Source: Romanomermis culicivorax (taxonomy: Eukaryota > Nematoda > Enoplea > Mermithida > Mermithidae). From it: a DNA stretch of 64,000 bases. The position numbers were made by a program, and so were the translations under genes. Position 1 is the first letter of the stretch, and every line of letters begins with the position of its first letter. The stretch is from NCBI GenBank assembly GCA_963922205.1, contig CAWUHX010000072.1:248001-312000 (forward strand). Direction: 5' to 3'. This document shows, one piece after another, positions 1-64,000 of the stretch. The notes beneath the pieces were generated by a model. That model was not told the origin of the DNA, ran no database searches, and was given only the letters and a program-made list of their open reading frames with translations.

Positions 1-11
1 TCCGTTTGAAT

Positions 12-195
12 CATACCTGTAACGGCGCCCCGCCCCGAGGTCGGTGGGGGGGGGAGCGTCGGGCGACTTTTTTGGGGCCGAGGGTCAGCGATTGTCAAAA
101 TTTTAGGGGGAGCGGTCACTGAAGGGAAAAAAATCGATTTTTTCACCAAGAAAGTCCCAAAAACTATAGCACTTCCCCCTCCAATTACATGTATG
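12..195. mobile_element. Z-like MITE with 8-bp TSD
   Basis: A 184-bp non-coding element opens with CATACCTGTAA and closes with TTACATGTATG, so the ends are inverted repeats. It is flanked by GTTTGAAT at 4-11 and again at 196-203, an exact 8-bp target duplication, as expected of hAT-type transposition. The interior is G-rich near one end and A/T-rich in the middle. Confidence 0.75.
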
Positions 196-203
196 GTTTG
201 AAT

Positions 204-394
204 CAGGCCTGCAGGAGAGGAGGGGGGGTTGGGGGCCACGGCCCCCCCAAATGTTTCGAATGTTAAAAAAGGCAAAGGTTTTTTCTTTTGGTTTTTTTTC
301 GAGAAAAAGTCAAGTCCGAAATGCCAATTTTACAAAGTGAAAAAATGGGTGCCCCCCCCCCCCCCCCGAAAAAATTTCTGGCCACAGGCCTGGG
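204..394. mobile_element. U-family MITE (CAGGCCTG ends)
   Basis: The segment starts CAGGCCTGCAGG and ends near CCACAGGCCTG. It is bounded by GTTTGAAT (196-203) and GTTTGAAC (395-402), a 7/8 target duplication shared with the neighbouring Z-like elements. A second, diverged copy lies at 49498-49682 with the same internal text (GTTAAAAAAGGCAAAGG). A 16-base C run sits near its right end. Short open frames across it have no recognisable product. Confidence 0.6.
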
Positions 395-402
395 GTTTGA
401 AC

Positions 403-1222
403 CATACATGTAATTGGGAGGAAGTGTCATAAGAACCCCCACCCCAGAAATCGTTGGCTACATCACCAGCCATTGGGTGGTCATACCCATACATGTAACG
501 GAGTCCCGAGGTCTGGGGGGGGGTCGGGCGACTTTTTTGGGGCTGGGGTCAGTAACTATCAAAATTTTGGGGGGAGGAGTCTCTCAAGGAAAAAAATCGA
601 TTTTTTCACGAAAAAAGTCCCAAAAATAGTTCAAAAAATAGTAATTTTTCCCTAACATGACCGAAAAAATAAATCCATGGCGTGAAGCGCCAAGAAAATT
701 CACATTTTTTACCATTTTTCGTTCAAAAATTGACATTTTTAATCAAAAAATTGACATTTTTCAGTATTTTTCCGACCAAAAGTATGGGGTCCCAACGGCT
801 ACCATATGGCTAGCCATTGGATTGGAAAATCCTGGGGGGCGGTCGCTCAATGGCTAGCCATATGGTCAACGATTTCTGGGGGGGGGGTTCCCATAGCACT
901 TCCCCCCAATAACATGTATGGTCATACCACAAGACTTGAGAATCCTACGACTGGCCATATGATAGTCATACATAGCGATCCCCATACTTTCGGCCAGAAA
1001 AATACTGAAAAATGCCAATTTTCTCAGCACTTCACGTCATGAATACGTTGAGTTTTTAGATAAAAATTACTATTTTTAAACCGTTTTTTCGGACTTTTTT
1101 TGTTAAAAAATCGAATTTTTTCCCTTCAGGGACTACCCCCTAAAATTTTGGGGGATCGGTGGATCGGGGCCCCAAAAAAGTCGCTTGACCTTCCCAGACC
1201 TCGGGGCTCCGTTACATGTATG
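403..1222. mobile_element. Outer Z-like element interrupted by an inner copy
   Basis: Left end CATACATGTAA, right end TTACATGTATG, flanked by GTTTGAAC (395-402) and GTTTGAAT (1223-1230). A second Z-like element at 488-920 lies inside it. The inner copy opens with CATACATGTAACGG and has its own exact TSD, GTCATACC at 480-487 and 921-928. The right arm near 1129-1222 is the inverse of the left GC-rich block around 488-560. Confidence 0.6.
488..920. mobile_element. Inner Z-like MITE, TSD GTCATACC
   Basis: The 433-bp element begins CATACATGTAACGG and ends AACATGTATG. The 8 bases on either side are identical (GTCATACC). It sits inside the outer element 403-1222. Confidence 0.7.
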
Positions 1223-1230
1223 GTTTGAAT

Positions 1231-2109
1231 TGAATTGAAAACTTGTATATGACAAAAGATCGGAAAATAAATCGAGTAGATTGTGAATACAGATTTGCTT
1301 TCTTCTTTTGGCAGTGTTACTCAACTAATCTAATTGTTACGCACGACACCGCAGAACTGTGTAGTGTAATGTGAACTTGAGAATGAGAAGCAACACGAAG
1401 TTAACAGAATTTTCGAATTTTTCACTGGTATTATGGTTTAGCTGTCCTTCGATCAGAACAATAAATCTCACAACATTATTAGCTACAACCACCGTTCTTT
1501 CCTCAAATAGGAATAGGTTCCTCAAATAGGACAAAACACCGTTCTTTTGTTCTTTGCTCAAATAGGGTCATTTGAAGAAAAAAATTTAAAACTGAGGAAA
1601 AAGCTTTGAGCATGGTTCGCATTGTAGAAAAAAAATCATGGAGTTCAAAACCGAAAAGATGTACATATTTTGGTAACCTTTAGAAACTCAGAATGTTGAA
1701 ATTTTCCGGCGCTTCGCTCCGGTGATCAGTATAATAGTCATTGTTTTTTATCAGGAGCGGCCGTTAGCATATCTCTCTACTTCTACTCACTACTTAACCT
1801 TCAACAGTTTCTATCAATTGAACAACCTCATCTTCTTTTTTATTTCTAAGAGTTTTGTCGAAAATTTTCGAAAAAAATTCCAAAAATTTTCGGCAAAAAA
1901 AAAATTTTTTCAAGTTTCCATCAAATGAACTACCTCATCTCTTTTATTCCTAAGAGTTTTGTCGATAATTGTCGGAAAAAATTTTTCCTCATGAGGAAAA
2001 ATCAATTTTTCCAGTTTCCTTGCTTAAAAATAGCTCAAAATCATTTCTGATGTGTTTTTTGAACGTTCCTCATTAACTTGCATCTTATTCCGTCAAAAAA
2101 CCGACATTT
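1231..2109. other. Repeat remnants, no gene seen
   Basis: No convincing gene. From about 1500 to 1960 the text is a decayed copy of the Y family: TTGAGGAAAAA stretches, then the CCGGCGCTTCGCTCCGG hairpin at about 1708-1724, then GCGGCCGTTAGCATATCT. Open frames here are short and A/T-biased. Confidence 0.5.
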
Positions 2110-3170
2110 TTTGGCACTTATGGAGTTTAGAGGGTACGGAATTTTTTTTCCAAAATTTTCCCAAATCTGCATATTTCTCACTAAAATGATGACGCTGATT
2201 ATGAATAAGTCAGTAGTTTTCTATAAAATCGAATATTTTGACTGAAAAAACGGTGTCCCTTGACAAAATTTTACCATAGATCCCCAAGGTCAGATTTTCC
2301 AGGTAGGGGTAAAGTTGAAATTTCGCGAGGGTAGCGTAGTCAAATGTCTACTAAACACTGCATTTTGTCTCAAATAAGGCACCCAGTGATCAATTTTTAG
2401 GACTTTAGGTCGGGGTAATACCCACCTCATACACCTCCCTATGGGGTTGTCTGCTGATTACGAATATGCGAATAGTATTTCATGCAATCAGATACATCGA
2501 TCAGAAAACATCCACTGACATGTCTACATTTTCATCAACCTGCAGTTTCAATACTGAAACAGTAAAATAACGTATATAACCCTTGAATCGCGGCTTCGGG
2601 GTAAACCAAGCGAATATGTTCAACAAGATAATAAAACGGATTATTCGAAAAACGTTGGCGCCAAAGGAACTGAGCTAAGTAATTTGTTAGCATTGAAATT
2701 TTTGAGCCGAAAATCAGAAATATCGGGAAATGAACGAATAATATTGGCCATATTAAAAATTTAACAAGAAAAGCGTCCAGATAATACACACAGCACTGAC
2801 TCAATGTTAGTTTTTGACTATTATGTATTGTGCAAAGTGTGAACAATTTTTTACGCAATAAACGGTAACGTTGATAAAAATGTAAACCTCACCGTTAATG
2901 TTTTTTAATCAATATGTTTGATTACATGCAATACTACTGGCATACTCGTAATCAGCATCATCGATTTGCCCATTAGTCACAAATATGCAAATTTCAGGAA
3001 AAAATTTTTGTCACAGGACACCCTGTTTGCAGTTGAAATATTCGATTTTATGGAAAAGTGCTAACATTTCAGACTAAACTGATCGCCATCAGTTTAGTCT
3101 GAAATATGCAAATTCTAAAAAATTTGGGAAAAAAAATTCCGTACCCCGTAAACTCCATATGTGCCCATTT
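2110..3170. repeat. About 1-kb foldback repeat
   Basis: The left arm (about 2118-2290, including GGAGTTTAGAGGGTACGGAA and later GGTGTCCC) returns as its reverse complement on the right (about 2995-3165, GGGACACC-like and TTCCGTACCCCGTAAACTCC). The loop of about 700 bp has no recognised product. A perfect hairpin sits in the right arm at 3066-3105. Confidence 0.55.
3066..3105. repeat. Perfect 18-bp stem hairpin
   Basis: ATTTCAGACTAAACTGAT is followed by a CGCC loop and its exact reverse complement. All 18 pairs match in the given sequence. Confidence 0.9.
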
Positions 3171-4456
3171 TTTTGCAAAAAGACTCGAGTTATGATGACC
3201 TGCTTGTGAATAAATATTTAAGTGAGTTTACATGAGCCAAGTAAGAGAATAATTCAACGGCATAACCTTTACTTCTTATATTTCCTTGACGACATAAAAC
3301 AACCTAATTTTGACATAAAAAGTAAATCAAGCAGTAAACTTTCATAAAAAGATAAAAATAAAAAATAAAATTTCAAAACTGATTCTGAACAGCTGACAAT
3401 CTGACATAAAGGTATGAACTTGACCACAGGGCTTTTTTCTGCGAGAGCCAGGTTCCAATGTGCAACTTGAGGAAAATATTGTTTGCAGAAAAAAATTTTT
3501 AATTGTTCACTCTAAAATCAATAAATTAGCTTAATTTTATGGGAAAAACCACAAAAAGCTAGTTTTGTTCTATTTCATTCGATTCGCGTCAGTTTTAGGC
3601 TTTTGAAACCAAATTTTCTGAGTTTTGAAGAGAGAATAAGATTGGTATGAGTAACTTGTTCGGCGCCCAGCGCCGAAATTTTTTTTTGGTATATTGATAT
3701 TCTAGAACGCTGGAAAATGAACCCATTTTAACTTTTATTTCCTAAACAGAAGGTTTAATTTTTCAGTGAATTCAATGAATTTTCAGTCGGGCAGACTACA
3801 ATGCAAAAACTAGGAAAGCAACCGAAAATTTTGATTCTTCAACCAGCAAGAATTTCCACTTGGACTCAAAATGTTCTTATCACACAAATGTCAAAATCTT
3901 TTTGAAGACCGCAAAAAGGCTTTGGGAAAATAACCGAGAGAAATCTTGCTTCCTGTCAAGTTCTGAAAAAAACGACACAGGATCAAACATTTATCCATAA
4001 TATCTTGATAATTAATAGCTATAAGCATTAGCTAGAATGACATTTTCTAACCGTGCATTGAATAATATAGAAAAATTATTTTAAAATGTAAATCCAGCGC
4101 GAAGCGCCGGAAAATTTCAACAATTTTCACTTTTGTAACGCGTAAAATGCATTTCCAGACAGGAAACCATCAAAAAAATTTTCCTCAAAATGGTGCCTGA
4201 GCACAAAAAATGTGTCTCAATTTCAAAAAAAGATTCTCAAAAATGGTCGATTGAGGAAAAAAACTGTGGTGATCTGATCTGAATCCACGTTCCCTTTCTG
4301 ACTTCAAATCCCAAAAATTTTTTCGTCATTTCCAAATTTTGTTCGCTAACAACACCGATTTGGCGAAAGAAATAGTGATACAAACTGACCAAGCAATAAA
4401 GCCGGTTTCTACGGCCATGCCACGTGGATTTCCCTGCGCAAAAAACGCTATAATCC
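3171..4456. other. AT-rich repeat remnants
   Basis: No gene seen. A CGGCGCCCAGCGCCG hairpin near 3661 is followed by AAATTTTTTT, then TTCTAGAACGCTGGAAAATGAA. This is the reverse-oriented form of the recurrent 70-bp module described in the findings. Another hairpin (GCGCGAAGCGCC) lies near 4097. Confidence 0.5.
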
Positions 4457-4575
4457 AGTGTTTTTTTGTGCACCGACATTTGTGCTAATTGGCACGAAGC
4501 CAAAAAAATTTGTACCATGGCACAAAAATTTTTTTCCACCAGAAACATACTGAAAACTGCGGCTAAATTTTATAA
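4457..4575 (-). mobile_element. hAT-like terminal fragment
   Basis: CAGTGTTTTTTTGTGCACCGACATTTGTGC through to the CATACTGAAAACT text matches, in inverse orientation, the right end of the hAT copies at 5308-6144, 6153-6989, 7342-9602 and 44705-45565. The rest of the element is missing. Confidence 0.6.
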
Positions 4576-5307
4576 GTCGGTTCCCGGCCTTCAGCCTAAT
4601 TATTGTATATGAGTTGGGTACACCGTTTTTTTCTCAAATCGGGTGTTTTGAGGAAAAAAATTTCGAAATGAGGAAAAAAATTTCGGGTATGGTTCTCATT
4701 GAGGAAAAAATTTTGGGGAATTCAAAACCGAAAACATGCGTTTTGGTGGACTTAAAAGGGTCAAAATCTAAAAATTTTCCGGCGCTTCGCGCCGGTCATG
4801 GGTATCATCTTAACTATTTTCTATCAGGCGCGGCCGTTAGCATATCTACTTCGACTCACTAATTAATGTTCAACAGTTTCCATCAATCAAGTTAGCTCGT
4901 TTCATTCGTTGACAGTTTATTATGTCGCCCAAAATTGAGATTTTTCATCAATTCTCTCAATTTTTCCTCTCGATGCTTGGAATTTTTTAAACGTTTGCAG
5001 CCTGGACTTTTGCGTTTATTGAAGATGAAAAATGGAGACATCATTCTAGACTGCGATTTTAGAACTTCTATTCATGAATATCTGTTGAAGAGTTTTATTT
5101 TCTAGCGTTTTAGAATATAAAAACCCGAAAATTTTTCCGGCGCTTCGCGCCGGAATGGGAAACAGATTACAGTTCATCAGTTTGATTTTAATTTATTTCT
5201 CAACGTTGTGAAGGTTCATTTTCCAGCGTTTTAGAAAGTGAAAATTCAAAAAAAAAAATTCGGCGCTCTGCGCCGGACCAAGAGCTAAATAAAATTAGAT
5301 GATTCCA

Positions 5308-6144
5308 CAGTGTTTTTTTTGTGCCAAAACATGATTTTTGGCACAAAAAAATTTGGAATGGCGCAAAAAATTTTGGGCGTTTGTGCCAATTGGCACAAAT
5401 TTTTTGACTAGTCGAATGCCGAATTTGTTTGATTTTTAGTCATTTTAGGGGCTGAAAACGCAAAATTTTCTCGGCGCCCCGCGCCGGGTCAATTACTTAA
5501 GTGTAATATTAGTCAAGTGTCAGGAATATGAAAGAATTGTATTCGAATAGTAGATTTGTATGATCGTAACAAACTTTGAGGTTGTCAATGATTGAAAAAT
5601 GAATTAGTTAACGTCCACTGTTCATTCACTGTGATTGGAAACCGAAATTTATATCTGTTTGATTCGAACAGAAAAATTTATTCTGTTGGCACAATTTTTC
5701 AACCAAAAATTTACGCGACGTGACTTCCGTTCTACTTTTTTTCAGGAAAAATCATTATGGACATCCTTAATTTATTTACATCGGTGTTAAGAAGAAATCC
5801 GTAGCCGAAAATTAAAGAAAAATATAAAATGTCTGAAAAATTGTATAAAAATATCTGAATTCTCGCAGCATCTGATTTCTTTCCGAATCGTATAAACTGC
5901 TTTCTTGATCAGTTTTTCTTACCGCACTGACGTACATAAGATAAAATAGAGTTGGCACGATTTTTTATGCAAATTTGTGCGGCAAAAGTAAGCTTTAGTT
6001 ATGTTTTTATCAAATTTTTGGCATAAAACTTTTTTAAAGTTTTCAGTATGTTTTTAGGCTGGAAAAAATTTTTTGTGCCACTGGCACAAATTTTTTTGGC
6101 CCTTTGTGCCAATTGGCACAAATGTCCGTGCACAAAAAAAACGC
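5308..6144 (+). mobile_element. hAT-like non-autonomous element, copy A
   Basis: The element runs from CAGTGTTTTTTTTGTGCC to GTGCACAAAAAAAACGC. Its subterminal repeats contain the palindrome TTTGTGCCAATTGGCACAAA. It lies in tandem with copy B, and three variants of one target (TAGATGAT, AGGATGAT, TGGAGGAT) occur before, between and after the pair. An undisturbed version of the target (GTGGATGATTC, reading the minus strand) is present near 27690. No coding capacity. Confidence 0.7.
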
Positions 6145-6152
6145 AGGATGAT

Positions 6153-6989
6153 CAGTGTTTTTTTTGTGCCAAAACATGGTTTTTGGCACAAAAAAATTTG
6201 GAATGGCACAAAAAATTTTGAGCGTTTGTGCCAATTGGCATAAAATGGGCTAGGCAAACATTAAATTTCTTTGATTTTTAGACGTTTTAGAGGCTGAAAA
6301 TACAAAAAATTTCGGCGCTTCGCGCCGAGTCATTGAACATAGTATTTCCTATTCCTATATTTGACCCGCTCGAACGCGAACGATTTCTCTCCGAACAGTG
6401 TATTAGTATCGTTGCAGCACATTTTATAGGCTTTCAATGACTGATGGATGAATGAGAAGAAATTCTGAATATTCTCTTTTAATTCAGTCAAATTCGGGTT
6501 CAAAACTGAAATTCTTACTTTTTGTGTTTGATTGATTCCAATAGAAAAATCGATATCGTTGGTAATGGTACAATATTTCGGCCGAAAATTTACACAATTT
6601 TTAACTTAATTTTCCCTAGTCTTTACAGTGTTGCTAAATGTATCGATAATTCATATTCGTCGTAAGTCGAAGTGAATCAATTTGAACTTCCTGAACAATT
6701 TTAGAGTTATTTAAATTTTGTCAGCATGCCATTTCTTTTAGAGTTGTCGTGAAATATTTTCTTGCACAGTTCTTTCTTATCTGACTGAAATGGTTTGGCT
6801 GGCAAATAGGTTTAGGAGCACGATTTTTCCAAAAAATTAATGCGTTTTAAACGTTAACTTTTCATCAAACTTTTGGCATAAAACTTTTTCGCATGTTTCC
6901 AGTAGAAAAATTTTTTTTGTGCTATTGACACAAATTTTTTTGGCCGTTTGTGCCAATTGGCACAAATGTCCGTGCACAAAAAAACGCTG
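6153..6989 (+). mobile_element. hAT-like non-autonomous element, copy B
   Basis: Same family as copy A: CAGTGTTTTTTTTGTGCC to CACAAAAAAACGCTG. It is flanked by AGGATGAT (6145-6152) and TGGAGGAT (6990-6997), matching the undisturbed target TGGATGAT seen near 27690. The bases ATATTTGA at 6357-6364 show the intact site that is occupied in copy C by another element. Confidence 0.75.
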
Positions 6990-7341
6990 TGGAGGATTCT
7001 AATCGGAACCACCGAAATGTCAATAGAGCGGATAAATTCCTGAGAACTCTATCATTAACATGCTTTACCTGCTCCTGTAGAACACCCATATATTCTTCAT
7101 GAGCTCATTTTTAACAAACATAACCAGAATTTTCTCAATTTTTTCCTCATTTTCGCAGGTTTTCTGACTCCAAATACAACAAAATGCTTGGGTATGCTTT
7201 TAAAATGCATAAAAAAGCATCCGTAGCCACATTATAAACGTTTTTTAAAATAAGGAAAATTTTTGAAAAATGAGGAAAAAAATTCTGGGTCCGGTTCTCA
7301 TGTGGGAAAAATCTTCGAGGAAAAAAAACGGTGGTTGGGTA

Positions 7342-9602
7342 CAGTGTTTTTTTTTGTGCCAAAACATGGTTTTTGGCACAAAAAAATTTGGAATGGCACA
7401 AAAAATTTTGCGCGTTTGTGCCAATTGGCACAACATTTTTGGCTGGTCAAACATTAAATTTCCTTGATTTTTAGACGTCTTCGGGGCTGAAAATGTAAAA
7501 AATTTCGGCGCTTCGCGCTGAGTCAACGAATATAATATTTTCTATTCGTATATTTGACAGGGTTGGCAAGGCTTTGGTTTTTTGGTTTTTGGTTTTTTTG
7601 GTTTTTTAAAAAAAACCAAAAAATTGGAAAATCTCTGGTTTTTTGGTTTTTTTTCCAAAATTATTGGAAAACTGTTTTTTCACATTAGTCGATCTTCTAG
7701 ACATGTATAGGTGTCTATCTAAATCAACAAAACAATTAAATTAGTTGAATTGACTTCACTACAAAGTAGAAAAAAGTCGTATTTTTATGATACATTTCGT
7801 ACTCAAAAGATGTAATATAAATCAATCGATATCCTTTGTATCCATCTTGCAAGCACACGTTTAGTACATGAGTCAATTTTGCTATAATTTGCTCACAAAA
7901 AAGTAGATGCTAAATCTTTCGTGGAGTGTACTTCTTCGACCATACGGGGTAACATCCATTGATCCATATCATCATCAAAATGTTATAAAATATGATTGAG
8001 TTTAATATCCTGAATTTATTGTAACGGTAAGCTTTTCAATTTTCTTAGCTCGAAATTTCAAAATATAAATGAGACAACAAAAATAAAATTTTATACAGAT
8101 CAGTTAAGCATACTGTAGGTTAACAAAGAGAAGAGCTTTTGAGTGGCTGATTTTTATGTGACTTGACGTCGCTACTAAGTAGAAAAAATTGTGCAAAAAT
8201 ATGTATATCTATCATGCAAGCGAGAATAGTATATATAATAAGACCCATTTGCTGTAGTTATAGCTCGCAGACAGGTTTGAAAAGCAAAAATTTGGAAACA
8301 TCTGAAATGTCTATGAGTGACCTTCAACTATATTCGTAATATCAATAACATATATGTAGTAATCTATCAATTTAAAACCCTCTTATCGAAAACGGTATTG
8401 TGTCATTTCAACTTTTCTGTGAATATGTATATATGTGATGCATTGAAACAATTCTGTAATTGATTTCTTTTGAGTTTTGATTACTTACATTGTGTATTGT
8501 ATATTTCTCTTTATTTGTAATTTTTCTTCTTTTTCTTGAATTTGCCCCTTACATATCGCATGCTCTGTTCCATTTTTACTTTTCTTATGTTCTTCACTAA
8601 TGGTTCCTTTCTTATGTGCTCACTATTACTGTATTCCTATTGCTATAATAGGGATTTCCTATAGCATAAAATAATGACACTTCCGATAAGATTAATACTT
8701 CTAGCTGTCATTTTAAGGCTCCCTAACTAGTCTTAGATGATACAGGGAGCTTCTAGCAGTTTTTTACATAGTTATTTTGATGTACCAAACATACTGAAGA
8801 ATTAAACCAGAAAAAAACCACTAAAAAACCATAGAAAAACCAAAAAAAACATTAAAAAACCATAAAAAACCACTAAAAAACCAAAAAACCAAAAAGTCGA
8901 AATTTCAAAAGTTTGGTTTTTGCCAACCCTGATATTTGACCCGAACGCGAACGATTCCTCTTCGAACAGTGTATTAGTATCGTTGCAGCAAACTCTATAG
9001 GCTGTCAATGTCAACGACTGATGGATGAAAAGAAATTCTGAATATTCTCTGTTCATTCAGTCAAATTCGGATTTAAAACTGAAATTCTCACTTTTTGTGT
9101 TTGATTGATTCAAATAGAATAATCGATATCGTGGGTAATGGTACAATGTTTCGATCGAAAATTTACACAATATTCGACTTTATTTTCTCTAATAGTCTGA
9201 ACATTGTTGTTAAATATATCTTACCTAAAGATTTTCATATTCGTAGTCAAAAATTGAATCAGTTTGAATTTCCTGAACAATTCAGATTCTAGAGTTATTT
9301 CAATTTTCTCAGCATCCATTCCTTTTTGAGTCGTCGTGAACTATTTTCCCGCACAGTTTTTTCTTATCTAACTGACATGGTTAACTGAAAAATAGGTTTT
9401 TACTAAAAAGAAACGATTTTTACAAAAAAGTAATGTGTAAAACGTTAACTTTCCAATTTCCATCAAAATTTTTGGCCTAAAACTTTTCCGCAGTTTTCAG
9501 TATGTTTCTAATAGAAAAAAAATTTTGTGTGCCATTGGCACAAATTTTTTTGGCCTCTTGTGCCAATTGGCACAAATGTCCGTGCACAAATAAAACACGC
9601 TG
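7342..9602 (+). mobile_element. hAT-like non-autonomous element, copy C, interrupted
   Basis: Same ends as copies A and B (CAGTGTTTTTTT at 7342; ACACGCTG ending at 9602). It begins on the base after the right TSD of the Y element. A 1374-bp second hAT element (7558-8931) is inserted in it. Without that insertion and its duplicated 8 bp, it is close to the size of the other copies. Confidence 0.75.
7558..8931. mobile_element. Non-autonomous hAT element, CAGGGTTGGCAA termini
   Basis: Terminal inverted repeats are CAGGGTTGGCAA and TTGCCAACCCTG, with an exact 8-bp TSD, ATATTTGA, at 7550-7557 and 8932-8939. Subterminal DNA is built of TGGTTTTTT repeats on the left and AAAAAACCA repeats on the right. 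Copy B (6357-6364) supplies the empty site, so the insertion boundary is certain. No transposase is present. A truncated relative is at about 10380-10651. Confidence 0.93.
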
Positions 9603-9672
9603 GTTATTAGTGCAGCTGCAGCCTGGTGCAGCGACAAGCGTCACAGCGTAAAGCCATCAATACAGTAACTTC
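9603..9672. repeat. Possible left terminal repeat of a large MULE-like element
   Basis: ACAAGCGTCACAGCGTAAAGCC and the bases after it recur as an inverse, 2-mismatch match over about 35 bp at 21608-21653, next to a broken MULE transposase at 19825-20050. This suggests, but does not prove, that the pair are the ends of one old element holding everything between them. Confidence 0.4.
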
Positions 9673-9820
9673 AATTTTCTAGATCCCATATAACAAACTT
9701 TTAAACTTCATTTCCAAATTCGAATCTGAACTAGAACATTGTCTGGAGTATTGATTCCAAAAAATCTGCAATGGCGGTGCTGAGCAAAAGTCCTCTGTGC
9801 TTCGGGTTTCATCTGGGAAT

Positions 9821-10061
9821 CATACCTGTACTTGTGGGGGTTGGGGGGGACCCCCCCCCCCCCAACTTGGCCAACCATGTACCCAACATCACCCAACCCC
9901 ATCCCCCCACCCCAGTTTGGAAAAAATTAGAAAAATTTGCAAAAAAGTGTATATTTTTTGGCCTTTTTTGGGAAAAATTTCAACTTTTTTCGACCCCTTG
10001 CCCTCAAATTTTGGATTTACCCCCCCCCCACCACCAGCTGGTCGGAGGTTTTACAGGTATG
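9821..10061. mobile_element. Z MITE, TSD CTGGGAAT
   Basis: CATACCTGTA...TTACAGGTATG, 241 bp, with exact 8-bp duplications CTGGGAAT at 9813-9820 and 10062-10069. The arms hold long G/C homopolymers. The middle (GGGAAAAATTTCAACTTTTTTCG and the like) is shared by all Z copies in the window. Confidence 0.9.
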
Positions 10062-10379
10062 CTGGGAATGAAATAAAACTTGGGGTTGAAACGGGATAAA
10101 GTATGTTCATCGGAAAATGGAGCCCTGAAAAATTTCAGGCATTATTTTTTTCCGCCGGCCTTGAAAAGGGTTGAAATTTTTTTCCCCCAAGTCGTTTTTT
10201 CGCTTTATAATGCCCATAGTGAATTATAATGGTCTGTTCCAATCATTCTAACATTTTTAGAGCAATTAATTCATTGAAATTGAATAAGAATTGAAGTTTT
10301 AGAGTTTGATTGAAGTCTAATTGATGAGCATTGTGAAACAAATTCTCCAGCAAACTATCCAAGGGCATAATAATGACTC

Positions 10380-10651
10380 CTATAGCATAAAATAACGACA
10401 CTTCCGATAAGATTAATACTTCTAGATGCCAATTCAAGTCTCCCTAACTAATCTTAGACGATAGAGGGAGCTTCCAGCAGTTTTTTACATAGTTATTTTG
10501 ATGTACCGAACATTTTGAAGAATTGAACCAGAAAAAAACACCAAGAAACCATAGAAAAACCAAAAAAATCATCAAAAAACCATAAGAAACACTAAAAAAC
10601 CCAATAACCAAAAAGCTAAAATTTCTAAAGTTTGGTTTTGGGCAACCCTGA
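10380..10651. mobile_element. Right-end fragment of the CAGGGTTGGCAA hAT family
   Basis: The text from AGCATAAAATAACGACACTTCCG to GGGCAACCCTG follows the right part of 7558-8931 closely, including the AAAAAACCA array. The left end is missing. Confidence 0.75.
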
Positions 10652-11150
10652 CGACATTATATTATGTATTTTATATTGCATTTCTCTTTTCATTTTGTTT
10701 TGTGTAACAGCAATACATATTTTTTATTTCATTTTATTCCATTTCAAAAATCTCCAAAAATAGATAGTTAAAACAGACAATTTAGTCTACTCATGATCGA
10801 AATTTTTTTTGAATTGGTACTAAACTAAACTATGAATAAAATCATCTATTCAAACTAAACAAAGTGGTATATACATCTATCACCTATCATTACACTCTGA
10901 TAATCAAGCTGCACACCAATTTTTCCCTCAAAGATTCTTTGCACATGAGAACCAAACTCTTCATGTGTTTATTGTTTCAATTTTCTGGTTTTTGCATTCT
11001 AAAATGCTGGAAAATGAATTTTCACTACATTTAAATGTAAATTAAAATCATACTAATAGATAGCAATTTTGTTTTTCATTGTTTTAGAGTATAAAAATTT
11101 TCAAATTTTTATATACTAAAATGCTGGGAAATGAATCATTGCAATAGACA
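10652..11150. other. AT-rich spacer
   Basis: No gene is visible. It contains GCATTCTAAAATGCTGGAAAATGAATTTTC near 10993, a piece of the recurrent 70-bp module without its GC hairpin. Confidence 0.5.
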
Positions 11151-11190
11151 CATACCTGTAATTTGGAGTGGATTGGGGCGACCTACCCAA

Positions 11191-11453
11191 CATACATGCA
11201 CACAGGGTAGGAGGTAGGGGGGGGTAAACCCCCATACCTGAGATCCTGGCCACCCGCCCTGGGCAAAAAAAATCGTCAAAACATCCCCCTGAACTTTTTT
11301 CAAGACAGCATTTTTCATAATTTTTGTGAATATTTTGTATGAAAAACAGGCTTGTAGAACTTTTTTTGTTTTTTTTGCTCACCCAAACCCCTACCCCCTG
11401 GGAAAAAAGTCCATGGACCCTCCCTCCTGGAAAATTTTTGCCGTGCATGTCTG
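11191..11453. mobile_element. W MITE, TSD CTACCCAA later split by the LTR element
   Basis: CATACATGCACA...CCGTGCATGTCTG. The left TSD CTACCCAA is intact at 11183-11190. The right copy is CTAC at 11454-11457 with CTACCCAA resuming at 19163-19170, because the LTR retrotransposon inserted four bases into it. Related copies lie at 31086-31338, 37168-37420 and 39821-40067. Confidence 0.85.
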
Positions 11454-11457
11454 CTAC

Positions 11458-11852
11458 TATAACGATAACGATATATTAAGCTTTTATTGGGTAGCCGTAA
11501 TACAAAGCCAATATCGTAGACGTTGAGTAGCCGTTACAATATAGCGTAAGGCAACTAAAGTTATGGCGAATCACACTGATAGATCGGCTCTAGCTCTCTC
11601 TCCCCTAATCTATCATTATGACAAAGGTTTATAAGCAGTAAAACAGCTAAGTAAATATTATTCCCGTTAGAACGATCGAGCTCCGATAGATAGCTAATTA
11701 TAGCAAAATTATAGCGATAGAGTAAACACAAAACATGGAATCAAACTAGAAACATTAGTTATGGAAAAGCGATAGATTGGACATTACAGAAAATCGTACA
11801 AGGAAGTTAAAACGAGAAATAATGAATATCAACGAATAAACCATTCGTTACA
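11458..11852 (-). repeat. 3' LTR of the gypsy-like retrotransposon
   Basis: The 395-bp repeat starts (minus strand) TGTAACGAATGG and ends CGTTATCGTTATA. It looks identical to the copy at 18768-19162 when compared by eye. The outer flank is CTAC at 11454-11457, the 4-bp target duplication. Confidence 0.97.
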
Positions 11853-11866
11853 CCTCACCCCTTAAG
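11853..11866 (-). promoter_or_regulatory. Polypurine tract
   Basis: On the minus strand a purine-rich stretch, AAGGGGTGAGG, abuts the 3' LTR. This is the usual position of the plus-strand DNA primer of LTR elements. Confidence 0.75.
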
Positions 11867-11892
11867 AAAAACCTACACCGAAATACACAATT

Positions 11893-12147
11893 TCACAAAG
11901 GCTTGGTCTCTGTCGTGAATAGTCGTAATCGATTGACATGAACAACTTCGAGGCGACTATCTGGCTTTGTTATGAGTCGTATGTGGGCATTGGGTGGGTC
12001 CATCTTCATGATTCGATATGGTCCATACCAATATACGGTATACTTGGGGCACTTCCCCTGCTTTACTGTCGGATTATGCAAATAAACTATATCTCCTTTC
12101 TTGAAGATCACAATCTTGACTGTTTTATCATATTGGGTTTTCTGCAG
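11893..12147 (-). CDS. Integrase C-terminal domain, in frame after a TGA
   Basis: This frame continues the polyprotein after the TGA at 12148-12150 without a shift: 84 further codons, then a stop. It encodes the basic, SH3-like tail typical of Ty3/gypsy integrases (a FKKGDIVYL start, a GKCPKYTVYWYGPY core and a VVHVNRLR end). It binds DNA and helps target integration. Because the LTRs look identical and the rest of the frame is clean, the single TGA is either a very recent C-to-T change (CGA to TGA would restore Arg) or a leaky stop. An independent start is unlikely, since no ATG precedes the domain closely. Confidence 0.85.
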   Translation of the reverse strand: MQKTQYDKTVKIVIFKKGDIVYLHNPTVKQGKCPKYTVYWYGPYRIMKMDPPNAHIRLITKPDSRLEVVHVNRLRLFTTETKPL

Positions 12148-15100
12148 TCATTGTGCTTGTTGTATGTGCTCTGATGCTATTTGCCATGCCACAGTCAGTC
12201 GATCTTGAAGCTCTTCTTTGTATGATGAAAAGCTCTCAACATAGGGGCTTCGGTATACTGCAAAGTTTTCATCTGCAGGAATCCGGGCATCACGTCCATA
12301 TAGTAAGTAGAAGGGTGTTTCCTTGGTGGATTCATGGACTGATGTGCGATAGGCGAAAAGGGCATACGGTAAGTGAGCATCCCAATTATCATGGGTTGTA
12401 GAGACATACATTTTCAGCATATTTGTCAGTGTGCGATTGAAACGCTCTACCATACCATCACTTTGGGGGTGGTACGGTGTTGTTAGTTTCTGTTCCGTTT
12501 CGCAAAGTCGTGCTATTTCTCGAAATAACTTCGATGTAAAATTTGTACCACAGTCAGAGAGGATTTGATGTGGACTACCAAAGCGACAAACTATATTTTC
12601 TACAAAAAGTCTCGCTGTTATCTCTGCTGTGACATTATTCACTGCAAATACCTCGGGCCACTTAGTAAAGTAGTCCATGAAAACAACAAGATATTTGTTA
12701 CCACGCTCTGTGAGAGGCAAGGGACCCATAACATCGACTGCAATCATGGAAAAGGGATTCCCAGGGATCAATATGGATTGCATTGGAACTTTTGTCTTTT
12801 GATTCGGTTGCTTGTAGGAGAAGCATTTTACACACTCCTTGCACATCTTATGAATGTCGCTATTCAGGTTGTGCCAATAGAATCTTTTGGAAATTTTGGC
12901 GAGCGTTTTCATAAATCCTAAATGACCACTAAACTTGTCTTCATGGTACAATTTGAATATTTTTGTTGTCAGGGACTGTGGGACTACTATACGAGGTGAT
13001 CGGTTATCTTTGTTACCTCTACGATACAGTAGATTGTCCAAAATCATATAATGAGAGGCTTCAGCTGATAAGAACTGGATATCTTCAGCAGACATTGTAG
13101 GATCAATGTATGCTTTCCCGAGATAATCAATTATCCATTTGCAAAATCTATCAGTTCTTTGTGCTTGGGCAACCAGGTTGTGACTTCCACTGTCATCTTC
13201 TTCATTTGAACTATCATCTTCTTCTTCGATTCCTTGTATCATATTTATTTTTCCATCATCCATTCTGATACGAGACAGGGCATCTGCATCATTGTTATTC
13301 TTTCCTGGTTTGTATTTAATGGAGATATTATATTCCAACAGCGCCATCTTCCATCTTGTCAATCTCGAGCTGGTAGATGGATTCTTGTAAATGTACTGCA
13401 GTGGTGCATGATCCGTGACAAGGATGCATTCCTGACCATAAATGTAAGGTCGGAGGGTCTTTATTGCCCAGACAATAGCGAGTGCCTCTAGTTCAATTAC
13501 AGCATAGTTCTTTTCATGCTTGCTTAATGCTCGGCTGATGTATGCAATTGGCTTTTCATTATCATTGTGAATTTGAGCAAGTACTGCTCCTAGAGCATCT
13601 TTACTTGCATCAGTTTTGATGATGAAGGGTTTAGTATAGTCAGGGTAAGCTAGTACGGGAGCTGTAATTAGTGCCTGCTTGAGTTGTTGGAAAGCTTGCT
13701 CACAAGAATCTGTCCAATGGAATAGTACGGCTTTACGGAGAAGTTTGTGAAGAGGGTGAGCAATATCTGCAAAACTGGGAATGAATTTTCTATAGAAGGA
13801 TGCTAGTCCTAGAAAGGATTTTAGCTGTGTTGTATCCTTTGGCTGTGGAAACTCCTTGACAGCTTTAATCTTTGAATCATCGGCTTTCAAGCCCATAGCA
13901 GTGACTTTATATCCGAGGAAACTGACCTCCTCCTGCAAAAATTGACATTTTTTCAACTTCAACTTGAGATTTGCCAATCGCAGCCGTTTAAAAACTTCTT
14001 CAAGCACTTCTTTATGCTTCTCGACTGTCTCTGTGCAGACCAAAATGTCATCCAGGTAAACAAAACAGTTTTTCCATTCGAGGCCAGCCAAAACTTTGTT
14101 CATGGTTCTTTGGAATGTCGCTGGGGCATTGCAAAGTCCAAATGGCATAACATTGAATTCGTATAATCCTGAATAGGTTGTGAATGCCGTTTTTTCACGA
14201 TCTGTTTCATCTACTTCCACCTGCCAGTAGCCTGAGGCAAGATCCAATGTGGAAAAGTATTTAGATTTCCCTACAGTGTCAAGTATATCATCAATACGAG
14301 GTAGCGGAAACACATCTTTCTTTGTGATGTCATTGAGCTTACGGTAGTCGACACAGAATCTTATAGATCCATCTTTCTTTTTGACAGGTACTACAGGACT
14401 TGACCATGGGCTGGTTGATGGTTGTATGAGTTTCCTACTCAAAAGATCCTGTACATTATCATCAATGATTTTTCTTTGGGAAAAAGGGACACGATAAGGT
14501 CGTTGTTTTATTGGTGGATGATCATGGGTTTCTATGTTATGCTTCGTTATATCAGTTCTTCCGAGGTCAGCATCAGAGAGGGCAAAAATGTCCATATTAT
14601 TGATTAAAAATTGGCTCATAATATCATATTGATTAGCTGGACAGTTTCTTAGCTTTTGTTCAATGAGGTTTTCAGCTGAGCTATTGATATCTTTATCTTC
14701 AATGAATAGGATGGACTCCATTTTTACAACATTGCTCTGGCTAAACGTTTCTATATACCCTAGTGTCGTATTTTTGAACAATTTTACTGGTGCTACCGTT
14801 GGGTTTTGACAGATGACTTCAATAGGTGTATTCTGGGTTACCAGCATTTCTTTAATAATCAGATTATTTCGTTGCATCAGAGTTTCTGCAGGTGAGACAA
14901 GGTTGACTTGTTCTGGCAAATTTGGGGCCTTTTGTAGTGTAGTTAACTTGATAATACTACGAGGTGGTACAATTTTCGATTCAGCTAAATGGATGGGCAT
15001 TTTCTTTACTTTTGGCATTTCCCTTTGTGCTGGACAGGATTTGAGGCCTTCAATTAAGGGAATCTGAGACCCGACATCAAAACGAACCCATTTTCTTATG

Positions 15101-18100
15101 ATATCAATGGTCATTTTACCACCTACCTGGACAAGAAAATCGTTGCCCAAAATCATTTGTTGAGGACAGTTGTCCATTACAAAAACTTTCATCATTATTT
15201 GAAAATCGTTAATTACAATAGGTAGCTGTACATGACCAGCCAATTGTACAATGTGACCCGTTAAAGAGGTTGCACCTAGTGGCAGGTCAATTAAATTGAT
15301 GATGGGTTGATTTTTGGAAACATTGTTCTGATTTATTTTTTGGAGATGGCTCTTACTCAGCAAAGATAGTGTGGCTCCAGTGTCAATCAAGGCTAATGTA
15401 CCAGTACCACTAGCAGTGACAAATATCAATGGCTGTTTTATGTTAGAGTTGCCATCAGCAACGTATGAAATGGACGCTTCTCTATTTGCTGGTAGGAGTC
15501 TTGGTATTTGATTATTTCTCAATGGTTCATAACCAGAGATTGTTACTGTGTCACGTGCACCATTGAAAAGTATTTTCTGGTTTCCAACTCTGTGGTTTTT
15601 GTGCCTCAAAAATCTTGGCATTGAAAAACATCGAAAGCAATAACCAAGCTTTGATTTTACTATTAGATAGATGATGAAAACTATCCCGCGTAGTGCTGCA
15701 ACCGTGACTATTAGGTTAAATATCAGTTGTAATGGTCCAGCTAACAGCGTATTGGCTAATTCAGCAGTTCCCTTTGTGGCACTACCAATTAAATGTTCAA
15801 GATTTTTACTGGGTACCTGCATCATTTTACTTGCAGCATTTCCAGCGCCTTCAATCATTTCTTTGAGAGCTGATGGATGTAGTGACAAAGCGGAATTGTA
15901 TTCTATAAGTTGGTTCATTTGTGTCTGAAGTTTCATCACTTTACTCATGTAATTTTTGAACATTCCCAGGCCATTAATGGTGCCTTCTAATTGGTCGTAA
16001 AATATTGCTGGCGCATTGAATATAGTTACATTAGGCACTGAATGCATCAACAATTCTGCGGGGAGCATGCTTACATGGACAGGTCCCCGTTCTGTTCTCC
16101 AATCCTGTGGGGTGTTTTGAAAGATTCCACTTATATGATGGTTACAATTTATGGTAAGTGAAGTGGAAACTAAATCGTGACTGCCTGGGGTAGCAAACAT
16201 TAATTTGTTGTTAATAAGGACAGGAAGGAGCTCATAGCATGTTCCATTAACTTGGTAGTCCCAGAAGATTTTAGATGCTGTATACTTTTTGCATTCCCAT
16301 ACTAATAAAGCTTCTCCAGCAAACTTGGCGTGAATGTCATTTCGGTTGAGGAGTACTCGAGCTCCAAGGGTTGCATCTAATTGTAATAGCTGGTGGATAA
16401 TATTTATCTGTCGGTTGTTCATGTGGCAAAAGTTTGACCACACTTCACGAAAATCATTTGTTTCTAATGCCAATATTTTGGCTTCCAAGTACTGTAGCTT
16501 AGCATTGACTGGATCAACTGGTTTGGGTGGTTGTGGTCGTGAGGGACGAGAGGGATTGGAGGCTCGTTTTGTTCTGTACCTATTAATTATTTTTAGGGCT
16601 ACACCTTGATGAGTTAAGACAGCATCAACAGGTAAGCAGTGGCGTCCTTTGATCTCACTCAGTGGTACATTGAGAATTGAGAATGCACCCTGAATGGCAT
16701 CAATAACATAGAATGAGCCACTATAAACTGCTGAATATGTCTGTAGTTCAACATATTTGCAAGGAGAGACTATCTTTGATGCATCCCATACTATCACTCC
16801 GTCTTGGGTGTCACAGTACCCGCTGGGTGCATAACATGATCCCATATTGCCAAGATCACTTGATAAGGTGTGACCATCAGTGGTGGCAATCTGTCCTTTC
16901 TCCAGAATTAAATTCTCTACAGTGAAACATTTATCTCGACAACACCATTCAAACCGAACATCGAGCGTAAGATTGGTCGTCCAGGATTCATTGGAAGCAA
17001 GTGGGACTAGGGGATGATCCCGATAATGTTTGGTTTCAATAACGGCTTTACATTCACCCATGATAAGAGGCCTTTCTTTGATTTGATCCAACACGATTCC
17101 TTTTGCACCGAAGAATCCAACATTGGTGCAGATTGTTCTTTGGCGAAGTCGGCATTTCCATGCTTCGATTGTGGCTGGTTTGTGGTTTGGCTGGTAGAGC
17201 TTCAGTTGGACCTTCTTTGGCACTTCCTTTGATGGCATTTTGCAATCCATTGTCTTTGGTATTGCGATTGGATGACCGCTGCGGCCATGACCACATTGGT
17301 AGAAATCAAGCTCTACTCCAACAGTCAATGGGCATATTATTGCCATAATAATAATTCCTACAATCATTCCCACTTGAAGGGAGAGGGATTTGGTGGGAGT
17401 ATACTTTTCATACCATCGTATACTGGAAGGATTTTTGTTATCACTAGTTGATACTTTGTTCCTAGCCTTGGACTGCAACTTATTCTTAGAAGTTGACTTT
17501 TTTTTATTCGTTCTGCTACTCTTGTGAATATCTACTGGAAAATCGTCCACATTCTGGTCAGTGGGATACTGTAGCACAATGTCTGATCCACATTTGTAAG
17601 TAGGTAGCTGTGCAGAACACTGAGATACCATATCTTTCTCAGGGGAGGCAGGTTGTGCAGTTACACTGAATGATGGATTTTGTGAGAAATTTTGCGACAT
17701 CTGTTCAAGTTGTCGCCTTAAGCTTTCAACTTCCTGTTCTAGGAGATGTTCCCTACTGGGTGGTGTGCGCTCAGGTTGGACTAAAGGCTGTGCAACATGG
17801 ACACTATGGTTCCCAGGCTTAATTCTAGGAAGCGAGGATTTGGGCATTCTATATGCTGATTGACCCATGGAAACTGCCATGTGTGTGCCATTTTGAATGT
17901 CTCTTTGCCTTTTGCGACATACCGAAATAAAATGACCTGCTTTTTTGCAATAATGACAGGTTTGTTTCTCCGTCTTCTCATGTCGATTCCCTGCTGGACT
18001 ATGATAATTATTGGGTCGACTGTTTTGGGTTTTTATGGTATTTACCCGGTGGCAACCTGACCATTCCTTATTTTCTCTATCTCTCAACTGTGATTCAATT

Positions 18101-18732
18101 AGTAGTTGGGTTTCTAGCTGCCTAGCCAAAATTTCTGCTTCAGAAAACGTTGTGGGGCTACGTTTCATCACATCAGGGCGTAAGTCCTGGTTTAATCCAT
18201 TAATGAAGAATCTTTTACAGAGCGTATCTATAGCATCAGGTGGCAAACCTGGATATGATTCAAGAACTAATTTTTGTATGGCAATACTGAAATCTGTAAC
18301 GCTTTCAGACGATTTTTGACGGCGAGCATGAAGCTCTGTGGATCGAATGTCACTAATATGTGGTGGCCGAAATCTTTGTCGGAAAAGCTCTGTAAGAGCT
18401 AGAAAATCAAGTTGGGTGCGTTGGGTGTCACTAAGACTATTATAAACTATTTCTGCTGCGTCCCGCAACAAGGTTGGGAAAACTAGTCGTTTATATGTTT
18501 CATCCCATTTTTGTGCTTGTGCAACTAAGTTAAACCGATTCAACCAAGACTCGAAATTTTCAGTGGGCCGACCATGAAAGAAATCTGGCTCAAACCGAAT
18601 AAGATTGGGTCGCGGGGTCTGGAGTGCATTGAGCTGCTGATTCTGGATACCTAGCTCCTGACGAACCTGTTCCCGCAACAAATCTAAATTAGTACGTACC
18701 TCGTCCAATGTCATTGCTCGTGTAATTGGCAT
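12148..18732 (-). CDS. Gag-Env-like-Pol polyprotein of a Ty3/gypsy-like element
   Basis: One open frame of 2194 codons starts at ATG 18730-18732, about 35 nt after the 5' LTR. Residues 1-255 are Gag-like (capsid-type helices around FESWLNRF). A CCHC zinc knuckle follows with C259, C262, H267 and C272, then a Leu-rich coiled coil at about 325-348. A membrane glycoprotein-like domain covers about 452-1040 (separate entry). Protease follows with DTG at 1117-1119 and ILGND at 1194-1198. RT has VDYRKLN (1461), LDLASGYWQ (1496), MPFGLCNAP (1529) and YLDD (1559-1562). RNase H has TDASKDALGAVL (1707) and the IELEALA Glu. The integrase zinc site uses H1930, H1937, C1967 and C1970, with catalytic D2000, D2060 and E2096. 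No frameshift separates gag from pol. Reverse transcription and integration would take place in cytosolic and then nuclear particles. All catalytic residues are intact, and the TGA at its end is the only visible defect. Confidence 0.95.
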   Translation of the reverse strand: MPITRAMTLDEVRTNLDLLREQVRQELGIQNQQLNALQTPRPNLIRFEPDFFHGRPTENFESWLNRFNLVAQAQKWDETYKRLVFPTLLRDAAEIVYNSLSDTQRTQLDFLALTELFRQRFRPPHISDIRSTELHARRQKSSESVTDFSIAIQKLVLESYPGLPPDAIDTLCKRFFINGLNQDLRPDVMKRSPTTFSEAEILARQLETQLLIESQLRDRENKEWSGCHRVNTIKTQNSRPNNYHSPAGNRHEKTEKQTCHYCKKAGHFISVCRKRQRDIQNGTHMAVSMGQSAYRMPKSSLPRIKPGNHSVHVAQPLVQPERTPPSREHLLEQEVESLRRQLEQMSQNFSQNPSFSVTAQPASPEKDMVSQCSAQLPTYKCGSDIVLQYPTDQNVDDFPVDIHKSSRTNKKKSTSKNKLQSKARNKVSTSDNKNPSSIRWYEKYTPTKSLSLQVGMIVGIIIMAIICPLTVGVELDFYQCGHGRSGHPIAIPKTMDCKMPSKEVPKKVQLKLYQPNHKPATIEAWKCRLRQRTICTNVGFFGAKGIVLDQIKERPLIMGECKAVIETKHYRDHPLVPLASNESWTTNLTLDVRFEWCCRDKCFTVENLILEKGQIATTDGHTLSSDLGNMGSCYAPSGYCDTQDGVIVWDASKIVSPCKYVELQTYSAVYSGSFYVIDAIQGAFSILNVPLSEIKGRHCLPVDAVLTHQGVALKIINRYRTKRASNPSRPSRPQPPKPVDPVNAKLQYLEAKILALETNDFREVWSNFCHMNNRQINIIHQLLQLDATLGARVLLNRNDIHAKFAGEALLVWECKKYTASKIFWDYQVNGTCYELLPVLINNKLMFATPGSHDLVSTSLTINCNHHISGIFQNTPQDWRTERGPVHVSMLPAELLMHSVPNVTIFNAPAIFYDQLEGTINGLGMFKNYMSKVMKLQTQMNQLIEYNSALSLHPSALKEMIEGAGNAASKMMQVPSKNLEHLIGSATKGTAELANTLLAGPLQLIFNLIVTVAALRGIVFIIYLIVKSKLGYCFRCFSMPRFLRHKNHRVGNQKILFNGARDTVTISGYEPLRNNQIPRLLPANREASISYVADGNSNIKQPLIFVTASGTGTLALIDTGATLSLLSKSHLQKINQNNVSKNQPIINLIDLPLGATSLTGHIVQLAGHVQLPIVINDFQIMMKVFVMDNCPQQMILGNDFLVQVGGKMTIDIIRKWVRFDVGSQIPLIEGLKSCPAQREMPKVKKMPIHLAESKIVPPRSIIKLTTLQKAPNLPEQVNLVSPAETLMQRNNLIIKEMLVTQNTPIEVICQNPTVAPVKLFKNTTLGYIETFSQSNVVKMESILFIEDKDINSSAENLIEQKLRNCPANQYDIMSQFLINNMDIFALSDADLGRTDITKHNIETHDHPPIKQRPYRVPFSQRKIIDDNVQDLLSRKLIQPSTSPWSSPVVPVKKKDGSIRFCVDYRKLNDITKKDVFPLPRIDDILDTVGKSKYFSTLDLASGYWQVEVDETDREKTAFTTYSGLYEFNVMPFGLCNAPATFQRTMNKVLAGLEWKNCFVYLDDILVCTETVEKHKEVLEEVFKRLRLANLKLKLKKCQFLQEEVSFLGYKVTAMGLKADDSKIKAVKEFPQPKDTTQLKSFLGLASFYRKFIPSFADIAHPLHKLLRKAVLFHWTDSCEQAFQQLKQALITAPVLAYPDYTKPFIIKTDASKDALGAVLAQIHNDNEKPIAYISRALSKHEKNYAVIELEALAIVWAIKTLRPYIYGQECILVTDHAPLQYIYKNPSTSSRLTRWKMALLEYNISIKYKPGKNNNDADALSRIRMDDGKINMIQGIEEEDDSSNEEDDSGSHNLVAQAQRTDRFCKWIIDYLGKAYIDPTMSAEDIQFLSAEASHYMILDNLLYRRGNKDNRSPRIVVPQSLTTKIFKLYHEDKFSGHLGFMKTLAKISKRFYWHNLNSDIHKMCKECVKCFSYKQPNQKTKVPMQSILIPGNPFSMIAVDVMGPLPLTERGNKYLVVFMDYFTKWPEVFAVNNVTAEITARLFVENIVCRFGSPHQILSDCGTNFTSKLFREIARLCETEQKLTTPYHPQSDGMVERFNRTLTNMLKMYVSTTHDNWDAHLPYALFAYRTSVHESTKETPFYLLYGRDARIPADENFAVYRSPYVESFSSYKEELQDRLTVAWQIASEHIQQAQ
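15618..17379 (-). other. Internal envelope-like glycoprotein domain
   Basis: Residues about 452-1040 of the polyprotein. A basic stretch precedes a hydrophobic helix at about 453-472 (VGMIVGIIIMAIIC), fit for a signal peptide or signal anchor. The ectodomain has many Cys (480, 497, 527, 535, 561, 597, 598, 602, 633, 640, 658, 699, then 769, 813, 832, 863). N-glycosylation sequons are at N581, N587, N829 and N901. RTKR at 720-723 is a furin-type site followed by a Pro-rich linker, with no obvious fusion peptide right after it. A heptad-like stretch (about 922-950) precedes the second transmembrane helix at about 998-1025, then a Cys/Arg-rich tail. I cannot assign it to a fusion-protein class by eye. 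Confidence 0.85.
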
Positions 18733-18753
18733 ACAAAATTCGAATAATTAGTT

Positions 18754-18767
18754 TTGATGACCCCCCA
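18754..18767 (-). promoter_or_regulatory. Primer-binding site
   Basis: Read on the minus strand, TGGGGGGTCATC begins directly after the 5' LTR, starting with the TGG that pairs with a tRNA 3' CCA end. I do not recognise which tRNA. Confidence 0.7.
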
Positions 18768-19162
18768 TATAACGATAACGATATATTAAGCTTTTATTGG
18801 GTAGCCGTAATACAAAGCCAATATCGTAGACGTTGAGTAGCCGTTACAATATAGCGTAAGGCAACTAAAGTTATGGCGAATCACACTGATAGATCGGCTC
18901 TAGCTCTCTCTCCCCTAATCTATCATTATGACAAAGGTTTATAAGCAGTAAAACAGCTAAGTAAATATTATTCCCGTTAGAACGATCGAGCTCCGATAGA
19001 TAGCTAATTATAGCAAAATTATAGCGATAGAGTAAACACAAAACATGGAATCAAACTAGAAACATTAGTTATGGAAAAGCGATAGATTGGACATTACAGA
19101 AAATCGTACAAGGAAGTTAAAACGAGAAATAATGAATATCAACGAATAAACCATTCGTTACA
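18768..19162 (-). repeat. 5' LTR of the gypsy-like retrotransposon
   Basis: The 395-bp repeat looks identical by eye to 11458-11852. The outer flank CTAC at 19163-19166 matches 11454-11457, giving a 4-bp TSD. Matching LTRs indicate a recent insertion. Transcription on the minus strand would start within this repeat; no exact start can be read. Confidence 0.97.
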
Positions 19163-19246
19163 CTACCCAACCTGGTCAACTCTATACCCAAAACCCCCAA
19201 ACTCAGAAAATTAGGAAAAAGTACCTTTTTGGATTTTTGGAAGTCT

Positions 19247-19483
19247 AAATTCAGTGTGATTTTTCAGCTGATATGGATGATAATTGTATTGAAAAAATTT
19301 CCAAACATGAGCATTTGATAACCAGCAATTCAGCAAAACAGGTGAGATTTTGGCCTACAGCCTGGCCGACTTTGTGAAGATGAATGGTAAGTCTAGGGCA
19401 GAATGTCAGGAAGAATGCTGGAGCTGTGCCTTATTATCATTCTGATGAGCAATATTTTTTCTTAGTCAAGTTTCATCAAATTA
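19247..19483. other. Spacer
   Basis: Short unclassified AT-rich DNA. No gene seen. Confidence 0.5.
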
Positions 19484-19728
19484 TAGTCTGTTTTTTATAA
19501 AATGCTTCCAAATAAAAAAGTGACACAAATCAGTTCTGTCATCAAAATCGTTTACACAGAGCGCTCCCAGTAAAATTTTTTACTCGAAAGATTGTTAGAG
19601 GTTAGGTCAGTATGCTCACAAATTTCCAGTCCTGAATGAAACACTGTTAATCAGAGAATCGTAAAAATCTGAAATACTACTTGCTTTCCACTTTCATTAT
19701 TTAGAAGCATTTCAAGAAAAACAGACTA
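19484..19728. mobile_element. M MITE 1 (TAGTCTGTTTTT ends, TA TSD)
   Basis: TAGTCTGTTTTTTATAAAATGCTTCC at the left is mirrored by GAAGCATTTCAAGAAAAACAGACTA at the right, with TA on both sides. Copies lie at 21285-21530, 27045-32120 and about 33310-33552. The TA duplication suggests a Tc1/mariner-like mobiliser. Confidence 0.8.
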
Positions 19729-19824
19729 TAGCTGTTTACTCTTCTCGATAATAATAAAACTATTTTTATCATTATGTCATAATCCATTGGTAAAAATTGA
19801 TTAAATATATTTTTTTAATTTCAG

Positions 19825-20050
19825 GCCTGCAAACGATTGTCCAGAGGTCACTGTTTCGAAAATTTGCATCAAACATTGTGTGTATGGATACCACGTATAG
19901 CATTAATTGAAAGAAATTGTTACTTATCACAGTTTTGGTATTGGATGATACATGGTGAGGATTGCCAGTAGCTTGATTCTTGTGCAACCAAGAAAATGAA
20001 CAAAGCTCAACAATATTTTTGAAGGCCCTTAAGAAAGAGTAAATTTTCGT
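19825..20050 (+). pseudogene. MULE (Mutator-like) transposase fragment
   Basis: Frame 19829 onward reads through a block of about 70 residues typical of the MULE DDE domain: VCMDTTYSIN, then KKLLLITVLVLDDTW, then GLPVA and NQE. This follows the MULE pattern with a catalytic Asp in the CMDTTY strand and a second conserved acidic pair in VLDD. Three in-frame TGA codons interrupt it, at least one of which replaces an expected Trp after GLPVA. Upstream text is unrelated repeat, so the gene is truncated. No function remains. Confidence 0.7.
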
Positions 20051-20529
20051 ATAATTGACTTTTTCTGATTCAAATGCTGAAATCTCTCCTGTTGATTATT
20101 CCATTGAATTTCATGGAATTTTGTCTACATTATGTAGTAGGCTGCCATAAGCATTCTGAAGAACTTGATCTGCAAGGAGTACAATGTTTTGATGGAAAGT
20201 TTTGTTTAAAGTTAAATCAGCAAATGAGAAAAATGATTCAGACATTTTTTACATTGTCAAGTGAGGCACTTTATTTTAATACAGTTTATACAAAAATTGC
20301 ACCAGTTTTGTACTGAAAAAAATAATCAACAGAATTTTGAATATTTGCATTTCTCATTTTCATTCATTTTCCCCATGTTTAGTGTACTTATTTTATTTCT
20401 AGAAAAATCAGTGATCAGTGCCTGTCAATTTAAATGTAGATCATGTTGAGTTTGCATTGACATGATTTTTTGGTAGCTAGATATACTTGCAAGCATATTC
20501 ACTGTATCCATTCTTTGCAATTGTACCAA

Positions 20530-21017
20530 CAAAATCTATGTTATCCACAATTTGAATTGCCAGAAGAAAGATCGACCAATGAATGTGTCGATATTTCATC
20601 AGCAGAAACAACAGACAAAATTGTCAAGGTTGTGGAAAAATCGATGAAAATTTTAATGAAGGAACCTGTCAGCCAAAGTTTATCAATTAATCCGAGAGCT
20701 GTGGAAGTTGCATTGAGCAGATTGAATGAAGTCTATACAATAATTGCATCTTCCAATCATGAAAGCCCAACATCTCAGCCCCATTATGCTGCTAATAAAG
20801 TAAGGAAATTCACTTGTTACTCAAATCAGTAACTCGATTTTACTAAATTCATTTCTTATAATATTTTGTATCTATACAGAACTGTAGACAGCTGTGAAAA
20901 GGCTTTTTCAGAACTCAGACAAAAAATGGGGCTATCAAAAAACAAAACTGTTGTGCCAACTTTGGCCTACTTCATCAAATATATTTTGTTTGACGGTTCT
21001 TTGCTTGTAGGAGCATA
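20530..21017 (+). pseudogene. Possible spliced 3' part of a transposase
   Basis: An open stretch (PQFELPEERSTNECVDISS through AVEVALSRLNEVYTII) reaches a donor-like site, AATAAA/GTAAGG, near 20799. An acceptor, CTATACAG, at about 20878 is followed by an open segment with SCEKAFSELRQKMGLSKNK and AYFIKYILFDGSLLVGA, then a stop. I do not recognise the family. Its place between MULE remnants suggests it belongs to the same element or one nested in it. Confidence 0.35.
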
Positions 21018-21284
21018 ATTTTGCTAACATTGAGAAAAAGCTTGACATATGCATTAATCCTACACTTTTTCAGAATTTGAAGTCCCAAAAAGAAATTCAC
21101 GATAGATCCAAGTGATATCCTTGTCGAAAAATTAAAATATTTTTATCCTTGTTTCCATACTGTAATTGTTTTTGTGCACTATGCGCGTTGTATTTTCATT
21201 GAAAACGGTCATTTTATTTTATAATTTGCTTATAATTCTATCCAATTCATAAAGCTTGTAAATGGAAGCCTTATTTATATATTA

Positions 21285-21530
21285 TAGTCTGTTTTTTATA
21301 AAATGCTTCTAACATGAAAAATGACACAAATATTATATGACTTAAAACTCCTGTATATAAAGCTTCAACTGTTCAATTTTCTACTTGGAAAATTTTCGAG
21401 AATTAGTTGAGTTTTTTCACAAATTTTCAGTTCCATTTGGCATACGGCTGGGCAGGAAATGCTGAAAACATTGAATGATACTTGCTGCTCCAGATTCATT
21501 ATTTGGAAGCATTTTATAAAAAACAGACTA
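21285..21530. mobile_element. M MITE 2
   Basis: Same family as 19484-19728: TAGTCTGTTTTTTATAAAATGCTTC at the left, GGAAGCATTTTATAAAAAACAGACTA at the right, TA duplicated at both ends. Confidence 0.85.
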
Positions 21531-21607
21531 TAGTTAGCTTTTCAGTCGTGTTCATGACATTTTCATGATTTTAAAAGTAAGTTTGACGATTTGCGCTTTA
21601 AACAACA

Positions 21608-21653
21608 GTTTACTGTGTTGATGGCTTTACGCTGTGATGCTTGTGGTGCAGCG
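21608..21653. repeat. Possible right terminal repeat of the MULE-like element
   Basis: The inverse of 9620-9665 with two mismatches over about 35 bp. The match seems to resume after the foldback, at about 26466-26494 (GTGCACCAGCTGCAGTAAT), as if the foldback had inserted into this repeat. Confidence 0.4.
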
Positions 21654-23862
21654 TTATGATGATTAGTGTATACACAGTATATCCGTCAGATTTTCTATAA
21701 CTGTAGCAAAAAAATCAACTTGCTCATTAATTCTCAAAGAGCTACAAGAAGCTAAAAACGCGTCAAACAGCAGGGACACCAATTTGGGAGGCTTGGGCAC
21801 GACCAGATGACCCGCGGGAGATCAAGGGGTAAGGCGCCGCACAATTTCTCGCAAATTGCGCTGTTTCCTGGAATTTTTTTCAACAATTTAATTAAAATAT
21901 TGACTACTAAAATGAGCGTTAATGGCGACACATTGTGAGGGGCCAGGCTACATGCCCCGCGGGAGGTCAAGGGGTAAGGCGCCACACATATCCTTGCAAA
22001 ATTTTTATTTTTTATATGTTTTTTTCTTATAATTTATTGTTTTTTCGGTTTTGTTTTTTCTTGTTATTTTTTCGTGTTTTTTTTAGTTAATTTTTTTAGT
22101 TATTGTATTTTTTGTTTTTTTTCGGTTTTATGCGTTTTCTTCCAAATTCTTCTATTCTTTTGCTAGCTGTCTGTTTCTACTCATTTTTTTTCTTTTTCTT
22201 TTTTCATTTTTTTGTTGAGCTTTGGTTTTTAGTTTTAAAAATCGCGATTTCTGTATTTGTATTTCTTATATGTTTTTTTCCTTTTTGTTACTTCTTCTTT
22301 TTTACTCATTTTTAGTTTTTTTTCTTTTTTTATCTGTTTTTTCTATAGTTTTTTTATTGAATATTTAGTTATTTTCTGTTTATTCATTTTAATTTATCTT
22401 TATTCAGTTTATGAATTTTTGTCGAGTTGTTGTTTTTTGATTACTTTTTTTTACTTTCTCGTATGTATTAATTTTTTCAGTTTTAAATATTTTCTTTCAA
22501 ATTTTTGTCTTGAGCTTGCTATCTGTTTTTATTCATTTTAAAAAAATTTTTCTTTTGTTTTTTTCAGTTTGTTGATTTATTTTTTCAAGTTTTGATTTTA
22601 ATTGAAAATTGTGTGTCTCTGTTTTTGTTTTTTATTGAATTTGTTTTTTGTCAAGTTTTTTCATTTTTTGATTTATTTTTTTGCTTTTGTCTTTTTTGTC
22701 GGTTCAAATATGGTTTTTGTTGTCAAATTTTTTGTTTTTTTATTGAAAAATTATAGTTCAAGATGTCACACAATTATGTAATTTTTGGGAAAACACACGG
22801 CAAGCTGGCCATTGAACATTTTTCCACAATTTTTGAATGTAAAATTCGACGTTGACCCAAAGTTAAATCCAAAAATTGAAATTTATTCAACCACTAGAAA
22901 AAAAATTGAAATTAAAAAAAATTTAAAATAAAAAAAAATAAAAAAAAAACTTTCAACAAAAATTTTTTTTTAATTTAAGAAAATAAAAACAGAAAACAAA
23001 CACAAATGAAAAGCAAGTTGTCACATTAAACAAGTGGGGGGGAGCCATGTCACATTAAGTAGACCTTGTGATCAGTCACATTGATAGGAACTACGTTAAG
23101 TTCACTACGTTAAGCATTGGGGCGAGTTTCACTCTCCACGCTAAACATATGAACCTCATCTAGAGAGAATTTCCAAATTAGTCATTTCATGTTGGGAAAC
23201 GTCGCTAGTTTTTACTGACAAGAGGTGCACGTTGTGCTCCAATTACAGCGTGAAGCTCGGAGAGCTTATCTTTAGTGGAAATTCTAACTAGCGGGTTACA
23301 TACCGTAGTCTTTGAGCGCAATGGAAAAATAACAAATCGTAACCGAAATGAAAGTATAAAAACGAAACAGAAACGAAACGCAAAAAGTACACACAGAAAA
23401 TGCATGTAAAAATATAAAAACGAAAGGCAAAATTAACGTAAGTGAATTGTAAAAGAGAAAGTGGCGAAAAACATAATGGAAAAACATGATGTGAATCATG
23501 TGACGTTGGGCGAAATTCGTCGGCAGGTGACAAAGTGCAGCACAAAAACCATAAAATTAATAACAATGCACAATTTTTCCCAACGAAGTTTCAGAAAGCT
23601 AAAAAACGTAGAAATAAAGTACAAAAAAGCAAAAAAAACAGATTTAAAATTTACGAAAAAAACATTTTTTGATGTATAATAAACCACAAAAACAAATAAA
23701 ATCCAAAAAACCCAAAATTCCATCATGAACTCTAATTTTGCAATCAAAAAAACAAAAAATCAACAAAAAAGAGAACAAAAAAACAAAACACAAAAAACAA
23801 AAAATTTAATCATAAACTATAATTTTCAATATTTGGCGAAAGGTTGTTTGCGATTGGTGTAT

Positions 23863-24052
23863 AACATTATGATTCTCCATTCCTTGGCCTTACAATCGCA
23901 TAAAAATTATATAACGCTTTTATTTTGCCCGTAGGCACACAATGAACGAATAATAATACAGTGGTTATAGTAATGCGACGTTTCGGTAGTCTGCCTACTA
24001 CCTTCCTCAGGCGACAATAAACTCCTTTTTACAAAATTCGCTACTTGAGGGA
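23863..24052 (-). repeat. Penelope-like pLTR, inverted copy
   Basis: About 190 bp, the reverse complement of 25266-25456, running from AACATTATGATTCTCC to CGCTACTTGAGGGA. It holds a hammerhead-like core on the minus strand (CTGAGGA, a GGTAG/CTACC stem, then GAAAC). Confidence 0.8.
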
Positions 24053-24061
24053 CCCAAACCC

Positions 24062-25162
24062 AAACCCCATTGTGTGCGCAGCACCATATTCCAGTTCAAA
24101 GACAAATTCTACCAACAAACAGATGGCATGGCAATGGGTTCACCACTATCCCCTGCACTTTGTAACCTGTTCATGGACAAACTTGAAACATCAGCATTGA
24201 AAACAGCACCAGACAAGCCAAGAATCTGGCTGTGATATGTGGATGACACATTCATCCTGTGGGACCATGGTGAGGAAAAACTAAGATCCTTCCTAGAACA
24301 TATGAACCAACAGAATCCAGCCATACAGTTCACCATGGAAACAGAAATCAATGGGCAGTTACCATTCCTAGATGTTCTTGTCAAATGGCAAGGACAGACA
24401 ATGGCAACAAGTGTCTACCATAAACCAACGCACACAGACCAATATCTGAACTTCCAGTCAAACCATCCTGTAAACACCAAAGCAGGAATTGTAAAGGGAA
24501 TGATATTGCGGTCAGGTACACTATGCTCAACTGAAGAAACCAGGAAAGTCGAAGAAAATAACATCAGGCAAGCCTTCAAGAAAAATGGTTATCCCACAGC
24601 AATCATTAACAAAGCAAATATAAGAAGAAATGCAAATGACCAACAAAAAGTTGAATACAAAGGCACGGTTGTAATACATTACAGTGGCCAACTAACACAG
24701 AAACTGAAGCGAATATGCCACAAGTACAAGGTTCGACTAGTTGCCACAAGTAAAGACACAATCAGGAAAAGAGTCAGCAAAGTAGCACCAACTAGAAATA
24801 AAGAAGATACACAGGGTATAGTATACCAAGTACCTATGGCTCCATGTGGGAAAGTATACATAGGAGAAACAGGCAGAACACTTAAGACCCGTATTGCAGA
24901 ACACAGAAATGCCCTTAAGAACCTGAGCCTTGAGAAAAGTGGTGTGGCGGAACATTGCCTATCATGTGGATGTACACCCAATTTTGACAATACCACCATA
25001 CTTGCCCAAGAGCCTAATGCCTACAAAAGGAAGATCAGAGAAACCATTGAGATGGAAAAAGTGGGGTCAAAAAATGTAGGTAGTAAGAGCATTGAAATAG
25101 GCCACATATGGAACCAAGCATTCCTTAGAAGGGCAACAGACAGGTACCCAAGTCTGAACTAG
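24062..25162 (+). pseudogene. Penelope-like element: RT C-terminal part plus GIY-YIG endonuclease
   Basis: The reading frame opens just inside the left pLTR with RT text (TDGMAMGSPLSPALCNLFM), then IWL, a TGA stop at 24233-24235 and YVDD. After it the frame runs 307 codons to 25162. It covers the remainder of the RT (FLDVLV, VYHKPTHTDQYL), a basic linker and a GIY-YIG nuclease (GIVYQVP..GKVYIGETGRT.KTRIAEH, residues about 193-221 of the open part). RT followed by a C-terminal GIY-YIG domain is the hallmark of Penelope-like retroelements. The first RT motifs are missing, so it is 5'-truncated as well as interrupted. The TGA sits where an Arg or similar residue precedes YVDD. Confidence 0.9.
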
Positions 25163-25207
25163 TACCCCCAAGTCAGGATATATAGCACTTATAAACAAGT
25201 TACTACT

Positions 25208-25270
25208 GGCCCCCATGGCCCAGTGGTAGCGCTCTAGACTCTCAATCAAACGACCAGGGTTCAATTCCCT
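25208..25270 (+). other. tRNA-derived sequence
   Basis: TGGCCCAGTGGTAGC resembles a polymerase III A box and GGTTCAATTCC a B box. A T-arm (AGGG/CCCT) and an anticodon loop CTCTCAA can be drawn. The anticodon stem is mispaired and the 3' acceptor strand is absent, so this is a relic rather than a working tRNA. It abuts the right pLTR of the Penelope-like element. Confidence 0.55.
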
Positions 25271-25456
25271 CAAGTAGCGAATTTTGTAAAAAGGAGTTTA
25301 TTGTCACCTGAGGAAGGTAGTAGGTAGACTACCGAAACGTCGCATTACTATAACCACTGTACTATTATTCGTTCATTGTGTGCCTACGGGCAAAATAAAA
25401 AGCGTTATATAATTTTTATGCGATTGTAAGGCCAAGGAATGGAGAATCATAATGTT
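25266..25456 (+). repeat. Penelope-like pLTR with hammerhead-like core
   Basis: The inverse of 23863-24052. It contains CCTGAGGAAGGTAG, an 8-base loop, CTACC and then GAAACGTC. This fits the conserved hammerhead core CUGANGA, stem II, GAA. A matching upstream cleavage triplet with stem III partner is not evident. Confidence 0.75.
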
Positions 25457-26656
25457 AATAATATAATTTTCAAGCCAAAACACTAAAACTTGACAAAAGA
25501 ACAATAAAAAACACAGAAAAGAATAAATAAGAAAAAATTTAAAAAAGCGAAAAGCAGGTAACACACCAAAAATGTCAGCGTAGACTAAAATTTTTTATTG
25601 AAAAAATAAAAACAGAAGAAACAAAAAATGATCATAAACTATAATTTTCACACAAAACATGATAGAAGTCAACAAAAAATAACAAACTAGAAAAACGGAA
25701 GAAAAGCAAACAAAAAGAACGAAAAATAAAATCTGCAATTTTTTCTAGAAAAAAACATAGGAAATAAAAACCAGAAAGCAAGTAAAACAAAAAACAGAAA
25801 GCAAGTGAAGCACAAAAAACAAAAATGCCAGCATAGACTTTCATTTTATATTGAAAAAACCAAAACAGTTGAAAAAATAAAACATAAATGAAGAAAAAAA
25901 GAAAAAAATAAAAAGAAAAAGAAAAAATGAGTAAAAACAGACAGCTAGCAAAAGTATAGAAGAATTTGGAAGGAAACACATAAAACCGAAAAAAACAAAA
26001 AATACGATAACTAAAAAATTAACTAAAAAACCACGAAAAATAAGAAGAAAAAACGAATATAAAAAACCGAAAAAACAAGAAATTATAAGAAAAAAACATA
26101 TAGAAATAAAAATTTTGCAGGAATATGTGCAGCCCCTTACCCCTCGAACTCCCACGGGGCATGGGGCCTGGCCCCTCACAATGTGTCGCCATTAACGCTG
26201 ATTTTAGTAGTCAATATTTTAGTCAAATTGCTTAAAAGATTCCAAGAAACAAAGCAATTTGCAAGAAATTGTGCAGCGCCTTACCCCTTGACCTCCTGCG
26301 GGTCGTGTGGTCGTGCTCAAGCCTCCCAAGGTGATGTCCCTGCCGTTTGACGCGTTTTTAGCTTTTCGTAGCTATTTTGAAAATTGATGAGCAAGTTGAT
26401 CTTTTTGCTACAGTAATCGATAATCTGACAAATATACTTTATATACACTCATTATCATAACGCTATAGGGTAGTGTGCACCAGCTGCAGTAATGCCCAAA
26501 ACAAACACTGCTATAATCTCTTTTTTCTGCAGATGCAGTATATTGACCGATGCATCTCAACAAAAATATGTAAGGCGAATCACGTCTGAAGCAAACTGTA
26601 TACTGAATAACGCGTGTTCTGGTTCCTATGTCCGGGATCAAATGACGACAGCAGTA

Positions 26657-27044
26657 TAATAATAATAATAAGTATAATTATAAGTTGATTACGTCTAAAT
26701 ATCAGGCAAAATAGATTAAGTAAATTCAGTGAACATTATGAAATAAATAAAGATAAACTACAGTAAATAAGGAACGTAAACGTAATAGAGTACACAGGTT
26801 ACAAATGTAACATCTAATTCACACCCCCCTGAATTTCATATTTGTAGAGACTTAAGTTTATCCTGAAATGAGTGCAAACTAGAGGCATTAAAAACTTCAC
26901 TTGGTAAGGAATTCCAAATACTAATATGCCTATTAGAAAAATCAAATTTAAAAGTTGAACTGCAAGCAAAATTTTGAATTAGTGTATAATTGTGTTTCTG
27001 GCGAGTGACATTGACATTTAAAGAAAAATAATTATCAAAATCTA
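26657..27044 (-). pseudogene. LINE 3' end (RT tail, 3' UTR and TTA microsatellite)
   Basis: Minus strand. DFDNYFSLNVNVTRQKHNY through WNSLPSEV and FQDKLKSLQI to a stop at 26836 is the C-terminal end typical of CR1/jockey-like non-LTR retrotransposons. It is followed by about 165 bp of UTR and a TTA repeat (about 26656-26671). The upstream part lies at 32121-32580, separated by the element 27045-32120. Confidence 0.85.
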
Positions 27045-27340
27045 TAGTCTGTTTTTTTTCAAATGCTATTTTTCCGAGGAAAGCTGAAATGATGAACACA
27101 TGCCTAATTTCGTGTCAGGACTGAGTGGTATTTTACTGTAATGTGGAAAATTGATAAAACCACTTTATTTTTTCCGCAAATCGTACGTGCCTTTTTTGGG
27201 AAAAAATTTTGTGCTCTTTCCCCGAGGGAGAAAATTTTGGGGTCGGACATGGAAAAGATGTATTTTGGTGTATTTTAGAAGGTCATAATCTCACAATTTT
27301 AATGACCTTAATTATCATTATTATGTAGGTTACCCATACC

Positions 27341-28315
27341 CACCGTTTTTTTTCCTTGAAGGTTTTTTCCACATGAGAACCGCACCCAAAATTTTTTCCT
27401 CATTTTCCAAAATTTTTCCAAATTTTTAAAAACGTTTATATTGTGGCTACGAATGCTTGTTTATGTATTTAAGGAGCATAGCCAAGCATTTTGTTGTATT
27501 TGGAGTCAGAAATCTGCAAAAATGAGGGAAAAAAATTGAGGAAATTCTGGTTATATGTTATTAGCCAAAATGAGCTCATGAAGAATATATTAGAGTTCTA
27601 CAGGAGCGGCTAAAGCATGTTAACGTTAGAGTTCTCGTGAATTTATCCGTCGTTGACATTTCTGTGGTTCCGATTAGAATCATCCACTTTTATTTAGTCC
27701 TTGGCCCGGCACGGAGCGCCGGAAAATTTTTTGGATTTCACTTTCTAAAACGCTAAAAAATAAAGCTTCACAACGTTGAGAAATGAATTAAAATCAAATT
27801 GAGGAAGTATAATTTGTTTTCGGGTTTTTATATTCTAAAACGCTGGAAAATAAATCTCTCCAGCAGATATTCGTGAACAGAAGTTCTAAAATCGCAGTAT
27901 AGAATGATGTCCTCAATTTTCATCTTCAGTAAACGCAAAAGTTCAGGTTGCAAACTTTTAAAAAATTCCAAGCGTCAATAGACAAAATTGACAGAATTGA
28001 TGAAAAATCTCTAATTTCGGCGACATAATCAACTGTTAATGATTAGAAAATGAAACGAGCTAACTTGATTTATTCAAACTGTTGAGCATTAATTAGTAAG
28101 TTGAAGTAGATGTGCTAACGGCCGCGCCTGATAGAAAATAGTTATTATTATACACATGAACCACGCTCCGCCCCGGAAAATTTTGAGATTTTGACCCTTC
28201 CAAGTCCACCAAAACGCATCTTTTCGGTTTTGAATTCCCCAAAAGTTTTTCCACAATGAGAACCATACCCAAAATTTTTTTCCTCAAAAGACCCCATTTG
28301 AGGAAAAAAACGGTG
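27341..28315 (-). mobile_element. Y element, inverse copy, TSD CCCATACC
   Basis: 975 bp between CACCGTTTTTTTTCC and GGAAAAAAACGGTG, with exact 8-bp duplications CCCATACC at 27333-27340 and 28316-28323. The sequence is the inverse of 4621-7333 without its insertions. The right TSD overlaps the first bases of the Z element that follows, so Y inserted at the very tip of Z. Confidence 0.9.
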
Positions 28316-28317
28316 CC

Positions 28318-28514
28318 CATACCTGTAAGAGCTCCGTCCAGCTGGGGGGGGTGGGGGGATTAAACCCGAAATTTTGGGCTATGAGGGGGTCAAAAAAGTC
28401 GAAATTTTTCCCAAAAAAGGTGCTTTTCTTGCCAATTTTTTAAATTTTTCCAAGTCTGTGTGTGGATTGGGTACATGGTTGGCCGAGTGGAGGGTCCCCT
28501 CAATTACAGGTATG
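28318..28514 (-). mobile_element. Z MITE
   Basis: CATACCTGTAAGAGC...TTACAGGTATG. Its left tip was duplicated when Y inserted. The remaining flanks (AGGTTACC at 27327-27334, GTATTACC at 28515-28522) agree in 5 of 8 bases, so its own TSD has decayed. Confidence 0.8.
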
Positions 28515-30959
28515 GTATTACCTAGCTCAGGCGTGGCTTTTAGCATGTCTACCTCCATTTATCTTTTAATCTATAATAGTTTTCATCATCTTAAATGTAT
28601 TATCTCATTGTTTTAATTTTGTATTCAATATTTCATCATGAGATTTAATGAAGATTCACATTTTTTCCTTGACACAGTTTTTGAGAAAGATCAATGCCTC
28701 AAGTCTAAGATTTTTGATGCGATTATTTCATTTCTAATGTAAAATAAATTCAAAAGCTTCATGGAAGTCTTTTGGAAATTTATACTCTTCTTACTCATGT
28801 GTTTTTGACCAAGTTCATGAGCTTTACAAATAAATTACTGGTTTTAAACTTTTTCGAATAGAATTCTAGAAATTACGACTTTTGAACACAAAATTCGAAT
28901 CCAATTCTTGAAATAAATGTTCGGAAAACTGATTTTCCAGCGTTGCCGAATGTCAATATCCAATAAATTTTCAGGCGCTTTGCACTGGAAAGATTAACAT
29001 CTCTTTTGGGCTCTCACTTCACTTTTCATCATAGAGGACGGAATAATTCAAGTTTAAAGTATTTTCTCATTTTTCACAAAAAAAAACACTTTTCGGTGTT
29101 TCACATGATGCTAGACATCATTTTAAAATCGAAATAAGTGGCGCTCATGAACTCCAGTGCTCAAAAAGTCGAAAAAACACAAATTATTCAAATTGGTAAA
29201 ATAAATAAAAATAAGCACAATAACTAATTTTTATTCTCCAATGATCTCCTACACCAAAATCTTGGTCAATCAATGATCCAAATTGCAAAAAAGCTCCATC
29301 ACATGTGCTGTATAACGAGTGATTTTTTTCATTAGAGATATAAATTTAGTTTTTTCAAAATGGAATTCTCTTTCTTTTGCATGTCATTTTTCCAAAATTT
29401 TCCAGGTTTTCTCAGAGAAATAAATAATCAGTGTCAAAAATGCCCATAAGTGAAAGCAAAAGAATGTTGAAAAATTCTTCAGCTTTTAGCCTTTTTGGCG
29501 AATAGTCATATTTTTGAGCATTTTTAATATTCAAAGTTTATTTTTGAGCCTTTTTGATGAAAATTATCAAAAGAAAATTCATTTTTGAGCATTTTGATGA
29601 CGAATTTTTCTAAATCGTTGATTCATGACCATTTTCAGTGTAAAATTGTTGAAAAATGCTCATTTTCAAGAATTTTTGTGAAAATTATAAGAAAATATTT
29701 AGTTTTGTGCATTTTTTATGAAAAAAGTTAAAGAAGACTATCTCCCAGATTTTTTGTAGAATGTCTTGATCATGTGATGTTCCATTTTATCTTTTTTTAT
29801 TATTTTTGCCATTTTTTCGAATTATCAGATTATCTCTGATATTTAAACTTTGCAGAAAAACCAAGAAGAGAAATTAATTATCATAATTCACGTCTCACAA
29901 CGGCCATTTCGATTTTCACCAGAATTTTTTGTCGTTTTCTTGCTGGATCAATAACAAGAATATCAATTTATCGACGCTGCAAAAAATCGACAATTTCAGT
30001 TTGCTGAAAACTTGTACAATATCGACTTGCAGTGCTTCAGCGAGGTTCCACAACGAAAAATTCAAGTGAGTTTTATTTGGCTCCCATTTTACAGTCATAC
30101 ATGACCAAGTGAGCTAATTTTTTTCATTTTTCACGTAACAAAGTTGAACATTCAAAAAATTTCAATTTCAATTTCTTATTTTCAAAAATTTAGTATTTTA
30201 ATCTGGAAAGTTAAAAATTTATAATTTTTATGCAGTGTAAAATTGATCTGTATTGAACAGTTGAAGGTACCATTTGTATAGGGTAAATTAGAATTTTTGA
30301 ACATGAAAAATTGATTTTTAGTGCTTGAAGTGTAAAAATAAAATTTGCATAGAGGATTGTTCACATATTTTATAGAAATATTTTTTACAAAATTAAACGA
30401 GTAAGGAAACTTTGATTTGACATTCATTTGTGTATTAGCTTGATGTCCTTTTTTAAAAGTTAAAAATCAATTTAAGATTTTTATTTCAGACGTCCTGTTG
30501 AAATTTCACCTCAAATGTCTTGAGTCAAAGGTCGCATTTGTCGTTAGTCGAATTAGAAGCAAGAGCCTGTAAATCGGTAGAAGAATTACTAAATTCGAAC
30601 TTAGAAGTGAAAAATTTGGAAATTCGTAGTAAATGGAGAAAGTTCGATGAAAATAGAAGATTTAACAAAAATCCAAGAAAATTCGACGAAGATTGAAAGA
30701 AATTCGATTGTTACTTTTATGTTTATCAGCTAAAAACAATAGTATATTGTAAAGTAATAAAATAAGTTTGTTAGGCATTTCACTCCATCTTCAGTAAAAT
30801 CTACAGAACATGCTCTTGACTGTTTAAACACAATCAACAAAAACGGTTTAGAGGCCAGTGAAATCATACTTGTTGAGCATTAGTTTGGTGTTATTTGCCC
30901 TGTAGAACAGTTTTGGTGAGCTAAGTACTTGTACTCCTTGCGCGTGCATGCAGCAAATT
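28515..30959. other. AT-rich interior of M element 3, no gene
   Basis: Contains GATTTTCCAGCGTTGCCGAATGTC and a GGCGCTTTGCACTGG remnant (28935-28988) of the recurrent module, and repeated TTTTTGAGCATTTTT phrases around 29510-29720. Open frames on either strand are Lys/Phe/Asn-rich and resemble nothing I know. Confidence 0.5.
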
Positions 30960-31411
30960 CATACCTGTAAAAGATCCGACTAGTTGTGGAGGTAAACCCA
31001 AAATTTTGGTGTGGAGGTCCCCAAAAGGCGAAAATTTTCCCCAAAAAACTGTTTTTCAAATTTTTTCGAGTTGAGAGGTCCCGACCATACACGCTCATAG
31101 AGGGTGTCGGAGGGAGGTAAAGCCTCCTACCTGATACCCTGGCCCAGAAAAAATCGTCAAACTCCCCTTCCCGAATCTTTTCAAAGTCAATTTTTTCGAT
31201 GATTTTTATGCATATTTTTTGTAAAAAAACATGCTTGCAGAGCTTTTTTTCTTTTTTTGCTCACTAAGCCCGTCCCCTTATCTGGATTAAAAGTCCGAGG
31301 ACCCTACCCCCCTGGAAAATTCTTGCTGTGCATGTCTGTTCCCAACTTTTGGGTATTGGGTTCGACCAAGTTGTGAGTCCCTCCCCCCCCCCCCCCCCAA
31401 TTACAGATATG
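30960..31411 (-). mobile_element. Z element split by W
   Basis: Starts CATACCTGTAAAAGATCCGAC and ends AATTACAGATATG, with a W element at 31086-31338 inside. A 17-base C run lies near its right end. Confidence 0.7.
31086..31338. mobile_element. W MITE inside Z
   Basis: CATACACGCTCATAG...GCTGTGCATGTCTG, 253 bp. The flanks GTCCCGAC (31078-31085) and TTCCCAAC (31339-31346) agree in 6 of 8 bases, an aged TSD. Confidence 0.75.
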
Positions 31412-32120
31412 TTGACAATATACATATACAATCACTGATCTACTTGGAGTTATCACAAAAACGATTGGGGCACCAATAAGCAGAATATAATTGCATTTTC
31501 GAAGTGATTTCAGCATGCATAATTTTTTGGACAACATATAAGTCAAAGTATTTTCGGGAAAAAAACATTTCTGGAGCTGCGTTGCGAACGAGCATCCTGT
31601 GGTATCCAAGTCTCGATTATAAGTAACCGCATATTTTTTATCAGTTTTCGGAATAACTTCTTGATATAAAGCCAGAAACTTTAGACTCGTAGGCAACTGA
31701 TCAAAGCTTTTATTAGTACGCTATTAGTATGGCCGATACGCGGCGCTGAGAATTGCATCTGATTCAGAAGTTTTTATGAAATGGATTTTTGTAGGATAAG
31801 CTATGATGCTGGGTGTAGCGAGCTATATCTTTGTTTTGAATGCGTAAAATATTAAAATGGGGACTGAATAAGAATGGCGTCTGATGCATGTGATGACAGG
31901 AGTCTTTTTTGGATGAGAGCAACACCAAAGGCCGGCTTCCATGAAATTCACGATGATTCTCATTCGTCAGAAAAACAACATTTTTTCACGCTTTTTTAAT
32001 TTACCGCGTTTCCTCTCGTTGTACAGTAGAACTAACATCATGCGCAAAAATACCAAGACACGGTTGTACTCTTTTTCATCTCTCCGCGGAAAAATAGCAT
32101 TTTAAAAAAAAAACAGACTA

Positions 32121-32580
32121 TAGGTGTGATTTACCACGTATTATATTAAACATCATAGAAAGGGCAAAGTGCAATCTACGAGTCTCAAGTTTTTGTAATT
32201 TGAACTCATTGCGAGTCTTTGATCCTACGATAACCCAGATCTGAAGCCCATTACTCTTTTAGTGAATTTTCTCTGTATATCTTCCAAATATTGGATGTCA
32301 GCAGCAAAATGAGGGTTCTCCATATTGTTGTACAATATTCCAAAATTGGGCGGACATATGTAACAAAAGCTCTAGTAAGGTTTCTTTTATTTCTAGAAAA
32401 GAAAGACTTCAAAATCAGTGAAGAACGGAAGTAAGCCCTCTTCGCCATGTAACGATAATGTTCCCTGATTGTAAGATCGGGAGTAATCATTATATATAAG
32501 TCCTTAACGTAGTTGTCACAGACAGGCACTATAATCAATAAATATTTCATGCAGACGTCAGTTACGCGTGATGTTATAAA
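32121..32580 (-). pseudogene. LINE reverse transcriptase fragment, upstream part
   Basis: Minus strand. KDLYIMITPDLTIREHYRYM, then AFVTYVRPILEYCTTIWR, then in other frames YLEDIQRKFTKRV and KLQKLETRRLHF, ending NIIRGKSHL at the M element 3 boundary. These are the post-catalytic RT landmarks of CR1/jockey-type LINEs. At least two frameshifts are needed to join them, and everything upstream is missing (5' truncation at about 32580). Confidence 0.85.
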
Positions 32581-33225
32581 TTTGCATTGATGATAATGTT
32601 TGTAAGGATAGTAAATAATTATTTGTAGAGAACATTTTACTGCACAAATTGACGCGCAATTATTTAGTTAAAGTCGAATAAAACGGCTCTACTTCATTTG
32701 AAGATCTCACATGACTTATAATAGTTTTGTTTGTGCTTCATTTCTCTGTACATTTAGTTGATAAAAAAGTTACCATGCTCCTCGATCACAATATGTTTTT
32801 AGTCCGTTTTTCTTGGAATGCTGCCACTAATTTGGTAGATTTTGTAAAGTGTGAATGTTTTTGGCTAGATTTTCTGCAGACACGGAGCAGTGTTTGGTAA
32901 CGTTTAATGCATAAAATTTCAATCTCACAACAAACCTGTGTTCAACGTAGCTTTTACACGTAGAATTCAGAATCCTCAGCATGAAACCAGCTCGAATACG
33001 TCGTGATGACTTTAATTCATTTCATGTCATTCTGTTTCTACTGTTTCCTTTTATTAATTTTCAATGCATCTTTTGTTTCGTTTTTCTTTTCACTCTCATT
33101 ATAGTTTGAGTTATAGAGGCGAGATTCCATTCAGTATTTTCAAGACTGTTTTATACCTGTAACTGTTTAGCCTTACTCATATGTTCTTAGCAGCTTCACT
33201 CACTTAACTTTTTATTTTTTTGTAG
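32581..33225. other. Unclassified spacer
   Basis: No repeat family or open frame that I can name. It ends in a pyrimidine-rich TTTTTATTTTTTTGTAG tract that reads like a splice acceptor. Confidence 0.4.
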
Positions 33226-33298
33226 GGTAAACATTGCAAAATATGCCCCGATTTAGAAACAAATATGCACACCGACTTGCATTGGCGTGCATTAAAAA
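33226..33298 (+). CDS. Candidate orphan exon with C-x2-C..H..H pattern
   Basis: Between an acceptor-like TTTTTTTGTAG and a donor-like A/GTGAGA, the only open frame of these 73 bases reads GKHCKICPDLETNMHTDLHW and on to ALK. The spacing C-x2-C, then H-x3-H, could be a small zinc finger. It does not join in frame to the next candidate exon (34087-34160), so the two may be from different genes or an exon is missing. Low confidence without transcripts. Confidence 0.25.
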
Positions 33299-33309
33299 GT
33301 GAGAAACTA

Positions 33310-33552
33310 TTCCATTTTTTATAAATTGCTTGTAAATCGAAAAATGACGGAAATAAGTACAAGTGTCAAACTTGCTTACACAACGTTTTTACTGTATGAT
33401 CTTTAATAAAAAAAATTGTGAATGTCAGTTTTGTAGGCTCACAAATTTTCAGTCCTATGCGACATATGGCTTAGCAGGAAATGGAAAAAAATTAAATAGT
33501 ACTTACTTTCTATTATTCTTGAATTTACAAGCATTTCAACAAAAACAGACTA
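33310..33552. mobile_element. M MITE 4, diverged
   Basis: The right end GCATTTCAACAAAAACAGACTA is typical. The left end is mutated (ACTATTCCATTTTTTATAAATTGC). TA follows the right end. A weaker relative spans about 33710-34020. Confidence 0.6.
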
Positions 33553-34086
33553 TAGATAATGCAACAGAAGGAAAAGGCATCCAGAGAGATTCCTTAGCCA
33601 CCTGGAATAACCGAAAAATGCAATTCTTAGCAAATATAATCAAAACATGGAATTAACGTTCCATTTTCGTAATTTTCTGCATGACCTCATCCACAGTAGT
33701 CTACTCGACTTCAATCTGTTCTTTCTGAAATGCTTGTAAATAATAACAGTAGAAAGCAAGTATAATTTTATTTTTCACACTTTTTCTCCAAAATTGTATG
33801 TTAAGACTTCTGAGTTTACTCTTCAGAATTCAGTAATTTTTTGGAAGGAAATCTACTCTAAAATTTTGGTGAAAAAAGATTTTGATGACTGTGCAAATTA
33901 TTGTTATTGTTGTGGTCATAACAGTTTGTGTAAAAAATTTTACATTTAAAGTCTTGGTGCAAATGATTTTACGTATTTTCATCGTTTTCTAATCTACAAA
34001 CATTTCCTAAGAATAACAGAATACATATTACTGAATACTTGATTTGAGTTTGGGGTTTTATTTATAATTTCTACCACAAAATGCAG

Positions 34087-34160
34087 AGAATCGAAAGGGC
34101 AATCGCGCCTGCCGTCTGCATTTGTGAGTGATGGAGACGATGCGAACATAAATGAAACTG
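34087..34160 (+). CDS. Candidate orphan exon
   Basis: An acceptor-like CCACAAAATGCAG and a strong donor-like CTG/GTGAGTAAG bound 74 bases. One frame is open (ESKGQSRLPSAFVSDGDDAN and on to INET), polar and acidic with no domain I recognise. No neighbouring exon in a compatible phase was found. Confidence 0.25.
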
Positions 34161-35813
34161 GTGAGTAAGATACTTAATAATAATGCAAGTAGTAAGGCCT
34201 GACCATATAGGTTATGGTTAAGCACATCCCTATCTTTTGTGTATAACCTATAATTTGTCATTTTTGGTTGATTTATAGGTCATATGGTAAGCATATATGG
34301 TGGATTTTTTCGTCGATTTATAGCTTACATGGTAATGGTAGATTTTTTCGTCGATTTATAGGTTATATGGTAAAGCATACAGGGTTGGTAGTTACCGTAA
34401 TAGTAGAATTATGGTAATTTTTGGATTATAGTAATAGTAGAGTTAGGGTAATAGTCATGTTGCTGTAGGTGGAAAAGGAAAATTGATGTCAACCGAAAAA
34501 TGGAAAAGGAAAAGTAAACAAATCGAAAAGAAATAAAAACAAATAAGAAAGCATGTATAAAAAACGACTTCCTCTATGGGCGGAGGAACTCTTTCTGAAA
34601 TTTGACAAAAGGGCGCCACGTGCAGGCGTTAATATGTTCGGAGGTCCCATTCCTGAATGATCATTCCAGTCAGTAAATGTCAGATTGGTCAGTAATGGTC
34701 TGTTCTATGCATAAAATCTCCAAGAAGTCTATACGCGATGAAACATTATTCCTACCGGTGCATGTGTATAAAGTTGATTACTTGGCAAAAATGACCAAAA
34801 AGCTCCTTTATAGAAAAAATGACCAGAATGAGCAGGGCATAGAAAACATGTAGAAAATTCTGAGAGTTCAAAAATCTTTACGTAACAAAAGGAAAACTTT
34901 TGAATTAATGTATCATTTTTGTTTTATTGCAAAAAAAACATTTAGTCCAACTACAAAAAATAAAAAAAGGAAAAATAAAGTAGGCAAAACTGGAAAAAAA
35001 CAAAAAGAAAGCATGTATAGAGAATGACTTTCTCCACCTACGGAGGAAGTCTCCCAAAAAACGTGTCCTCGGGCTCCAAAATGAGAGGTGTGCTGTCTAC
35101 AGGTTAACAGAATAGCTAATCCGAAGCCCTGCATGTCTGAATGTTCATGCAAATTAGAAAAGTCTTTTATGTCAGAATGCTCAATTCTACAATTAAAACC
35201 TCTAAAGGTCTATATGCAATGAAACATTATTCCTACGGGTTCATACTTATAAGGTCATGAAAAAAATCAACAAAAAGATCTCTTATGAAAAATGACCAGG
35301 AAAAGCTTGATATAAAAACTCTGAATTCCATCTATTGAATTCCCCACGGTCGAAAACTCCTTCCACCAAAAAATCACGAAAATACATTTGTTTACACCCG
35401 GGATGATTTTTTGTGTAAAGTGACCGCATCCATTGAATTTCCTGCCATCGAAAACTCATTCCACCAAAAAATCACAAAAATACGTGAAGAAAAAATATTG
35501 CGATTTAAAAAATGTTACTTTTGGAATCTGATAATCAAGTAAAGTAACCTTTATCTTATGGATATCGTTACTCTACTTTCAATATACTTATGTACACAGA
35601 CGATACGAGTGTGTCAATTTTGTAATCTGTCGGCAGGTCTCAAGGTTTGTCATTTGAAAGTCACAGTTTATATACACGCACATGTTCATCTGCAAAACAC
35701 AGACTGTATAGTCACAGCTTTTATTATCAGTTTACAGTGGCATAACTTGATAAAATTTTTCTTTTCTGATGCGGAATTTTGTTCTGCATTCAGATAAACT
35801 ATTCTCGAACCTT
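34161..35813. repeat. Degenerate tandem repeats, no gene
   Basis: From 34265 to 34390, GATTTATAGCTTACATGG/GATTTATAGGTTATATGG phrases repeat at about 65 bp. From about 34490 to 35330 two related units of about 430 bp follow each other, each with GCATGTATA..AACGACTT/GAATGACTT, a GGCGGAGGAA/CGGAGGAAGT block, and GATGAAACATTATTCCTAC/CAATGAAACATTATTCCTAC. Nothing coding is apparent. Confidence 0.5.
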
Positions 35814-36353
35814 AAGGGTCATTTATACTTGCCTTTCTCGGCGGAACGGAACGGAACCGAAGCAGTTTTTCCGCGCGTTGAGAGAGTATAGCAGTTTTCA
35901 TCGCGGGAAGGATGATGAAAAGTATAAATGAAGTCGACCGAACCGAAGCATTTCGATTACGGCGTGCAAAAAAATTTCGTTTGGACGCCCCGTCTGTACG
36001 CGTACTCCGACCTGAAAATTCATTTTTTATTTTCGATATTTGAGCGAATTTCGCATGTTTTTTGATGCCTTAAATTTTTTTTTTTTGGCAAATTTAACGA
36101 GCCGGAACTACTTTTCTTGCTCTCGTACGCAATTTTCCGTCGCAATCAGGGTTTTTTCCCGCCTATCTTTCCCCAAATGCGGGAAGGGGCCGAAATTTGC
36201 TTCCCTATTTTTCCCCAAGTCGTTTTTTCGCTTATAAATGCTCAAGTACGCTTTATTCAAGTGTTTGTGAGCTTTTTCGAACATTCTCATATGTTAGAGG
36301 TGTTAATTCATTCAAATCGAAGAAAAATATTGAAAGTTTCGAGTTTAATGTCG

Positions 36354-36530
36354 TATTACCTGTAATTTGGCGAGGAATGGGGGGTGACCTCCCCCTCGAC
36401 TTGGCCAACCCTTTTCTTAACCCCCAGACTCAGAAAAATTGGAGAAAATTTGGAAAAAACTGCCTTTTTTGGGAAGGTTTTTGAGTTTTTTCGACCCCCT
36501 CCAAATTTAGGGTTTACCCCGCCCCCAGGC
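36354..36530 (+). mobile_element. Z fragment
   Basis: ATTACCTGTAATTTGG through the shared middle (TTTTTTCGACCCCCT) to GGGTTTACCCCGCCCCC. It stops where Y-like text starts. Confidence 0.65.
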
Positions 36531-37145
36531 ACTCGTTTTCCCTCAAATGGAGTCTTTTGAGGAAAAAATTTCGATATGAGATAGAAGTTTTCGGCAAGAT
36601 TTTCATTGTCGAAAAAAATTTTGGGAGTTCAGAACCGAGAAGATCCATTTTGGCGAAAATTTTCCGGCGCCAAGCGCTGAATGCGTATGCTAGTCGTTGT
36701 TTCCTATCAGGTGCCGCTGAGCAAATCAACCTCCAACCATACCTATTAGAGGTCCGATCAGTTGGGGGGGGGGGGGTAAATCCGAAATTTTGGGGGAGGG
36801 GGTCGAAAAAAACGAAATTTTTCCCCTAAAGGACAAAAACATACACTTTTTTGCCCATTTTTTTTAATTTTTTCCGAATTGGGGGGGAGGGGTTGGGTAT
36901 ATGGTTGGCCAAGTTGGGGTGGAGGAGTTCCCCCCCCCCCAATTACAGGTATGCCTCCAACAGTTTCTATCAATTGAAATATCCCATTTGTAATTTTTAT
37001 TTGCAAAAAAGTAGCTATTTTTTGCCTTTTGGGGCGGAGTCGAAAAAACCCGAAAGTTTTGGAACCTCACCCCAAAATTTTAAGTCTGTAGCATAGATTC
37101 ATTTTCCAGCGTTTTAGAATATTAAAGTTCGAAAATTTTTCCGGC
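36531..37145 (+). mobile_element. Y-like fragment holding a Z MITE
   Basis: TTTGAGGAAAAAATTTCG, GGCGCCAAGCGC at about 36667 and TTCCTATCAGGTGCCG follow the Y family. Text resumes after the Z element at 36738-36953 with AGTTTCTATCAATTG and ends in the recurrent module (CATTTTCCAGCGTTTTAGAA, 37090-37145). Confidence 0.6.
36738..36953 (-). mobile_element. Z MITE, TSD CCTCCAAC
   Basis: 216 bp from CATACCTATTAGAGG to AATTACAGGTATG, with exact CCTCCAAC at 36730-36737 and 36954-36961. Both arms carry long G or C runs. Confidence 0.92.
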
Positions 37146-37167
37146 GGAATTAGAAGCGATTTACAAT

Positions 37168-37420
37168 CTTTTAGGTACATAGGGGGTAGGGGGGTAAACC
37201 AACATACCTGAGACCCGGGCTACCCCCTCTGGCCAAAAAAATCGTCAAAAACCCCCCTGAACCTTTTCGAAGACAGGTTTTTTGATGATTTTTGTGCATA
37301 TTTTGTATGAAAAACAGGCTTGCAGAACTTTTTTTTGTTTTTTTGCTCACCCACCCCCCTACCCCTCTGGAAAAAGTCCATGCGCCCTCCTACCTGGAAA
37401 ATTCTTGCTGTGCATGTCTG
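37168..37420. mobile_element. W MITE
   Basis: The left end is worn and the right end is CTGTGCATGTCTG. The flanks TTTACAAT (37160-37167) and TTTACACT (37421-37428) match in 7 of 8 bases. Confidence 0.75.
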
Positions 37421-37652
37421 TTTACACTCTGTTAGTCAGATTTAAATCTACAGATGTTGCAAAAACTCATTTTCCAGCATCCTGAAATTCGTTCTGGTGT
37501 TCCTGAACAAGAAATAAATAAACTTCGATATTCTTAATTTGAATCACAAAAAGGTTCATGGCAGTTCAATTCATGGGAAATCTATCATTAATATGCTTTA
37601 AATTGTTATTCAATACCAATGTCTTGTTCACTACCTCAATGTGACTTACCAG

Positions 37653-38042
37653 CATACATGCATGTGGAGGGGTTTGGGGAGGTTTTGACCCCCAGCAGAT
37701 TCTTGCTGACCCCAGCAGATTTGACGTCCCCAGCAATAATTGAGAAATTGATGAAGAAAAATGAGCAAGAGAGAAGATAAAGTCGTCATAAAAATGGAAA
37801 TGATGCTGTAGTTTAACAATTTTTCTAAACAAGGCATACTTGATCCCAAAGGAGTAACATTATAACCCTAAAAAGTGCATTCTAAGATAATTATTCTACA
37901 TATCTGACTAATATAGTTGTAAGAATATGCTGTTCGGACGTTAGAATACCTTTCTTTTCGTTATCATGAATGAAAAAAAATTTTGTGTTCCACCCCCTGT
38001 TCTGGCTGACGCCCAGCAGAATTTCTATGCTGTGCATGTATG
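37653..38042. mobile_element. W-related MITE, TSD CTTACCAG
   Basis: 390 bp between CATACATGCATGTGG and GCTGTGCATGTATG, with exact CTTACCAG at 37645-37652 and 38043-38050. The interior differs from W (CCCCAGCAGATT repeats), so it is a separate subfamily with similar ends. Confidence 0.9.
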
Positions 38043-38059
38043 CTTACCAGACTAGTATT

Positions 38060-39820
38060 TTCCTCATTTTTGCAATTAACTCACTCTGAAAACACCAGAA
38101 CGTTTGTGTTATAACCATTTTTTGGGACGTGGAAAATTTTTGGAATGTAATGAAAAAATTTTTGGGTACTACGCTTGCAGAAAAGATGCATTTTGATGCG
38201 TTTTAGCAGGTCTGAATCTCCAAATTTGAGGCACTTTGCGCCAGTTATAAGTTTAATAATCATATTATTTATTACCTAGCTCAGGCTCAGCTTTCAGCAT
38301 GTCTTCACTTAACATTTAATCTTTAACAGTTTTCATCGCTTAAAAATATTTCCTCATGTTTTAATTGGTTATCTTATCTTGAATATTTTATCTTTATATT
38401 TAATGAAGGTCTGCATTTTTCCATTGACACATTTTTTGAGAAAGATCAATGGTCAACTTTCTAAACTTTTCGAAGCAATTGTTTCCCTCTTAACATGAAT
38501 TGAATCCGAAAGCTTAATGAAAGTATTTTTGTGTTGTAGTGTGTTTCTGCTGATTTGAAAGATTTTCGAAAGTTTGTCGGTTTTTTGAAGAAGTGCGCAA
38601 GTCCAAAGTGGAGTGAGCTATGGGGACCATCGAAGGGCGTCTTACTGTAACTCAAATTCGGCACATGTGCATTGGGTTTGCTCTTTATTATTGTTGTGCT
38701 ATATCTTTTCTACTAGTACGCCTCCCCGTATGCCTTTCATACTGTTTTTCCAGCACGTGGGATTTTTCATGTTCTCTCGCCCACCCATTGGTTATATACA
38801 TAAGTGTTTGTTTTTGTGTTAGATAAAAGTAAGGAGAAAACTCTCCCCTCTTTTACATCACGTTTTAGGAAATGAAATTGAGAAACTGAGGTTTCTTAAT
38901 ATTTGGGATAAGCATTGTTGGGTTTAAGTACTTTAGTTAAGTAATTAATCAGGTAAGTGCCGGTGTTGGAAATATGTGCATCAAGGACCAATTCTTGAAC
39001 CCACTCCTGCCTGCCTTTATCTAAAATCCAGATAATATTTTAAAATACAACATTTGCTTTATGGTCAAATTATTGAAAGTTTACAAATAAATAACTGATT
39101 TAAAAATGTTTCAAATGATGAATTTCTAGAAATTAATATTTTTGGACAAAAATTTCGAATCTTATTCTTGGAATATGTAAGTGTTGGGAAAATTGATTTT
39201 CCAGTGCTGCAGAATGTCAAGACCCAAAAATTTTTCTGGCGCCGAGTGCAGGAAACATAACATGTTTTTTAGCCTTTCACTTCTCATCATAGTTGCCTAA
39301 ACAGTCGATTTCTTATCTAATTAAAAGTCATCATACTATTGGATAGTCTGCTAGAAAATTTGTTACACAACGCATAAAAAAATTTTTCATTTCTCCAAAA
39401 TTTTAATTTCTCTTCAATTTCAATGAGTTAATGTCTCTAAAAATATCAGAATGTTCTAAGAAGCTCAAAAACACTTGAAAGAAGGGTATATGAGCATTTT
39501 CAAGCAAAAAATGACTTGAGGAGAATGGGGAAAATTTAGACCCCTTTTTTCATTTGAGGAAAAGTCGGGCGAGAAAAAAAACAGTGTTGGGATGCTGGAA
39601 AATCGATTTTCCAGAAATTTACTTCAAGAACGCTAAGGAAGGAACAATTGTTCCAAAAAGTTTTGAAAGTTGACATTTTGATTTTTCTGAAAAATGTGCT
39701 GACACCCACGCCCTAGATGGGTAACAAATAATAATGATTATTAAAGTCCTAGAAATTGAGGAAAATTTTGAAATTTGGATCCCCTAAAATTCGCCAAAAT
39801 GCATCTGTTCCATATCCTTG
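38060..39820. other. Repeat remnants inside Q, no gene
   Basis: 38080-38350 is a decayed stretch related to 28140-28600 (ATTACCTAGCTCAGGC, TTTAGCATGTCT). Two worn copies of the 70-bp module lie at 39195-39255 and near 39600. Open frames are short. Confidence 0.5.
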
Positions 39821-40067
39821 CATTTCATGCACATAGAGGAGGTAGGGGAGTATACCCTCCTACCTGAGACCCAGGGCACCACCTGTCCCAAATAAACACT
39901 CCTCCCTGAACATTTTCCAATGTGGCTTTTTTGATTATTTTTATGCATATTATGTAGAAAAAACATGCTTGTGGAACTTTTTTTTGTTTCTTTGCTCACC
40001 CACCCCTTATCCCCCCTTGATGAAAAGTCGGAGGACACCAATGGAAAATTCTTGCAGTGTGTGTCTG
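39821..40067. mobile_element. W MITE, diverged
   Basis: TTCATGCACATAGAGGAGG through GTGCATATTATGTAG-like text to GCAGTGTGTGTCTG follows the W family. No clear TSD. Confidence 0.65.
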
Positions 40068-40415
40068 ATCCTAGCGCTAAAATTTCTTTACTCTTCCAAA
40101 TCTTTCCCCTCAAAAAGCAAGATTTGGGGAAAAACAATGGTCAGAATCGAGAAAAATCAGCCCGAAAATGAAATCTAATTTTTTTGCGAGGCGTCGATAT
40201 ATCCGTCTTAAATGAAATTTAAAGATGGGTGCAAGAAAAATTTTGGTATGCAAAAATCAATAAAATTGCCCAATTTTTGTTTGAGTTTCAATTTCCACTT
40301 TTGATCGGAAAGTATAAGTGCGATTTTGCGGAGAACAACCGATGGCAAGCTCCGACCAAACCGCACAGAAATTTTGGTTCCCTTCCGCCGAAAAAGGCAA
40401 GTATAAACAACCCTT

Positions 40416-43139
40416 CAGTTTCCAGTTGTTCTTAGAGATCCATCAATGACTGTGATTCTACCCATCCTTAACCCAAAGTTTTACTTGCGATTTTTCTGTG
40501 ATTTTACCCATGTTTAACCTGGAAATTTACCTGACTTTCTAGTTTTCGTATTACAGAAAGTAGGTACGTGGCGGGTTACCCAACCCATCATTTTTATATA
40601 TGTTTTTTGTGGTGAGCTTGTTTTTAGTCATAACGAACAGAGTATCCCAAAACTAAAATGTCCATATTTGAAACATTTCTTACGGTTCAAAGCAGTAGCT
40701 CTCATGATTATGCGCTACTTTCCCGATTATGTGACCCATCCGCTCATGCTCCTGTAACTGCAGCTGTCCGGAAATAATTATTATGTGTCACTGAGCAGGA
40801 ATAAAATTCACGCAAGGGAATTTTCTGACAGGGTTACTGTGAGCATAAAGGGTATTGGTTTGCTTAATAATCACTATTTAGAATTGGCCACTCGCCAGAG
40901 TGATCAACTCTCTGTGTTTTTTGATTGCAATTTCCAATACCATAAGACAAGCCATATTTCATATTTTAAAGATTTTCTTCTAAACAATATGTAATTTAAG
41001 ACTGAAAATTTGTAAAACTCGACAAATATTATTGAGTAAAAAATTCTTCAGCAAAGACTTAGTGCAAACAATTTTAAAGAGTGTTAATTTTTCGATTTAC
41101 AAGCATTCTATAACAACAGACTGTAGTGCATTTCAGTTGTTATAGCATAGATGGTGTTTGTTTATTAACTCAAAAACTGTAGGAGTCATTGTTTTCTGAG
41201 CCTAAGGAGAATTTTCTGGAAGATTATTCAAGCTTCAAATGTTTTCATCAAAAGCCACAACCCAGGGTAAAGGGTACTGATAAGAATCGGTAAGATACCA
41301 GTCACATACTAGATAAGGTACAGATAATGGTATAGACAAACCTTATGTATTATTTTATCAATGCTTATCATTTACTTTACCATTTCTTATGAATGCTTAT
41401 AAGTGACCTTACTTCTTGCAACTATGACCATATGCATTACCTTATTGGTACAGACGAGTACAGAAAGGGGACCTGGGTACCCTACATATTACCTTAGGCC
41501 CGCCTTGTCAGTACCAAATGACTTATGTGGTACGTTACCTATGCTTATCTCAACTTCATGTTGTACCATACTAATACCTTCCTACACTGTGTGTGTTACT
41601 ATACAAAGACAATGTGTTGCCCAAATTTATTCTTAATAACAAAAAATACATAATTTTCCATATAAATAACATGAATTAGTAAATGGCTAAAAAAGTTATC
41701 ACCTAGCTTCTACATCATCGGCCAACTGAAATATAAAATCAATCAAATAGTCACAAAATTACAGACATGAACACAATTTGACAATACCTCTATCTCATCA
41801 CAGAATATGTAATTGTCTTTTACGATTCTGAATTACATTCTGTATCAACATGGCTGCCTGAAAACAAAAATTTTGAATTCTATCAACACTTACTTCTAAA
41901 TAATGGTATATTTATTAACTTGATCATCACAATTTTCGTCAGTTCTAAGCATCAGACGCCTACCTGTAAACAATAAAAAATAACCTGATCTGATTAAAAA
42001 TGCACTCACCTAATAACAGAATACTAAAGGAGCAATATGGTCTTCTTTTCCTCACACACTTATTACCAGGCTGAGAAAATGTGCTGATGTTCCAGTCTCT
42101 TAACAATAAAAAATAAGTAAAACATCAGATAGAAAAATTTGATTTTAATAAATTTGATCCAAGCAACTGAATCAAACTTGAACTGAAAATATGCAATCAA
42201 TAAAATAACTGGACTGATAAACATCAACTAGCAAGAACTTTTGCAGTTGCACAGCCACCCCTGCTTTCTTTTTTCCTGTCTTCTCAGCAGTTTTTGAGGT
42301 GGATTCAAGTAATTTATGACCATACCTATGGACCAAAAACAGAGACTCTATTTTCGAGACTTATTACCAATTTGTTCCCAACTCTTCATCGGAAATGAAA
42401 ATGATGCAGACCTTGCTCTGAATTGGATATGATATCCGATTTCTCATGAGCTCATGATAAAATCTGAAATACAAACATAACGTGAATATAATAAACCTGA
42501 AAAACAAGAATCTGGAATTAACTTTCATCATAAAGACCTTCTGCACAAGTAATTCTGCTACTCAAAAAGTTCAGAAGAAATGTATCAACCAGAAAAATTC
42601 TGTACCAGCAAGGCATGTCATACAGCAACCCAGCATTTCAGAATAATTCTGGATCACAGAAAACCGAGCATTAGCTGTATGCGGAAATGGTCAAATTGAT
42701 TTTGTTTTTTGCTCAAAAATATCACATAATGATTTGTTAAGCTTTTTCAAGTTTAAACATTCTAATGCTCCTTCAGTCAGTAAATAATCCACGGAAAAAT
42801 GCTGAAAAACCAATATGTTAGTTTTAGGCCAAAATATATGTATCAAAATTAGTATTAATAAAAAGCACTGAGAAAACTTAATCAAAAATACCTAAATTGC
42901 TTAGGAATTCGACTAATGGATGACATTCGGAAAATTTTCAGGTCTTAACCAGGGCTTTTAGTGCCAAAACATAGTATCCAAACGAAATTTAGAATAGCAC
43001 ATTTTTTAGCATTTTTACTGATAGGGGGTTTGAAAAGACTCAAAAAAGTCAGAAAAATTTCGAAAATTTTCCTAAAAAGCCACTTTTTTTCTAATTTTTT
43101 CCAATTCTTCCTAGTTTAGGAGGTTGGATATAGGGTTGA
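40416..43139. other. Unclassified AT-rich region with CTTATG repeats
   Basis: No gene. The right half of an M-type MITE ends at about 41126 (CAAGCATTCTATAACAACAGACTGTAG). From 41270 to 41640 degenerate repeats of CTTATG..TTACCT and GTACAG occur; similar text is at 46600-46760 and 47150-47250. The rest looks unique. Confidence 0.5.
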
Positions 43140-43466
43140 CCAAGTTGGAGGTGGGGGTTTCAACATTTGTGTACAGGGTTTGACCAAGCTGGGGGGTCCC
43201 CCCCCCCATTTGTAGATATGCCCCAACCCAACTTGATCAAATCCTACACCCAAATTTCGGAACCCCTCCCCTTAACATGGTCAAACCCATTATCCACCTC
43301 CCTCCAAAGTGCGAAAAAGTTGAAAAAAGTGTTTTTTGCAAAAATTTCCAAATTGTTTTCGACTTTTTTGAGGTTTTTTGACCCTCTTCCGCAAAATTTA
43401 AGGAATGTTGGCACCCCCACCCAAAAATTTTGGGTTTACCCGCCAACTGGTCGAATCTCTTACAGG
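43140..43466. mobile_element. Composite of Z-like pieces
   Basis: GACCAAGTTGGAGG, a CCCCCCCATTTGTAGATATG end, and then a fuller Z-like body ending CTCTTACAGGTATA. At least two Z-type elements appear merged or nested here; exact boundaries are uncertain. Confidence 0.5.
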
Positions 43467-43654
43467 TATAATGAATAGAAATTCTAAACTTTCTGTTTAT
43501 TCAGTGGGATTTGGAACTGAAGTTGTTATTTTGGATGTTTGATTTAAATTGAAAGTTTACATTGTTTGCATAATTTTTCAATCAAAAATTTATGCAACTT
43601 TCGACTTCATGTTTTTCAAAAGCACTCTTTCTTCCACCGACTTTTGCCTAAAAA

Positions 43655-43806
43655 CATACCTGTAATTGAGGGGTGTTGGGGGGTCCCCTCAAGTAGGCGA
43701 GCCCCCCAGACTTGAAAAAATTGGCAAAAAGTGCCTTTTTTGGTAAAAATTTCGACATTTTTCGACCCCCTGTCCCCAACTGCTCGGAACTCCTCTAACA
43801 GGTATA
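43655..43806 (+). mobile_element. Z MITE, TSD CCTAAAAA
   Basis: 152 bp from CATACCTGTAATTGAGG to CTAACAGGTATA, with exact CCTAAAAA at 43647-43654 and 43807-43814. This is the shortest Z copy here. Confidence 0.88.
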
Positions 43807-44174
43807 CCTAAAAAGCATCGTTATTTTGACAAAATATGCACACAGACACATTACTTAGCCATTTTAGATCAATTTAACATAACTTTTCAAAAATATCAAA
43901 GAAAATTACGTCCTACCTCAATCATTTCGGTTCTCTGCGATGAATATTGAATTTTTTTAAAAGCTTTCTCTCGTTTTTCTTTTATAGACTTTTATAACCT
44001 AAGTTTCTGAGTTTTGGAGAGTAAACGAGAAGGTTAATGTGGAAAGAGCGACTTGTTCGGTGATGGCGTCTAGCGCTGAAAAATTTGTTGTGAATCTTGA
44101 GATACTATAACGTTGGAAAATCAATTTTTTTACTTTTATTTCTAAGACAGACAGTGAAGGCTAAATTTTCCAGC

Positions 44175-44357
44175 CATACCTGTAATTGGGGGGAGGGTTG
44201 GGGGGACCCCATAACTTGGCAACCTCCCCAGTTTGGAGAAAATCGGCAAAAAAGTGTATGTTTTTGGCTTTTTTGGGAAAAATTTCGACTTTTTTCGACC
44301 CCCTCCCTCAAAATTTCGGATTTACCGCCCCCCAACTGGTCGGACCTCTTACAGGCA
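44175..44357 (+). mobile_element. Z MITE
   Basis: CATACCTGTAATTGGGG to CTCTTACAGGCAGG. The last bases are mutated and no TSD is clear, but the body is a close match to the other Z elements. Confidence 0.8.
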
Positions 44358-44704
44358 GGGATTTTTTGCACAGGCCAGGTTGCAATGTGCAACTTGAGAA
44401 AAAATTTTGGTTGCAGTGCACAGATAGATTTTTGGTTGCTCACTCAACAATCGATAAATTTGCTTTAATTTTTTGGAAAAACCATCGCAAACTAGTTTTA
44501 TTGTATTTCATTCGATTTGCGTCGGTTTTAGACATTTAAAATCGAATTTTCTGAATTTTGAAGAGAAAATGAAAAGATCAATATAACTAGACTATGGTAA
44601 TGTGTTCGGCACGTAGCGCCGAAATTTTTTTCAGGATTTCAATATTCCAGAATGCTGGAAAATGAATCTTTTCACCTTTCATTTCCCAGACTGACGGTTT
44701 GGTT

Positions 44705-45565
44705 CAGCGTTTTTTTTGTGCATGGACATTTGTGCCAATTGGCACAAAGGGCCAAAAAAATTTGTGCCAATGGCACAAAAAATTTTTTCCAGCCTAAAAA
44801 CATACTGAAAACTTTTAAAAAATTTTATGCCAAAAGTTTGATACATAATTCAAGGTTACTTTTGCCGCACCAATTTGCATAAAAAATCGTGCCAACTCTA
44901 TTTTATCTTAAGAACGTCAGTGCGATAAGAAAAACTGATGAAGAAAGCAGTTTATACGATTCAGAAAGAAATCAGATGCTGCGAGAATTCATATATTTTT
45001 ATACAATTTTTCAGGCATTTTATATTTTTCTTTAATTTTCGGCTACGGATTTCTTCTTAACATCAATGTAAATAAATTAAGGATGTCAATAATGACTTTT
45101 CGTGAAAAAAACTAGAACGGAAGTCACGTCGCTTAAATTTTTGGTTGAAAAATTGTGCCAACAGGGTAAATTTTTCTGTTCGAATCAAACAGATAAAAAT
45201 TTCGGTTTCCACCATTTCCAATCACAGTGTGAGTGAATGAACAGTGGAAGTTAACTAATTCATTTTTCAATCATCGACAATCTCAAAGTTTGTTGCCATC
45301 ATACAAATCTATTATTCGAATACAATTCTTTCAGATTCCTGACACTTGACTAATATTACACTTAAGTAATTGACTCAGTGCGGAGCGCCGAGAAAATTTT
45401 GCGTTTTCAGCCCCTAAAATCACTAATCACGACTAAAAATCAAAGAAATTCGGCATTCGACTAGTCAAAAAGTTTGTGCCAATTGGCACAAACGCCCAAA
45501 ATTTTTTGTGCCATTCCAAATTTTTTTGTGCCAAAAACCATGTTTTGGCACAAAAAAAAACACTG
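44705..45565 (-). mobile_element. hAT-like element, inverse copy D, TSD GTTTGGTT
   Basis: 861 bp from CAGCGTTTTTTTTGTGC to GGCACAAAAAAAAACACTG, with exact GTTTGGTT at 44697-44704 and 45566-45573. It is the inverse of copy A (5308-6144) along its length and fixes the ends and the 8-bp TSD of this family. Confidence 0.93.
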
Positions 45566-45573
45566 GTTTGGTT

Positions 45574-48026
45574 TGAGCTCTCAGCAAATTAGATGAATTT
45601 TCAGTCGGACAAACTAAAATCCAAAAAACTAGGCAAGCGACTAAGAATTTGGATCAAAAATTCTTGCATTGTATTACACTCAAAATGTTTTAATCGCATG
45701 AAAGTCAAAATTTTCATGAGGCGAAGATCGCAAAAAAATTTGAAAAAATGACCTAATGTTAGTTTTTATCAAATTCGTCAAAAAATAATATACAAGATCA
45801 AACATTTATTCATAATATTTTGATAACCAGAAGCTATAAGCAGTAACTAGAATGACCTTTTGGAACTGCGCACTAAAATATAAAAAATTATAGGTGAATT
45901 TAAACCCGGCGCGAAGAGCTGGAAAATTTTCACTTTTTTTCCATTTTATGCATCTCCGGACAAAAAACCCAATAACCTAATCAAAAGTACAGTCAGGCTC
46001 CATGTTGCACTGTCCAACTTGACAGAAAAAATTTGGTTGCACGGCCCGGAATTAGGTTGCTGTGTGCTAACAACAACCCTGCTCTGCTCAGTGCTCGCTC
46101 TGCGGTTTTTCCGTAATTATTTCTGAAATCAATATGATGCCTCTTATTTACTGTATTAACCTGTTTCAACTTGCATGAAGGCAATACCATGTTCGTCGTC
46201 CACAAAAAATCGCCACCTATGTACGTGCAGAATTTTGAAAATTATGATTCTTGGCATATTCGTTTCTATTCTCAAGAATGAATCATTGAACTATTGTTTC
46301 TATTCACTCACCAGAAATCCTCTCAACCTTTCACTATACAATATCAATTCTAACATGGTACCGAAATTCGTGCATATCCAATCAATAATATGTTGTCCAT
46401 CATCATCTTGATTTTTGTCATTCTGTTTATTTTACTGATCATTTAAACTTTGATTTTCATGTTCCAGTAAACAGTATTAGTTGAAATGTCAAAGTCCGTT
46501 ATTAGAGTCAATTTGGACTTTATGAATTCTAGTATTTGACCACTTTATGTCCTACTCGACCAGTCAAAATATCAGATTTCTCAAAATTACTCTATACATT
46601 CCTATAGGGTATCTGGCCTTATCTGTTTCTACCAGTACCTATTATATATTACTTTAGCAGTGCTTATGAACAACGTGACCTTATGCATACCCTATCAGTA
46701 CGCCTTATGTTACCTTAGCTAGGCTTAGGTGTTACGTGACTTTATCCATGACTTAATATGACAATGTTTGTGAAATCTGAATTTTCACATTACATTATTT
46801 GATCCTTAGAGGATCCTTATAAATGTCAAATTAAACTTATTGTGTTTATTTCAGCGTAACTATCTATAAATAATGAAAAAAGAAACAACCATGAAATTCA
46901 AGTCTTATCAGTTCTTATCTATGACCACTTTATGTCTCACATTACCAGTACATAATTTTTAGGTCATCTGACTGCAAGTATCAGATACCGTACTACCCCA
47001 AATAAACGCACCCCCTCGAATAGACGCACCCCCTAGAGAGCATTTGAAAAAATAAACGCACCCCCTCGATTTAACGCACCGGGTGCGTCTTTAGTGACCG
47101 TTTGAAAAAATAAACGCACTGTGTGTTTATTTGGGGTAGTACGGTAAGACACTGATAAGGTATGTGATAACTTATGTGATACCTAACTGATGCTTATGTA
47201 TTACGTTACCTCATCTGGTTCCTTAGGAGTAGACTATCAGCACCCTTCACCTTGGGAATTTTCATCAGATTCACATATCAAAATATTGATGTAAAAAACC
47301 TGTTGATTCATCTCAACGGAGTTAGGGCGAAGTATAGTACTCTGACCCACGTTTAATCCACTTTCTGTAATTTGGGCCTTAGTGCATAATAGGAATCACG
47401 TTTATTTGTCATTATCTGGCCATGACATAACCTGATACGCGCCGTTTGAACACAAGCGGATACCTCAGAAAAAGTGATGCGAATGAAAAATGAACAGAGT
47501 ACATACAGAAACATTTACACATTGAGCTTCTAAAAATGGAAAACAATCCATGAAAATCCCACGAAACGATACTAAAGCAGTGACGAAAGCCGTAGGACGA
47601 ACCGACCGAATTTTCTATCGAAGATTGACCGGCTTAGAAAAGCGTACGTTCATACATGAATGTACATCCAATACAAAAATAATAAAAATAGCTATGTTTT
47701 AAGTGGCAAGACATTTTTCAAACAGACCGCGGGCGTGCTTTTTCATGAGTCTCTTGAAACTATGATTGGCGACTGTTGACCCTGATTTCTCCGTTTTCGA
47801 CACTACCATGGCAGTCTAAATGTAAACGATGGTAAGCCGTTGGACGGTATAATGAAATGACACATGAATTAATGCAGAAAGATCTGGACAAAATACATTT
47901 CATTATTCTACAAGAAAATATTATTGCATTATATTGATCATTAGCGAATTTCTTCATGAACGGAAAATATATATTGACCATAACGAAAAATATACAATGA
48001 TGCATTTCGACGAAAATTAATGCCAT
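45574..48026. other. Spacer with repeat remnants
   Basis: No gene recognised. It includes a GGCGCGAAGAGCTGG remnant of the hairpin module near 45908, CTTATG-type degenerate repeats (46600-46760, 47150-47250) and the MITE at 46986-47146. Nothing notable is seen between 47260 and 48020. Confidence 0.5.
46986..47146. mobile_element. Short MITE, TACCGTACTACCCC ends
   Basis: TACCGTACTACCCCAAATAA and the next two bases at the left are exactly mirrored at 47125-47146. The interior repeats AAATAAACGCACCCCCTCGA. The ends include a near-palindrome, so the TSD cannot be separated from the TIR by eye. Confidence 0.8.
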
Positions 48027-49400
48027 GTTCATACTTCCGCTCGTTGCTCGGCAAGCACAGCTCCGAGCAAACTGCTCGCCAGGGCCCGTCCCAACACCGC
48101 CACCATCCCAACTCCGCCACCGTCCCAACTCCGCCACTATCGTGTCCCAACACCGCCACCGTCCCAACTCCGCCACTGTCCCAACTCCGCCACTTTCTTG
48201 TCCTAACTTTCGCAATCTTTCAAAAAGTTTATTTTTTGTAACGCGTTAAACTTAACCCTTAATTGCATGCGGTCGCGACCGAGGTACAATTTTAGCTGCT
48301 GTTCAGTGAATTCTGAATATATTTACTCACAAGCAAGTGGCTAAATGCTATTGTGACCCGATAAATATACGATACGATTCATCAAAATTCGTATCTCACT
48401 GTTATGGGGCTACCCCTTCACTTGAACATCTTTGTTTAGCCTCTCGTGTTAGTTTTAAGCCCTCGATTGCACTTTTCGATTTCGGAACACAAACTGGCAA
48501 ATGTCCAATAAAAGGATCCGATAAGAATCTTCCATTTCGAACAGTAGTTCTCGCCGATCCAGCATTTCCATCTTCAGAGCAGAACATGCACACATAATAA
48601 TGCGATGTTTCATTGTTTGACAAACGTTTAGAACTTTTCTTCCGGAACAGAAAATACAAATCTGGATCATTACGCGCCGCAATTATCACTAAATTACTCT
48701 TTAATTCCTGATTCATAAAATTTTCAATAGGACTAAAGTCACCCATGATTTGATTACACAAATTTGAATCAATTGACAACAAGAAATGAAAACAGATCCG
48801 TATGTTTGTATTTTAATGTGCAAAGCACACAGTTATTTTGGTAATATGCTAATGAAGTAAATTCCGGTCTCACGCTCGTTGTTCTATTTTTGGTTATTTC
48901 GGTAAAATCGTTTGTATAGTTAAGTACGACTATACAAACGAAGATTATATAGATATACCATGTATTTATTGCTTTAATGATAATATCAGTTTTTGCCATC
49001 CTATGAATTAGCAATGTCATGTTGTTAAGTAAAAAAAAACTTTGTTACAAAAAACAAACTTTTTGAAAGATTGCGAAAGTTAGGACAAGAAAGTGGCGGA
49101 GTTGGGACAGTGGCGGAGTTGGGACGGTGGCGGAATTGGGAAAAAGAATTCCTGTGGAACGTTTAATCCCCTGATCACAAGGATGTTAGGAAAAAACAAA
49201 GTGCCTTCAAAGAAATTCAGGAGAACTAAGCTACTCAAGGATGGTTCATACATGGAAATAAATATTCATAAGTATGCATTTTAGGGGAAAAATTTGCTGG
49301 CGAAGTATGAACCAACTCGGAGCTGTGATCGGAGATGCTTGTCCAGCATGCTAGGCGAGCATGCTCGGTGTAAATTTGCTCGCCGAGCAGAAGTATGAAC
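48027..49400. mobile_element. Inverted-repeat element with GC-rich 16-bp arrays
   Basis: The outer ends are GTTCATACTTCCGCTCG and CGAGCAGAAGTATGAAC. Inside, an array of GTCCCAACTCCGCCAC units (48092-48196) is mirrored at 49087-49140. The adjoining stem (TCCTAACTTTCGCAATC and on to TTTTTGTAAC, 48193-48241) is mirrored at 49040-49095. The loop carries a small ORF (48402-48746). Confidence 0.75.
48402..48746 (-). CDS. Small zinc-finger-like protein, FLYWCH-like
   Basis: From the ATG at 48744-48746 an uninterrupted frame of 114 codons ends in TAA. It reads MGDFSPIENFMNQELK, later DLYFLF, YYVCMFC, RNGRFLSDP and GHLPVCVP. A C-x2-C pair after two Tyr and a downstream H-x3-C give a pattern reminiscent of FLYWCH/WRKY-type zinc fingers, but I cannot confirm the family by eye. 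Codon use looks like real coding DNA, unlike the neighbouring repeats. It lies in the loop of a foldback element, so it may be a captured host gene piece or part of a transposase. No ribosomal or promoter signal can be judged. Confidence 0.5.
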   Translation of the reverse strand: MGDFSPIENFMNQELKSNLVIIAARNDPDLYFLFRKKSSKRLSNNETSHYYVCMFCSEDGNAGSARTTVRNGRFLSDPFIGHLPVCVPKSKSAIEGLKLTREAKQRCSSEGVAP

Positions 49401-49497
49401 CGGGCTTAAAACCAAAACTTCAAATAGTGAACTGAAACATCCAACAGTTGGATAATTTTTCTCAAATCAAGAACCACAAAAGACTTACTGATGTCTA

Positions 49498-49682
49498 GTC
49501 CTGCAGGCAGGGGTTTTTGGGGAGGGGTGGAGGCACGAACTGTTTTAAGTGTTAAAAAAGGCAAAGGTTTTTTCTCGGTTTTTTTTTCAAGAAAAAGTCA
49601 AGTCAGAAATGTCAATTTTATAGTAAATTAAGTGAACAAAATTGTTGCTTCCCGAAAAACAAATTCCTGACTAAAGGCCTGC
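49498..49682. mobile_element. U-family MITE, second copy
   Basis: Follows 204-394: CTGCAGGCAGGGG, GTTAAAAAAGGCAAAGG, GAAAAAGTCAAGTC and AGGCCTGCTG. More diverged at the ends. Confidence 0.6.
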
Positions 49683-50353
49683 TGATCTCACTATGCGAAT
49701 ATGTTTAAAATAATACAGCAGAATTGGGTAATAATCTTGATCAAACATATAGCAAAATGCGGACCACAAATTTAATAGAAATATGGACAAAAATGTATTT
49801 TATAGGTACAAATTTTTCCGTATGTTCGTTAAACAGATGCTTTGCTCCATGTAACATTACAACTGACCAGAATTTCCAATCCAAACAAAAATATGAAATG
49901 AGTTCCGGGAAACAGATGTCCTGAGTCAGAATCACAGAGCTCATCTTTGTCTAATAAAGGGATCAAACTTATAGCCAAGAATAAAATTTTTCGAAAAACA
50001 TGCCTTTTCCAATAAATGCCATTCTGTAAAAGGTGAGATGCTGTCAAAACATGTCGGAATTTCGATTCGTTCTATATTCCAAATTCATTTGCATACAGTA
50101 CTCAGCTGGAGAGTTTCTTTATAAGTACAAATACGTATATTACTTCGCCAAAAAATTTTCAATACTGTCATGAGAATGATTTTTGTGTAAGAACTTCGCT
50201 TTTAGATGTGCGAGAAGCTACTAGATGCAAAACGAGAAAAGACTAGATTTATGCTTTATTTTAAAAATTTACAAAAATGATGTTGGCTATTGATTTGGAG
50301 GCCACGATATAGGCGACTTGTATCTTTAGTTCATAGCACAATGTGAGTCAGAT
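49683..50353. other. Downstream flank of JNK
   Basis: No repeat or gene recognised. It presumably holds the JNK 3' UTR on the minus strand; AATAAA-type signals are too common in this AT-rich DNA to choose one. Confidence 0.4.
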
Positions 50354-63434
<13,081 letters not shown>

Positions 63435-63771
63435 CAAGTGCGGATTTAGGGAGGGGGCGGCCGCCCCCCCCCAAACTTTCGAAATACGATTTTTTCTGTA
63501 TACCTATAGGCACAGGGCCGTGCACAAGGGTGGCGGGGAGGCGGCCCCCCCCCCCATTGAGGCAGCATGCACTCAGTGTATCGCGTAAAATCAACATTTT
63601 TTCGAGCTATTCAGTGAAAAAATGTAGTCCGCCCCCCCCATGAAAAAATCCTGTGCACGGCCCTGTATAGACAAATTTGAAAAATTTTTGAAAACTTTTT
63701 GAATTTTTTTTTTAGAAAAATACATAATTTTGAGCACCGCCCCCTGAAAAAAATTTCTAGATCCGCCACTG
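63435..63771. mobile_element. MITE, TSD TTCAGGAC, interrupted
   Basis: CAAGTGCGGATTTAGG to CTAGATCCGCCACTG, with exact TTCAGGAC at 63427-63434 and 63772-63779. The CAGGGCCGTGC MITE at 63513-63665 lies within it. Confidence 0.9.
63513..63665. mobile_element. MITE CAGGGCCGTGC, nested copy
   Basis: 153 bp, the inverse of 59635-59793. The flanks TATAGGCA (63505-63512) and TATAGACA (63666-63673) match in 7 of 8 bases. Confidence 0.9.
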
Positions 63772-64000
63772 TTCAGGACTGACGGGCCCCAAAGTAACTT
63801 GCTTACGGTATTGCAGTCACAACAGCGAGTCAGAAGCTACTGAACCATAACGTTACAAGTTTGAAGAAATCATGCAGGAAATTTTGAGTGTTCACTCCTC
63901 TCCAATCAATGCAAGGCTACTTTTACCGAGTTTTCCGTACGGTACACATTTAATTATGAAAACCGGTGCAAAACGGAAATTTTTTCACAAGAATTCTGTT

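What the first reader, a model, noticed from the sequence alone, without database searches (positions are those of the whole stretch)
12148..18732. Envelope-like glycoprotein encoded between Gag and protease in one polyprotein
Seen: a single 2194-codon frame with a CCHC knuckle (259-272), then hydrophobic helix, Cys-rich N-glycosylatable ectodomain, RTKR site, second helix and tail (about 452-1040), then DTG protease (1117), RT, RNase H and IN. Known: in retroviruses and in gypsy, BEL and Cer elements with env, env follows pol and is usually made from a spliced or separate frame. Inference: co-translational insertion would give a two-pass polyprotein with Gag and Pol both cytosolic and the glycoprotein in the lumen, so Gag, Pol and the glycoprotein would be made 1:1:1. 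That implies a different assembly logic, with membrane-tethered Gag and Pol until cleavage.
Basis: partly seen in the sequence, partly recalled or inferred. Interest (0 to 1): 0.88.

Follow-up and report, generated by a model that had tools for sequence, protein, structure and literature searches.

The report
Retroelement with envelope inside its polyprotein
In what is most likely a mosquito-parasitic roundworm (Romanomermis), a large group of virus-like jumping elements carries a herpes/chuvirus-type membrane-fusion protein in the middle of its one long protein, between the shell and the enzyme parts, which suggests an unusual way of building enveloped particles.

Summary
On the minus strand one 2194-codon frame runs Gag (CCHC) - helix - Cys-rich ectodomain - helix - protease - RT - RNase H - integrase, between identical 395-bp LTRs with a 4-bp target-site duplication. 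The middle segment is a class III fusion glycoprotein (Pfam Monjiviricetes_fusion; herpesvirus gB by profile and predicted fold). It is neither a chance recombinant nor an assembly error: at least 11 families in the same genome (COX1 97% identical to Romanomermis culicivorax) have Env before pol, 8 of 20 fetched copies in one open frame of 2405-2703 codons. Env lies 5' of pol at 21 of 23 related pol places outside the window family. RT and Env trees share their main splits. Two proteins from unnamed ENA contigs (Gag-Env; Env-PR-RT) put halves of this order in other sequences. Helix-flank charges and the lack of conserved start or splice sites for Env favour a two-pass polyprotein with Gag and Pol cytosolic; this is inferred, without RNA or protein data. 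Pol is Ty3/Gypsy-like. Single-frame Gag-Pol-Env is published for nematode BEL elements (Atlas), with Env last.

The parts
11454..11457 (.). target-site duplication GTAG (plus strand reads CTAC), 3' side of the element
   Evidence: direct reading
11458..11852 (-). 3' LTR, 395 bp, TGTAACG...CGTTATA, identical to the 5' LTR
11853..11863 (-). purine-rich tract just 5' of the 3' LTR (AAGGGGTGAGG), likely plus-strand primer
   Evidence: direct reading; role recalled
11893..12147 (-). coding-like continuation of the integrase C-terminus (GPY-like motif) beyond the in-frame stop
   Evidence: read by eye; a derivative copy is open here
12148..18732 (-). 2194-codon Gag-Env-Pol frame (stop codon at 12148-12150)
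18262..18483 (-). Gag: Retrotrans_gag match, aa 84-157
   Evidence: E 4.2e-5
17917..17958 (-). CCHC zinc knuckle, aa 259-272
17317..17373 (-). TM1: internal signal/anchor-like helix, aa 454-472
15715..17316 (-). Env ectodomain, Cys-rich, class III fusion protein, aa 473-1006
16564..16575 (-). RTKR furin-type site, aa 720-723; not conserved across families
16117..16518 (-). Monjiviricetes_fusion (PF24664) best stretch, aa 739-872
15658..15714 (-). TM2: stop-transfer-like helix, aa 1007-1025
15376..15384 (-). protease active-site DTG, aa 1117-1119
13903..14385 (-). reverse transcriptase RVT_1, aa 1450-1610 (YLDD at 1559)
13330..13716 (-). RNase H, aa 1673-1801
12466..12984 (-). integrase: H2C2 zinc domain and rve core, aa 1917-2089
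18756..18767 (-). primer-binding-site-like TGGGGGGTCATC directly after the 5' LTR; the LTR ends 35 nt before the ATG; primer tRNA not identified
   Evidence: direct reading
18768..19162 (-). 5' LTR, 395 bp
19163..19166 (.). target-site duplication GTAG (plus strand reads CTAC), 5' side of the element

Best explanation
This is one copy of a lineage of Ty3/Gypsy-type LTR elements that have fixed a class III (Monjiviricetes/gB-like) fusion glycoprotein between Gag and protease in a single polyprotein. SHOWN: gene order, homology and predicted fold, recurrence across families, Env dN/dS below 1 in every family compared. INFERRED: (1) ribosomes make Gag in the cytosol; (2) the helix after Gag is caught as an internal signal sequence and the chain is threaded into the ER; (3) the ectodomain folds and is glycosylated in the lumen; (4) the second helix stops transfer, so protease-RT-RNase H-IN are made on the cytosolic side; (5) signal peptidase and the element's own protease then free Gag and Pol at the cytosolic face while Env stays membrane-bound, so packaging and fusion parts reach one membrane patch for budding or cell-to-cell spread. 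In outline this works like flavivirus and pestivirus polyproteins (capsid - internal signal - glycoprotein - cytosolic enzymes; recalled). Gag:Pol stoichiometry would have to be set after translation, as in other single-frame elements (recalled).
Against: No transcript, protein or localisation data. The Env model is of middling confidence (pLDDT 66, pTM 0.38; 165 of 600 residues under 50), the C-terminal third is poorly placed, and the gB superpositions are loose (TM 0.43, rmsd 19 A in Foldseek). Protease cleavage sites were not sought systematically and none is known. Env dN/dS is higher in two families, 0.48 (15 pairs, window, decayed copies included) and 0.67 (3 pairs, L017), against RT 0.38 and 0.52, the last from only 50-51 codons; Env exceeded RT in 5 of 6 families. 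A Met lies near the helix start in 5 of 11 families: within 25 aa before it in L012, L015 and L019, and among its first three residues in the window and L009, so an own Env start is possible there. In L013 the ectodomain side of TM1 is more positive (+5) than the cytosolic side (+3). The window copy has a fair donor (GAG|GTACGT, 8.6 bits) 33 nt after the ATG, and L013 has both a donor-like and an acceptor-like site. The splice scans use generic consensus, not one trained on this host. The window copy is broken in integrase. Neither P0004 nor P0005 alone shows the whole order.
Confidence: 0.65

Rival explanations
1. The genomic order is as seen, but separate Gag-Pol and Env proteins are made by alternative splicing or from an own start codon; the env segment behaves partly as an intron, or env is reached from a leader near the gag ATG.
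For: Retroviruses make env from a spliced mRNA, and Cer1 makes its CERV protein from one (PMC10309623, passages seen). Donor-like site 33 nt after the ATG in the window; donor-like plus acceptor-like sites in L013. A Met near the start of TM1 in 5 of 11 families.
Against: Donor-like sites near the ATG occur in 4 of 9 families tested, at four different positions, and acceptor-like sites in 3 of 9, also at different positions. No strict donor in 700 nt before Env in 11 of 11. No Met near TM1 in 6 of 11. The internal deletion read at two loci is joined at a short direct repeat without GT-AG ends, so it is not a spliced copy.
Confidence: 0.22
2. The Env segment no longer mediates entry; it is kept as a membrane anchor that brings Gag and Pol to the ER or another membrane for intracellular particle assembly.
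For: The topology would tether both parts. Furin site not conserved, though class III proteins do not all need cleavage (recalled). dN/dS is high in the L017 family.
Against: The whole ectodomain is conserved, not only the helices: 34 invariant columns in 15 sequences, 12 of them Cys; low dN/dS in the L009 and L015 families; the same glycoprotein kind follows a BEL-type integrase tail in P0006 (weak DUF5641 match).
Confidence: 0.1
3. A chance recombinant, a captured host gene or an assembly error of this one locus.
For: None found.
Against: At least 11 families on many contigs, congruent main splits of RT and Env trees, and halves of the order in two proteins from other contigs.
Confidence: 0.02

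Closest known systems
Anakin (BEL/Pao elements of mosquitoes with a chuvirus-derived glycoprotein), PMC7642597
   Same: An LTR element that carries a glycoprotein of the Jingchuvirales/Monjiviricetes kind; P0006 here shows this Env kind after a BEL-type integrase tail (DUF5641, E 0.015, below its cut-off).
   Different: BEL pol. The passages seen place the envelope-like protein downstream of the polyprotein for Roo, Tas and Cer-7; Anakin's own gene order was not seen. Here pol is Ty3/Gypsy-like and Env lies between Gag and protease.
Atlas virus and relatives (hookworm belpaoviruses), PMC9094657
   Same: Nematode host; one uninterrupted frame including Env (2828-residue Gag-Pol-Env); identical LTRs.
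   Different: BEL pol, class II phlebovirus-like Env, Env at the C-terminus (passages seen).
Envelope-carrying Gypsy elements / errantiviruses of metazoans (Chary and Hayashi 2025, eLife 108449)
   Same: Gypsy pol with an env gene, reported widespread in metazoans (seen only as described in passages of PMC13172572 and PMC12859917).
   Different: The paper itself is not held, so its gene orders were not seen. Classical errantiviruses have env after pol from a spliced mRNA (recalled).
Herpesvirus glycoprotein B and Monjiviricetes G (class III fusion proteins)
   Same: Sequence profile and predicted fold.
   Different: Those are separate genes of DNA or negative-strand RNA viruses (recalled), not part of a Gag-Pol polyprotein.
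Flavivirus/pestivirus polyproteins (works-like comparison, recalled)
   Same: Cytosolic capsid part, internal signal, lumenal glycoprotein, cytosolic enzymes in one chain.
   Different: Unrelated proteins; positive-strand RNA viruses without reverse transcription.

Membership tests
Ty3/Gypsy (Metaviridae) LTR elements | Pol order PR-RT-RNase H-IN with Ty3-like sequence | tested here: met
   Pfam order for RT-RNase H-IN, DTG before RT; best solved relative is Ty3 Gag-Pol, E 2.9e-128
Ty3/Gypsy (Metaviridae) LTR elements | LTRs with 4-6 bp target-site duplication | tested here: met
   395-bp identical LTRs, GTAG duplication; the 3' end reads TA, not the usual CA
Ty3/Gypsy (Metaviridae) LTR elements | GPY/F module at the integrase C-terminus | tested here: inconclusive
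   WYGPYRI-like motif seen by eye beyond the stop and in an open derivative; motif recalled, no model run
Errantivirus-type gag-pol-env organisation | env downstream of pol | tested here: not met
   Env lies before pol in the window and in 20 of 20 fetched relatives; in the window only about 0.25 kb of integrase-like sequence lies between the stop and the 3' LTR
Anakin / BEL-Pao | BEL-type pol | tested here: not met
   Pol is Ty3-like
Class III viral fusion glycoproteins (gB / Monjiviricetes) | homology and fold of the ectodomain | tested here: met
Class III viral fusion glycoproteins (gB / Monjiviricetes) | trimer with hydrophobic fusion loops, membrane fusion | not testable with these tools
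   needs structure or assay
Chuviridae/Jingchuvirales glycoproteins | closest kinship to chuviruses rather than other Monjiviricetes or gB | tested here: inconclusive
   no hit named as a chuvirus, none; fold hits mix chu-like, rhabdo-like, nyami-, entomopox- and herpesvirus proteins
Atlas-type single-frame env polyproteins | Gag-Pol-Env order with C-terminal Env | tested here: not met
   order is Gag-Env-Pol

The most novel reading that the evidence does not exclude
A whole lineage of Gypsy-type retroelements, present beyond one genome, makes its capsid, fusion glycoprotein and replication enzymes as one membrane-threaded two-pass polyprotein (Gag cytosolic - Env lumenal - Pol cytosolic). That would be a retroelement form of the flavivirus-type polyprotein, with assembly at the membrane where it is made.
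Probability: 0.56. Interest if true: 0.86.

Novelty: new variant of a known kind. Interest (0 to 1): 0.72.

Why it matters
Retroviruses and the env-carrying retrotransposons seen in print here keep Env apart from Gag-Pol in place or message, or at the end of the chain. A conserved lineage with Env in the middle would show that retroelements can build enveloped particles from one threaded precursor, would make Env a fixed rather than optional part of the element, and gives a natural system in which Gag, Env and Pol amounts and delivery are coupled. It also adds a Gypsy-type acquisition of a class III glycoprotein: a 2023 survey centred on arthropods found no clear capture of Jingchuvirales glycoproteins by Gypsy elements (PMC10084718, passage seen). 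Ten searches of the held library showed no description of a Gag-Env-Pol order in the listings seen; the most relevant paper (eLife 108449) is not held.

Tried and rejected
Chance recombinant, assembly error, captured host gene: rejected (see rivals). Class I or II fusion protein: not pursued, since sequence profile and fold agree on class III. Splicing: no conserved sites, not excluded for single families. Env-less relatives: two pol places (C321, C104) showed no env match in the 1.3-1.4 kb fetched, and blastn found nothing like the held copies there (a tblastx step printed nothing and is not used). Their pol matches start inside pol (residues 172 and 85), and a gag match lies about 8 kb upstream of the C321 pol, so that copy may be interrupted rather than truncated. 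Five near-intact window-family gag copies (97-99%) lack window Env or Pol rows in the capped lists (C15, C115, C122:267814, C211, C119; more degraded gag fragments lack them too). Two were read and are internal-deletion derivatives that join Gag-TM1-92 aa of Env to integrase, which also shows that the capped lists miss true matches; the other three were not read. Wider Gypsy clades without Env were not surveyed. Relatives in IMG/VR: none. A2 profile search of proteins: 6 hits. Env tree with P0004-P0007 and P0009: P0004, P0005 and the BEL-type P0006 group together with only 84-88% support, so the direction of exchange between Gypsy and BEL elements is open; P0009 is a very long branch. In one search the RT row of L017 is 11% filled and that of L024 crosses a broken frame; both are unreliable. 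dN/dS between families was saturated in all but one piece.

Full report
What was checked. Read in three pieces, Pfam gives Retrotrans_gag (at its cut-off), a CCHC knuckle below cut-off, Monjiviricetes_fusion, RVT_1, RNase H, Integrase_H2C2 and rve in that order. LTRs match exactly over a 396-nt run, of which 395 are LTR by my reading of the termini and the GTAG duplication. A PBS-like stretch follows the 5' LTR, whose end lies 35 nt before the ATG. Identical LTRs suggest a recent insertion, yet an in-frame stop cuts off the end of integrase; coding-like sequence continues for about 85 codons beyond it (by eye), and a copy open at that place was seen. This copy is therefore probably not a working one.

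The host. The window lies in a 359-Mb, 595-contig assembly. The strongest of three COX1 matches in it carries 11 in-frame TGA codons, is open under the invertebrate mitochondrial code, and is 97% identical over 98% to Romanomermis culicivorax COX1, a mermithid nematode. It lies near position 1 Mb of a contig and could be a nuclear copy, but it still points to Romanomermis.

Not one odd locus. Searching the same genome with Env scored 66 of 4006 candidates: 21 rows at 87-100% identity (the window family, some rows being pieces of one copy) and 45 rows of other families at 37-44%. Twenty of these 45 were fetched. In 20 of 20, pol follows Env on the same strand; gag is detected before Env in 14 of 20; 8 of 20 are a single open frame of 2405-2703 codons. 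Of these 8, four (L010, L011, L012, L020) gave no gag match, though CCHC knuckles stand before Env in L010 and L012, and L020 lacks part of pol. The loci were chosen by their Env match, so the neighbourhood, not the presence of Env, is the evidence. Env identities give 11 families under 60%, the window's included. In 7 natural frames examined whole, the order CCHC - helix - helix - YLDD holds in all 7, with a D[ST]G motif between the second helix and YLDD in 6 (the strict pattern missed L010). From the pol side, one search lists 23 pol places outside the window family (rows of 69% identity or more set aside as window family): 19 have Env 5' of pol, two more by L033 and L034, and two (C321, C104) show no Env in the stretch fetched. 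RT and Env trees share the deep splits among reliable rows, so one insertion before the families diverged, then joint descent, is the simplest history. LTR pairs were found in 11 of 20 loci, cut by the locus ends in most; 5 of these 11 are 100% identical over 44-317 nt, 3 more exceed 99%, and 3 are 94-98%, so several families have young copies.

Selection. Pooled Env dN/dS is 0.21 (10 pairs, L009 family), 0.28 (3 pairs, L015), 0.37 (1 pair, L010), 0 (1 pair, L012), 0.48 (15 pairs, window) and 0.67 (3 pairs, L017); RT in the same order is 0.18, 0.27, 0.15, 0.27, 0.38 and 0.52, the last from 50-51 codons. Env is kept nearly as well as RT in the L009 and L015 families and less well in the window and L017 families, whose copies are often broken; it exceeds RT in five of six.

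Topology and expression. TM1 lies just before the ectodomain and TM2 just after it in the 11 families (with the hydropathy threshold, TM1 is missed in one of 21 rows, L024). Net charge in the 25 residues before TM1 is +2 to +6 in 11 of 11, on the ectodomain side of TM1 0 to +5, before TM2 -1 to +1, and after TM2 positive in 10 of 11. This fits N-terminus and C-terminus both cytosolic, with L013 a weak case at TM1. Three of 11 families have a Met within 25 residues before TM1, and two more (window, L009) among its first three residues; 6 of 11 have neither, so Env has no conserved start of its own. Strict donor-like sites in the 700 nt before Env: none in 11 of 11, where 0.02-0.2 each were expected, so this is weak evidence. 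Near the ATG, 4 of 9 families have a donor-like site at four different places, the window among them. The simplest reading is translation as one polyprotein; splicing in individual families is not excluded. A furin-type site inside the ectodomain is present only in the window and L015 families.

Outside this genome. Two proteins from ENA contigs of unnamed source carry halves of the same order: P0004 (Gag-Env; gag 43% identical to the window's over 157 residues) and P0005 (Env, then protease/RT sequence; 32% over 328 residues). P0005's frame begins at Env, so Gag was not seen there. P0006 carries the same Env kind after a weak BEL integrase-tail match (DUF5641 E 0.015), so related Envs seem to sit in two element classes and two positions.

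Derivatives. Five near-intact window-family gag copies lack window Env or Pol rows in the capped lists. At two of them, C15 and C211, a deletion of 3867 nt (window coordinates) joins the first 92 Env residues to integrase at a short direct repeat without GT-AG ends. In C15 the frame stays open (995 codons). Three loci have 995-codon frames, so this Gag-TM1-IN derivative seems to have been copied, presumably in trans by full elements (inference).

Known or new. Single-frame Gag-Pol-Env (Atlas, Env last, class II, BEL) and chuvirus-type Env in BEL elements (Anakin) are in print. A 2023 survey found no clear capture by Gypsy. Env-carrying Gypsy elements are reported widespread in metazoans in a paper that could not be read. 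None of the listings of ten literature searches showed a Gag-Env-Pol order. I therefore call this a new variant of a known kind, with the mechanism inferred.

Noticed in passing
G000:C77 (three copies, 7308-bp spacing), G000:C293 (three, about 7.45 kb): Head-to-tail arrays of window-family elements, probably sharing LTRs.
   Followed up: no
G000:C180:404-17640: Three Env matches 8365 bp apart, probably a tandem array of another family.
   Followed up: no
L037 (C15), L038 (C211); C115, C122:267814, C119: Gag-TM1-integrase internal-deletion derivative with an in-frame 3867-nt deletion at a short direct repeat, at two loci read and perhaps three more.
   Followed up: partly
window 50867-61448, minus strand: Exon-like pieces of a protein kinase gene (Pkinase at 54282-54575; JNK/MAPK-like by recall, frames).
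   Followed up: no
window 24239-25162, plus strand: 307-aa frame with a GIY-YIG-like motif, resembling the C-terminus of a Penelope-like element (recalled; no Pfam match at E<=0.01).
   Followed up: no
G000:C371:149100-150899: An Env match lies in a reported 24354-codon open frame, probably a run of N in the record (not checked).
   Followed up: no
P0006 (ncbi contig, 5675 bp): Env of the same kind fused in frame after a BEL-type integrase tail (weak DUF5641 match), so related Envs seem to sit in two retroelement classes and positions.
   Followed up: partly
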